Assembly: GCA_937891825.1 (NCBI GenBank)
Contig: CALAHN010000086.1
Coordinates: 1 to 45,480 of the forward strand
From: an uncultured Alphaproteobacteria bacterium
GTDB lineage: Bacteria > Pseudomonadota > Alphaproteobacteria > Bin95
Length of the DNA stretch: 45,480 bases
Direction of reading: 5' to 3'
Shown: one piece after another, positions 1 through 45,480 of the stretch
Layout: each line of letters opens with the position of its first letter
Position numbering within the stretch: the stretch's first letter is position 1
Translations under genes and position numbers: made by a program
The notes under the pieces: model-generated
The model's database searches: none
What the model was told of the DNA's origin: nothing
What the model saw: the letters and a program-made list of their open reading frames with translations, nothing else

Positions 1-306
1 GATCTCCCGCGCGGTGTAGAATACGCCATAGGCGCCATCGCTAAACCGGCTGCCAGCCGGGTTCAGATGGGTGAACGCCGCCATTATGGCGCCGGCGCCA
101 GGCCCGCTAATGCGGTCTGCCGGCAATACCAGTTGAATATCGCCAACTTCATCGCGCAGGCGAGGGTTGGTCAGGGATTCTAACTCCATGACAGCATCCC
201 AGTCGGCCGGATCGCTAACCCGCTCAAACAGCTGAATCGGCGGAAATCGGCTTGGGATGATGCGCCAGGCCGGAGCCCATGAGATATCTGCAAGCGGCGG
301 CGTCAC
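1..306 (-). CDS. RES-domain toxin of a RES/Xre toxin-antitoxin pair (3' end outside window)
   Basis: The first 102 codons are present and the C-terminus lies beyond the left edge. The start is a GTG at 306-304 that overlaps the antitoxin TGA (303-305) in a GTGA junction, so the two genes are translationally coupled. The reading frame shows typical RES-domain features: an Arg in WRIIPSRFPP, LFERV, a TNPRLRDE block, DRISGPGAGAIMAAF, and GSRFSDGAYGVFYTAREI. Known RES toxins (for example ParT and MbcT) deplete NAD+ or ADP-ribosylate host proteins; the exact activity here cannot be read from sequence. The neighbouring Xre/MbcA-type antitoxin supports the call. The gene is absent from simple ATG-based ORF lists because of its GTG start and the window edge. 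Confidence 0.87.
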   Translation of the reverse strand, partial: MTPPLADISWAPAWRIIPSRFPPIQLFERVSDPADWDAVMELESLTNPRLRDEVGDIQLVLPADRISGPGAGAIMAAFTHLNPAGSRFSDGAYGVFYTAREI

Positions 307-701
307 GCCCAGCCGCCGCGCATGGCGTCGAGGTACTGGCGCACCACGTAAAGATCGGCGACCTGCCCGGAGAGCATTCGGTCTAGCGCCGAACGGCCGC
401 TGAAAAGCGGGGCGCTATTGGGTTGATTTACCCAGGCGTCCGCCGCGGCCGTATCCGGCAGCAGGATCTGCAGCGCCTTGTAGATCCCCAACAGGTAAGA
501 TATCCGCTCCAGCGTATCTTTCGGCAAAGCGGCAGGCGGCTCCTTCTTCCATTTAAAGAAGGTCGATCGGGAGGTTACGCCGAGCATCGTCATCTGTTGC
601 TCAGTCGATAAGCCCCATTGCTGCGCGATCTGAAAGAACGCCCGTAATCCAGGGCCAGAGAGGCGATTGCGGTCGATGGCTAATGCTGGCGCTGTCGACA
701 T
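303..701 (-). CDS. Xre/MbcA/ParS-type antitoxin
   Basis: A 132-residue protein of the MbcA/ParS/Xre antitoxin family. It has an N-terminal helical Xre-like DNA-binding region (LSTEQQMTMLGVTSRSTFFKWKK, about residues 30-53) and a C-terminal toxin-binding domain that ends in the usual LFSGRSALDRMLSG...VRQYLDAMRGGWA pattern. An upstream in-frame ATG at 731 exists, but it lies within the AT-rich promoter, upstream of the predicted transcription start. The ATG at 701 (MSTAPALAI) is therefore preferred. No strong Shine-Dalgarno sequence is visible; the predicted leader is only about a dozen bases long. The family normally represses its own promoter and neutralises the RES toxin encoded immediately downstream. 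Confidence 0.88.
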   Translation of the reverse strand: MSTAPALAIDRNRLSGPGLRAFFQIAQQWGLSTEQQMTMLGVTSRSTFFKWKKEPPAALPKDTLERISYLLGIYKALQILLPDTAAADAWVNQPNSAPLFSGRSALDRMLSGQVADLYVVRQYLDAMRGGWA

Positions 702-704
702 GGT

Positions 705-742
705 ATAAGTCCATATATAGATTATACACAAAAATAGTCCAT
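705..742 (-). promoter_or_regulatory. Toxin-antitoxin promoter with direct-repeat operator
   Basis: On the minus strand a perfect TATAAT -10 hexamer lies at 726-721. The -35 region is weak. Two copies of a near-identical 10-mer flank the -10 on the plus strand: ataagtccat at 705-714 and aatagtccat at 733-742, 28 bp apart. This is the position and symmetry expected of an autoregulatory Xre-type operator. The surrounding 60 bp are strikingly AT-rich compared with the rest of the window. The -10 and repeats are seen directly; operator function is inferred. Confidence 0.55.
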
Positions 743-841
743 GTACGCTCTTTTTGCAAGCAGCATTCAGCGAGGCGCGCGGCTCAATGGGTCAAAGGCG
801 ATCCATTCCATCACGCTCTGACACTGAGCATCGGTCCGCGT

Positions 842-1750
842 TTAATTGAAGCTTGGCGCGTCGCCTTCGTGTAGCAGCAAGGTCACGCCGAGGGCGTCAG
901 CCGGCGCTATGCGCAGCATGGTTCCGATCGGCGTCGCGGCGACGCCGTTTGCGGCGAGGACGGCGGCGGTTTTCGCAAGCGATCCGACGCGCAGGCTGAC
1001 AGCCGCGCCGAACGGGACCGTCGGGATCGCCAGGCCGGGCAGCAGCGCGTCGGCGCCCTTGCGGGTCGCGAAGATCAACTGGCCGCGCTCCAGGCGAACG
1101 ACGCCGGTATCGGGGCTGGATCGGAGCGACGGTTTGCGGACGAAGCGGCTGTAGCGCGCCAGCGCCTCGTCCAGGTCGTCGACGACCCAGACGACACCCG
1201 TCAGCGCCTCGACGCCATTCGGCTGCGCGGTTTGTCCCGGTTGCCAGACGAGGTCCGGCGTGTGGTGGGCGCACCATTGCACGCGACCCTCGGGCATGCC
1301 CTCCGGGGAGACGCGGAGGACGCTGAAGCGTCCTTCCTGCGGGCCGGCCTCGGTCACGACCGTGCGGCGCATGTCCACCGGCTGCAGCGGGTCGAATCCG
1401 GCATCCTGCAGGCGGGGATATTCGCCCGGCACGTCGGCGCTGCTGAAGGCGGCCAGATGCAAGCCCTCATACCGCGCCAGTTGCGCGCCATGTTGCCGGG
1501 CGATCGGCGTGTCGCCGCTGGCCGCCAGGAACTCCAGGTAGCCCAGGCCCGGCGTCGCCAGCCGGTTGCGCGTGCCAGTGGGCGCCTGGCTGCCGTCCGG
1601 CGCCTGGTTCATGTGCACGTTTTCCGTGGACACGATGAAGCCAAGCCGCTCGAACGCCGGCTTGACCGCGTCGAGCGACCGGACGAACCAGCCGACATGA
1701 TCCAGGAAAACGTTGTCGCCTGCCGGGCTTTGGCGATTGCTCCAGGCCAT
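842..1750 (-). CDS. VOC-superfamily (glyoxalase-like domain) protein at the end of the furoate-type operon
   Basis: A 302-residue protein resembling the Glyoxalase_3-like/VOC fold. The N-terminal half begins FLDHVGWFVRSLDAVKPAFERLGFIVS, with a His in the metal-ligand position of beta-1. A second half starts near residue 190 (GVVWVVDDLDEALARYSRFV). YLEFLA and VQWCAHHTPDLVW fit the motifs of a duplicated beta-alpha-beta-beta-beta unit. No signal peptide. It begins immediately after the stop of the hydratase-fold gene, with no gap, and is the last gene of the operon. VOC proteins include isomerases, hydrolases and dioxygenases. In this context it may act on the lactone or enol intermediate between hydroxyfuroyl-CoA and 2-oxoglutaroyl-CoA, but that is inference only. 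Confidence 0.8.
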   Translation of the reverse strand: MAWSNRQSPAGDNVFLDHVGWFVRSLDAVKPAFERLGFIVSTENVHMNQAPDGSQAPTGTRNRLATPGLGYLEFLAASGDTPIARQHGAQLARYEGLHLAAFSSADVPGEYPRLQDAGFDPLQPVDMRRTVVTEAGPQEGRFSVLRVSPEGMPEGRVQWCAHHTPDLVWQPGQTAQPNGVEALTGVVWVVDDLDEALARYSRFVRKPSLRSSPDTGVVRLERGQLIFATRKGADALLPGLAIPTVPFGAAVSLRVGSLAKTAAVLAANGVAATPIGTMLRIAPADALGVTLLLHEGDAPSFN

Positions 1751-2560
1751 CTATTCGCCCGTGAACTTCGGGCGGCGCTTCTCGACGAAGGACGCGACGC
1801 CTTCGGCGAAGTCCTTGCCGCCGCGGAGACGGCCATAGGCCTGGCCCTCGATCTCCATCGCCTGTTCGAGGGGGGAGTTGACGCTATGGTTCAGGACATT
1901 CTTCAAGGTCCGCTGGGCCAGCGGCGAGAATTGGCAGAGCTCCTTGACGAGGTTCGCGACGGCGGTCTCGAGGTCAGCGTCGGGCACGCACTCGGCGGCG
2001 ATGCCCCAGGCTTCCGCCTGCTTGCCGGGAATGCGCAGCGAACGGAGCGACACGTTCTTCGCCCGGCTGACGCCGATCATCTTCTCCAGCCGCGCAGAGC
2101 CGCCGGAGCCGGGGATCATGCCGATGCGCATTTCCGGCAGGGCGAACTCGGCGGTGTCCGAGCAGATGCGGAAATCGCAGGCGAGGGAAAGCTCGAAGCC
2201 GACGCCGAAGCAATAGCCCCTGACGGCCGCGATCACCGGCTTGGAGCAACGCTCCGGCGCGGCGATGTATTTGTGCAATTGGGAGACGGTCTCCTGGCTC
2301 GCGGCCAGAAAACCCGGAATGTCGCCGCCGGAGGAGAAATGCTTGCCCTCGGAGCGGATGACGATCACGCGTACGCGGTCGTCGTGATCCAGCTCATCGA
2401 TCACGGCGGCGATCTGCGGGCGCTGGTTCATGCGCACGATGTTGAACGGCGGCCGGTCCAGGATCAGATCGGCGCGTTGGTTTGCGGCGTCGACTTCGAC
2501 CCGGAAGCCGTCGAGCGACTGCAGCAACTCGGCGCGGTGGGTCTTGAAGCTATCGGTCAT
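1751..2560 (-). CDS. hmfE: Enoyl-CoA hydratase/isomerase-family protein, probable 2-oxoglutaroyl-CoA hydrolase
   Basis: A 269-residue crotonase-fold protein. The oxyanion-hole segments are FSSGGDI (residues 75-81) and GYCFGVGFEL (115-124). Both acidic positions used by hydratases are kept: Glu123 in GFEL and Glu143 in ALPEMRIGMIPG. The block around AAPERCSKPVIAAVRGYCFGVG and the RIPGKQAEAWGIA segment look like the subgroup annotated as 2-oxoglutaroyl-CoA hydrolase (HmfE) in furoate degraders. The start codon overlaps the ligase stop by four bases (ATGA at 2557-2560). In the hmf pathway this enzyme releases 2-oxoglutarate and CoA. Family assignment is firm. The specific hydrolase role rests on subgroup resemblance and on gene order; a plain enoyl-CoA hydratase is the alternative. 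Confidence 0.85.
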   Translation of the reverse strand: MTDSFKTHRAELLQSLDGFRVEVDAANQRADLILDRPPFNIVRMNQRPQIAAVIDELDHDDRVRVIVIRSEGKHFSSGGDIPGFLAASQETVSQLHKYIAAPERCSKPVIAAVRGYCFGVGFELSLACDFRICSDTAEFALPEMRIGMIPGSGGSARLEKMIGVSRAKNVSLRSLRIPGKQAEAWGIAAECVPDADLETAVANLVKELCQFSPLAQRTLKNVLNHSVNSPLEQAMEIEGQAYGRLRGGKDFAEGVASFVEKRRPKFTGE

Positions 2561-4062
2561 GCTTGGTCCTTTGCGTAATCGCCGGATTGTAGCAACCGAC
2601 GGAGAATCTTGCCCACAGGGGATTTCGGAATGTCCGCGACAAATTCATATCGGCGCGGGCGCTTGAAGTTCGCGAGGCCGGAGGCGCGGCAATAGGCGTC
2701 GAGGTCCTCGGCGGTCACCGGCGCTTCGCGCTTGATGAAAGCCGCGACGACCTGGCCCCAGCGCTCGTCCGGCAGGCCGGCGACCGCGACTTCGGCGATG
2801 GCCGGGTGCAGCGACAGCAAGCTCTCGATCTCGACGGGCGAGACGTTCTCGCCGCCGGTGATGATCATGTCGTCGGCCCGGCCGGTCACAAAAAGATCGC
2901 CGTCGCTGTCGAAATAGCCGGTGTCGCCGGTGTAGTACCAGCCCTGCTTCAGGCTTTTCGCGTCGGCGTCGGTCCGGCGCCAGTAGCCCTGGAAAGCTTC
3001 GTCGCCCGCCAGATCGCAAATGATCTCCCCTTCTTCGCCGGGCGCCGCCAGATCGTCCGGCCCGCCGCCGAGCGTCACGACGCGGATCGTCTGATTAATC
3101 CCGGCGCGGCCGGCGGAGCCGGGCTTCGCGGGCGCGTCCGGCTCGATCGAAAAGGTGTAGACCTCGGACGAACCGTAGTGATTGACGAAGAGATCGGGCC
3201 GGAACGCCGCATTCAGCCGTTGCAGCAAGCCATCGGTCATCGAGGCGCCGGCGAAACCGAGCTTGCGGACGGACGAGGCGTCGGTTCGTGCGAAGTCCGG
3301 CGCGGAAACCAGGTCATGATAGAGCGTCGGCACCAGATAGAGGTTGGTGATGCGTTCCTGCTCGATCAGGGCGAGCGAGCTCTCCACATGGAAGCGCGCC
3401 TGGCAGACGAAACAGCCGTCGACCAGGGCGGACGCCAAAAGCGAACGCACGCCCATGGTGTGATAGAGTGGCATGACGCCAAGCGTCCGCTCGCCCCGGC
3501 CATAGCGGTTCTGGGCGACATGGGCGATGGCGGCGGCGCGTTCGGCCCGGTGCAGGCGCGGCACGCCCTTCGGCCGCCCCGTCGTGCCGGAAGTGTAGAG
3601 CATGACCGACCAGGCTTCCGGGTCGCCGTGCGCTGCGGCGGGCAAGGCAGCGCTGGAGCGAAGCTCCTGGAACTCGGGCCCGACGCCAATCCGCAGCAGA
3701 CCCTGGGCGACGGTCGATCCGGCGACGGCTTCGGCGGAGACGTCCTGGAAGAATACAGCCCTGGCGCCCGCGTCCTCGGCGCAGTAGTCAAGCTCGGCCG
3801 CCGTCGCGCGCCAGTTCAAGGGAACGATGGCGATGCCCGAAAGCTGCGCCGCCCAATGCAGCAGGGCCGCTTCCGACGTGTTCTGATAGAGCGAGACGAT
3901 GCGCTCCCCAGGCGCCAGGCCGAGCGCGCGGAGGCCGCCGGCGAGGCGAAGCGCATCGGCGAGCAGCGCTGCATAGGTCCAGCGTCGGTCGCCATCGACC
4001 AGGGCCTCGGCTCTCGGCGCGCGGCTTGCGGCTTGGAGAAGGGCGGCTCCGACATCAAGCAT
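2557..4062 (-). CDS. hmfD: AMP-forming acyl-CoA ligase, probable 2-furoyl-CoA synthetase
   Basis: A 501-residue ANL-superfamily ligase. The phosphate-binding loop YTSGTTGRPKG is at residues 156-166, followed by VMPLYHTMGVRS, a YGSSE acyl-binding motif, the hinge region YYTGDTGYFDSDGDLFVTGRADDMI, GGENVSPVEIE and the C-terminal catalytic lysine in SPVGKILRR. Members activate a carboxylic acid to the acyl-adenylate and then to the CoA thioester. It overlaps the 2Fe-2S subunit gene by eight bases and the hydratase-fold gene by four, so it is embedded in one transcript. Position 4 after the large, FAD and FeS subunits matches hmfD, whose product activates 2-furoate. The substrate is inferred from context only. 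Confidence 0.87.
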   Translation of the reverse strand: MLDVGAALLQAASRAPRAEALVDGDRRWTYAALLADALRLAGGLRALGLAPGERIVSLYQNTSEAALLHWAAQLSGIAIVPLNWRATAAELDYCAEDAGARAVFFQDVSAEAVAGSTVAQGLLRIGVGPEFQELRSSAALPAAAHGDPEAWSVMLYTSGTTGRPKGVPRLHRAERAAAIAHVAQNRYGRGERTLGVMPLYHTMGVRSLLASALVDGCFVCQARFHVESSLALIEQERITNLYLVPTLYHDLVSAPDFARTDASSVRKLGFAGASMTDGLLQRLNAAFRPDLFVNHYGSSEVYTFSIEPDAPAKPGSAGRAGINQTIRVVTLGGGPDDLAAPGEEGEIICDLAGDEAFQGYWRRTDADAKSLKQGWYYTGDTGYFDSDGDLFVTGRADDMIITGGENVSPVEIESLLSLHPAIAEVAVAGLPDERWGQVVAAFIKREAPVTAEDLDAYCRASGLANFKRPRRYEFVADIPKSPVGKILRRLLQSGDYAKDQA

Positions 4063-4552
4063 CGGCGTCTCCTTGGCGAGCGACGTCCATGACGGCGGCG
4101 ACGATCTGCGTGTATCCGGTGCAGCGGCAGATCGTGCCGGAAAGCGCTTCCCGGACGGCGGCTTCCGTGGGATTGGGGTTCTCCGCGAGCCAGGCGTCCA
4201 TGGTCATCAGGATGCCCGGCGTGCAGAAGCCGCATTGCAGCGCATGATGCCGCCGGAACGCAGCTTGCAGGGGCGAGAGCGCGCCGTCCTGGCCCGCAAG
4301 ACCTTCGACGGTGCGCAGCTCCTGGCCCTCGACCTGGAGGGCGTAGGTGAGGCAGGCCCGGGCGGGCGCGCCGTCGATCTGGATCGTGCAGGCGCCGCAG
4401 ACGCCATGCTCGCAGCCGACATGGGTCCCGGTGAAGCCGAGGCCATGGCGCAGGAAGTCGACAAGCAGCATCCGCGGCTCCGCCTCGCCCTCGACCGCTT
4501 TTCCGTTCAAGGTGAAGCGGACCGTGTGCCGCCTGCCTCGTTCAAATCGCAT
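4055..4552 (-). CDS. hmfC: 2Fe-2S subunit of xanthine-dehydrogenase-family molybdenum hydroxylase (2-furoyl-CoA dehydrogenase type)
   Basis: A 165-residue protein with the two [2Fe-2S] domains of molybdenum hydroxylase small subunits. The plant-ferredoxin-like cluster uses Cys47, Cys52, Cys55 and Cys67 (GCEHGVCGAC...C). The alpha-helical cluster uses Cys107, Cys110, Cys142 and Cys144 (QCGFCTPG and ICRCTGY). All eight cysteines are intact. It passes electrons from the molybdopterin site to FAD in an LMS heterotrimer. Its start lies 11 bases inside the end of the FAD-subunit gene, indicating translational coupling. Order large-medium-small followed by a CoA ligase matches hmfABC-D. Confidence 0.9.
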   Translation of the reverse strand: MRFERGRRHTVRFTLNGKAVEGEAEPRMLLVDFLRHGLGFTGTHVGCEHGVCGACTIQIDGAPARACLTYALQVEGQELRTVEGLAGQDGALSPLQAAFRRHHALQCGFCTPGILMTMDAWLAENPNPTEAAVREALSGTICRCTGYTQIVAAVMDVARQGDADA

Positions 4553-5375
4553 GGCGGGTCTCCAGCGCGTGCTTGACGACCGCGAGGCCGACCGTTTTTA
4601 CGAGACGGCGGCGATAGGCCCCATCGGCGCGCGGGTCGCTTCGGGGGTCGAGCCGGTCCGCGAGCTCCCAGACGGCGTCGCGCGCCAGATCGAGCGTCAG
4701 ACCGTCCCAGCGATAGACCAGCGGCGTGTCGCCGACGCCGCCAAGCCCCAGGCTGACGCCGCCCGCGTCCGCGACCGCCGCCGCCGCGACGATGGCGAAA
4801 TCCCCATGCCGCTCTGCGACTTCCCGGAAAGCGACGCCGGCGCCCTCGGGCAAGGCGTTGAAGCGCGCGGCGAACAGAAGCTCGTCGGGCCGGATGTCAG
4901 TCTGGAACATGCCGGCATAGAAGTCCGCCGCCTGAATGCCGCGCTGGCCGCTCGCCGACCGCACGAGGGCGACGCCGCCCAGGACCGAAAGCAGCAGCGG
5001 CAATTCCGCCGCCGGGTCCGCATGGGCGAGGCTGCCGCAGACCGTTCCCCTGGCCCGGGTCTGGACGTGACCGATCCACGGCATCCCGGCATGGAGCAAG
5101 GGCTGACGGGCGGCAAGCGCCTCGTCGGCCAGCAAAGCCGCCTGCCGGGCGCCGGCCATAACGATGACGCCGTCCTCCGTCCATTCGATCCGGTCGAAGT
5201 CAGGGATATGGCCGATATCGATCAGCACCGCCGGCTGCGCCAGCCGGAGGTTGAGCATCGGCCCAAGCGACTGGCCGCCCGCCAGGATGCGAGCGTCTTC
5301 GCCAGCGTCGGCGAGCACGCTCAAGGCTTCGTCCAGGCTTTCGGCGCGGACGTAATCGAAGGCGGCGGGCTTCAT
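4542..5375 (-). CDS. hmfB: FAD-binding medium subunit of molybdenum hydroxylase (2-furoyl-CoA dehydrogenase type)
   Basis: A 277-residue protein of the CoxM/XdhB-medium family with an FAD-binding PCMH domain and a C-terminal CO-dehydrogenase-flavoprotein domain. The pyrophosphate-contacting motif AGGQSL is at residues 32-37. The second FAD motif appears as RGTVCGSLAHADPAAELP (about 109-126), a variant of the usual TIGGNLAHADPASDLP pattern. It overlaps the large-subunit stop by four bases and the small-subunit start by 11 bases. It oxidises the FeS subunit and donates electrons to an unknown acceptor. Family is clear; substrate is inferred from operon composition. Confidence 0.9.
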   Translation of the reverse strand: MKPAAFDYVRAESLDEALSVLADAGEDARILAGGQSLGPMLNLRLAQPAVLIDIGHIPDFDRIEWTEDGVIVMAGARQAALLADEALAARQPLLHAGMPWIGHVQTRARGTVCGSLAHADPAAELPLLLSVLGGVALVRSASGQRGIQAADFYAGMFQTDIRPDELLFAARFNALPEGAGVAFREVAERHGDFAIVAAAAVADAGGVSLGLGGVGDTPLVYRWDGLTLDLARDAVWELADRLDPRSDPRADGAYRRRLVKTVGLAVVKHALETRHAI

Positions 5376-7807
5376 GTGCGGCCGCCATCGGGGAGCGCCG
5401 CGATCAATGCCGCGATCCGGGCCGGACGGAGCGGCAGGTCGATGCTGTCCAGGTCCAGCGCATCGGCGACGGCGTTGGCGAGGCAGGCCGGCGCGCTCAT
5501 GGTCGTGCCCTCGCCGATGCCCTTGGCGCGCGTCAGGGTGACGGGCGAGGGCGAGGCCAGGTGGACCAATTCCAGGTCCGGGGTCTCGCAGGCCGTGGGC
5601 AACGGGTAGTCCGCGAGGCTGGCGGACAGGAAGGCGCCCGCCTGATCATACATCAGTTCTTCCATCAGGGCGGCCCCGAGGCCCTGGGCGAAGCCCCCCT
5701 GAGCCTGACCGTCGGCCATGGCCTGGTGCAGGATCTGGCCGGCGTCATGGGCGGAGACATAACGGTCGATCCTGATTTGGCCGGTATCCCGGTCGATCTC
5801 GACGCCGCAGAAATCGAAGACGAAGCCATAGGCGGCGGAGCCGTTGATGCGGTCCTGGTCGTCCGGCGGCTGCAGCACATCCGGCGACCAGTTGGCGGTG
5901 ACGCTGAGGGCGGCGCCGACGCCTTGAGGCAAGGTCGATGCGGCCCAATGGCTTTCGCCCGCCAGACGGCGGAAATCCAGGCTGCGATCGGGCGCATCCT
6001 TGGCGAACACGCGGCCATCGGCGAACCGCACGTCCTTCGGGCCGCAATCGAGCCTGGCGGCGGCGATCCGGGCGAGGCGGTTGCGGAGGCCCGTCGTCGC
6101 GCGCAGCACGGCGCTCCCGACCGCGCCCGCAAACCGGCAGGAATAATTGCCCGACGCGATCGACCAGCCGTCGCGGCCGGTGTCGAGCTCCGTATTCACC
6201 CGGATGCCGCGCGGATCGACGCCCAGCACGCGGGCCATGATCTGGGCCGCGACCGTCCGGTGGCCCTGGCCCTGGGGCGTGGAGGCGATGGAGGCGGTGA
6301 CGCCGCCAAGCGCATCGACGGCGACGGTCGCCAGCGCCTGGGCGCCTCCCTTCGGGCCGGAGCGCGCCCGCTCTTCCGGCGTCAGTACGGTCGTGATGTA
6401 GCCCATGTTGGAAATCGTCGGCTCGACGACCGCGGCGAAACCGATGCCGTAGAGCTTGCCCTCGGCGCGCTTCGCCGCCCGTGTCGCCTGAAGCGCCGCC
6501 AGCCGGCCCTGGACGACGGCGCGGTCGATCAGGCCCGCATAATCGCCCGAATCGTAGATGCCGCCCGATGGCGTCGTGAAGGGCATGGCGGCGGCTGGCA
6601 CGAGGTTGCGGCGGATAATATCCAGCGGATCGCGGTCGAGCGTGCGCGCGATCTTCCGCATCAGTTGTTCCAGGGGCATGTAGACTTGGGGGCCGCCGAA
6701 ACCCCGGTTCAGCCCCGTCGGCGTCTTGTTGGTGACGACGACGCGGTTCCGGATCGCCAGGTTCGGGATGGCGTAGGCGCCGGTCATGCAGGCATGCATC
6801 CGGTAGAGGGTCGCTGGCTCCGGCGCTTTCAGATAGGCCCCGACATCCTCGATCTGGTCCCAGCGGAGGGCGGTCACGGCGCCGTCGGCCTGAACGGCGG
6901 CCTCCAGGCGGACGACGCGGTTGGTGGCGCTGCCGGCCGCCGTCAGATGCTCCATCCGGTCCTCGATCCATTTGACCGGGCGGCCGGATATGCGGGCCGC
7001 GACCGCCATCAGCACGGCATAGGGCGCGACCCCCTGCTTCACGCCGAAACTGCCGCCGGAATCGGGCGGGGTCTTGATGCGCAGGCGATTGCTCGGCACG
7101 CCGAGCGCCATCGCCATGACCGGCTGGATCGCATAGGGGCCCTGGAAATGCGTCGTGACTGTGTAGCCGTCGTCGCCGGCCTCATATTCCGCGATCAGGC
7201 CGAAGCATTCGATCGGCGTCGCGAGGCTGCGGGGATAGTGGGTCGCGATGCTGACGATGCGGTCGGCCGCAGCGAAGGCCGCGTCCGGATCGCCGTAAGC
7301 AAAGCTGCGTTCCGACGCCAGATTGGCGCCGTTTTCCGGGTGCAGCAGCGGCGCATCCGGCGCCAGCGCCTGCTCTGGATCGACCACGGCGTCGAGCGGC
7401 TCGTAATCGACCGCGACCAGTTCGGCCGCGTCCTCGGCGATATAGCGGTCGCGCGCCAGGATGACCGCGACGGGCTCGCCGACATAGCGGGCGCGGTCGA
7501 CCGCGATCGGGTAATGCTCGATGGACGAGCGCACGCCGACGATGAACGGCCGCGTCAGCGCCTTCACGGCGGCGCCCGTCACCACCGCCGCGACGCCCGG
7601 CAGGGCGAGCGCCGCGCTGGCGTCGATCCCCCGGATCAGGGCATGCGGATGCGGCGAGCGCAGGATCGTCGCCGTCAGCGCGCCCGGCGGCGCAGGAAGG
7701 TCGTCGATAAACTTGCCGCGCCCGGTTAACAGGGCGGCATCCTCCACGCGCTCCGGCGAGCCGCCGATGCTCCAGTCGCCGTCCATGGGGGTGTCTCTCC
7801 CGGTCAA
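5372..7807 (-). CDS. hmfA: Molybdopterin-binding large subunit of xanthine-dehydrogenase-family hydroxylase (2-furoyl-CoA dehydrogenase type)
   Basis: An 811-residue large subunit. The N-terminal a/b hammerhead domain begins near VEDAALLTGRGKFIDDLPAP. Molybdopterin-cytosine-dinucleotide-binding segments include SGGSFGVKQG, GQGHRTVAAQIMARVLG and the C-terminal GIGEGTT with the presumed catalytic base Glu. The active-site loop reads RGFGGPQ (about residue 365), as in xanthine dehydrogenase, and not AYRCSFR of form I CO dehydrogenase. That excludes a true CO dehydrogenase. It is the first gene of the operon, with about 150 bp upstream. An alternative start at MDGDWSIGG, seven codons downstream, is possible. 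The 2-furoyl-CoA substrate is inferred from the hmfABCDE-like order. Confidence 0.88.
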   Translation of the reverse strand: MTGRDTPMDGDWSIGGSPERVEDAALLTGRGKFIDDLPAPPGALTATILRSPHPHALIRGIDASAALALPGVAAVVTGAAVKALTRPFIVGVRSSIEHYPIAVDRARYVGEPVAVILARDRYIAEDAAELVAVDYEPLDAVVDPEQALAPDAPLLHPENGANLASERSFAYGDPDAAFAAADRIVSIATHYPRSLATPIECFGLIAEYEAGDDGYTVTTHFQGPYAIQPVMAMALGVPSNRLRIKTPPDSGGSFGVKQGVAPYAVLMAVAARISGRPVKWIEDRMEHLTAAGSATNRVVRLEAAVQADGAVTALRWDQIEDVGAYLKAPEPATLYRMHACMTGAYAIPNLAIRNRVVVTNKTPTGLNRGFGGPQVYMPLEQLMRKIARTLDRDPLDIIRRNLVPAAAMPFTTPSGGIYDSGDYAGLIDRAVVQGRLAALQATRAAKRAEGKLYGIGFAAVVEPTISNMGYITTVLTPEERARSGPKGGAQALATVAVDALGGVTASIASTPQGQGHRTVAAQIMARVLGVDPRGIRVNTELDTGRDGWSIASGNYSCRFAGAVGSAVLRATTGLRNRLARIAAARLDCGPKDVRFADGRVFAKDAPDRSLDFRRLAGESHWAASTLPQGVGAALSVTANWSPDVLQPPDDQDRINGSAAYGFVFDFCGVEIDRDTGQIRIDRYVSAHDAGQILHQAMADGQAQGGFAQGLGAALMEELMYDQAGAFLSASLADYPLPTACETPDLELVHLASPSPVTLTRAKGIGEGTTMSAPACLANAVADALDLDSIDLPLRPARIAALIAALPDGGRT

Positions 7808-7821
7808 GTGCGAGCAGCCGC

Positions 7822-7851
7822 AGTATGCGGGCGGCAGGGGCCGCCGCTCAA
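7822..7851 (-). promoter_or_regulatory. Possible promoter of the molybdenum-hydroxylase operon
   Basis: On the minus strand TTGAGC (7851-7846) is followed after 18 bp by CATACT (7827-7822), a moderate match to the housekeeping consensus, ending 15 bp upstream of the operon start codon at 7807. The short leader makes it a weak call. The block is duplicated imperfectly further upstream (about 7860-7895), which may be a second promoter or a regulator site. No regulator gene adjoins the operon in this window. Confidence 0.25.
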
Positions 7852-7953
7852 GGGCCAGGGCTATGCAGGCGGGCGGCAGGCGAACTCAAGGGCAGGCGCA
7901 TGGCGAAATTGCCGGCGTGGCAGGGGCCTGGCTGCCCGCCGCCATGCCTTGCG

Positions 7954-9267
7954 TTACAGAATAAACTTCGACAAGTCGGCGTTCTTCGCCAGTTCGCCGA
8001 CGCGCGTGCGCACAAGCTCCGCGTCGATGATGACGGTTTCGCCCTTGCGGTCGGCGGCTTCGAAGCTGATGTCCTCCAGCAGGCGCTCCATCACCGTGTG
8101 CAGGCGCCGGGCGCCGATGTTCTCGACGCTGGCGTTGATCTCCGCCGCCAGATCGGCAAGCGCTTCGATCGCGGCCTCGTCGAACTCCAGCGTGACGCCT
8201 TCTGTCAGCAGCAGCGCCTTGTACTGCACCAGCAGCGATGCTTCCGGCTCCTTCAGGATGCGCAGGAAATCATCGCGGACAAGCGCTTTCAACTCGACGC
8301 GAATCGGCAGGCGGCCTTGCAGTTCCGGCAACAGGTCGGACGGTTTCGCGATATGGAACGCGCCCGAGGCGATGAACAGGATATGATCGGTTTTCACCGT
8401 GCCGTATTTCGTCGGCACGGTGGCGCCCTCGATCAGCGGCAGCAGATCGCGCTGCACGCCCTCGCGGGAGACGTCGGCGCCGCCCCGGTCGCCCTTGTTG
8501 GCGATCTTGTCGATCTCGTCCAGGAAGACAATGCCGTTCTCCTCGACCGCCGTGACGGCCTCGCGGGCGGCGGCGTCCTGATCGACCATCGCCTCAGCTT
8601 CCTCGCGGACCAGCGCCTCATAGCTTTCGCCGACGGTCATCCGGCGTTTGCGCATCGGCGGCTGGAACGCCTTGCCCAGCAGATCGCCGATGTTCATGAC
8701 GCCCATCTGCGCGCCGGGCATGCCGGGCATTTCGAAGGTCGGCATCTTCGGCCCGCCGGCGCCGTCGCGGAGTTCGACGTCGATCTCGCGGTCGTTCAGG
8801 AGGTTTTCGCGCAATTGCTTGCGGAAGGTCTGGCGCGTGGAATCCGCCGCCGTCTTGCCGCAAAGCGCGTCGAGCACCCGTTCCTCCGCCGCCAGCTCGG
8901 CCTTGGACTGAGCGGCGAGCCGCTGCTTTTCCTTGGCGGCATGCAGCGCGATCTCGACGAGGTCGCGGATGATGCTTTCGACGTCGCGGCCGACATAGCC
9001 GACTTCTGTGAACTTCGTCGCTTCCACCTTGATGAACGGCACTTGCGCCAGCTTGGCGAGGCGGCGCGCGATCTCGGTCTTGCCGACGCCGGTCGGCCCG
9101 ATCATCAGGATGTTCTTCGGCAGCACCTCGTCCTTGAGCGCGGGCGGCAATTGCTGGCGGCGCCAGCGGTTGCGGAGCGCGACAGCGACGGCGCGCTTGG
9201 CGTCCTTCTGGCCGATGATGTGCCGGTCCAGTTCGGAAACGATCTCGCGGGGGGAAAAACTGGTCAT
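7954..9267 (-). CDS. hslU: ATP-dependent protease ATPase subunit HslU
   Basis: A 437-residue Clp/HslU AAA+ ATPase. It begins [20 protein letters not shown], with Walker A GPTGVGKT, the GYVGRD pore loop, Walker B FLDEIDKI, the sensor/arginine region GRLPIRVEL and the C-terminal tail SKFIL that docks into HslV. The ATG at 9267 overlaps the hslV stop as ATGA, the usual coupling; a longer in-frame upstream extension is only antisense-like coding noise inside hslV. HslU unfolds substrates and threads them into the HslV peptidase in the cytoplasm. Length and motifs are normal for the family. Confidence 0.97.
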
Positions 9268-9827
9268 CGGGCGGTCTCGGAGTCCAAGGATTCGAGGGTG
9301 ACGTTCGTGTTGGTATAGATACAGATGCCGGCGGCGATCTCCAGGCTGCGGCGGGCGATGGCCTCCGCGTCCATGTCCGGGAACGGCAGCAGCGCCCGGG
9401 CGGCGGCGAGGGCATAGGCCCCGCCTGAGCCGATGCCGATCAGCCCGTCGTCCGGCTCCAGCACGTCGCCGACGCCGGTCAGGGTCAGCGAGGTCCTGGC
9501 GTCGGCGACGGCCATCATCGCCTCCAGCCGGCGGAGATAGCGATCGGTCCGCCATTCCTTCGCCATTTCGACGGCGGCGCGGGCCAATTGGTCGGGATAT
9601 TGCTCCAGTTTGGCCTCAAGCCGTTCGAACAGGGCGAAGGCGTCGGCGGTGGCGCCGGCGAAGCCCGCGATCACATTGCCGCCCGCCAGCCGGCGCACTT
9701 TGCGCGCCGTGCCCTTGATCACCGTATTGCCGAGGCTGACCTGCCCGTCGCCCGCGATCGCGACCTTGCCGCCCTTGCGGACCGCGAGGATGGTCGTGCC
9801 ATGCCAGACTTGCGTTTGTTCCGTCAC
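9264..9827 (-). CDS. hslV: ATP-dependent protease proteolytic subunit HslV
   Basis: A 187-residue N-terminal-nucleophile peptidase. The mature enzyme starts at the Thr in [23 protein letters not shown], preceded by a short propeptide typical of alphaproteobacterial HslV (TEQTQVWHG). The GTG at 9827, with an AGG element a few bases upstream, gives the family-typical N-terminus. A longer ATG-initiated reading (from 9911) would add 28 non-conserved residues and is less likely. HslV forms a double hexamer capped by HslU. Expression is probably shared with hslU through the overlap. The divergent dcd gene lies about 170 bp upstream. Confidence 0.96.
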
Positions 9828-9999
9828 CGATTGCCTGCTTTCTGTTGCGCGCCCGAACGGCGGCGTCCTGCCTTGAGGGCATGCATGTGGGATGGCGGGG
9901 GGCGAGGTCAAGGCGGCCGCGCGCGCCGCCGGTCCGACAGACTGGCGAAAGCCGCGGAATTCCTGTCTATTGCAGGTCCTCCGCCCCCGTAGCCGTCAG

Positions 10000-11151
10000 A
10001 TGTTTTCGCCCATGCGCCAAGCTGAATTCGAAGGGATCGCCGCCGACGCCGAAGCCGGAACCGGCGTTTGGCCGGCCCAGCGGATTCGCGCCATCGCCGA
10101 AATCGGCCGCATCCGGTCCGAAACCCCGCTCGACCCGGACCAGATCCAGCCCGCCAGCCTCGACCTCCGCCTGAGCGGGACGGCCTACAAGGTGCCTGCG
10201 AGCTTCCTGCCCGGCCGCCGCTTCACCATGGCCGAGCGGCTGGCGGATTGCGGGGCCGAACGGTTCGACATCGCCGATGGCGCCGTGTTCGAAACCGGCG
10301 GCATCTACATCGTGCGCCTGCAGGAAACGGTTGACTTGCGGCGGCGGGAATCGGCCTTCGCCAACCCGAAAAGCTCGACCGGGCGGCTGGATATCTTCGC
10401 CCGGGTCATTACCGACTACGGCATTCAGTTCGATACGGTCGAGGAAGGCTATACCGGCCCGCTCTGGCTGGAGATCGCGCCGCGCTCGTTCAACGTGCTG
10501 GCGCGGGCGGGTTCGCGCCTCGCGCAATTGCGCTTCCGCACCGGCGCGCCCAGCATCGGCAGCCGGGCCGTTCGGGAATTGAACGAAACCCACGGCATCA
10601 TCGCCGCCGAGGGCCTCTCGCCGATCATCCGCGACGGCGCCATCGCGCTTTCGGTCGATGTGGCGGGCGATCCGGACACCGGCCTGATCGGCTACAAATC
10701 GCTCTCGGTCGACACGCCGATCGACGTGGACGTGCGCGGCCAGTACGACCCGGCGGAGTTCTGGGAGAAGCTCTACCGTCCGGCCAGGAACGGCCTGATC
10801 CTGGAGCGCGACCATTTCCACATCCTCGCGACCAAGGAAACCGTCGCGATCCCGGAAGGCTACGCGGCCGACATGTTCGCCTACGATACGCTCGTCGGCG
10901 AGTTCCGGGTGCATTACGCGGGCTTCTTCGATCCCGGCTTCGGCTATGTCGACGGCAAGCGGGTGGGCGCCAAGATCGTGCTCGAGGTCCGCAGCCACGA
11001 GGTGCCGTTCATGGTCGACGACGGCCAGGTCGCGGGATTTGTGGCGGTCGAGCGCCTCTCCAGCCCGACCGACTTGCTCTACGGCGCCGGCGCCGGGTCC
11101 AACTATCAAAGCCAGGGGCTGGCGCTCTCGAAGCAGTTCAGGCGCGGCTGA
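10000..11151 (+). CDS. dcd: Two-domain dCTP deaminase (2'-deoxycytidine 5'-triphosphate deaminase)
   Basis: About 383 residues, twice the length of the E. coli-type Dcd. The N-terminal half has IQPASLDLRLSG, the signature KSSTGRLDIFARVITD and the catalytic-Glu strand LWLEIAPRSFNVLARAGSRLAQLRF. The C-terminal half repeats the fold with VGEFRVHYAGFFDPGFGY and VLEVRSHEVPFMVDDGQ. Tandem-domain Dcd proteins are common in Alphaproteobacteria and deaminate dCTP to dUTP for thymidylate synthesis. Start is ambiguous: ATG at 10000 (MFSPMRQ) or at 10012. The frame also extends upstream to 9892, but without conserved sequence. Its last 14 bases overlap the convergent aldo/keto reductase gene. Confidence 0.9.
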   Translation: MFSPMRQAEFEGIAADAEAGTGVWPAQRIRAIAEIGRIRSETPLDPDQIQPASLDLRLSGTAYKVPASFLPGRRFTMAERLADCGAERFDIADGAVFETGGIYIVRLQETVDLRRRESAFANPKSSTGRLDIFARVITDYGIQFDTVEEGYTGPLWLEIAPRSFNVLARAGSRLAQLRFRTGAPSIGSRAVRELNETHGIIAAEGLSPIIRDGAIALSVDVAGDPDTGLIGYKSLSVDTPIDVDVRGQYDPAEFWEKLYRPARNGLILERDHFHILATKETVAIPEGYAADMFAYDTLVGEFRVHYAGFFDPGFGYVDGKRVGAKIVLEVRSHEVPFMVDDGQVAGFVAVERLSSPTDLLYGAGAGSNYQSQGLALSKQFRRG

Positions 11152-12145
11152 CCCGCCCCTCGATCGGATAGCCCGGATCGTTGTAGCCCGGCGTCGAGGG
11201 ATGGCCGGCGGCGACGAGGTTGTCGCAGAAAGCTTCGTCCTCGGCGGTGAAGCTGTAGTCGAGGGCGCCCAGATAATCCTGCCATTGCGCCATGGTGCGC
11301 GGCCCGGCGACGATGCCGGTGATGAGGGCATTGTTCAGCACCCAGGCGGTCGCGAACTGGCCGGGGGTGACGCCGGCGGCCTCGGCGCGGGCTTTCATCG
11401 CCTGGGCGACGACGAGGGATTCGTCCCGCCATTCGGTCTCCAGCATGCGCTTGTCGCCGCGGGCGGCGCGGCTGCCCTCGGCGGGCGCGGCGCCGGGCGC
11501 GTATTTGCCGGAGAGGATGCCGCGCGCCATCGGGCTGTAGGGGACGACGCCAAGGCCGTAATAGGCGCAGGCCGGCAGGTGCTCGGTCTCCGGCATGCGG
11601 TTGACCAGGTTGTAGTAGGGCTGGCTGACGACCGGCCGGTCGATGCCGAGATCGTCCGCGATCCGGCAGATTTCCGCGACCCGCCAGGAGCGGTAATTCG
11701 AGACGCCGAAATAGCGGATCTTGCCCTGGCGCTGCAGGTCGGCGAGCGCCCGCACGGTTTCGGCCAGCGGCGTCGCGTGGTCTTCCTTATGCAGGTAGTA
11801 GATATCGATATAGTCGGTCCCGAGGCGCTTCAGGCTGCGCTCGCAGGCCTCGATCGTCCATTTCCGGGAGAGGCCGCCGCCGTTCGGGCCGTCGCCCGTC
11901 GGGTTGGCGAGCTTGGTCGCCAGGACCCAGGCGTCGCGCCGGTCGCGGATCGCGCGGCCGACGATGGCTTCCGACTTGCCGCCCGTATAGCCGTCGGCGC
12001 TGTCGATGAAGTTGACGCCGGCGTCCGCCGCCGCATCGACGATCGCCCTGGCGTCCGGCTCCGTCGTCGCGCCGCCGAACAGCATGGTTCCGAGGCAGAG
12101 CGGCGAGATATTCAGGCCGGATTTTCCGAGCGTGCGATACTGCAT
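11138..12145 (-). CDS. Aldo/keto reductase
   Basis: A 335-residue NADPH-dependent (beta/alpha)8-barrel oxidoreductase. It starts MQYRTLGKSGLNISPLCLGTM. The catalytic tetrad is complete: Asp48, Tyr53, Lys78 and His119 (FIDSADGY, LATK, YYLHKED). VSNYRSW and the cofactor region near IVAGPRTMAQW also fit. It is close to the YajO/AKR11-12 style of proteins with unknown natural substrate. It lies 14 bp downstream of the M19-type gene and is probably co-transcribed with it; its 3' end overlaps dcd convergently. Confidence 0.9.
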   Translation of the reverse strand: MQYRTLGKSGLNISPLCLGTMLFGGATTEPDARAIVDAAADAGVNFIDSADGYTGGKSEAIVGRAIRDRRDAWVLATKLANPTGDGPNGGGLSRKWTIEACERSLKRLGTDYIDIYYLHKEDHATPLAETVRALADLQRQGKIRYFGVSNYRSWRVAEICRIADDLGIDRPVVSQPYYNLVNRMPETEHLPACAYYGLGVVPYSPMARGILSGKYAPGAAPAEGSRAARGDKRMLETEWRDESLVVAQAMKARAEAAGVTPGQFATAWVLNNALITGIVAGPRTMAQWQDYLGALDYSFTAEDEAFCDNLVAAGHPSTPGYNDPGYPIEGRVSRA

Positions 12146-12159
12146 GGCAGCCTCCCCCG

Positions 12160-13179
12160 TCAGCCGCCCCAGATCTGCCCCAGCACCCGCCGGAAATTGC
12201 CGCCGAGATAGCCCCGGACCGCATCCTCCGGCCAGCCGCGCTCAAGCAGGGCGGCGGTGATGCCCGGCAGTCGGTCATGGCCGCCGAAACCTTCGATATA
12301 GCGCGCCGGGATATCGCGCCCGAATGTGGCCATGTAGCGCTCGATGCTTTCCCAGCGCCGTGGGGTCTCGCGCTCGAAGGCCATGCGCGGCAGGTCGCGG
12401 CCGGCGGCGAGGTCGGTGCCGAAGCCCACATGCTCGACGCCGACAAGCGCGACCAGATAGTCCAGATGGCGGAGGAAATCGTCGAGCGTCGGCTTCGCGG
12501 CCGCGTCGCCCGACCAGCACATCGGCCCATAGGTGCTGGCGCCGATCATCCCGCCCTTGGCCACGACCGCCTTGATCAGCGCGTCGGATTTGTTGCGCTC
12601 CAGGGGCGTGACCGCATGGGCGTTGGCGTGGGTCAAAAGGCAGGGCAGAGTCGAGCGCTCGACCGCTTCCATGGCCGTCCGTTCGCCGACATGGCTGAGG
12701 TCGATGGCGATGCGATGGGCGTTATAGGCGTCGACCGTCTGCCGGCCGAGCACGGAGAGCCCGCCGTCCTCTGGCTCCAGGCAGCCGTCGCCGATCATGT
12801 TGCGGTAATTGTAGGTCAGTTGCGAGATGCGCAGGCCAAGGCGATGGAAGAAGCCGATGCGCGTCACGTCCTCGTCCAGCGGGCGGGAGTTCTGCCAGCC
12901 CATGACGAGGCCGACCTTGCCCGCCGCCTTCGCGGCCTCGAAGTCGCCGGCCCGCTCGATCAGCAGCCAGGGACTGTCCGGCGCGCTCAACTTCGCGTGC
13001 CATCCCGCCATCTGGCGGCAGGCGGTCGCGAAGTCGGCTTCGAAATGGGCGACGGTCAGATTGACGGCGTCGATGCCGCCAGCGTTCAGCGTCGCCGTAT
13101 CGCCGTCGGAATGATAGACGAGGCCGTCCATGACGAACGCGGCGTCATGGAGCGCGCGGGCTTTACCGTCGACCATCAA
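12160..13179 (-). CDS. Peptidase family M19 (membrane dipeptidase-like) protein lacking the HxD motif
   Basis: A 339-residue renal-dipeptidase-type TIM barrel. The bridging-Glu region is present (YNYRNMIGDGCLEPEDGGLSVLG), as are the two later zinc histidines (IDLSHVG and LTHANAHAV) and a GFGTD segment. The first zinc motif, normally DGHxD, reads DGLVYHSD, so both the His and the Asp of HxD are missing. A recognised subgroup of M19 proteins, including some near pqq genes, shows the same change, so this need not mean inactivation; the metal site may hold one ion or a different one. Its start overlaps the MORN-protein stop by four bases (13176-13179). Confidence 0.87.
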   Translation of the reverse strand: MMVDGKARALHDAAFVMDGLVYHSDGDTATLNAGGIDAVNLTVAHFEADFATACRQMAGWHAKLSAPDSPWLLIERAGDFEAAKAAGKVGLVMGWQNSRPLDEDVTRIGFFHRLGLRISQLTYNYRNMIGDGCLEPEDGGLSVLGRQTVDAYNAHRIAIDLSHVGERTAMEAVERSTLPCLLTHANAHAVTPLERNKSDALIKAVVAKGGMIGASTYGPMCWSGDAAAKPTLDDFLRHLDYLVALVGVEHVGFGTDLAAGRDLPRMAFERETPRRWESIERYMATFGRDIPARYIEGFGGHDRLPGITAALLERGWPEDAVRGYLGGNFRRVLGQIWGG

Positions 13180-15407
13180 CTTGCCGGCTGCCCGTCGGCC
13201 CAGCGGCCGGAGCGCGTCTGGCCGTTGGCATAGGTCATCGTGCCGTCGCCGGTGATCCGGCCCGCCTGGAAATCGCCCTCGTAGCGCTGCCCGTCCGGCC
13301 AGACATAGACGCCGCGCCCATCGGGAACGCCGTCGACGAATGCGCCTTCATAGCGCTCGCCGCTCGGCAGGGTCAGCACGCCGCGTCCGGTGCGTCGGCC
13401 GTCCTGGAATTCGCCCTGATAGCGCTCGCCGTTCGCGGCGATGAAGGCGCCGGGTCCGACGATGACGCCATCATTGAAGCGGCCTTCGTAGCGCGAGCCC
13501 GATGGCCAGATGTACACCCCGTCGCCCGTGCGCTGGCCATTGGCGAAGTCGCCTTCGTAGATGGAGCCGTCGGGCCAGGCGAGCCGTCCCCGGCCGCTGA
13601 TCGCGTCGGCCTGGAACTGGCCTTCGTAGACCAGCCCGTCCGCCAGGGCCAGGCGACCGGAACCGTCCCGGAGGCCATCGCGGAAGCTGCCTTCATAGCG
13701 GGCGCCATCGGCATAGATCATCGACCCGGCGCCGTTCGGCTGGCCGTTCGTCACGTCCCCGACATAGCGCGCGCCGTCCTGGAAGACGATCTCCGTACCG
13801 GCGCCCTCGACCGACGCCGGTTGCGCAGGCGGCGGGGCGGCGTCGACCAGCGGCGGCGCGGGCATGAATGGCGGCGGCGCCAGCGGCGCTTGCTGACCGG
13901 GAGAATAATCCTGCGGCGCCGGCATCGCCGGGGCGTCGCCATAAGCTGCGGTCGGCGGCTGGTCCAGTGGCGGCGGCGCGCCGCCGAAGTCAGCGCTCGG
14001 CTGTTCGGGCGGCGGGAAGGCGTCAGGGGCCGGCGCCAGCGGCGGCGGGGCCAGCATGGGCGGCGCGGCCGCGGCCGCCGGCGCTTCAGGCGCTTCCGGC
14101 ACGGTCGGCTCCTGCGCCCGCGGCGCGGTCGCGAAACCGCCGATCGTGCCCTGACTGCCGGTCATGGCGCCGCTGAACGCCGGGCCGCCGAAGCGCGGTT
14201 GCTGCAGAGACTGCTGCGCGGCTTCGCGCCGGGCCTTGGCTTCCTCGGCCGCGGCTTCGATCCGGCCGCTCGTCGCAACCTGCCGGAGCGCCGGATTCGG
14301 GGCGGTTCGCGTCAGCTGGCGGTCTTCCTGCTTGCGCCGGGTTTCCTGCAGCTTGTTGGAGGCATAGATGCGCGCGCCGGGGCTGGTCGCAAAGATTTCG
14401 TCCAGGGGGCGCGGCTTCGGGCGGACGTCACGGCGGATTTCAAGCTCCGGATCGGCCGCACGGAACGGATTATTGGCGTTGATCGGGCCCTGGAGGCCCA
14501 GCCGGCGCAGCCCCTCCGCCGCTTGCATGGCTTCAGGCGCGGTCGGCCACAACTCGACGATCCGGCTGTATTGAATGGCGGCATAGTCCTGCCGGCCCAT
14601 CTGCTCATAGGCGACGCCCAGATAGCAGTGCGCCAGGTAATTCGATGGGTCGATATTCAAGCCGGCGGCGAACTGGTCCGCGGCCTGGGGCGCATCGCCT
14701 TGCAGCAAGGCGTCGTAGCCGGAACGGAACATGCCCTCGGCATCGCCGGACGGCATGCCAGCCGGCGCGGCGAGCATGGGGGCGAGCCCCGGGCTGGACA
14801 GGTTCGGGGCCGGCAGGTTGGGCGCGGACATGTTTGGAGGAGACATGCTCGGCGCGGGCATCGCAGGCGCGGCAGCCGCCGCGACCGGCATCGGCATGGA
14901 CGGGGCCGATGGCGCCATCGGCTCCAACCCCGGCGCGGGCGGCGGCGGCGCAAGCATCGGCGGCGCGTCGCCAGGCGGGGCGGGCGGGGGCGGATTGTAG
15001 GCCTGTTGGGCGGCATAGGGCGCGAGCGGAGCGGCCATGCCGCCAAGGCCGGCAAATTCGGAGCCGTCGCCGGCCGAGCGCGCCTCAACCAGCAGGCCAA
15101 GGGCGCTGGCGTCGTCCAGAATGGCGGCCACATCCTCCGGCTCGGCGATCGCGACTTCGCAGAAATCGACGCTCAGGCCGCGGGCGATTTCGTCGACGGG
15201 CGGTCGGTAATGGGTGAAGCTGGGGGGCAAGGACTGAACCGTCGGCGCGCAGGCGCGGGCGCCAGCGCCGTCCAATACGCGGGAAACCGCGTCAGGCGCG
15301 CCGATGATATAAAAATCGTCGAGCCCTTGACCGGCAATGGATTGCGCGTTCGCCGACGCAACGCCCACCAGGGCGGTCGTCATCGCCAACGCTGTCAGTC
15401 GCCACAT
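13176..15407 (-). CDS. Exported TPR, proline-rich and MORN-repeat protein
   Basis: 743 residues from the ATG at 15407, preceded by GGAGGG. Residues 1-21 form a signal peptide (MWRLTALAMTTALVGVASANA). Then follow a small N-terminal domain (about 22-120, four cysteines), an Ala/Pro/Met-rich linker (130-215), a TPR-like region (222-303), an Arg/Glu-rich coiled stretch (345-405), a second Pro-rich linker (440-535) and eight consecutive 23-residue MORN repeats from 545 to 728, plus a partial ninth. MORN repeats bind lipids or act as scaffolds. Export to the periplasm is predicted; function is unknown. The stop overlaps the M19-type gene start, suggesting coupled expression. Confidence 0.85.
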   Translation of the reverse strand: MWRLTALAMTTALVGVASANAQSIAGQGLDDFYIIGAPDAVSRVLDGAGARACAPTVQSLPPSFTHYRPPVDEIARGLSVDFCEVAIAEPEDVAAILDDASALGLLVEARSAGDGSEFAGLGGMAAPLAPYAAQQAYNPPPPAPPGDAPPMLAPPPPAPGLEPMAPSAPSMPMPVAAAAAPAMPAPSMSPPNMSAPNLPAPNLSSPGLAPMLAAPAGMPSGDAEGMFRSGYDALLQGDAPQAADQFAAGLNIDPSNYLAHCYLGVAYEQMGRQDYAAIQYSRIVELWPTAPEAMQAAEGLRRLGLQGPINANNPFRAADPELEIRRDVRPKPRPLDEIFATSPGARIYASNKLQETRRKQEDRQLTRTAPNPALRQVATSGRIEAAAEEAKARREAAQQSLQQPRFGGPAFSGAMTGSQGTIGGFATAPRAQEPTVPEAPEAPAAAAAPPMLAPPPLAPAPDAFPPPEQPSADFGGAPPPLDQPPTAAYGDAPAMPAPQDYSPGQQAPLAPPPFMPAPPLVDAAPPPAQPASVEGAGTEIVFQDGARYVGDVTNGQPNGAGSMIYADGARYEGSFRDGLRDGSGRLALADGLVYEGQFQADAISGRGRLAWPDGSIYEGDFANGQRTGDGVYIWPSGSRYEGRFNDGVIVGPGAFIAANGERYQGEFQDGRRTGRGVLTLPSGERYEGAFVDGVPDGRGVYVWPDGQRYEGDFQAGRITGDGTMTYANGQTRSGRWADGQPAS
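13179..13775 (-). repeat. Tandem MORN-repeat coding array, 69-bp unit
   Basis: Eight in-frame 69-bp units plus a partial ninth encode G-x-x-Y-x-G-x-F-x-x-G-x-x-x-G-x-G-x-x-x-x-x-D/S type MORN repeats at the C-terminus of the exported protein. Units are divergent at DNA level but invariant in length. Confidence 0.85.
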
Positions 15408-15621
15408 TCCTCTATCCCTCCACGCTTGCGCCGATCGCGCGCCGAGCGTTCCCCTCGCTGTCGCCAAACCCCAACCCAACGCAGTTTTACGCCATATCAT
15501 GAATTTTCGCGACGGCCTCTTAATACTCCATTGGGGAAACTCTGGCACCTCTTAAAGCACATATCGCTATGACAGGCCGGCCGACCATCCGCGCCGGACC
15601 ATTGATACCGGGAGGCTGCCC

Positions 15622-16116
15622 ATGACCGCAAATGCCGCTGCAATCGTCAGACCCTCTTTCAACAGGGCGCGCTCGAAAGTGACCCCGATGGCGGCGGGCG
15701 ACTTCAAGCGCCTTCTGGACATGGCGGACGCTTCCGCCGCGCGGCTGGGCGATGCTTATCAAGATACCGTCAGGCAATCCGCCGACCGCCTGGCTAAATT
15801 GGCCGGGATCGCCCGGCGCAACGAGGCCGATCGTGCGGCGGCGCTCGATGAGATTTCGGACATGGCGTTCGAACTGCGCGGCGAGGGCGGCTCGTTCGGC
15901 TTCGATGTGGTGAGCCAGGTCGCCGATTCCCTGTATCGAATGATGTCGGTTCCGTCGCGGGCGGCGTCGCCCCTGGTCATATCGGTGATCGAGATGCACG
16001 CGCTTGCCTTGAATTCCCTGCTCGCAGGCGGCGTCCGTTCCGCGACGGACGATGCTGTCGCGGCGCAAATCCTCGCTGCCCTCGCGGCGGCGAAGACAAA
16101 GGCCGAAGCCATCTGA
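15622..16116 (+). CDS. HPt-like protein without the phospho-accepting histidine
   Basis: A 164-residue, Ala-rich, helical, soluble protein. The segment EISDMAFELRGEGGSFGFDVVSQVADSLYRMM (split: EISDMAFELRG at 77-87, then EGGSFGFDVVSQVADSLYR) resembles the HPt signature H-D-x-K-G-x-G-G-S-F-G-Y found in many alphaproteobacterial HPt proteins. The phosphorylatable His position is occupied by Phe83 and the following Lys by Arg86. It therefore probably cannot relay phosphate, but may still bind a response regulator or kinase. The start at 15622 follows a GGGAGG element. It is divergent from the MORN gene and convergent with the SCO gene. Assignment rests on one motif only. Confidence 0.6.
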   Translation: MTANAAAIVRPSFNRARSKVTPMAAGDFKRLLDMADASAARLGDAYQDTVRQSADRLAKLAGIARRNEADRAAALDEISDMAFELRGEGGSFGFDVVSQVADSLYRMMSVPSRAASPLVISVIEMHALALNSLLAGGVRSATDDAVAAQILAALAAAKTKAEAI

Positions 16117-16147
16117 GCGCGCCATACGCTGATGCGATCCGCTTGCG

Positions 16148-16750
16148 CTAAAGCATCGCCTTGAGCGCGGCGGCGATGTCTTCCGGGGTAGCGCCGCGGG
16201 AAAAATGCCGGACATAGTCGCCCTTGGCGTCCATCACATAGACGTAAGAGCTATGGGACATCAGGTAGGGGCCGGCGCCGTCGCTCTCCACCTTGGCGAA
16301 ATAAACGCGATAGTTCCGCGCCACGGCCCGGATCTGCTCGAGGCTGCCGGTCAGTCCCTGCATCAGGGGATGGAAGTTCTGCACGTAGTCCCGCATCACG
16401 GTGGGCGTATCCCGTTCCGGGTCGATGGTGATGAACAGCGGCTGGAACCGAGCCGCGACTTCCGGCGCGAGCAGGTCGAGCGCATCCGCGACATTGGCGA
16501 GATCGACGGGGCAGACATCCGGGCAGTAGGTATAGCCGAAATAGACGATCATCGGCTTGCCGGCATAGTCGGCCGCGGTCACGGTCTTGCCGTCGCCGTT
16601 GACCAGGTCGAAGGGCCCGCCGATGGTCGGCTGGCCCAGCAAGCCGCCTTCTTCGGACGGCCCGCTGTCGATCACTTGAACCGCCAGGACAGCGATCCCG
16701 GCGGCAAGCGCCAGCAGCAGCCCGGCCAGGCCATAAATCGTCCAACGCAT
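16148..16750 (-). CDS. SCO1/SenC family copper chaperone or thiol reductase
   Basis: 200 residues from the ATG at 16750, preceded by GGAAGG; a longer upstream frame is not supported. An N-terminal membrane anchor (about 5-26) is followed by a thioredoxin-like periplasmic domain. The copper ligands are present: Cys76 and Cys80 in YCPDVCP and His166 in MSHSSYVYVMD. SCO proteins deliver copper to, or reduce cysteines of, the CuA centre of cytochrome c oxidase. No oxidase genes are adjacent in this window. Confidence 0.93.
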   Translation of the reverse strand: MRWTIYGLAGLLLALAAGIAVLAVQVIDSGPSEEGGLLGQPTIGGPFDLVNGDGKTVTAADYAGKPMIVYFGYTYCPDVCPVDLANVADALDLLAPEVAARFQPLFITIDPERDTPTVMRDYVQNFHPLMQGLTGSLEQIRAVARNYRVYFAKVESDGAGPYLMSHSSYVYVMDAKGDYVRHFSRGATPEDIAAALKAML

Positions 16751-16814
16751 GGGCTTTCCTTCCGTCGTCGTTGATCTTCGTTTAGCAGGTCCGCCCCAAG
16801 GCGGATAAGCTGAT

Positions 16815-17843
16815 CTAACGTCGCGGCCGGGCGGCGGCGGCGCGGGCGACATCGAAACAGGCGCGCCAGAGCGTCAGTTCATCGGAGCCGCCGGTGCGTT
16901 TCAATTCAAGTTCAGCCTGGAGCAGGCGGTCGAGGCCGAGCGAAAGCCGGGCGCGGCTCCAGCGGCGGGCCTGCGCTTCGAAGGCGCTTTTGCGCTTGAA
17001 GAAAACCTGCGGCCGCATGCTGGCGAGCGCAGGCTCCAGGCCCTGGGTCTCGCCGCGCGCCACGACGGCGCGGAGCCGGGCGAAATGCCCCATGATGGCG
17101 CGCACGATCGCGATCGGCTGCACGCCCGCGCCCAGCAGCCGATCGAGCGTCCTGTGGCTTTCGGTGATGTCGCCGCCCGCCACGGCATAGACCAGGTCGT
17201 CGATCCCGGCGGCGCCTGCGTCGCCGACGGCGTCAATCGCGTCCTCGAGCTCCAGCCGTTCGCCCGCGCCGGCATAGAGCACAAGCTTCTCGATCTCCAT
17301 CCGCGTCGCCGAACGGTCGATGCCGAGGCGCGCCAGCACATAGGCGCGCGCGTCCGCCGTCAGGGTGACGCCGCCGTCCTTCAGGGCGGCGTCCAGCAGC
17401 ATCTGGAGGGCGCGGCCTTCATCGGCATAGCAGGGGACGGCGGCGGCAGTATCGGACCCTTCAAAGAGGCGGACGAGGGCCGCATCCTTGCGGAGCGCGC
17501 CAGCCTCGGCGACGATCAGCGCGTCGCCGGGCGGGGCCGCGATCACCTCCTGAATCAGGCGGGCATGGTCGCCGGCAAGGCCGCGCAGGCGGATGACGCG
17601 CCGCCCGCCGCCGAACGCCATCGCCGCTGCTTCGTCGGCGAGGCGCGCCGGGTCGGCGCTCAGCGCCGCAGCGTCGAGCACCGTGACGCGAAACGGATCG
17701 TCCAGGTCGGGCGCCACGGTCTCTGCCAGTTTGATCGCCAGTTCGCGCACCATGCCCGCGTCGGCGCCGTAGATCAGGCAGGCCCGCAAGCTGTCGGGCG
17801 GCTTTGCCAGAAAGCGCTCGATCTCCCGGGCTGCGATTTTCAT
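16815..17843 (-). CDS. holA: DNA polymerase III subunit delta
   Basis: A 342-residue clamp-loader delta subunit. Family features include the N-terminal LIYGADAGMVRELAIKL segment, the AAA+-like first domain ending around DALIVAEAG, and the collar domain with LYAGAGERLELEDAIDAVGDA and RLRAVVARGETQGLEPA. It overlaps lptE by four bases (ATGA). Delta opens the beta sliding clamp. The leuS-lptE-holA order is conserved in many Alphaproteobacteria, which supports the call despite low sequence conservation in this family. Confidence 0.92.
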   Translation of the reverse strand: MKIAAREIERFLAKPPDSLRACLIYGADAGMVRELAIKLAETVAPDLDDPFRVTVLDAAALSADPARLADEAAAMAFGGGRRVIRLRGLAGDHARLIQEVIAAPPGDALIVAEAGALRKDAALVRLFEGSDTAAAVPCYADEGRALQMLLDAALKDGGVTLTADARAYVLARLGIDRSATRMEIEKLVLYAGAGERLELEDAIDAVGDAGAAGIDDLVYAVAGGDITESHRTLDRLLGAGVQPIAIVRAIMGHFARLRAVVARGETQGLEPALASMRPQVFFKRKSAFEAQARRWSRARLSLGLDRLLQAELELKRTGGSDELTLWRACFDVARAAAARPRR

Positions 17844-18346
17844 GCGGGCGGCTTGATGCGGGTCCGCGCCGTCGCGTCATAGGCGATGCGGCGGGCGAGG
17901 CGCAGCGCCGCCCGCTCCCGCGCGGCGCGTTCCGCGGTCAGGTTCGCGAAATCGGAGGCCAGCACATTGAACCCCTCGAAATCCCGGGCGTTGCCGGAAA
18001 ATGCGGCGCGCCCGGAGGCGGCGTCGAGCGGCGTCAGCCGCCATCTGGCCGTCAGGGTCATGCGGCGGCGAATAGCGTCGCCCTGGCTGTCGATCGCGAG
18101 CGTCGAAATCTCTTCGCTCAGCGTCACGTCCAGCCGATAGACCGGGATCGCGCCCGCATCGAACTCGCGGGCAAGGGCGTCGCGCAGGACCTGACCTTCC
18201 CGTTCCGCGATCCGGGAGACCTCGACCGCCAGGCGACCGCCGGCCGATCCGCCAGCGCCGCCGTCGCGCGCGCCATAGAGCGGCTGGAAGCCGCAGGCGC
18301 CGAGCAGCAGCGCCGCCCAGACGATGAGGCTTCTAGGCGACCACAT
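17840..18346 (-). CDS. lptE: LPS-assembly lipoprotein LptE
   Basis: 168 residues with a lipoprotein signal peptide: WAALLLGAC places the lipidated Cys at residue 18, followed by GFQPLYG, the typical start of mature LptE. The remainder matches the alpha/beta LptE fold ([30 protein letters not shown]). LptE plugs LptD in the outer membrane during lipopolysaccharide export. Its start lies 14 bases inside leuS, and its stop overlaps holA. Confidence 0.92.
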
Positions 18347-20915
18347 TGACGATCCTGTTCGGCACGACGATCACCTTTCTGGGCGGCTTGCCGTCCAGAT
18401 TGCGGACGACGTTGGGTTCGGCGAGCGCGATCGCCTCAAGCTCGGCCTTGGGCATGTCCCGCGGCGCTTCGATCGAGGCGCGCAGCTTGCCGTTGACCTG
18501 GATCGCGATCGTGATCGTATCGTCGACGATGAGAGCGGCGTCGGCCAGCGGCCAGGGCGCGTCGGCGATCAGGCCCGCGTGGCCGAGGCCATGCCAGATT
18601 TCTTCGGCGATATGGGGCGTGATCGGGGCGATGAGCCGCGTGAGCGCTTCCAGGCCTTCCCGATAGGCCCAGGCGAGGTCGGATCCGTCTCCCTTGGCGT
18701 CGGCGAGGGCATTGGTCAATTCGCGGATGCGAGCGACCGCCCGGTTGAAGTGGAAGCGCCCCAGGTCGCCGGTTACGCCATCGATGGCCTTGTGGGTCTG
18801 GCGGCGGAGCGCCGTCGCTGCCGGGCCGAACGTCGCCGGCGCCGTCGCGCCAGCCGGCGAGATGGGGGCATCGGGCTCGTCGAACAGGCGCCACAGGCGG
18901 TTGATATAGCGCCACGCGCCCTCGACGCCGGCTTCCGTCCATTCCAGGTCGCGTTCCGGGGGGCTGTCGGACATCATGAACAGCCGCGCCGTATCGGCCC
19001 CGAAGGTCGTGAGAATCGCCTCCGGATCGACGACGTTCTTCTTCGACTTCGACATCTTCTCCGACCGGCCGAGCTTGATCGGCTGGCCGGTCGCGATCTC
19101 GGTCGCGGTCTCGGCGCCGCTCGCGCCGGATTTCTCCACCTCGTCCGGCGTCAGCCAGCGGCCGTCCTTCGCCCGGTAGGTTTCGTGACAGACCATGCCC
19201 TGGGTGAAGAGGCCGGTGAACGGTTCGCCCGACGGCAGGTCGACATAGCCGCAGTCGCGGAGCGCGCGCATGAAGAAGCGCGAGTACAGGAGATGCAGCA
19301 CCGCATGTTCGACGCCGCCCACATACTGGTCGACCGACATCCAGTAGGCATGCTCAGCCGCATCGAACGGCCGATCGGCGACATGGGTCGAGGTGAACCG
19401 GGAGAAATACCAGGAGCTTTCGAAGAACGTGTCGAAGGTGTCGGTTTCCCGGACCGCGGGCTTGCCGCAGCACGGGCAGTCGACATGTTTCCAGGTCGGG
19501 TGCCGGTCCAGCGGGTTGCCGGGAAGGTCGAAGGTGACGTCGTCTGGCAGGGTGACGGGCAACTGGTCCTCGGGCACGGGAACCGTGCCGCAGGCGTCGC
19601 AGTGGATCATCGGCACCGGGCAGCCCCAATAGCGCTGGCGCGAGACGCCCCAGTCGCGGAGCCGGAACACGGTGGACGACTGGCCGAAGCCCGTGGCGTC
19701 CAGCCTGGCGGCGACGGCCGCCTTCGCGGCCTCGATGTCCAGGCCGTCCAGGAAGTCGGAATTATAGATCGCGCCAGGGCCGACATAGGCCGTATCGGCG
19801 ATCTGGAAGGTCGCGGCGTCGGCGTCGGGCGGCAGCACGACGGGCGTGACGGCCAGACCGTATTTCCGCGCGAAGTCCAGGTCGCGCTGGTCGTGGGCCG
19901 GGCAGCCGAAAATTGCGCCGGCGCCATACTCCATCAGCACGAAATTTGCGATGTAGATCGGCAGCTCGATGGCCGCGTCGAGGGGATGGCGGACCTTGAG
20001 GCCAATGTCGAAGCCCAGCTTCTCGGCTTTTTCGATGGCGGCCTCGGATGTGCCGAGGCTGCGGCATTGTTCGATGAAGGCGGCGGCCTTCGGGTCGGCC
20101 GCGGCGACTTCGGCCGCGAGCGGATGATCGGGCGAGAGCGCGCAGAACGATGCGCCATAGAGCGTGTCCGGCCGGGTGGTGTAGACCTCCAGCCGGTCGT
20201 CGCGGCCGACGATCGGGAAATAGATGCGGGCGCCCGTCGAGCGGCCGATCCAGTTCTCCTGCATCAGGCGCACCCGGTCCGGCCAGCGGTCTAGGGTCTT
20301 CAACGCCTCGAGCAGGTCGTCGGCATAGTGCGTGATCTTCAGGAACCACTGGGCGAGCTTCCGCCGCTCGACCGGGGCGTCGGAGCGCCAGCCGCGGCCG
20401 TCGATCACCTGTTCGTTCGCGAGCACGGTGTTCTCGACCGGGTCCCAGTTCACCCAGCTTTCGCGCTTGTAGGCGAGCCCGGCTTTCACGAAGTCGATGA
20501 ACATCTTCTGTTCATGGCGGTAGTACTCGGGCTCGCAGGTCGCCAGTTCGCGGGACCAGTCGTAGGACAGGCCCATGCTTTTCAACTGGGCGCGCATGGT
20601 CGCGATGTTTTCCCGCGTCCAGGTTCCGGGATGGACCTTGGCGCTGAAGGCGGCGTTCTCCGCCGGCAGTCCGAAGGCGTCCCAACCCATGGGGTGCAGC
20701 ACGTTGAAGCCCTGGGCGCGCTTCGCCCGGGCCACCACGTCGCCCAGGGTGAAATTCCGGACATGGCCCATGTGGATGCGGCCGGAGGGATAGGGAAACA
20801 TCTCCAGCACGTAATATTTCGGGCGCGCGGGATCCGCCGTCGCCTTGAAGACCTCGCCGGATTCCCAGCGCGCGCGCCATTTCGGTTCGACTTCGGCGAC
20901 ATTATAGCGCGCCAT
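18333..20915 (-). CDS. leuS: Leucyl-tRNA synthetase
   Basis: An 860-residue class Ia synthetase. It starts [18 protein letters not shown]. The HIGH motif is HMGH in [19 protein letters not shown]. The editing (CP1) domain contains the threonine-rich [14 protein letters not shown] zinc module uses CDACG and CPCCG pairs. KMSKS occurs as [15 protein letters not shown], followed by the anticodon-binding domain. Length and all motifs are normal. About 205 bp separate it from the DUF3576 gene upstream, enough for its own promoter; GGAG lies just upstream of the ATG. Confidence 0.99.
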
Positions 20916-21120
20916 GCTGCTCGCTCCACACTATCCAGAACGGCGACGGCCCGACTTGCCGGACGGGGCGCGCCTTTTGATTTCGATATCGCCCGTCCGA
21001 CGGGACAGTCCATGCTCCGAGGGGCGCGTCGGCCGATCGCGCCGCCATCCGAAGATCGATCACCTTAGCGGCTCCCGGGCCTTCCGCCAAAGCGCGGCTG
21101 AAGCCAGCCTGACGCTGCGC

Positions 21121-21678
21121 TCAGGCGGCGCCGGACCGGCCGCCAGAGGCGACGCGAAGCTCGCGCGCCCGCTCCAGGATGCGATTTTCGATGTCGATGG
21201 CGGTCTTGGTATCGAGCCGCGCCGCGCGCCAGACGCCCGAGGAGACTTCTTCCTTGAAGACCGCGACCCGCAGGCCGTCCGCCCGGAGCTGCCTGTCCAG
21301 GATGAAGACATTCAGCTTGTACCGCTCATTCGGCGCTTCGGGCGGCGAATACCAGTCGGTGATGATGACGCCGCCGAACGGATCGGCCGAGGCCAGCGGC
21401 ATAAAGGACACCGTATCCAGCGATGCGCGCCAGAGGTAGCTGTTGACCGCGACGCCGCCCCCGCCCCCGCCGCCGACGCCTTCTTCCTCGCCGCCGCCGC
21501 CGCCGATGCTGATGCCGCCTTTCCCGAAGACGCTTTCATCGCGCGACGTATCGTAGGCGTCCGTGCCGCCCTTGCGGATGCGCTTCGATTCCGGGAACAC
21601 GGTCCCATCGCTGCTAAGGTCGCCGCAGGCGGCAAGCGCTACGGAAGCGCCAAGGATCAACATAAGTGCGGTGCGCAT
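21121..21678 (-). CDS. DUF3576-family lipoprotein
   Basis: 185 residues from the ATG at 21678, with GGAGG at the expected spacing. The signal peptide ends in a lipobox (SVALAAC, Cys18). A glycine-rich spacer at about 50-75 precedes the DUF3576 core (VNSYLWRASLDTVSFMPLASADPFGGVIITDWY, here given as its two ends VNSYLWRASLDTV and FGGVIITDWY). The family is found in Alphaproteobacteria just upstream of leuS, as here. Function is unknown; an envelope role near lipopolysaccharide assembly is suggested only by the lipoprotein signal and by lptE being nearby. Confidence 0.9.
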   Translation of the reverse strand: MRTALMLILGASVALAACGDLSSDGTVFPESKRIRKGGTDAYDTSRDESVFGKGGISIGGGGGEEEGVGGGGGGGVAVNSYLWRASLDTVSFMPLASADPFGGVIITDWYSPPEAPNERYKLNVFILDRQLRADGLRVAVFKEEVSSGVWRAARLDTKTAIDIENRILERARELRVASGGRSGAA

Positions 21679-21828
21679 GGTCTTCGCCTCCAGACGGAGC
21701 AAACGGCGTCATAGGTAGCGCTTTCGACGCTGCATTTGAAGCCCTGCAATTGCGGCATAGTCGTGACCGATCGACGCCGCTATCATATCGCCTTCCGCCG
21801 ACCTTGCCCCAGGAGCGCGTCTTCCGTC

Positions 21829-22779
21829 ATGAGCCTAGCTGTCGCCATTCAAATGGACCCGATCGAAAGCATCGATATCGCGGGCGATTCGACCTTCGTC
21901 ATGGGGCTGGAAGCGCAGGCGCGCGGCTATGCCCTGTGGCATTACCTGCCGAAGGCCCTGTCCTTCCGCGACGGCCGCGTCACGGCGCAAGCCCGGCGGC
22001 TGGAGTTGCGGCGCGAGGTCGGCCGCCACTTCACCCTTGGCGCGTTCGAGACCATCGACATCGCGAAGATGGACGTCGTGCTGATGCGCCAGGATCCGCC
22101 CTTCGACATGGGCTACATCACCGCGACCCATATTCTCGAGCATGTCCACCCGAAGACCCTCGTCGTGAACGACCCGGCCGAGGTCCGGAACGCGCCGGAG
22201 AAACTGTTCGTCACCCATTTCGAAGGCGTGATGCCGCCGACGCTGATATCCTCCGACCGCGCGGCGATCCATGCCTTTCGGGACGAGCATCGCGACATCA
22301 TCGTGAAGCCGCTGTTCGGCAATGGCGGCGCGGGCGTGTTCCATATCAAGCCGGACGATGAGAACCTGACCTCTCTCCTGGAGATGTTCACCCAGTTCTA
22401 TCGGGAGCCGATCATCATCCAGCGCTACCTGCCCGAGGTGCGGGACGGAGACAAGCGCATCATTCTGGTCGAGGGCGAGCCGGTCGGCGCGATCAACCGG
22501 GTCCCCGCCGCCGGGGAGGCGCGCGCCAACATGCATGTCGGCGGCAAGGCCGTGCAGGACATCCTGACCAGGCGCGACAAGGAATTATGCGCCGCCATCG
22601 GCCCGGCCTTGAAAGCTAAGGGGCTGATCTTCGTCGGCATCGACGTCATCGGCGACTACATGACCGAAATCAACGTCACCTCGCCGACGGGCCTGCAGGA
22701 GATCAACCGCTTCGACGGCGTCAAGCTTGAAGGCCTGATCTGGGACGCGATCGAAGCCCGCCTGAACGCGCGCGGCTAG
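21829..22779 (+). CDS. gshB: Glutathione synthase
   Basis: 316 residues from the ATG at 21829 ([16 protein letters not shown]), very close to the E. coli length; the frame extends upstream to 21736 without conserved residues. The N-terminal domain has [18 protein letters not shown]. The ATP-grasp domain has [40 protein letters not shown] (ends shown) and the metal-binding [11 protein letters not shown]-like segment [15 protein letters not shown]. It joins glycine to gamma-glutamylcysteine with ATP. An AGGAG element precedes the start. The DUF3576 gene is divergent. Confidence 0.97.
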
Positions 22780-22784
22780 CCCGG

Positions 22785-24308
22785 ATGTCCGCCGGCGCGC
22801 TCGCCCGGGTCGCGACCGTCGCGTTTCAGGGCGTCGAGGCGGCTCCGGTCGATGTGCAGGCGCATCTTTCGGGCGGCGGCGCGCCGACCTTCACCATTGT
22901 CGGCCTGCCGGATAAAGCCGTCGCCGAAAGCCGGGAACGGGTGCGCGCCGCGCTGTTCGCGCTTGGCCTGACCATGCCGCTGGAGCGGGTCACGATCAAT
23001 CTGGCGCCGGCGGACCTGATCAAGGAAGGCAGTCACTTCGATCTGCCGATCGCGCTGGCGCTGCTGGCGGCCATGGGGGCGGCGCCGGCTGCCGCCCTGG
23101 ACGAATGGGTGGCGCTTGGCGAGCTCGGTCTGGATGGCGGGCTCGCGGCGGTGCCCGGCGCGCTGCCGGCGGCGCTCAACGCCCTGGAACGGGAACGCGG
23201 CCTGATCTGCCCGGCGGGCAACGGCCCGGAAGCAGCTTGGGCCGGCGGCGTCGACGTGCTGGCGCCGGCCTCGCTCCTGGCGCTTCTGAACCACCTGAAG
23301 GGCATCGTGACGCTCGCGCCGCCGAAGCCGGCTGCGCCGAAGCGGTTCGCCCAGGCGCTCGATATGAAGGACGTGCGCGGCCAGGAGACAGCCAAGCGCG
23401 CGCTCGAGGTCGCGGCCGCCGGCGGCCACAATGTGCTGCTGGTCGGCCCGCCGGGGTCCGGTAAGAGCATGCTCGCGGCCCGGCTGCCCAGCATCCTGCC
23501 GCCGCTCCTGCCCGAGGAGGCGCTCGAAACCTCGATGGTCCACAGCATCGCCGGCCTGTTGAAAGGCGGCGGCATTCTGGGCGACCGGCCGTTCCGGGAC
23601 CCGCACCATTCGGCGTCGATGCCCGCGCTTATCGGCGGCAGCGCCCGGGTGCTGCCGGGGGAGGTGTCGCTGGCGCACAATGGCGTGCTGTTCCTGGACG
23701 AACTGCCGGAATTTCCCCGAGGCGTGCTGGAGGCGTTGCGTCAGCCGCTCGAATCCGGTCGGGCCGTCGTGGCGCGCGCGACTGGCCACGTGACATACCC
23801 CGCCCGTACCCAGCTTATCGCGGCGATGAACCCTTGCCGCTGCGGCCATGCGGACGATCCGGCGCGCGGCTGCGGCCGCCAGCCGAAATGCGTCGCCGAC
23901 TACATGAACCGCCTGTCCGGCCCCTTGCTGGACCGGATCGACATCCGGGTCGAGGCGCCGCGCGTCACCGCGGCCGACCTGGCCTTGCCGCCTCCGGCCG
24001 AAGGCTCGGCCGAAATCGCCGCCCGCGTGCTGGCGGCGCGGGAGCGGCAAGCGGCGCGCTACCGGAAGCTGAACGCGCCGAAGGGGGTGCGCGTCAACGC
24101 CCATGCCGACGGCGATATCCTGACGGCCTCGGCGCGGCCCGACGCCGGGGCCAAAGCCCTGCTCGAAACCGCGGCGGACCGGCTCAGACTTTCGGCGCGC
24201 GGCTATATCCGGGTGCTTCGGGTCGCGCTGACGCTCGCCGACCTGGCCGGCGCGCCCCATGTCGGGCGGGCGCACATCGCCGAAGCGCTGTCCTACCGCC
24301 TGACCTGA
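22785..24308 (+). CDS. YifB/ComM family Mg-chelatase-like AAA+ ATPase
   Basis: 507 residues. The N-terminal S5-domain-2-like fold (FTIVGLPDKAVAESRERVRAAL) is followed by a Mg-chelatase AAA+ core with Walker A GPPGSGKSM, Walker B FLDELPEF, and the Cys-containing AAMNPCRCGH...GCGRQPKC loop. The C-terminal domain is Mg_chelatase_C. Members act as helicases in branch migration during natural transformation (ComM) but are widespread in non-competent bacteria. The start is five bases after gshB, indicating co-transcription. Confidence 0.93.
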   Translation: MSAGALARVATVAFQGVEAAPVDVQAHLSGGGAPTFTIVGLPDKAVAESRERVRAALFALGLTMPLERVTINLAPADLIKEGSHFDLPIALALLAAMGAAPAAALDEWVALGELGLDGGLAAVPGALPAALNALERERGLICPAGNGPEAAWAGGVDVLAPASLLALLNHLKGIVTLAPPKPAAPKRFAQALDMKDVRGQETAKRALEVAAAGGHNVLLVGPPGSGKSMLAARLPSILPPLLPEEALETSMVHSIAGLLKGGGILGDRPFRDPHHSASMPALIGGSARVLPGEVSLAHNGVLFLDELPEFPRGVLEALRQPLESGRAVVARATGHVTYPARTQLIAAMNPCRCGHADDPARGCGRQPKCVADYMNRLSGPLLDRIDIRVEAPRVTAADLALPPPAEGSAEIAARVLAARERQAARYRKLNAPKGVRVNAHADGDILTASARPDAGAKALLETAADRLRLSARGYIRVLRVALTLADLAGAPHVGRAHIAEALSYRLT

Positions 24309-24321
24309 AGGAGGCTCGCGC

Positions 24322-25203
24322 ATGAAGCTCAGTCCGCAATCGCCGGCCCCCGCCGACGCCGACGCGCGCCGGGCGGCGCCGCCCGTGCCGGTCTATCGCC
24401 CGGACGCAGCGCCCAGCGCCGACATGCGCGTGTATCGTCAGGCCCGGACGACGCTCCAGACGGTCGAGGAGATCATCGTGCCGCCCAGGGACGCGCGCAC
24501 GATCCGGGCGCCGGCCGGGCATTTCATCCGGATCGTCAGCATCGAAGGGCCGCAGGTCGGGGACCTGAATCTCTGGAACGCCGCCAACCTGGATGAGCGG
24601 TTCTTCTCCGGCAAGACGCGGGCGCTCTCAGGGACCCACGTCGGCGTCGGCGACCGGTTATGGAGCACGCTGCCCTATCTCCGCCCCATGGCGACGATCA
24701 CCTGGGATACGCTCGATTGGTACGGCTTCGACGCCGACGGGGCTGGCGTCCATGACGTGATCGGCACGCGCTGCGATCCCTATACCAACGCGCTGCTCGG
24801 CGGCGACCCCTACCATCATTGCTGCCATTCCAACCTGACCCGCGCCTTGAGCGCTGGCGGAAATCTGTCCCCGGCTGAGGCGGAGCCCCTGGTGCATGAC
24901 GTGCTGAACGTCTTCATGTGCACCGGCTTCGACCGGAAGGCCCACCAGTATTTCATGAAGGCGAGCCCGGTCCGGCCCGGCGATTTCTTGGAACTGTTCG
25001 CGGAAATCGATCTCCTGGTCGGCCTCTCGACCTGTCCCGGCGGCGATTGCGGTCAGGAACATTCCAGCGACGTGGCGCGCTGCCATCCCCTGCGGATCGA
25101 AATCCTGAAACCCGATCCCGCGGCCCTGGCGGCATGGCGCCCGCCCGCGGTCGCCGACTATGACCGCAGTCACGGCCTGCCGCCGTCGCCTTCCCCTGCT
25201 TGA
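24322..25203 (+). CDS. DUF1989 (urea carboxylase-associated family) protein
   Basis: A 293-residue soluble protein with the DUF1989 core: EEIIVPPRDARTIRAPAGHFIRIVSIEGPQVGDLNLWN (ends EEIIVPPRDAR and GPQVGDLNLWN), TRALSGTHVGVGDRLWS, and a metal-like cluster DPYHHCCHSNL. STCPGGDCG and RCHPLRIE follow. Family members usually sit beside urea carboxylase or allophanate hydrolase genes and have been linked to guanidine or urea metabolism. None of those genes is present here, so its role is open. Start at 24322, preceded by AAGGAGG, 13 bp after the YifB gene. Confidence 0.85.
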   Translation: MKLSPQSPAPADADARRAAPPVPVYRPDAAPSADMRVYRQARTTLQTVEEIIVPPRDARTIRAPAGHFIRIVSIEGPQVGDLNLWNAANLDERFFSGKTRALSGTHVGVGDRLWSTLPYLRPMATITWDTLDWYGFDADGAGVHDVIGTRCDPYTNALLGGDPYHHCCHSNLTRALSAGGNLSPAEAEPLVHDVLNVFMCTGFDRKAHQYFMKASPVRPGDFLELFAEIDLLVGLSTCPGGDCGQEHSSDVARCHPLRIEILKPDPAALAAWRPPAVADYDRSHGLPPSPSPA

Positions 25204-25335
25204 CCAATTTACAGCACGGACCTGCGCTGGCGCCTTGCGCCTGCCGCAGCGATGTTGCACGTCAGGCGGGACGGTCGCGCCGGAATGGGTCGATCGCCGC
25301 CGGTACAGGCCGGTCTCAGCAACACGAGGGCTTTC

Positions 25336-25761
25336 ATGCGCACGACCCGCGACCGCATCCGGCATGCCGTCTGGTTCGAGATCATCGGCCTCGCGATCGT
25401 CACGCCGCTCGGCGCGCTGGCGTTCGACATGTCGCTCCTGGCGATCGGGATCGTCGGCCTTGGCTGTTCCGTCATCGCGACTCTCTGGAACTATCTCTAT
25501 AATCTCGGGTTCGATCACGCCATGCGCTGGCTGCGGGGCAGCGTCGAGAAGACGATCGCCATCCGTGTCGGCCATGCGCTGCTGTTCGAGGCGGGGCTGC
25601 TGCTGATCCTGATGCCGCTGATCGCCTGGCATCTCGAGATTTCGCTCTGGCAGGCGTTCCTGATGGATATCGCTTTCGCGGCGTTCTATGTGGTCTACGC
25701 CTTCGTCTATAACTGGGCCTACGATCGCATCTTTCCGCTGCCGCCCGAGCCAGCCGGGTGA
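25336..25761 (+). CDS. PACE-family multidrug/biocide efflux transporter (AceI-like)
   Basis: 141 residues from the ATG at 25336 with GAGGG upstream, close to the usual family length. Four membrane helices are arranged as two bacterial-transmembrane-pair repeats. Key PACE features are present: RIRHAVWFE with Glu15, the position of the essential Glu in AceI; WNYLYN in helix 2; and RVGHALLFEAGLL and YVVYAFVYNWAYD in the second repeat. PACE proteins export chlorhexidine, acriflavine or short-chain diamines using the proton gradient. No adjacent LysR regulator. Confidence 0.92.
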   Translation: MRTTRDRIRHAVWFEIIGLAIVTPLGALAFDMSLLAIGIVGLGCSVIATLWNYLYNLGFDHAMRWLRGSVEKTIAIRVGHALLFEAGLLLILMPLIAWHLEISLWQAFLMDIAFAAFYVVYAFVYNWAYDRIFPLPPEPAG

Positions 25762-25867
25762 GGGCGGATCGGCCCGTGCGCGAGGACGACGCAGGCTTCC
25801 GCTTGACCGATTAAGCGGCTAATCTTCGGCCGATCGATATTTTGCCGTGCTTCCAGGGAGCTTCTTC

Positions 25868-26449
25868 ATGACCGATGGCGTCAACCGACAGATCGCAATC
25901 CCGGCCCTTCTGGCCGATCACAAGGATATGCTGATCGTCACGGGCCTTGCAGGCTCCGCGAAGGATATCGGCGCGCTCACCCAGGACGCCGACAACACCT
26001 TCACCATGGCCGGCGCCATGGGCGGCGCGACCGCCATGGGGCTTGGTCTGGCGCTGGCGCAGCCCGACCGGAAGGTCGTCGTCGTCACGGGCGACGGCGA
26101 GCTCTTGATGAACCTGTCGTCGCTGGCGACGGTCGCGGTCGCGAAAGCGCCGAACCTTTCGATCGTCTGCGTCGACAACGGCCACTATCAGGAAACCGGC
26201 GATCAGGCGAGCCACACGTCCCAGGGCGTCGACATGGCGGCGATCGCGGCTGGGTCCGGCATCAAGACCTGCCGCAGCGTCACGACCATGGAAGAAGTCG
26301 AGGACGCCCGCAAATTGCTCGCCGGCGCCAATGATACCTGCTTCATCCACCTGCGCATCGACCGGACGCCGCCGCCGGTCTTCCGCCGGGAAATGGACGC
26401 GGCCGTGGTCAAGACCCGCTTCCGCCGGGCCGTCCTCGGCGTCAACTGA
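25868..26449 (+). CDS. Orphan TPP-binding (PP-domain) half-enzyme, sulfopyruvate/phosphonopyruvate decarboxylase beta-like
   Basis: 193 residues from the ATG at 25868, with AGGGAG well spaced upstream. It contains only the pyrophosphate-binding half of a TPP enzyme: TMAGAMGGATAMGLGLALAQPDRKVVVVTGDGELLMN (motif GDGELLMN with the magnesium ligands Asp and Asn) and a C-terminal part ending FRREMDAAVVKTRFRRAVLG. The Pyr-domain partner with the activating Glu is not encoded beside it. In relatives such as ComDE the two halves are separate adjacent genes. Activity would need a partner elsewhere. Confidence 0.85.
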   Translation: MTDGVNRQIAIPALLADHKDMLIVTGLAGSAKDIGALTQDADNTFTMAGAMGGATAMGLGLALAQPDRKVVVVTGDGELLMNLSSLATVAVAKAPNLSIVCVDNGHYQETGDQASHTSQGVDMAAIAAGSGIKTCRSVTTMEEVEDARKLLAGANDTCFIHLRIDRTPPPVFRREMDAAVVKTRFRRAVLGVN

Positions 26450-26455
26450 GGGGCG

Positions 26456-26473
26456 AGCCGCCCGAGAGCGGCT
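26456..26473. terminator. Possible bidirectional terminator hairpin
   Basis: A perfect six-base inverted repeat (AGCCGC at 26456-26461 and GCGGCT at 26468-26473) lies in the 28 bp between two convergent genes. No T-run follows on either strand, so the call is weak. Confidence 0.3.
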
Positions 26474-26477
26474 GCAT

Positions 26478-28007
26478 CTAGAAACCGTCCATCACTTTCA
26501 GCGTCAGCGCCGTCAGTGTCAGCGTCGGGTTGACCGCCGATATGTTTGGGAAGACGGCGTTCGAGCAGATCGTCACATTGTCGCAGTCATGCACCCGACA
26601 GTCGCCGTCGACGACGCCGTCGGCGGGCGCCAGGCTCATCCGGCAGGTCGCGACAGCGTGGTCGGCGCGCGGGTTCCGGAAGGTTGGCTGTAAGCTCGAC
26701 CGTTCGACGCCGGCCGCCAGCAGGATTTCATCCAGTTTCGCGACCCATTTGCGCTTCGCCGCCTGGGTCCCATCGGGCGTCCGGTAGGCGATGCGGGTCC
26801 TCGGCAGGCCGAAGCGGTTGCGTCCGCTGCCGAGCGTGAGGCGATTCTCCGCGCTCGCGAACTCTTCAATGAAGCCGCTGAGCGACAGGCGCATCGGTCC
26901 GACCAGTTGCGCCGCCATTTCCGCCGGCGACCGGCCTTCCGCCAGCCCCTTGGCAAGATCGACCCGGCTGCCCCGGTCGTCGCGAACGAAATAGAACTTG
27001 CCCTCGCCCTGATGCTCCGGCGTATCGAAGGCGCGACATTCCAACGTCGGGAAATCCAGTTCCTGTTCCATGGCGTCGGGGTTCGCCCGGGTCGCGCCAG
27101 TGGCGGCGATCAGGGAGTGGGCGACCAGGTGACGGCCGACATGGCCGGTTCGGTTGCCAAGCCCCTCCGGCCAGTGGGCGTTCTGGGAAGCCAGCAGCAG
27201 TTTGGCGCTTTCGATGGCGCCGGCGCAGATGAAAATGTGGTCGAAAGCTTCGAAGGCGCTTTCGCCTGTCCGGCCATCGAGATAGTGCAGACCCGCCGCT
27301 GCGGCGGGCGTGCGCATTTCAATCGCGATGACGGGCGCCCGGTCGCGCAAGGTGAAGCGCGGCGCGTCCATCGGCAGGTCCATGGTCGCGTCATAGCGGC
27401 CGCCGACGGGGCAGTACTTGCAAGTGCCGGTCGTCTGGCAATCGCCGTTGCGGGCGATCGGCAGGGCGCCGTAATTTTCAAGGCCAAGGTCGGCAAGGGC
27501 GTCGAGGATGGGGCCGTCCTTCTGTGCGAACGGCGGCGGGGAAACCGGAAAGGCGCTGCCGAAGCGCGGCGGATCGTTGCGCTGGCCGTCGCCCGCGACC
27601 CGAAGCTGCTTCTCCGCCCGGTCGTAGTAGGGCGCCAGCGCCGCATAATCGAACGGCCAGTCCAGGGCCTTGCCGGTGTTTGACTGGAGCCGGAAATCTT
27701 CGGGCTTGAAGCGGGGGCACCAGCCGCCCCAATGCAGGGTGCTGCCGCCGACCGCCATCAGCCGTGCGCCGGGCACGAGGAAAGCTTTTGGATCGCCGTC
27801 GATTTCGGTCGGGATATCTTCATTTCCGTCATAGGGCGTGACGCCCGTCGTCACGTGGTCCAGCCATGATCGCCAGACGCGCATCGGCGCGACCGGCCCG
27901 GCTTCGAACATCACGACCCGCTCCGCCTTGGCGCCGTCGAGCAAGGCGTTGGCGACCGTCGTCCCCGCGACGCCGGAGCCGACGATGGCGACCGCCCCCA
28001 ATGTCAT
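26478..28007 (-). CDS. GMC-family FAD-dependent dehydrogenase (large subunit of a membrane-type sugar/alcohol dehydrogenase)
   Basis: 509 residues from the ATG at 28007. The Rossmann FAD motif is VAIVGSGVAGTTVANALL (residues 7-24). GARLMAVGGSTLHWGGW is the second FAD-contacting region. TGTCKYCPVGGRYDA is the Cys-containing segment seen in gluconate 2-dehydrogenase and fructose dehydrogenase large subunits. The C-terminal FAD/substrate block runs VTICSNAVFPNISAVNPTLTLTALTLK (ends shown). It has no signal peptide; the coupled Tat-signal subunit (overlap ATGA at 28004-28007) probably carries it across the membrane. Substrate is unknown. Confidence 0.9.
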   Translation of the reverse strand: MTLGAVAIVGSGVAGTTVANALLDGAKAERVVMFEAGPVAPMRVWRSWLDHVTTGVTPYDGNEDIPTEIDGDPKAFLVPGARLMAVGGSTLHWGGWCPRFKPEDFRLQSNTGKALDWPFDYAALAPYYDRAEKQLRVAGDGQRNDPPRFGSAFPVSPPPFAQKDGPILDALADLGLENYGALPIARNGDCQTTGTCKYCPVGGRYDATMDLPMDAPRFTLRDRAPVIAIEMRTPAAAAGLHYLDGRTGESAFEAFDHIFICAGAIESAKLLLASQNAHWPEGLGNRTGHVGRHLVAHSLIAATGATRANPDAMEQELDFPTLECRAFDTPEHQGEGKFYFVRDDRGSRVDLAKGLAEGRSPAEMAAQLVGPMRLSLSGFIEEFASAENRLTLGSGRNRFGLPRTRIAYRTPDGTQAAKRKWVAKLDEILLAAGVERSSLQPTFRNPRADHAVATCRMSLAPADGVVDGDCRVHDCDNVTICSNAVFPNISAVNPTLTLTALTLKVMDGF

Positions 28008-28606
28008 CGCCCGAGCCCCCGATGGGGCAGGTCCGGCCCGGTAAACGGCCCGCCCATGAAACCCGCATAGTTCTGCAGCGGCGCGAAGCGGCGGAAGCCG
28101 CCTTGCGCGATCAGGAAGCGGGCGAATTCGTGGAGGATGAAGGCGCGATACCGGCCAAGCCGTGCGACGGCTGCGATCGGCTCCGGGAATACCGCGAAGG
28201 ACAGGATGTCGATCGCCGAGGCATGGTCGCCCAAGCGCGTCGCCAACCATTCGATGTCGGCGGCGATCGCGGCATATTCCGTCAGGTAGCTCGGCCGCTC
28301 CTGGCATTTGGCCGGAACCAGGACGCTGGAGATCGCCGTCCGCCAGTCGGGGATGAAAGGGTCGAGGCCCCAGGCGCGCGTCATGCCTTCGCCCGCCTTG
28401 AGCAGCGCTGAAGTCACGGCATCGGCGGGCGCGCCAGTCAGGTCCGGCGCGCGAAGTTCGGGCGTCGCCGTCACGGTTTCCTGAAGCCAGAGCGTCAGGT
28501 CGTCCGGAACTGGCGCCGATAGCGCGGGCAGGGGCAGGCTTGCGGCCCCGACTGCGCCGACCAGGCCCGCGAGGACCTGCCGACGGTCCAATAGCAATCG
28601 CTGCAT
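28004..28606 (-). CDS. Tat-signal small subunit of the GMC dehydrogenase
   Basis: 200 residues with a twin-arginine signal: LLLDRRQVLAGLV followed by a hydrophobic stretch ending PALSA near residue 31. The mature part is helical (ILVPAKCQERPSYLTEYAA-type region, then YRAFILHEFARFLIAQGG and NYAGFMGGPFTGPDLPHRG). It resembles in size, signal and position the small (gamma) subunits of gluconate, fructose and sorbitol dehydrogenases, but I cannot assign a precise family. It starts the two-gene operon. No cytochrome c subunit gene follows. Confidence 0.75.
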   Translation of the reverse strand: MQRLLLDRRQVLAGLVGAVGAASLPLPALSAPVPDDLTLWLQETVTATPELRAPDLTGAPADAVTSALLKAGEGMTRAWGLDPFIPDWRTAISSVLVPAKCQERPSYLTEYAAIAADIEWLATRLGDHASAIDILSFAVFPEPIAAVARLGRYRAFILHEFARFLIAQGGFRRFAPLQNYAGFMGGPFTGPDLPHRGLGR

Positions 28607-28684
28607 CGTCTGCCCCGTCCAGATCGGATGGCGTTTGAGGGCAAAGGGTGTCGCGATCGCCCGCGGCAGGCAAGGCCAAAATGC

Positions 28685-28748
28685 AAAAGGCCGCGAAACC
28701 TTTCGGTCTCGCGGCCTCTTGGCGGCCGCCGGAAGGTCCGGCGGCCGC
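28685..28748 (-). terminator. Double-hairpin terminator of groESL
   Basis: Two strong inverted repeats follow groEL on the minus strand. The first (28748-28722) is a perfect 12-bp stem with a 3-base loop. The second (28717-28685) has a roughly 13-bp stem with a GAAA tetraloop and ends directly in TTTTGCATTTT, a classic intrinsic terminator. Confidence 0.85.
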
Positions 28749-28769
28749 GTTCGACGGGTCGGCTCTGGC

Positions 28770-30500
<1,731 letters not shown>

Positions 30501-30526
30501 TTATTGTGGGTCGAGAATGAGGCGCG

Positions 30527-30847
30527 TTAAGCGGCCTTCTTCTTCTTGCCCTTGGTCTCGATGATGCCGAGGATGTCGCTCTCCTTCATGATGAGGAGTT
30601 CCTCGCCTTCGATCTTCACTTCCGTGCCGGACCACTTGCCGAACAGGATCATGTCGCCAGCGGAAACGTCGAGCGCGTGCACGCCGCCGTTATCGTCGAT
30701 GCGGCCGCCGCCGACGGCGATGACTTCGCCTTCCTGCGGCTTTTCCTGGGCGCTGTCGGGAATGATGATCCCGCCGGCGCTCTTTTGATCCTGGGTTACG
30801 CGACGCACCAAAACGCGGTCGTGCAGCGGCCTGAAATTCACAGCCAT
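30527..30847 (-). CDS. groES: 10-kDa co-chaperonin GroES
   Basis: 106 residues from the ATG at 30847 ([16 protein letters not shown]), with GAGAGGGCTCC upstream. The mobile loop is [15 protein letters not shown], and the usual domain continues to [10 protein letters not shown]. The tail KKKKAA is a lysine-rich extension slightly longer than in E. coli. It caps the GroEL ring. Confidence 0.99.
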
Positions 30848-30936
30848 GGGAGCCCTCTCTCTGAATATTGGGTCGTTAGCATGATAACCCGACGCCGACC
30901 GCGGCTTGCGCCATGCAGTCAGTTCGGTTGAAGGCG

Positions 30937-30965
30937 ATGTAGGCTCTCGCCGGAAGCGATGCAAG
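30937..30965 (-). promoter_or_regulatory. Candidate heat-shock (RpoH-type) promoter of groESL
   Basis: On the minus strand CTTG (30965-30962) is followed after 18 bp by CCTACAT (30943-30937). This agrees well with the alphaproteobacterial sigma-32 pattern CTTG-N17/18-CYTATNT, with one mismatch in the -10. It predicts a leader of about 80 bases before groES. The hexamers are seen; use by RpoH is inferred. Confidence 0.45.
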
Positions 30966-30972
30966 GAAAAAA

Positions 30973-30999
30973 TTAGCACTCGGAGGGGGTGGCTGCTAA
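30973..30999. promoter_or_regulatory. CIRCE-like HrcA operator upstream of groES
   Basis: TTAGCACTC (30973-30981), nine bases, then GGCTGCTAA (30991-30999). The left arm is a perfect CIRCE half. The right arm differs from GAGTGCTAA at two positions. The 9-9-9 geometry is exact. It lies just upstream of the candidate RpoH -35. Confidence 0.7.
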
Positions 31000-31017
31000 T
31001 TGCGGCGGCGAATCCTG

Positions 31018-31044
31018 GCAGCACTTGGCGCAAAAGGCTGCTAA
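31018..31044. promoter_or_regulatory. Second, degenerate CIRCE-like site
   Basis: GCAGCACTT (31018-31026), nine bases, then GGCTGCTAA (31036-31044). It has the same 9-9-9 geometry and an identical right arm as the first site, and begins 45 bp from it. The left arm matches the CIRCE half at six of nine positions. Confidence 0.4.
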
Positions 31045-31245
31045 TGGCATGAAATTGTTGATCTTTTAATTTTTCGTCGGCATTCTTCCGGCTGACCTAG
31101 CGTCAGGGGCCGAATCGCGTCGCGGGCGGCCCAGCCGAAATGACGGGCGTTTCGCGCCTCATGCTTCGAGGCGCCGCGCCAGCGGCCTTCGGCGTTCGCT
31201 CGCCGCGCAATCGGCCTTCGTTCGAACCGAAGGAAGGACCCGATC

Positions 31246-31509
31246 ATGCGAGATATAGAACGCCAGTTGCAGGGCTACCGTCTGACGACGACGGAAATCC
31301 TGTACCACATGCCCGATCATCCCGGGCTCCTGCAGTCCTTTATCCTCCAGAAGTTCGACCAGGCGCCCAGTTTCCCTGTCCTTCGGAAGTTTCTGACCTT
31401 TTGGGAACGGGAGATCGACGGGCGCATCCATTCGGTCCGCGTCGCGGCCAAGGGCCTGATTTCGCCGGTCGAAATGCGGTTTGCGAACGGCGATTTCCGG
31501 CTGCACTGA
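31246..31509 (+). CDS. Usg-family protein
   Basis: An 87-residue protein of the alphaproteobacterial Usg family, named from a gene near the Caulobacter tryptophan operon. Conserved blocks are QLQGYRLTTTEILYHMPDHP, LLQSFILQKFDQAPSFP, FWEREIDGRIHSVRVA and LISPVEMRF. Function is unknown. It starts at an ATG preceded by AAGGA and is followed by a perfect inverted repeat. No trp genes are near. Confidence 0.88.
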   Translation: MRDIERQLQGYRLTTTEILYHMPDHPGLLQSFILQKFDQAPSFPVLRKFLTFWEREIDGRIHSVRVAAKGLISPVEMRFANGDFRLH

Positions 31510-31540
31510 CGACCTGGCCCGTTTCAGCCCGCCCTTGCCG

Positions 31541-31570
31541 GCCGACTGGCGCGAGCTGCAGCCAGTCGGC
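31541..31570 (+). terminator. Perfect inverted repeat downstream of usg
   Basis: GCCGACTGGC (31541-31550), ten-base loop, GCCAGTCGGC (31561-31570), 32 bp after the usg stop. A strong stem, but no T-run follows, so it may be a rho-assisted terminator or an RNA-stabilising hairpin. Confidence 0.4.
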
Positions 31571-31710
31571 TGCGCCGAACATGCGCGTCCTGCGCGAAGG
31601 CGGCCCCGTCGATCCAGGGATTGCATCCGGGCGCCCAGGGCCGCTTGCCCGCGGCGCGCCTGTCAGCGCAATATGGGCGCTTCAGGCAGCAAGTAGATTG
31701 AGGATCGGCA

Positions 31711-32538
31711 ATGGCCCGACGTGGCATGCGCTTTGGCATTTTTCTGGCGCCGTTTCATGCGGTCGGCGAAAACCCGACCCTGTCCATGGATCGGGACATG
31801 GAGTTGATCGAATGGCTCGATCATCTGGGCTTTGACGAAGCCTGGATCGGGGAGCATCACTCCGCCGGCTGGGAGACCATCGCCGCGCCGGAGATTTTCA
31901 TCGCCGCCGCGCTCCAGCGCACCCGCTCGATCAAGCTTGGCTCGGGCGTCACGTCCCTGCCGTATCATCATCCCTTCCTGGTGGCGCAGCGCTTCGTGCA
32001 GCTCGACCACATGAGCAAGGGCCGCACCATGCTGGGCTGCGGGCCGGGCGCGCTGCCGTCGGACGCCTACATGATGGGCATCAACCCGCTCGATCAGCGC
32101 CGCCGCATGGTCGAAGCGCTCGATGCGATCGTCGCGCTCTTGAAGTGCGAAGAGCCGGTCACGATGGAGACGGACTGGTTCACGCTCCGCGAAGGCCGGC
32201 TGCATCTGGCGCCATGGTCCGAGCGGATCCCGATTGCGGTCGCGTCGACCATCACGCCGTTCGGCATGATGGCGGCCGGCCGGCATGGGCTCGGCGTGCT
32301 GTCGATCGGCGCCGGCATTCCCGGCGGGCCGGAGATGCTGTCGAAGCAATGGGGCATCGCGGAAGACGAGGCCGCCAAGCACGGCCTCGCGATGGACCGC
32401 AACGACTGGCGCGTCGTCGTGAACATGCACTGCGCCGAGGACGACGAGGAGGCGCTGCGTCAGGTCAAGGTCGGCGAACGCCTCGAGACCGTGACGTATT
32501 TCGAGGAAACCCTGGGCCGGCCGCCGGGGCTGGCATGA
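31711..32538 (+). CDS. Luciferase-like (LLM) flavin-dependent monooxygenase, 3'-truncated
   Basis: 275 residues: MRFGIFLAPFHAVGENPTLSMDRDMELIEWLDHLGFDEAWIGEHHS (ends shown) is typical of the limonene-monooxygenase-like LLM group, with SVTSLPYHHPF-type (GVTSLPYHHPFLVAQR) and LGCGPGALPSDAYMMGI blocks. Family members are usually about 370-390 residues. Here homology stops at YFEETLGRPPG, followed by LA and a stop, so about 100 C-terminal residues (the last barrel strands and helices) are missing. The final 74 bases overlap the convergent amidase-GH5 gene. Good GAGGA ribosome-binding site. Probably non-functional or a pseudogene; a shortened active form cannot be excluded. Confidence 0.78.
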   Translation: MARRGMRFGIFLAPFHAVGENPTLSMDRDMELIEWLDHLGFDEAWIGEHHSAGWETIAAPEIFIAAALQRTRSIKLGSGVTSLPYHHPFLVAQRFVQLDHMSKGRTMLGCGPGALPSDAYMMGINPLDQRRRMVEALDAIVALLKCEEPVTMETDWFTLREGRLHLAPWSERIPIAVASTITPFGMMAAGRHGLGVLSIGAGIPGGPEMLSKQWGIAEDEAAKHGLAMDRNDWRVVVNMHCAEDDEEALRQVKVGERLETVTYFEETLGRPPGLA

Positions 32539-34171
32539 TCCGCCGGAGCCGCGCCAGCTTGTCGGCGCGCCAGGTCCGCCAATCGGCTTCGAACAAGCCG
32601 CCGGTATCGCCCGACTCGGGGTTCAGGCACCAATAGAACCAGTTGAACGGCATGGACTGTTTGGACGCGAGATAGTCGACGAACGCCTCCTGCCACTGGG
32701 CGTCCTGGGTTCCCGGACGGCCATGGCCGCCGAACTCGCCGATGCACACGCAGTCCTGACCGTCGAGGAAGCCGAACTTCCGGTCCCAGATGGCCGGCAG
32801 GTTCGCGGGAAAGCCGCCCTGGTTGAAATAGGGCTGATTGAAGACGTCCGGCCCATATGTGTGGGGGATGTAGGCCCGCTTGGCGGCCGGAATGAAGGCA
32901 GGGTCGATCGGCTGGCTTCTGGCCAGGGTCAGGTCCTCGCCCCAGAAGCTGCCGGAGACGCTGGCGACGCCCGAGATGAACATGATAAGGCCGGGATGCG
33001 TCGCCAGCGCGGCCTGGCCCGCCCGCTCCGCCATCGGCCGCCATTCGGCCCAGGTCAGGCCATGGGGCTCGTTGAACAGCTCGATGCCGACGACGTTCCG
33101 GTAATTGCGCGCCATATCCGCCAATGCGACCAGATCGGACCGCCACTGCGCTTCGGAATAGGTTCCTTGCGGATCGTTGGGGCCTGGCGCATGCCCGCCC
33201 GGAAAGCGGCCGGGATCGAAGGTGTGGAAATCCAGCAGCACGAACAATTGCGCATTCCAGGCGGCCAGGACCGTGGCTTCGAGCACGGCGCGGCCGTCGG
33301 CGCCGTATTGCAGCGCCCAATCCGCCGGCCGCCGGCCCGGGCGGATCGTCCAGGGCGAAACCGGGATGCGGATCGCCGTGAACCCGGCCGCATGGACCTG
33401 CTGCATCACGTCGGACAGGCGCCGGCCGGTCCAGAGGCCGTGCGGCGCGCAGTCCGGCGTGTCGAGGCCGTACCAGCTGACGCCGATCAGCCCGACCCGC
33501 CCGCCGGTCGCGGCCATGTAGATCTGGCCGCGGTCGACGATGTAATGCTCGACGCCATGGTCGGCCGGCGCGCGAAGCCGCCGCGACAGGGTCTCGGCTT
33601 CATCCGGGCCGGGACCGCCGGGCGCGCTCGGGCGGTCGAGGGTCGCGGCATAGTCTTCGATCGCGGCGGCATAAGCGGCGGCCAGCGCATCGAAGCGCTG
33701 GACGGCGCGCTCATAGTCGCTGTTCTTGTCGATGAAGAACGGCCCGCCGATGACGCAGGGGGCGTGCGTGCCCGCCAGGATAAGCCCGCCACGGTCCGAC
33801 GACGTGCGCGCGACGACGCCGCGATCCCGGAGGCCGAGGGCGGCGACGAGGCGCGCCTGCACGATCTCGGCCAGCGCCTTGGACCGGCTGGAGCAATGGT
33901 AGTACAGCGTCTCCGTGCCGCTGGCGCGGCCGTTGCCGGAGCTGTTGGCGTGGAGCGAGATCACGAAATCCGGGCCGAAGGCGTTCACATCGCCGGGCAG
34001 GGTTTCGTAGGTGCGGCGATAGACGACCTGGATGCGCACGCCGCGGACTTTTGCCGCGATCCGCGCCGCCAGCGCTTCGCCGAAGACGAATTCGCTGACG
34101 CCGCTCGCCGGATTGACTGCGCCCGGGGAGGTGTTCTTGTGTCCGATGACCAGGACGCAAAGCGGCTGCAT
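32465..34171 (-). CDS. Fusion of amidase_3-like and GH5 cellulase-like domains
   Basis: 568 residues from the ATG at 34171 (GGGGAG upstream). Residues 3-175 resemble N-acetylmuramoyl-L-alanine amidase (amidase_3): zinc ligands His11 (IGHKN), Glu27 (GVSEFVFGE) and His74 (SLHANSSG) are present. The later catalytic Glu, expected in a VLVEVGF/IIEPFF-like strand, is replaced in CVIGGPFFIDKN (Gly142-Gly143). Residues 227-545 form a GH5 barrel with acid/base Glu368 (FNEPHG) and nucleophile Glu479 (IGEFGGHG). No signal peptide. The last roughly 22 residues are read through antisense of the truncated LLM gene and are not GH5-like. Substrate and location are unknown. Confidence 0.82.
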   Translation of the reverse strand: MQPLCVLVIGHKNTSPGAVNPASGVSEFVFGEALAARIAAKVRGVRIQVVYRRTYETLPGDVNAFGPDFVISLHANSSGNGRASGTETLYYHCSSRSKALAEIVQARLVAALGLRDRGVVARTSSDRGGLILAGTHAPCVIGGPFFIDKNSDYERAVQRFDALAAAYAAAIEDYAATLDRPSAPGGPGPDEAETLSRRLRAPADHGVEHYIVDRGQIYMAATGGRVGLIGVSWYGLDTPDCAPHGLWTGRRLSDVMQQVHAAGFTAIRIPVSPWTIRPGRRPADWALQYGADGRAVLEATVLAAWNAQLFVLLDFHTFDPGRFPGGHAPGPNDPQGTYSEAQWRSDLVALADMARNYRNVVGIELFNEPHGLTWAEWRPMAERAGQAALATHPGLIMFISGVASVSGSFWGEDLTLARSQPIDPAFIPAAKRAYIPHTYGPDVFNQPYFNQGGFPANLPAIWDRKFGFLDGQDCVCIGEFGGHGRPGTQDAQWQEAFVDYLASKQSMPFNWFYWCLNPESGDTGGLFEADWRTWRADKLARLRRIMPAPAAGPGFPRNTSRSRGVRRP

Positions 34172-34263
34172 GGCGGGCGCTCCCCAGTTATGGCTCCGGC
34201 GCGCGAGCTGCGCCCACGCCCACAAGCTTGAAGCACGCCGCCACGATTTTCAATTCCGATCGA

Positions 34264-34287
34264 GGCCGCGCCGGTCCCAGCGCGGCC
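34264..34287 (-). terminator. Possible terminator hairpin after tam
   Basis: Perfect eight-base inverted repeat GGCCGCGC/GCGCGGCC (34264-34271 and 34280-34287) located 12 bp beyond the tam stop on the minus strand. No clear T-run; low confidence. Confidence 0.35.
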
Positions 34288-34299
34288 CCGCGCCAGGCC

Positions 34300-35112
34300 C
34301 TATGTCTTCGAACGCGCCACCATGAACAGCCGGCCGAACGGGAACAGGGTCTTGCCATCGGCGCGCCTGGGATAGGCCTCGTGGAGGGCCGCGCCATATT
34401 CCGCGAGATATGCGGCCGCGCCTGCTTCGCCGAGCGCCGTCAGCACCGGCCGGAGGGCCGAGCCCTTGACCCATTCCAGCACCGGATCGTCCCCGGAAAG
34501 CTCTTGCAGGTAATGGGTTTCCCAGATATCGACATGGGCGGCATAGGGAGCGAGGCGGTCGAAATAGACTTCCGCTTCATCGACCCATTTCCGGGCGACG
34601 CTGGTCTGCAGCGCCGTGTCGCCATAGCCCTTGCCGCCATTGCCGCCGGCCAGGATTTCGCGGAGCAGGCGGTGCGAGGTCTGGCCCCAGGAAAGCGGCA
34701 TCTGCACGGCCAGCACGCCGCCGGGCGCCAGACACTGCATGAGGCGCGGGAACAGGTTTTCGTGATCGCCCAGCCATTGCAGGGTGGCGTTGGAGAAAAT
34801 CACGTCGGCCGGTTGATCGGGCGACCAGGACGCGATATCGGCCTCGACCCATTTCACCTTGTCGCCGCCGGGCGAAGCCTTGCCCTTCGCCAGCATTTCC
34901 GGCGAGGCGTCGAGCGCCACAACGTCGGCGTTCGGCCAGCGTTCCGTCATCGCGATCGCGATTTCGCCGGCGCCGCAGCCGATATCCCAGCAGCGCACGG
35001 GCGCGTCCAGGTCGATGCGCTGGAACAGCTCGATCGCCGGGCGCAGGCGATGGCCGCCATACCGCAGATACTGGTTCGGGTCCCAAACGCCTTCCGGCCG
35101 TTTGTCGTTCAT
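34300..35112 (-). CDS. tam: Trans-aconitate 2-methyltransferase
   Basis: 270 residues. The class I SAM-binding motif is CWDIGCGAGEIAIAM, followed by the acidic strand end VVALDASPEML, then ADIASWSPDQPADVIFSNATLQWLGDHENLFPRL (ends ADIASWSP and FSNATLQWL), typical of Tam. LRPAIELFQRI and WETHYLQEL also fit. It methylates trans-aconitate, an inhibitory by-product of aconitase. Start at 35112 with GAGGAA upstream. It is 29 bp downstream of the sensor-kinase gene and likely in the same transcript. Confidence 0.92.
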   Translation of the reverse strand: MNDKRPEGVWDPNQYLRYGGHRLRPAIELFQRIDLDAPVRCWDIGCGAGEIAIAMTERWPNADVVALDASPEMLAKGKASPGGDKVKWVEADIASWSPDQPADVIFSNATLQWLGDHENLFPRLMQCLAPGGVLAVQMPLSWGQTSHRLLREILAGGNGGKGYGDTALQTSVARKWVDEAEVYFDRLAPYAAHVDIWETHYLQELSGDDPVLEWVKGSALRPVLTALGEAGAAAYLAEYGAALHEAYPRRADGKTLFPFGRLFMVARSKT

Positions 35113-35141
35113 TACAGGCGTTCCTCAAGAGCGGGATAGGA

Positions 35142-36518
35142 TCAGGTTGGCAGCGTCAGCGCGAATTCTGCGCCGTCGGGGCCGGACCGCGCAAGGACGA
35201 TGCGGCCGCCATGGGACGCGACGATCTCCGCCGCGATCGCGAGTCCGAGGCCGCTGCCATCGGTTTTAGCGCTGCTGGAGAAGGGTTGGAAGAGCCGGGG
35301 CTCAAGCGCGGCCGGAATGCCGGGGCCGTTATCCGCGACGACGATGCGCAGGCCGTCCGGCTGGAGCGTCGCGCTGACCGAAACAACGTCGGCGCCTGCT
35401 TCATAAGCGTTCCGGGCAAGGTTTTCGATGGCGCGGCCAAGCTGGGCGCGATCGACCGCTGCGAACAATTGCTCGGGCGCATGGTTCTCGAAGGTCACGC
35501 CGGCGCGCCCGCCGGCCGATGCGACGGCGGCCTCGCCCGCGTCGTCCAGCAGCGCGCGGATGTCCTGGCGGGCCTTGCGCACCTTCGCCTCGCCGGTCCG
35601 GGCATAGCGCACCACGTCCCGGCAAAGTGCTACGGCGCGGTCGATGGCGCGGAGCAGGGTCGGCGCCATCTGCCGCACCTTGGGATCGCCCGAATCGAGC
35701 AAGCTGTCGGAGACCAGTTGCGCCGAGGACAGGATGTTGCGGAGGTCGTGATTGATCTTGGCGACGGCTTCGCCCAGGGCCGCCAGCCGGGCTTTCTGCG
35801 CGAGCGCCTGGCGGAGGTCGCGCTGCATCGCCGCCAGTTCCCGCTCCGCCACGCCGATCTCATCGAGCCGGCCGGACGGTCGGACGCCGCGCGTCGGGTC
35901 TTCCGGCGCAGCGCGAAACGCGATGATCGCGTCGGTCAGCCGGCCCATCGGCTGGACCATCAGCCAGCGCAGGCTGAGAAACACAAGGCCGGCCGTGATC
36001 GCTGAAATCACCAGCGACAATTGCAGAATCCGCCGGGAATAGTCGATCAGCGCCATGCGCATCGGCGCTTCGGGGATGATGACCGTCACCAGCACGGAGG
36101 GATCCTTCGGCGACCGTCCGGCGACGCGCAGGATCGTGTCCTTGGGGCTGAGGAAGGTCTTGAAGGCGTTCATGATCATCGCGACCGGGCTTTCGCGCTC
36201 CAGGTCGATGTCGATGTCCGGCTCGGGCGGCATGGCGCCGCCGAGCATCCGCGTCGTCAACGGCCCGAGCCGGATGTCGACGGCGTAGGCCCCGACATGG
36301 CGCAGCAATTGCGCCTCGAGCGCGGCGTCGACCTTGCCGGTCGGCGTCGCCTCCAGCGCCAGTCCCGCCAGGTGGGCGGTCGCAAGGCGCTCTTGCAGAT
36401 AGACCGTCCGGAAGCGTCCGGCGGACGGCGCAAAGATCAGCACCTCCGCCAACATCACGAAGGCGATCGTCAGGATCAGCAGGCGCGCTGACATGCTGGA
36501 CAGATGGGCGCGGATCAT
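35142..36518 (-). CDS. Orphan membrane sensor histidine kinase
   Basis: 458 residues. Transmembrane helices at about 11-30 and 166-186 frame a periplasmic sensor domain of about 135 residues. A HAMP-like linker (188-240, VQPMGRLTDAI) is followed by a dimerisation/phosphoacceptor helix with His257 in AKINHDLRNILSS, and an ATP-binding domain with N box NLARNAYEAG, G1 DNGPGIP, F box LFQPFSSS and G2 GSGLGLAIA. All catalytic motifs are intact. No response-regulator gene is adjacent on either side, so its partner is elsewhere. An alternative start at Met9 is possible. Confidence 0.93.
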   Translation of the reverse strand: MIRAHLSSMSARLLILTIAFVMLAEVLIFAPSAGRFRTVYLQERLATAHLAGLALEATPTGKVDAALEAQLLRHVGAYAVDIRLGPLTTRMLGGAMPPEPDIDIDLERESPVAMIMNAFKTFLSPKDTILRVAGRSPKDPSVLVTVIIPEAPMRMALIDYSRRILQLSLVISAITAGLVFLSLRWLMVQPMGRLTDAIIAFRAAPEDPTRGVRPSGRLDEIGVAERELAAMQRDLRQALAQKARLAALGEAVAKINHDLRNILSSAQLVSDSLLDSGDPKVRQMAPTLLRAIDRAVALCRDVVRYARTGEAKVRKARQDIRALLDDAGEAAVASAGGRAGVTFENHAPEQLFAAVDRAQLGRAIENLARNAYEAGADVVSVSATLQPDGLRIVVADNGPGIPAALEPRLFQPFSSSAKTDGSGLGLAIAAEIVASHGGRIVLARSGPDGAEFALTLPT

Positions 36519-36554
36519 GGCCGGCAGGGTCGTCGGTTTTCAGGCGCGATGCAA

Positions 36555-37322
36555 TCAAACGTCGGACGAATTCCGCCGCTTCAGGTATTTCCACGCCGTC
36601 GGCGCCAATGCCAGCAGCGCCAGGAGCGCGAGGGGCAACAGCACCTCTGGCTGGAAGATCACGCCGAGATCGGGCGTCCCGCCGGCCGCGAAGATGGCGT
36701 CGAGGCCGGCGCCGACGCTGGCGTAGACAAACGTGCCGGGGACGATCCCGATCGCCGTCGCCGCGACATAGGCGTTCAAGGGCGCCCCGGCGAGCGCCGG
36801 GGCCACGTTGACGACGACGAACGGAAAGATCGGCGCAAGTCTGAGCGCCAGGATATAGGAGAAGGCGTCCTGCCGGAATTTGTCGCCCATCCTGGCGACG
36901 GTCGCGCCCATGCGGGCCTTGAAATAATCCGCGAAGGCGGTGCGGGCGGCGATGAACAGCACGGTCGCGCCGATCGTCGCGCCGACGACCGTCAAGCTGC
37001 CGCCGATCCAGGTTCCGAAGACGAAGCCGCCTGCCAGGGTCAACAGGGCGCCGACCGGCAGCGACAGGGCGATGACGACGATATAGGCGAGAGTATAGAG
37101 CGCCGCCGCCGGCAGCGGATGTGCGCCTGTCCAGGCTTGCAGCGCATCGCGGTTGTCGCCGAGCCGCTCCAGGCTGACGTATTCGCCGCCGCCGAAAGCG
37201 AAGAACGCCGCCGCGCCGGCCGCCAGGACCGCGATCGGAAGGAGCCGCTTCCAGGCGGGCTGCGCCGTCGCATCGGCTGTCGAAGGTTCGGCGCCAGGCA
37301 TTTTCCGGTCCAGTTTCGTCAT
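36555..37322 (-). CDS. TVP38/TMEM64 (VTT-domain) membrane protein
   Basis: 255 residues with a cytoplasmic N-terminus, a first transmembrane helix at about 28-44, and a VTT (SNARE-associated) core: LSLPVGALLTLAGGFVFGTWIGG, re-entrant-like segments, then the signature FSYILALRLAPIFPFVVVNVAPALAG and a C-terminal helix pair. Related DedA/VTT proteins act as phospholipid scramblases or undecaprenyl-phosphate translocases. The start is divergent from rpmH. Substrate is not inferable. Confidence 0.9.
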   Translation of the reverse strand: MTKLDRKMPGAEPSTADATAQPAWKRLLPIAVLAAGAAAFFAFGGGEYVSLERLGDNRDALQAWTGAHPLPAAALYTLAYIVVIALSLPVGALLTLAGGFVFGTWIGGSLTVVGATIGATVLFIAARTAFADYFKARMGATVARMGDKFRQDAFSYILALRLAPIFPFVVVNVAPALAGAPLNAYVAATAIGIVPGTFVYASVGAGLDAIFAAGGTPDLGVIFQPEVLLPLALLALLALAPTAWKYLKRRNSSDV

Positions 37323-37417
37323 TGCAATTCAGCCAGCCTCGTGCATCTTGGGCGCGTCGGGACGCATGGCCAGTCAGATGTTCGTGAACCGCCCCAGTGT
37401 GCGCCGTTCCGCAATCA

Positions 37418-37447
37418 TTGACCCGGCGGCGGAAAATCGACTATAAG
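37418..37447 (+). promoter_or_regulatory. Promoter of the rpmH operon
   Basis: TTGACC (37418-37423), an 18-bp spacer, and TATAAG (37442-37447), a strong housekeeping-type match. It predicts a leader of about 75 bases before the rpmH GTG start. Confidence 0.65.
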
Positions 37448-37529
37448 CCTCGCTTCGTTATAGCGCCTTGAATTCTGCGTGATCGGCCGGTATGCTCGGC
37501 CGTTGCACGTCTTGCCGGAGCATTTTGCC

Positions 37530-37664
37530 GTGAAGCGCACTTACCAGCCGAGCGTCCTCGTTCGCAAACGCCGCCATGGGTTCCGCTCGCGGATGGCCAC
37601 GGTCGGCGGCCGCCGCGTCCTGTCGAGCCGTCGCGCCAAAGGCCGGAAGCGCGTTTCCGCGTAG
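37530..37664 (+). CDS. rpmH: 50S ribosomal protein L34
   Basis: 44 residues starting at GTG: the protein reads [20 protein letters not shown], then [24 protein letters not shown], a complete and highly basic L34. GGAG lies nine bases upstream. It is the first gene of the rpmH-rnpA-yidD-yidC-engB-argB unit and is four bases from rnpA. Confidence 0.98.
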
Positions 37665-37668
37665 GCTG

Positions 37669-38046
37669 ATGACCGCGGGCGGGACGATCGGCCGGCTGAA
37701 ACAGCGCCAGGAATTCCTGGCGGCGGCGCGTGGCCGCAAGGCTGGCGGCGCCAGCCTCGGCTTGCAGGGTCTTCGTCGCCCGGACGGCGCCGAGCCATCG
37801 GCGTCAGCGGTGCGGCTTGGCTTTACCTGTTCCAAGAAGGTCGGCAATGCGGTCGCGCGCAATCGCGCCCGCCGCCGATTGAAGGCTGCTGCCTGCGAAG
37901 TGGCGCCTGCGCTTGGGCTGAGCGGCTGCGACTATGTGCTGATCGGACGGACGCTGACGATCGACTATCCGTTCGACGCCTTGAAGCGCGATCTCGGCCG
38001 CGCCTTCGTAGAGGTCAACGGCAAGCTTGCGGGGCGCGGGCGATGA
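37669..38046 (+). CDS. rnpA: Ribonuclease P protein component
   Basis: 125 residues from the ATG at 37669. The family signature is [24 protein letters not shown] (RNR motif in [11 protein letters not shown]). It begins [21 protein letters not shown] and ends with [22 protein letters not shown]. It binds the catalytic RNase P RNA in tRNA 5' processing. Position directly after rpmH is conserved in bacteria; a frame extension upstream overlaps rpmH and is rejected. Confidence 0.96.
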
Positions 38047-38285
38047 AGCGCGTCCTGCATGGACTAGTCCTGGCGCCGGTCTATGTCTATCGCTACTGCA
38101 TTTCGCCGTTCACGCCCGGCTCCTGCCGGTTCCAGCCGACATGCTCCGCCTATGCCGTGGCCGCGGTGCGGCGTCACGGCGTCTGGCGCGGCGGATGGCT
38201 GTCTCTGCGGCGTTTGGCGCGGTGCCATCCGTGGGGCGGCGCTGGCTACGATCCCATTCCGGACTTGAAGCATCCGCCCGCTTAG
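38043..38285 (+). CDS. yidD: Membrane protein insertion efficiency factor YidD
   Basis: 80 residues: [29 protein letters not shown] contains the invariant Cys-rich core (given as [17 protein letters not shown]), followed by [12 protein letters not shown]. It is an inner-membrane-associated helper of YidC-dependent insertion. Start overlaps the rnpA stop as ATGA. Confidence 0.97.
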
Positions 38286-38354
38286 TCCAAACCTTCTCTT
38301 CCCTGCGGGCGCCGTCCGCCTGACCCCTATCAACCAACCGGGATTTTTCGTGCG

Positions 38355-40142
38355 ATGGAGCAACGCAACCTCATTTTGGCGATGGCGTTGTCGATCGGCG
38401 TGCTGCTCGGCTGGAATTTTCTGTTCCCGCCGCCGGCGCCGCCCGTCAGGACCGCGACAGAGACTGCTGCGGGCGCGACCCCGGGGCAGACCGATGGCGC
38501 GTCCGACGTCGCGCTTCCGTCCGCCGCCGGCGCCGGGTCGGTCGCCGGCGCCGCGCCGGCCGCGGGCGGAATCGCCGCGGTCCTGAAGGACCGGGTGACG
38601 GCGCTCGGCGAAAGCCCGCGCATCCACATCGAAAGCCCGCGCATCTCCGGCTCGATCGCGCTGACAGGCGGCCGGTTCGACGATCTGACGCTCTCCACAT
38701 ATCGCCAGTTCAACCGTGCGGACAGCCCGCCCGTGACCTTGCTCTCGCCGAGCTCCGGGCCTGATGGCTACTTCGCGGAATTCGGCTGGATCGGCGAGCA
38801 GCCGGGCGCCGCCCCCGGCGCCGACGCCGCATGGCAGACGACCGCCAAGGCCCTGACCCCCGGCGACAGCATCCTCCTGACATGGACCGGCGAAACCGGC
38901 CTTGTGTTCGAGCGCAAGGTCAGTCTGGACGACGGCTATATGTTCACGATCGAGGACAGCGTGCGCAACGGCGGCGACCGGCCCCAGACCCTGCGCCCCT
39001 ATGGCCTGGTGTCGCGCACCGGCCTGCCGAAGGTCAGCCAGTTGTTCGTGCTGCATGAAGGCCCGCTCGGCGTGTTGGGCGGCAGCTTGAAGGAACTCAA
39101 CTACGACGACCTGATGGACGACGGCGCCAAGGGCGTCGTCGAAGAGCCGACCACGGGCGGCTGGCTCGGCATCACCGATGTCTATTGGCTGGCGGCGATC
39201 ATTCCCGACCCGACAGCGCCGGTGAAAGCGCGCTTCCTGCATCATGCGTCCGGCGGCGCGGATCGCTTCCAGACCGACTATGCGACTGAGGCCGGCGTCG
39301 TCGTTCCGCCCGGCCAGTCGGCCAGCTTCATGCACCGCTTCTTCGGCGGCGCCAAGGAAGTGAACCTGCTCGATCGGTATGAGGAGGAACTGGGCGTCCA
39401 GCGCTTCGATCTCGCGATCGATTTCGGCTGGTTCTATTTCCTGACGAAGCCGTTCTTCAAGGCGCTTGCCTGGCTCTATGGCCATATCGGCAATATGGGC
39501 CTGGCGATCATGGCGTTGACGATCGGGATCAAGATCCTGTTCTTCCCGCTCGCCAACAAGTCCTACAAGTCCATGGGGCAGATGAAGGCGCTGCAGCCGG
39601 AAATGCTGAAGCTGCGCGAGCGCTATGCCGATGACCGGCAGAAGCTCAATCAGGAGATGATGGCGCTCTACAAGACCAAGAAGGTCAATCCGGCGGCAGG
39701 CTGTCTGCCGATCCTGATCCAGATTCCGGTGTTCTTCTCGCTCTATAAAGTGCTGATCGTCACCATCGAAATGCGGCATGCGCCGTTCTTCGGCTGGATC
39801 ACCGACCTGTCCGCGCCGGATCCGACGAACGTCTTCAACCTGTTCGGCCTGCTGCCCTTCCAGCCGCCGTCATTCCTGCATCTGGGCGCCTGGGCCCTGG
39901 CGATGGGCTTGACGATGTTCCTGCAGCAACGCCTGAACCCGCAGCCGACGGACCCGGTCCAGGCGAAGATTTTCGCGCTAATGCCGATCGTCTTCACCTT
40001 CCTGCTGGCGAATTTCGCGGCCGGGCTCGTGATCTATTGGACTTGGAACAACTTCCTTTCGATCTGCCAGCAGGCGCTCATCATGAAGCGCCAGGGCGTG
40101 CCGATCGGACGGGGCGCGCAGAAGCGGGCGGAGAAGGTCTGA
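38355..40142 (+). CDS. yidC: Membrane protein insertase YidC
   Basis: 595 residues, the Gram-negative five-helix form. First helix near residues 5-22 (LILAMALSIGVLLGWNFLFP), an Ala/Pro-rich linker, a large periplasmic beta-super-sandwich domain (about 75-345), and the conserved insertase core from FFKALAWLYGHIGNMGLAIM through LANKSYKSMGQMKALQPEML and PAAGCLPILIQIPVFFSLYKVL to LVIYWTWNNFLSICQQ. It inserts membrane proteins alone or with SecYEG. The ribosome-binding site is weak; 69 bp follow yidD. Confidence 0.98.
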   Translation: MEQRNLILAMALSIGVLLGWNFLFPPPAPPVRTATETAAGATPGQTDGASDVALPSAAGAGSVAGAAPAAGGIAAVLKDRVTALGESPRIHIESPRISGSIALTGGRFDDLTLSTYRQFNRADSPPVTLLSPSSGPDGYFAEFGWIGEQPGAAPGADAAWQTTAKALTPGDSILLTWTGETGLVFERKVSLDDGYMFTIEDSVRNGGDRPQTLRPYGLVSRTGLPKVSQLFVLHEGPLGVLGGSLKELNYDDLMDDGAKGVVEEPTTGGWLGITDVYWLAAIIPDPTAPVKARFLHHASGGADRFQTDYATEAGVVVPPGQSASFMHRFFGGAKEVNLLDRYEEELGVQRFDLAIDFGWFYFLTKPFFKALAWLYGHIGNMGLAIMALTIGIKILFFPLANKSYKSMGQMKALQPEMLKLRERYADDRQKLNQEMMALYKTKKVNPAAGCLPILIQIPVFFSLYKVLIVTIEMRHAPFFGWITDLSAPDPTNVFNLFGLLPFQPPSFLHLGAWALAMGLTMFLQQRLNPQPTDPVQAKIFALMPIVFTFLLANFAAGLVIYWTWNNFLSICQQALIMKRQGVPIGRGAQKRAEKV

Positions 40143-40148
40143 GGCGCA

Positions 40149-40817
40149 ATGCCCGAGTTTCCGGACGACCCCAAGGCGCTGACGGCCGCCGAGCTTGAAG
40201 CGGGCCGGAAGCTGTTCCAGGCTGAAGCGACGTTTCTGTGGGAATCGAAGGCGCTGGACAATCTGCCAGCGCCGACCTTGCCGGAGATCGCTTTCGCTGG
40301 CCGGTCCAATGTCGGCAAGTCAAGCTTGATCAACGCCTTGCTTGGCCGCAAGGATCTGGCGCGCGCATCGAACACGCCGGGCCGCACCCAAAGCCTGGTG
40401 TTCTTCGATCTGGGCGGGCGGCTGCGCGTCGTCGACCTGCCGGGCTATGGCTATGCCAAAGTCTCCCGGAGCAAGGTGCGGGACTGGACCAAACTGACCC
40501 GGGATTTCCTGCGCGGCCGCTCGAAACTGGCGCGGCTGTGCCTGCTGGTCGACGGGCGCCACGGCTTCAAGCCCGGCGATCTGGAGATGATGTCGCTTTT
40601 GGACGATGCGGCGTTATCCTATCAAATCGTCCTGACCAAGCGGGACAAGATAACGGCGGCGGAAGCGGACCGCGTGCTGGCGGAAACCGAACGGGCGGCG
40701 GCGAAGCGCCGGGCAGCTCATCCGGTGGTGTTGATGACGAGCGCGGCCAAGGGCGACGGCATGGCCGAGTTGCGCGCCCATCTGGCGGCGTTTGCGACTG
40801 ATGTTGGGGGAGCCTGA
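40149..40817 (+). CDS. engB: Ribosome biogenesis GTPase EngB (YihA/YsxC)
   Basis: 222 residues. G1 [13 protein letters not shown]2 region [10 protein letters not shown]3 [11 protein letters not shown]4 TKRD and a G5-like MTSAAKGDG are all present. It assists 50S subunit assembly. Six bases after yidC, and its stop shares a base with the argB start (TGATG at 40815-40819), so it is translationally coupled to argB. Confidence 0.97.
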
Positions 40818-41713
40818 TGAGCGAAATGGAAATCGATCGGACCGTCCGGGCGAGCGTGCTGTCTGAGGCGCTGCCCTATATGCGCCGCTATGCCGGCGTT
40901 CCCGTCGTGATCAAGTATGGCGGCCATGCCATGGGCGATGAAGCGCTGGCGGATGAGTTCGCCCGCGATGTCGTGCTGTTGAAGCAGATCGGCGCCTTTC
41001 CGATCATCGTGCATGGCGGCGGCCCGCAGATCGGCGCCATGCTGAAGCGGCTTGCGATCAAGAGCGATTTCGTCGATGGCCTCCGGGTTACCGACAAGGC
41101 GACCGTCGAGGTGGTCGAGATGGTGCTCGCCGGCGCCATCAACAAGGGCATCGTCGCCGCGATCAACCGCGCCGGCGGCACCGCCATCGGCCTGTCCGGC
41201 AAGGATGCGAACCTGATCCGCGCCAAGAAGCTCGCCCACACGGCCCGTCAGACCGATTCGAACGTCGAGAAGGTGATGGACCTGGGCTTTGTCGGCGACC
41301 CGGAACGGGTGAACGGCGAAATCCTGATGCAATTGACCGCGACCGGCGTGATCCCGGTGATCGCGCCCATCGGCTTCGACAGCGCCGGCGCCACCTATAA
41401 CATCAACGCCGATACCGCCGCGGGCGCGGTCGCCGCCGCCGTCAAGGCGAAGCGTCTCCTGATGCTGACCGACGTCGCGGGCGTGCTCGACGGCGATGGC
41501 AAGCGTCTGGCGGACATTTCCGCGGACACCGCCCGGCGGATGATCCGCGACGGCGTCATCAAGGGCGGCATGATCCCGAAGATCGAGACCTGCCTGGACG
41601 CCGTCGACGCGGGCGTCGAAGCGGCGGTCATCCTGGATGGCCGCGTCACCCACGCGATCCTGCTGGAAATCTTCAGCGAACAGGGCGACGGCACGCTGAT
41701 CCGCTCCGCCTGA
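40817..41713 (+). CDS. argB: Acetylglutamate kinase
   Basis: 298 residues of the amino-acid kinase family. [10 protein letters not shown] binds phosphate, [15 protein letters not shown] and [22 protein letters not shown] bind N-acetylglutamate, and [15 protein letters not shown] and [21 protein letters not shown] complete the site. The N-terminal extension [11 protein letters not shown] is typical of arginine-inhibited, hexameric enzymes. It catalyses the second step of arginine synthesis. Last gene of the rpmH unit; five bases separate it from the convergent GNAT gene. Confidence 0.98.
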
Positions 41714-41718
41714 TCGCT

Positions 41719-42171
41719 CTATAGCGCCAGCTTGTAGCCGGCGTGGCTCGCCTTGAAGCCCAGCCGCTCATAGAAGCGGTGAGCATCGGGGCGGGAGATA
41801 TCCGTGGTCAGTTGCACAAGGCCGCAGCCCCGGGCGCGACAGGCCTCGATCGCCCATTCGAACATGGCTTGCCCAGCCCCGGCGTTCCTGGCGCGTTCGG
41901 CGATCCGGACCGCCTCGATCTGCCCGCGCCACATGCCAAGCCGCGAGAGGCCGGGCAGGAACGTGAGCTGCAACGTGCCGACGACGGCGCCGTCCGCTTC
42001 CGCGACCGCGAGCAACTGGTTCGGGTCGGCGGCGATCGCGGCGAAAGCCGCGACATAGCGTCGGTCGGGCGGCATCGCCGGGTTCTCCCGGCCCGCGCCC
42101 AAGGGGTCGTCCGCCAGCAGTGTCACGATGGCGGGCAGGTCGGCCTCGGTCGCTTGCCGGAAGATCATCAT
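41719..42171 (-). CDS. GNAT-family N-acetyltransferase
   Basis: 150 residues: N-terminal FRQATEADLPAIVTLLADD, the acetyl-CoA motif A region IEAVRIAERARNAGAGQAMFEWAI (variant R/Q-x-x-G-x-G/A as RNAGAGQ), CGLVQLTTDISRPDAHRFYERLGFKASHAGYKLAL (ends shown). The substrate is unknown. It lies 17 bp downstream of the SDR gene and is probably co-transcribed with it. Confidence 0.9.
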   Translation of the reverse strand: MMIFRQATEADLPAIVTLLADDPLGAGRENPAMPPDRRYVAAFAAIAADPNQLLAVAEADGAVVGTLQLTFLPGLSRLGMWRGQIEAVRIAERARNAGAGQAMFEWAIEACRARGCGLVQLTTDISRPDAHRFYERLGFKASHAGYKLAL

Positions 42172-42188
42172 CGGTCTCCGCCTTCGAT

Positions 42189-42992
42189 CTATTGCGCCGT
42201 CAACCCGCCATCGACGACGAGCCCGGCGCCGGTCATGAAACCGGCGTCATCGCTTGCGAGGAAGCAGATGCCGTTCGCGATATCCTCCGCCCGACCGAGG
42301 CGGCCGATCGGGTGCGATGCGAGCGCGACGGCGCGGGCGCCTTCGACATCGTTGCTGCGGCGCTGCTGGGCGCGGGCGACAAAGGTCTGCTCGCCCATAT
42401 CGGTTTCGATCACGCCCGGATGGATGGAATTGCAGCGGATGCGGTAGCCCTTGCGCGCCAGATTGAGCGCGGTCGACTTGGTGAAGGTCGTAACCCCGCC
42501 CTTGGTCATCGAATAGAGCGGATCGAGCTGCGACCCGACGAGGCCCGCGATCGACGAGGTATTGACGATGACGCTGCCATGCCGGGAGCTTTCGCCCGCC
42601 GCGCGGAGCGCGGGGATCGCGATCCGGGTGCCGAGGAAGACGCCGGTCAGGTTGACGGCGACGAGCTTCTGCCAGTCCTCCAGGGTCGCTTCCTCGATGT
42701 CGCGGCCGATGAAGACGCCGGCATTGTTGATCAGGATATCGAGCTTGCCGAAATTGCCGGTCGCAGCCGCCACGGCGTCCGCCCATGAGGCTTCGGCGGT
42801 CACGTCGAGGCGCACTGCCGCCGCCCGGCCGCCGGCGGCCTTGATGCCGGCGACGGTCTCTGCCGCCGCATCTTCCAGAATATCGCCGATCACGACCGCG
42901 GCGCCGGCCTCCGCCATCAGCCTCGCCGTCGCCGCGCCGATGCCCCGCGCGCCGCCGGAGAGCAGCGCGACCTTTCCGTCCAATCGATTCAT
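42189..42992 (-). CDS. Short-chain dehydrogenase/reductase (SDR)
   Basis: 267 residues of the classical SDR type. Cofactor motif GGARGIGAATA, NNAG in LINNAGVF, catalytic Ser in VNTSSIAG, and YxxxK in PLYSMTKGG. HPGVIETDMG and MTGAGLVVDGG are also typical. An acidic residue (IGDI) after beta-2 suggests NAD preference. Substrate unknown. Probably in an operon with the TPP enzyme 22 bp upstream. Confidence 0.92.
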   Translation of the reverse strand: MNRLDGKVALLSGGARGIGAATARLMAEAGAAVVIGDILEDAAAETVAGIKAAGGRAAAVRLDVTAEASWADAVAAATGNFGKLDILINNAGVFIGRDIEEATLEDWQKLVAVNLTGVFLGTRIAIPALRAAGESSRHGSVIVNTSSIAGLVGSQLDPLYSMTKGGVTTFTKSTALNLARKGYRIRCNSIHPGVIETDMGEQTFVARAQQRRSNDVEGARAVALASHPIGRLGRAEDIANGICFLASDDAGFMTGAGLVVDGGLTAQ

Positions 42993-43014
42993 GGGAGTTT
43001 CCTTTTTCCTGGGA

Positions 43015-44766
43015 TCAGGCGATCCGGTCGCCTTTCTTGATTTGCGCCGTGCGGTTATCGACGGCGGGCAGCATTTTCGCGGGGTCGCGGGTGACGACGA
43101 TATCGATCACCGTCGGCCGGTCCTTCTCCGCCATGCCCTGGCGCATGGCGTCCGCCAGGGTTTCCGGGTCCTCGACGCGGATGCCGTGGCAGCCAAGCGC
43201 CTCGGCGGCGTTGGCGTAGTTCACTTCCTCAAGGTCGCTTGACTGGTAGCGCCCGCCATACATCGCGTGCTGCAGCGCCTTCACATAGCCCGAGGCCGCG
43301 TTGTTCACGACCATCATGGTCAGGCCGAGCTTCAGGCGGCGCGCTGTCTCCAACTCGCCGAGCGTCATGTTGAAGCCGCCGTCGCCGGTCAGGGCGAAGA
43401 CCGGCCGGTCCTTGCCCGCCGCGATCTGCGCCCCGATCGCGCCCGGCAGGCCGTAGCCGATGGAGGCGAAGCCCCGATCCGGCACATAGGTCCGGCCGGC
43501 TTGCTTGGTGTCGAACAGCAGGCCGGTCCAATGGCCGGCGAAGCCGCCGTCGGCGACCAGAATGCCGTCGGCCGGCAGGACGTTCATCAACTCGCGGATG
43601 ACGCGGCCCATATTGATCGGCCGTTCCGTCGCGCCGTAGCGCGGTTCGGCGCCCTCGATCCAGGCGGTCATTTTGGTCTGGACTTCCTGGCCGTACTGGG
43701 CGCGGGCGGCGCGGCGGGCGCTTGCGCCGTCCGTCAGCGCGTCCGCCAGATCGGCGAGGCCTTCGCCCGCGTCGCCGACAAGCGCGACCGTCGGCGGCGT
43801 CGTCCGGCCGATTTCCTCCGGCCAGACTTCCAGATGGATCAGCGGCTTGCCGCCAAGCGGCAGGGAGAAGCGCTTGGTCGCGATCTCGCCTAGCTTGCAG
43901 CCGACGACCAGCAGACAGTCGGCTTGGCCGATCAGGTCGTTGGCGATCCGGTCATAGCGCCCGAAGAGGCCCGCCGACAGCGGATGCACGCAGGCGATGC
44001 CGCCCTTGCCGCTCATGGTGTGGGCGACCGGGATGCCTTCCTGCTCGACCAGGCGCAAAAGCGGCGCGTAAGCATTCGAGAGATGGATGCCGCCGCCGAC
44101 CAGGATCATCGGCCGCTTGGCGCCGCGCAGGAACTCGGCCGCCTGTAAGGTTGCGGCCCGGCCTGGACGGGAGGTCCTGGATGGGATGCTCAAGGTCGCT
44201 TCGTCGAAATAGAAGTCGCTTGCCTCATAATCGAATTCGCCGTGGGCGATATCTTCCGGGACATCCAGAATGACCGGGCCAGGGCGGCCGGACGTCGCCA
44301 CCGCGAAGGCGCGGCGCACCAGCTCCGGCACGCGCTCGCCGACCTCGACGCGGATCACGTCCTTGACGCAGGGCGCCAGGATTTCCAGTTGGCGCGCTTC
44401 CTGGGTCATGTTCTTCCAGGCGTGCTGGCGGTTCGCATCGCCGACGATGGCGACCAGCGGCACGCCGGCGTTCAGACTTTCGACCAGCGCCGTCGTCAGG
44501 TTGGTCGCGCCCGGCCCGAGCGTCGCATCGACGACGCCGACGCGCCGGGTGACGCGCGACCAGGCGTCGGCGGCGAACGCGCCGCAGCGTTCGTCGTTGA
44601 TCAGCGTATGCTGCAGGCCAAGCTCGCGCACGGCGTCATAGAACGGCAGCAACTGGAAGCCGCCCATGCCGAACATCGGCGCGCCGCCGGCCAGCTTCAG
44701 CATTTCAGCGAGCGCGCGGCCCCCCAGCATGCGGCGGACGGGATCGTTGCGAAAGGCGTCGGTCAT
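43015..44766 (-). CDS. Three-domain TPP-dependent enzyme (acetolactate synthase-like)
   Basis: 583 residues from the ATG at 44766 (MTDAFRNDP), with GAGGA upstream; a longer frame to 44877 is not conserved. The Pyr domain has the activating Glu in INDERCGAFAADAWSR and TLGPGATNL; a central domain has MILVGGGIHLSNA; the PP domain has GDGGFNMTLGELETARRLKL with the magnesium-binding motif and VVNNAASGYVKA. It belongs with acetolactate synthase, glyoxylate carboligase, oxalyl-CoA decarboxylase and benzoylformate decarboxylase relatives; which reaction it runs cannot be decided. First gene of a likely operon with SDR and GNAT. Confidence 0.88.
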   Translation of the reverse strand: MTDAFRNDPVRRMLGGRALAEMLKLAGGAPMFGMGGFQLLPFYDAVRELGLQHTLINDERCGAFAADAWSRVTRRVGVVDATLGPGATNLTTALVESLNAGVPLVAIVGDANRQHAWKNMTQEARQLEILAPCVKDVIRVEVGERVPELVRRAFAVATSGRPGPVILDVPEDIAHGEFDYEASDFYFDEATLSIPSRTSRPGRAATLQAAEFLRGAKRPMILVGGGIHLSNAYAPLLRLVEQEGIPVAHTMSGKGGIACVHPLSAGLFGRYDRIANDLIGQADCLLVVGCKLGEIATKRFSLPLGGKPLIHLEVWPEEIGRTTPPTVALVGDAGEGLADLADALTDGASARRAARAQYGQEVQTKMTAWIEGAEPRYGATERPINMGRVIRELMNVLPADGILVADGGFAGHWTGLLFDTKQAGRTYVPDRGFASIGYGLPGAIGAQIAAGKDRPVFALTGDGGFNMTLGELETARRLKLGLTMMVVNNAASGYVKALQHAMYGGRYQSSDLEEVNYANAAEALGCHGIRVEDPETLADAMRQGMAEKDRPTVIDIVVTRDPAKMLPAVDNRTAQIKKGDRIA

Positions 44767-44953
44767 GGCGGCGGCGGTCCTCGAGCAATGGCGTTTCGGG
44801 TCGGCGAAAGCGTCGCACGGGGCCGGGGCGCGAGGCAACTGGCCGCAGCCGCCGGCATGCGGTCGCCGTGCTGTCATTCATGAACCGACACCTCGCATTT
44901 CAGGCGCGGCAGGATCAGACTGGCGCGGCAAGTATCGGAGGACCCGGCGGGCC

Positions 44954-45480
44954 ATGTCGAACGTCGTCAGAGGAACCCGCGCCTGGCCGCGCCGGATCGC
45001 GCTGGCGCTCGTCCTGCTGCTCATGCCGGTTGTGGGCCTCCGCGCCGCTGAAACGACGGCGGTCCGCTTCCCCAGCCTCGACGCCAGCCGGACAGAGCTT
45101 GCGGGTCTGCTGTCGCGGCCGGCGGCCCCGGGACGGCATGCGGCCGTTGTCATGATGCACGGCTGTTCCGGCGCTTATGGGAAGTCCGGCAATCTTCATG
45201 GCACGATGCGGGCCTGGCTCGAGCGGCTGGGCGATTGGGGCTATGTCGTGCTGCTGGTCGATGGCTTCACGCCGCGCGGCTACCGGAGCGTCTGCGACTT
45301 GAAGGAGCGGCCGATCGACGCCCACAGCGACCGGCCGTTCGATGCTTACGGCGCGCTCGCCTGGCTCCAGGCGCAGGATTTCGTCCGCGCCGACCGCGTC
45401 GCCCTGCTTGGCTGGTCCCATGGCGCGATGGCGATGCTGGCGGCCATGGAGGCGGGCGCGCCGGCCCGCTTCGGCGCCGG
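44954..45480 (+). CDS. Exported dienelactone-hydrolase-type alpha/beta hydrolase (3' end outside window)
   Basis: The first 175 codons are visible. Residues 1-32 look like a signal peptide (PRRIALALVLLLMPVVGLRAA). The hydrolase core has VVMMHGCSGAYG (oxyanion region), YVVLLVDGFTPRGYRSVC, and the nucleophile elbow GWSHGAM with a Ser in place of the Cys of classical dienelactone hydrolase. The remaining acid and His lie past the edge. It is a predicted periplasmic esterase or lactonase of unknown substrate. GGAGGA lies 12 bases upstream; it is divergent from the TPP enzyme gene. Confidence 0.85.
   Translation, partial: MSNVVRGTRAWPRRIALALVLLLMPVVGLRAAETTAVRFPSLDASRTELAGLLSRPAAPGRHAAVVMMHGCSGAYGKSGNLHGTMRAWLERLGDWGYVVLLVDGFTPRGYRSVCDLKERPIDAHSDRPFDAYGALAWLQAQDFVRADRVALLGWSHGAMAMLAAMEAGAPARFGA

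Follow-up and report, generated by a model that had tools for sequence, protein, structure and literature searches.

The window analysed here, a whole contig of 45,480 bases, very probably carries, judging from its encoded proteins, an operon of the hmfABCDE type that allows growth on 2-furoate. We infer the substrate from the genes, their order, their homology and their co-occurrence. The operon contains the same five enzyme types as the hmfABCDE set that PMC6678421 describes for Cupriavidus basilensis HMF14, and is followed without a gap by a sixth gene encoding a VOC-fold protein.

Gene order and flanks of the operon

The five hmf gene types lie on one strand in the order A-B-C-D-E (Table 1). 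The succession of molybdenum hydroxylase large, FAD and FeS subunits, CoA ligase and crotonase proposed in the initial annotation was borne out by the open reading frames and by their Pfam matches, which are Ald_Xan_dh_C/MoCoBD_1/MoCoBD_2 for the large subunit, FAD_binding_5/CO_deh_flav_C for the FAD subunit, Fer2/Fer2_2 for the FeS subunit, AMP-binding for the ligase and ECH_1 for the crotonase; the sixth gene, matching Glyoxalase_3, begins at the base directly after the hmfE stop. In the open reading frame list of the minus strand, successive junctions along the operon overlap by 4, 11, 8, 4 and 0 bases. The annotation had given overlaps of 4 to 11 bases and an immediate last junction, and its figures are correct, although the immediate junction leads to a VOC gene that it had left unnamed; likewise, the five genes that it placed at 842-7807 are present, but the interval holds six. 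The six genes probably form one transcript with coupled translation. The open reading frame of the large subunit, taken from TTG 7807, spans 7807-5372, but the protein more likely starts at the alternative ATG 7786, because a GGGAGAG motif lies upstream of it and because, in a genome of the same genus (G013), the start of the open reading frame is no more than one residue away from it.

Table 1. Features of the operon, listed in the order of transcription
Feature	Coordinates	Strand	Basis
Probable ribosome-binding site GGGAGAG, ahead of ATG 7786	7795..7801	-	inferred from reading the sequence
hmfA-like Mo-hydroxylase large subunit, 804 aa, no C-terminal CoxG	5372..7786	-	ORF, Pfam
hmfB-like FAD subunit, 277 aa	4542..5375	-	ORF, Pfam, locus comparison
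hmfC-like 2x[2Fe-2S] subunit, 165 aa	4055..4552	-	ORF, Pfam, locus comparison
hmfD-like AMP-forming acyl/aryl-CoA ligase, 501 aa, proposed furoyl-CoA synthetase	2557..4062	-	ORF, Pfam, tree
hmfE-like crotonase-fold enzyme, 269 aa, Glu123 and Glu143	1751..2560	-	ORF, Pfam, tree
VOC-fold protein (PF13468), 302 aa, sixth gene	842..1750	-	ORF, Pfam, residue conservation

The operon is preceded by hslU and an HslV-like proteasome-fold gene, and followed by an Xre-like gene and by the first part of a gene for a RES-domain protein. The earlier remark that no transporter or regulator adjoins it holds, as it does for XdhC, for the visible flanks, the view being limited by the contig edge 841 bases beyond the operon. 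Counts of promoter-like sites (2 versus 1.0 in shuffles) and of terminator-like sites (3 versus 4.4) gave no signal.

Relationship to known hmf loci

Among the best 40 matches listed for each protein, the searches with the crotonase and with the large subunit share the same 35 top plasmid records, from Cupriavidus, Paraburkholderia, Azospirillum, Dinoroseobacter and others, before identity drops. The crotonase is 59-68% identical to these records and then 34-36% to the remainder, and the large subunit 56-63% and then 41%, with Priestia and Geobacillus in between at 47-50% and one Agrobacterium at 53% (large subunit). All five hmf genes were found in 79 of the 109 loci compared (the window included), and the A-B-C-D-E order on one strand in 77 of the 109; at least 383 crotonase relatives were confirmed, and such hmf loci are not rare. 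The annotated loci of Azospirillum, Cupriavidus, Dinoroseobacter, Geobacillus and Rhizobium contain the same five genes, accompanied in varying sets by regulators (AraC/LysR or others), transporters and XdhC. The Cupriavidus pinatubonensis locus, which served as the Cupriavidus reference in place of HMF14 itself, has the same gene order and encodes proteins A to E with 59, 46, 63, 62 and 64% identity to those of the window. The same reference shows identities of 66/64/74/62/77% with Stutzerimonas and 66/58/74/61/74% with Pseudomonas syringae, values that resemble the 64/59/77/61/80% printed for C. basilensis HMF14 and P. pseudoalcaligenes in PMC6678421, where the operon is tied to furoate use. 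For HmfD, the window protein is as close to Cupriavidus (62%) as are those of Pseudomonas and Stutzerimonas (61-62%).

The annotation had proposed a phylogeny as a check of its hmfABCDE reading, and trees were inferred for HmfA, HmfD and HmfE. With few outgroups, all three window proteins fall among homologues from hmf loci, and each of the three trees, as well as an HmfA tree without outgroups, stars their grouping with their relatives. Two outgroup sequences were drawn towards Geobacillus, a long molybdenum hydroxylase paralogue (L008) beside its HmfA and a second Geobacillus ligase beside its HmfD. Gene order, homologue searches, trees and an HmfF-like UbiD in the genome thus uphold the hmfABCDE reading. 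The curated names provide no test of the assignment: among the NCBIfam matches listed there was no Hmf-named model, and all five window proteins fell below the cut-off, as did HmfA of Dinoroseobacter, HmfE of Azospirillum and both HmfD and HmfE of Cupriavidus.

The large subunit has the RGFGGPQ loop and the catalytic Glu of a molybdenum hydroxylase and lacks the Cys loop of CO dehydrogenases. As the annotation had noted, RGFGGPQ replaces that loop; in an alignment it sits at the cysteine-loop position of solved CO dehydrogenases, and it occurs in 78 of 83 large subunits of the Hmf family. RGFGGPQ is also present in xanthine dehydrogenases, and hence speaks only against CO dehydrogenase. That the genes encode a CO-dehydrogenase or xanthine-type enzyme beside unrelated CoA genes is highly improbable: among solved structures the large subunit scores highest against a CoxL, and its best NCBIfam matches, all far below cut-off, are glyceraldehyde and CO dehydrogenases, but the cysteine loop is replaced, the protein falls in the Hmf group with a fixed set of partner genes, and contig C69 of the genome carries a CoxG-FeS-large-FAD set of its own.

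The HmfA of the window has no C-terminal CoxG domain, a domain that is common in hmf loci without defining them: in the 85 loci that could be judged it is fused to HmfA in 75, encoded by its own gene in one and absent in nine. The single separate gene lies between A and B on plasmid pHTA426 of Geobacillus kaustophilus HTA426, which has the A, B, C, D, E order and a similarly unfused HmfA of 810 aa; the window operon has no such gene. Two loci from other families (L200 and L201) likewise lack CoxG, and three COXG matches were found elsewhere in the window's genome, none inside the operon. Since CoxG is missing, the electron route of this enzyme may differ from the usual one. Neither the absent CoxG domain nor the sixth gene had been pointed out in the initial annotation.

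The VOC gene

The product of the sixth gene scores 78.1 bits against Pfam Glyoxalase_3 (gathering score 25.1) and has conserved residues at His18, Glu73, His98 and Glu154. For a profile of 20 homologues, the best match, a weak one, was to methylmalonyl-CoA epimerases (E 2.5e-4); in the alignment His18 and His98 stand opposite epimerase histidines and Glu73 opposite an epimerase glutamine, residues that are metal ligands there. The protein differs from methylmalonyl-CoA epimerase and glyoxalase I, both VOC metalloenzymes, in being twice as long, in its weak similarity and in having its own Pfam family, and we know of no activity for it. A predicted model (mean pLDDT 49.9, from a three-sequence alignment) was too poor to use. 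Most likely it is an accessory metalloenzyme that this genus has recruited to the operon end and whose function is not limited to furoate.

A fairly probable alternative, which leaves the furoate assignment of the five hmf genes untouched, is that VOC is merely a passenger: its product would have a housekeeping or detoxifying role, and its cotranscription with hmfE would be fortuitous. Homologues at 36-47% identity have neighbourhoods that vary between families, with no common theme in the eight loci read (three, from one family, are alike) out of a set of 11 from which L186, L189 and L191 were left out, their VOC gene not having been recovered by the gene caller. In a second genus of the same family (g2) VOC is present but separate from hmf, and within the window's own genus it is less conserved (52-60% identity to the window) than HmfE (85-86%). 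Furthermore, one genome of the genus (G010) has no hmfABCDE but keeps an intact VOC gene, and the VOC gene would hence have a life outside furoate use; this copy is 68% identical to that of G011, as is the neighbouring folC, with a dN/dS of about 0.09 at near-saturated dS. Against a chance association, all four genomes of the genus with hmfE have VOC only 0-5 bases behind it, even though the operon occupies two sites, after hslU (G000, G013) and, read across a contig break, between a TauD-like gene and folC (G011). The adjacency recurs in a genome of another family (G216), these being the five cases in 103 hmfE loci.

The recurrence in G216 was also considered as a co-transfer of hmfE and VOC with the genus. 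The HmfE tree joins the genus to G216 (99/96) to the exclusion of g2, whereas the HmfD and HmfA trees join it to g2 instead, and for HmfA an AU test rejects genus plus G216 without g2 (p 0.001). Constraining the genus and g2 together is not rejected for HmfE (p 0.13), and in the VOC tree G216 has a weak link (83/18) to G107, a member of the same family as G216, with genus plus G216 not rejected (p 0.185). Co-transfer was therefore dropped and is not claimed here.

Proposed pathway and origin of the substrate

2-Furoate is a product of plant-sugar decomposition. The individual reactions would be those of the described Hmf pathway, from which they are taken over. HmfD would convert 2-furoate to 2-furoyl-CoA, which the HmfABC molybdenum enzyme would hydroxylate at C5 of the ring; the resulting 5-hydroxy-2-furoyl-CoA would tautomerise to a 5-oxo lactone form, the lactone ring would open to 2-oxoglutaryl-CoA, and the crotonase HmfE would release 2-oxoglutarate from it. 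PMC6678421 describes the ring-opening step as lacking an assigned gene, and PMC12064950 names just a putative hydrolase. The VOC protein possibly performs this ring-opening or tautomerising step. It is rather unlikely that both of two things hold together, namely that VOC acts on acyl-CoA with the help of a metal and, just ahead of HmfE, tautomerises the 5-oxo-furoyl-CoA lactone or opens it to 2-oxoglutaryl-CoA, and that the dehydrogenase works CoxG-free via another electron route.

An alpha/beta hydrolase encoded next to the hmf genes of Pseudomonas syringae GR12-2 (L145), perhaps, at a guess, the 'hyd' of PMC12064950, was considered as a candidate ring opener. It matches 5 of the 109 loci, its own included; of the 14 family genomes, 10 contain a match at 39-43% identity, among them two without hmfE (G008, G009), whereas the window's genome yielded none at 1e-10. 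Not being hmf-specific, it supports no conclusion.

Part of the furoate may derive from 2,5-furandicarboxylate via an HmfF-type UbiD decarboxylase encoded on another contig of the genome. It is 59% identical to the UbiD adjoining the Dinoroseobacter hmf genes and 55-62% identical to the UbiDs that share a locus with hmf genes (32 of 109 loci). A close UbiD (at least 67% identity) occurs in 9 of 11 family genomes with hmfE, the exceptions being G012 and G002, versus 0 of 3 without it; the chance of this is 10/364 = 0.027, ignoring kinship and with a threshold chosen after seeing the matches.

The same machinery, with its hydroxylation of a CoA ester, might serve a related heteroaromatic or aromatic acid, such as pyrrole-2-carboxylate or thiophene-2-carboxylate, with furoate a side substrate or none. 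Identities of 46-64% to Cupriavidus Hmf proteins leave room for a change in ligase specificity, among solved structures the ligase is closest to 4-chlorobenzoate:CoA ligase, and no furfural-oxidising gene is visible beside the operon. We nevertheless consider this quite unlikely, given that all five genes are kept together as in hmf loci, that the crotonase, for which 2-oxoglutaryl-CoA is the proposed substrate, belongs to the Hmf group, and that the HmfF-like UbiD co-occurs.

Growth on 2-furoate is thus the preferred reading, and the pathway is an ordinary one in a modest variant that overturns nothing known. Relative to the HMF14-type operon, HmfA is without CoxG, VOC is added after hmfE, no transporter, regulator or XdhC visibly adjoins, and the HmfF-like gene is on another contig. 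A literature search, with Koopman 2010 and Donoso 2021 outside its coverage, showed among the papers listed none that deals with a VOC gene in an hmf operon or with a CoxG-HmfA fusion. The operon would place the use of furoate, and perhaps of 2,5-furandicarboxylate, in a small alphaproteobacterial order, represented by draft genomes only among those examined. It presents two natural alterations, a CoxG-less HmfA and an added VOC gene: the latter provides a specific candidate for opening the ring, and CoxG-less enzymes may offer a direct handle on the role of the CoxG domain in furoyl-CoA dehydrogenase.

Operon layout and assignment

ORF calling delineated six tightly packed genes on the minus strand of the window (see table), overlapping by 4, 11, 8, 4 and 0 bases at successive junctions, and the domains of the six proteins were named by Pfam. 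ATG 7786 is the probable start codon of the large subunit, giving 804 residues; GGGAGAG precedes this codon, and the large-subunit ORF of G013, a genome of the same genus, begins at most one residue from the same point. Upstream, in the same direction, lie hslU and an HslV-like gene. Downstream, an Xre-like gene is followed by the start of a RES gene and then the contig end, a probable RES-Xre toxin-antitoxin pair.

Coordinates of features in the window and in compared loci
Feature	Locus	Coordinates	Strand
Large subunit, FAD subunit, FeS subunit, CoA ligase, crotonase and VOC protein genes, in this order	Window	7807-842	-
Xre/MbcA-type antitoxin gene (PF20432, PF09722) and start of RES-domain gene (PF08808), cut by contig end	Window	1-731	-
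FAD monooxygenase at hmfE locus	L109	4760-5962	
FAD monooxygenase at hmfE locus	L124	7147-8394	-
FAD monooxygenase at hmfE locus	L142	11849-13033	
FAD monooxygenase at hmfE locus	L123	2045-3229	
hmfD-hmfE, locus without hmfABC or FAD monooxygenase	L106	8361-10774	
Separate CoxG, FeS, large and FAD genes of a Mo-hydroxylase set	L206 (contig C69, window's genome)	2172-6886	
Region of about 2 kb, mainly a reverse-strand ORF, between hmfD and hmfE-VOC	L074 (G216, another family)	7974-9721	

The initial annotation had read the first five genes as hmfABCDE, and the comparison upheld this reading. A tblastn search of 72,556 plasmid records with the window crotonase matched 1,812; among the 40 matches listed, 35 records showed 59-68% identity, and the others were Priestia (50%), Geobacillus (47%) and three further records (34-36%). 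The large subunit matched the same 35 records at 56-63%, followed by an Agrobacterium (53%), the Priestia and Geobacillus plasmids, both Gram-positive (49%), and two archaeal plasmids (about 41%). Five annotated hmf regions were examined, and a GTDB genome scan with a crotonase alignment confirmed at least 383 relatives, of which 80 were retained. The loci compared, 109 in total, comprised the window, 5 plasmid loci, 16 loci from 11 other genomes of the family (hmfE is present in ten and absent from G010), 79 of 80 named loci and 8 further class genomes. All five genes share a single locus in 79 of the 109, in A-B-C-D-E order on one strand at 77 and rearranged at 2; the remaining 30 are divided among sites or contigs, truncated at a contig end, without hmfABC or one gene, or belong to G010. 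RGFGGPQ and a G-x-G-E-G motif were each found in 78 of 83 large subunits, and the crotonase glutamates at positions 123 (97/103) and 143 (98/103), the remainder not fitting the search pattern. The HmfD of the window and the ligases of Pseudomonas and Stutzerimonas are equally close to that of Cupriavidus. In HmfE, HmfD and HmfA trees with few outgroups, the window groups with its same-genus relatives within the Hmf set; two outgroups, a Mo-hydroxylase paralogue and a second Geobacillus ligase, landed beside long Geobacillus rows.

Absence of CoxG and variant loci

A CoxG domain is fused to the HmfA C-terminus at 75 of 85 judged loci and encoded by a separate gene after HmfA at one (Geobacillus); PF06240 was confirmed in Dinoroseobacter HmfA and in the Geobacillus gene. 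Neither form was found at the other nine: the window, G013, G011 (same genus), four loci of the sister genus g2, and two loci from two other families (L200, L201). On the HmfA tree, this pattern requires at least three changes. In CO dehydrogenase, CoxG serves as the link to the membrane and its quinones, and if the HmfA domain plays the same part, the window enzyme would pass its electrons on differently. Three COXG matches occur elsewhere in the window's genome, one within the C69 Mo-hydroxylase set. The large subunit of that set and HmfA share only 32% identity. MoCoBD_1 matches number 13 across the genome, and two of these lie in a single frame.

At four hmfE loci hmfABC is absent and an FAD monooxygenase is present, which was not found (1e-20) in the other 105 of 109 loci. 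Three of the four carry hmfD-hmfE, and L123 is cut upstream; the four proteins are 58-76% alike, with PF01494 in all three scanned. In the genomes of L109 and L123, full-length HmfA-like matches reach at best 35-36%, and the L109 genome additionally has a 44% fragment where a contig ends; the genomes of L124 and L142 have a match of 51-53% on a separate contig. A flavin enzyme may take the place of the molybdenum one in some of these bacteria. The best HmfA-like protein in the L106 genome reaches 38%. In genus g2 (L058, L060, L062, L068, L070, L071, L072), hmfE is unlinked from hmfABCD and adjoins a gene resembling that of hydantoinase B (only in L062 was PF02538 confirmed), near which a putative hydantoinase A partner was judged by eye.

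The VOC gene

A gap of 0-5 bases separates hmfE from the VOC gene behind it in the window, G013, G012, G011 and G216; these are 5 of 103 hmfE loci. The operon stands after hslU in both the window and G013. In G011 the genes are on two contigs, with hmfA behind a TauD-like gene on one and hmfD-hmfE-VOC beside folC on the other. In same-genus G010, a single contig carries the TauD (Pfam), VOC and folC genes side by side and lacks hmfABCDE; searches of the rest of that genome for HmfE and HmfA found neither at the thresholds used. The G010 VOC gene is intact and shares 68% identity with its G011 counterpart; dN/dS is about 0.09, at a dS near saturation. The gene has therefore been retained without the furoate pathway. 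Across a class sample of 385 genomes (cut-offs 1e-85 for hmfE, 1e-45 for VOC), hmfE was found in 14, VOC in 22 and both in 5, adjacent in 3 of those. The VOC protein matched 104 plasmid records, all below 60% and 65 of them Pantoea; among the 40 matches listed, none belonged to the 35 crotonase and large-subunit records. The G010 result and the dissimilar neighbourhoods speak for a function wider than the furoate pathway.

Glu73, His98 and Glu154 are invariant in 30 aligned homologues (paralogues aside), and His18 is present in 29, with a gap in one. Methylmalonyl-CoA epimerases were the best match to a profile of 20 homologues. The lactone step would suit a metal-dependent enzyme that enolises CoA esters, although the evidence above favours a wider function.

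UbiD co-occurrence and probable furan use

The UbiD protein encoded on contig C48 of the window's genome (Pfam-scanned) is 59% identical to that beside the Dinoroseobacter hmf genes, and UbiDs 55-62% identical to it stand in the hmf-gene locus at 32 of 109 loci; we infer that it is HmfF. In the family sample (14 genomes, the entire order in this collection), UbiD at 67% identity or more accompanies hmfE in 9 of 11 genomes and was not found in the 3 genomes that lack hmfE; of the two hmfE genomes without it, G012 is 83% complete and G002 has only a 39% match. Since HmfF converts 2,5-furandicarboxylate to furoate, as stated in PMC12064950, this co-occurrence lends furan use support that is small but independent. 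The window operon shows two measured departures, the absence of CoxG and the VOC gene, and is an ordinary, real furoate operon from a little-known lineage, with furoate as its putative substrate.

Follow-up and report, generated by a model that had tools for sequence, protein, structure and literature searches.

The analyzed window is a contig of 45,480 nucleotides (CALAHN010000086.1, assembly GCA_937891825.1) from an uncultured alphaproteobacterium. An open reading frame on its reverse strand (positions 32465-34171) encodes a single polypeptide of 568 residues in which an Amidase_3 domain is joined to a glycoside hydrolase family 5 (GH5) domain, just as the preliminary description of this DNA had stated. 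The frame begins with ATG, and GGGGAG lies upstream. Both domains were matched by Pfam: Amidase_3 (PF01520) at residues 6-172 with an E-value of 9e-22 and 78 bits versus a gathering cutoff of 27, and Cellulase/GH5 (PF00150) at residues 232-519 with an E-value of 3e-29 and 103 bits. The amidase domain, which is of the endolysin type, is encoded at 33656-34156, and the GH5 domain as a whole (approximately residues 214-548) at 32528-33532. The stretch between them (residues 173-213, 33533-33655) comprises the end of the last amidase helix, a linker rich in Pro and Gly, and the start of the GH5 homology. Low pLDDT values were obtained here with AlphaFold2, at residues 183-191 in the model of the amidase domain and at residues 180-206 in the full-length model. 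With a pLDDT of 63, the latter was too weak for contacts between the domains to be read.

Codon usage was host-like throughout residues 1-548, with relative codon adaptation of 0.77 for the amidase, 0.79 for the linker, and 0.72 for the GH5 part. An origin of the amidase half from foreign or mis-binned DNA was therefore rejected. The last 20 residues of the protein (549-568, encoded at 32468-32527) are antisense to codons of a gene for an LLM-class oxidoreductase, and their codon usage is that of non-coding DNA (0.22). The oxidoreductase gene lies on the forward strand (31711-32538), converges with the fusion gene, overlaps it by 74 bp, and lacks its last ~100-130 codons. On the other side of the fusion gene a methyltransferase gene (tam) is found. 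The annotated neighbors further include GroEL/ES, a histidine kinase, a VTT protein, RnpA, and YidC. Neither a lysis cassette nor a prophage was found among these neighboring genes. A defense system was likewise considered and dismissed, as the PADLOC result was empty.

The amidase half scored best against PHROG 435 (phrog_435, "endolysin"; E-value 1e-31). Its nearest phage relatives, from Shewanella phage X14 and Vibrio phages, are single-domain lysis amidases with 43-46% identity, and in phage X14 the amidase gene adjoins holins. The family is also present on bacterial chromosomes. A scan of genome contigs yielded 57 relatives, the closest of which (56-58% identity) reside on contigs of metagenome-assembled genomes from Desulfobacterota and Gammaproteobacteria. 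Two of these closest loci were inspected by eye, and both showed ordinary gene surroundings of the chromosomal type. The AlphaFold2 model of the amidase domain had a mean pLDDT of 92, and its best fold matches in the PDB were Amidase_3 enzymes: 4rn7 (TM score 0.81), CwlV (1jwq, TM score 0.77), and then the CD27L endolysin. A separate, ordinary Amidase_3 protein is encoded elsewhere in the same genome in a frame of 390 residues.

Two further observations were made within this family. Many of the endolysin-type amidases from Desulfobacterota (L065, positions 3665-4000, and similarly L066, L068, L070, and L076) are preceded by an additional open stretch of ~110 residues at the N terminus, which had no match in Pfam; the gene neighborhood was non-phage where it was inspected. 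The same type of amidase, with 44-45% identity, is encoded on contigs labeled as metagenome-assembled genomes of Lokiarchaeota and Thermoplasmatales (L092 and L111), which could be mis-binned or viral.

The preliminary description had noted that glycine takes the place of the catalytic glutamate while the zinc ligands are intact, and the alignment bore this out. His11, Glu27, and His74 are invariant in 41 aligned sequences including the fusion protein. Position 143 is glutamate in 40 of the 40 homologues and glycine in the fusion protein, where it is specified by a GGG codon (33743-33745, reverse strand). All 137 homologues collected by pattern scans (57 genomic and 80 viral) possess the glutamate, a count to be read with the restriction that the patterns themselves required this residue and so could not find members of the family lacking it. 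Eleven homologues were obtained without such a pattern (nine from phages or plasmids and two from genomes), and all of them have the glutamate. When a pattern for the glycine variant was used, 12 viral stretches matched and none of them was an amidase.

GGG is one step away from GAG, and a single miscalled base was considered as the origin of Gly143. This was rejected because two other nearly invariant residues are also changed: Asn31 and Asn149, each present in 39 of the 40 homologues, are replaced by Gly and Lys (N31G and N149K). Altogether, the fusion protein deviates at 5 of 40 highly conserved columns, compared with none or one for most homologues of similar mean identity and three at maximum. 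In CwlD from Clostridium difficile, exchange of the equivalent glutamate (E199A) abolished function (PMC8496864). The amidase of the fusion protein is therefore very probably catalytically dead and would not serve as a peptidoglycan hydrolase.

An amidase that is still active, with another acidic residue standing in for the glutamate, appears extremely unlikely. Asp148 and Asp152 are close by in sequence and the zinc ligands are kept, as this reading would demand, but most homologues have these aspartates (34 and 35 of 40, respectively) together with the glutamate. They are thus not replacements for it, and the inactivity of CwlD E199A likewise speaks against residual activity.

The GH5 half presents a different picture. 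As the preliminary description had noted, both catalytic glutamates of the barrel are in place, Glu368 in the motif FNEP and Glu479 in GEFG, and all eight classic residues of the family are kept (Arg268, His316, Asn367, Glu368, His437, Tyr439, Glu479, and Trp514). With phmmer, the best sequence match in the PDB was 4tuf, a major extracellular endoglucanase (E-value 8e-61), followed by archaeal (2zum, hyperthermophilic) and Acidothermus E1 (1ece) GH5 enzymes down to an E-value of 6e-46. We presume that the subfamily is GH5_1, an assignment which rests on these nearest PDB matches and not on a subfamily model. Judged by its residues, the GH5 module is probably able to cut β-1,4-glucan. The nearest relatives of this half are stand-alone enzymes equipped with signal peptides, encoded by this genome and by two relatives of the genus, with 45-46% identity over the whole domain. 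A second group of GH5 paralogues in the genus is 39-40% identical and carries an N-terminal extension ahead of the GH5 domain.

In the secreted paralogues (L002, L004, and L005), asparagine is found at the conserved active site histidine of the DxH motif (His316 in the fusion protein), and both catalytic glutamates are kept. A GH5 sequence with 45% identity to that of the fusion protein was also detected on an IMG/VR contig of 109 kb (L212, positions 3001-4003). Its frame is broken, and it lies beside genes which, as named by eye, encode an SGNH-like protein and a ribonucleotide reductase-like protein with an intein-like insert.

The combination of the two domains had been described beforehand as unfamiliar, and we did not encounter it a second time. 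It was absent from four relatives of the genus and nine of the family. Among 385 sampled genomes of the class (with the amidase as query) and 398 of the phylum no second fusion was found, nor was there one in the phages, plasmids, and viral contigs searched. The fetched flanks of the 137 amidase loci (57 genomic, 80 viral) were likewise free of GH5 matches. A literature search retrieved no paper in which "Amidase_3" occurs alongside "glycoside hydrolase family 5." The fusion, known from one genome, is best regarded as a lineage-restricted chimera of known domains and not as a new kind of system.

The N terminus of the fusion protein is devoid of a hydrophobic segment. The best mean over 12 residues on the Kyte-Doolittle scale was 1.41, as compared with 2.4 for the paralogues that are secreted. 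Extending the frame by the 26 codons ahead of the ATG also gave nothing resembling a signal peptide. On this point the preliminary description was accurate. It had also called the missing signal odd, and this judgment did not hold: the relatives examined in phages and plasmids begin directly at the amidase domain and have no signal peptide either. The missing signal is thus a trait inherited from the endolysin-type family. Because no export signal is present, a cytoplasmic location of the fusion protein is most likely, and the protein would be freed only by lysis.

It had further been proposed that the protein might be an effector or follow a specialized secretion route. Searches of the genome for the type VI secretion protein VipA (PF05591) and for VgrG/spike-type proteins (Phage_base_V, PF04717) were negative, the same searches being positive in Escherichia coli controls, and no secretion genes were present among the annotated neighbors. 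The proposal thus found no support. These results also bear on the idea of a wall-targeting glucanase, in which the dead amidase would act as a peptidoglycan-binding guide for the GH5 module, with delivery by lysis or a non-Sec route, so that the enzyme attacks other cells or serves in biofilm release. The retention of zinc ligands and fold next to the loss of the catalytic glutamate would fit such a guide, as would the intact GH5 module, but with no delivery genes nearby, neither VipA nor a spike protein in the genome, and no homologous architecture found, we regard this reading as very unlikely. A binding role of the amidase domain as such is possible. That a disarmed endolysin amidase was recruited as a zinc-bound peptidoglycan-binding module placing the glucanase on the cell wall nevertheless seems quite unlikely, and to our knowledge the conversion of a pseudoenzyme to a binding module has not been described for Amidase_3.

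The 3' end of the fusion gene required separate consideration. Orthologues of the oxidoreductase in nine relatives are 86-92% identical over residues 1-275 and have frames of 405-488 residues; in the present genome the protein stops at residue 275. Homology to the orthologues ends at the DNA level at position 32528, and the junction (32528-32541), at which the GH5 homology starts on the opposite strand, lies within a GC-rich stretch. The lost C-terminal part was not found elsewhere in the assembly, weak paralogues aside. In the relatives, the oxidoreductase gene and tam are not neighbors. The antisense tail of 20 codons over the truncated oxidoreductase gene is the mark of a deletion or a misjoin. 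The simplest reading is a deletion which removed the end of the oxidoreductase gene together with the stop codon of the GH5 sequence.

A misjoin at 32528-32541 or, less likely, in the linker would mean that the true genes are separate. The draft state of the genome (163 contigs), the GC-rich junction, the oxidoreductase gene being whole in at least nine relatives, and its separation from tam in relatives all speak for such an artifact. We consider it unlikely, as the end that is missing was not found at any other place in the assembly and the linker shares host codon usage with both domains. In addition, the junction is situated outside the link between amidase and GH5, so the fusion itself would persist even if the contig were misjoined at this place.

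A decaying gene deserves more weight, although we hold this to be the less probable course of events. The fusion and the 3' deletion would then be accidental, the protein functionless, and the amidase residues would have drifted without selection. Loss of the catalytic glutamate and of two nearly invariant asparagines agrees with decay, as do the missing signal peptide, the loss of the stop codon with gain of the antisense tail, and the truncation of the neighboring gene at the same junction. On the other hand, all 568 codons are still open, the catalytic residues of the GH5 half are all intact, and both domains show the codon usage of the host.

On balance, we favor, with moderate confidence, a lineage-restricted chimera that arose by domain shuffling and in which a dead amidase is paired with a GH5 module that is probably competent, the protein most likely residing in the cytoplasm and released by lysis. 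A signal-less Amidase_3 module of the endolysin type, belonging with the phage lysis enzymes and the chromosomal copies to one family, would have been joined in frame to a mature GH5_1-type endoglucanase and would have taken the place of its Sec signal peptide. The module would have kept its fold and zinc ligands, lost the catalytic glutamate and two nearly invariant residues, and might at most bind wall fragments. The GH5 module would meet its glucan substrate only upon cell lysis. Three points count against this reading: only one genome is known to carry the fusion, it is hard to see what a glucanase would do in the cytoplasm, and the position of the junction within two genes keeps gene decay and misassembly as serious rivals.

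If the fusion protein is produced and maintained, it would be a natural example of an endolysin domain that has become a pseudoenzyme with a polysaccharide hydrolase as its fusion partner, and it would illustrate how cytosolic lysis domains can be recombined. If not, the locus documents a one-genome chimera in decay. The signal-less endolysin-type amidases on bacterial chromosomes may merit more attention than the single fusion.

Among known systems, the endolysin-type Amidase_3 family (PHROG 435, with the X14 and Vibrio phage enzymes and the chromosomal copies) shares with the fusion protein the domain, the zinc ligands, and the cytosolic start at 43-58% identity. The fusion protein differs by glycine in place of the catalytic glutamate, by N31G and N149K, by its GH5 partner, and by the lack of a lysis cassette. 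The likeness to GH5 subfamily 1-type endoglucanases (4tuf, 2zum, and 1ece) resides in the conserved catalytic residues and in the E-values given above; in contrast to these enzymes, the fusion protein has neither a signal peptide nor a carbohydrate-binding module and carries an amidase at its N terminus instead. The stand-alone secreted GH5 paralogues, which are the closest to its GH5 half, differ from it by their signal peptide and by the asparagine at the site of His316. The chimeric type VI secretion effector TseP (PMC11893102) also combines a wall amidase with a glycan hydrolase, a lysozyme, and it is described as dually functional and delivered by the secretion system. In the fusion protein, the hydrolase is of the GH5 type, the amidase is devoid of its glutamate, and no VipA was found in the genome.
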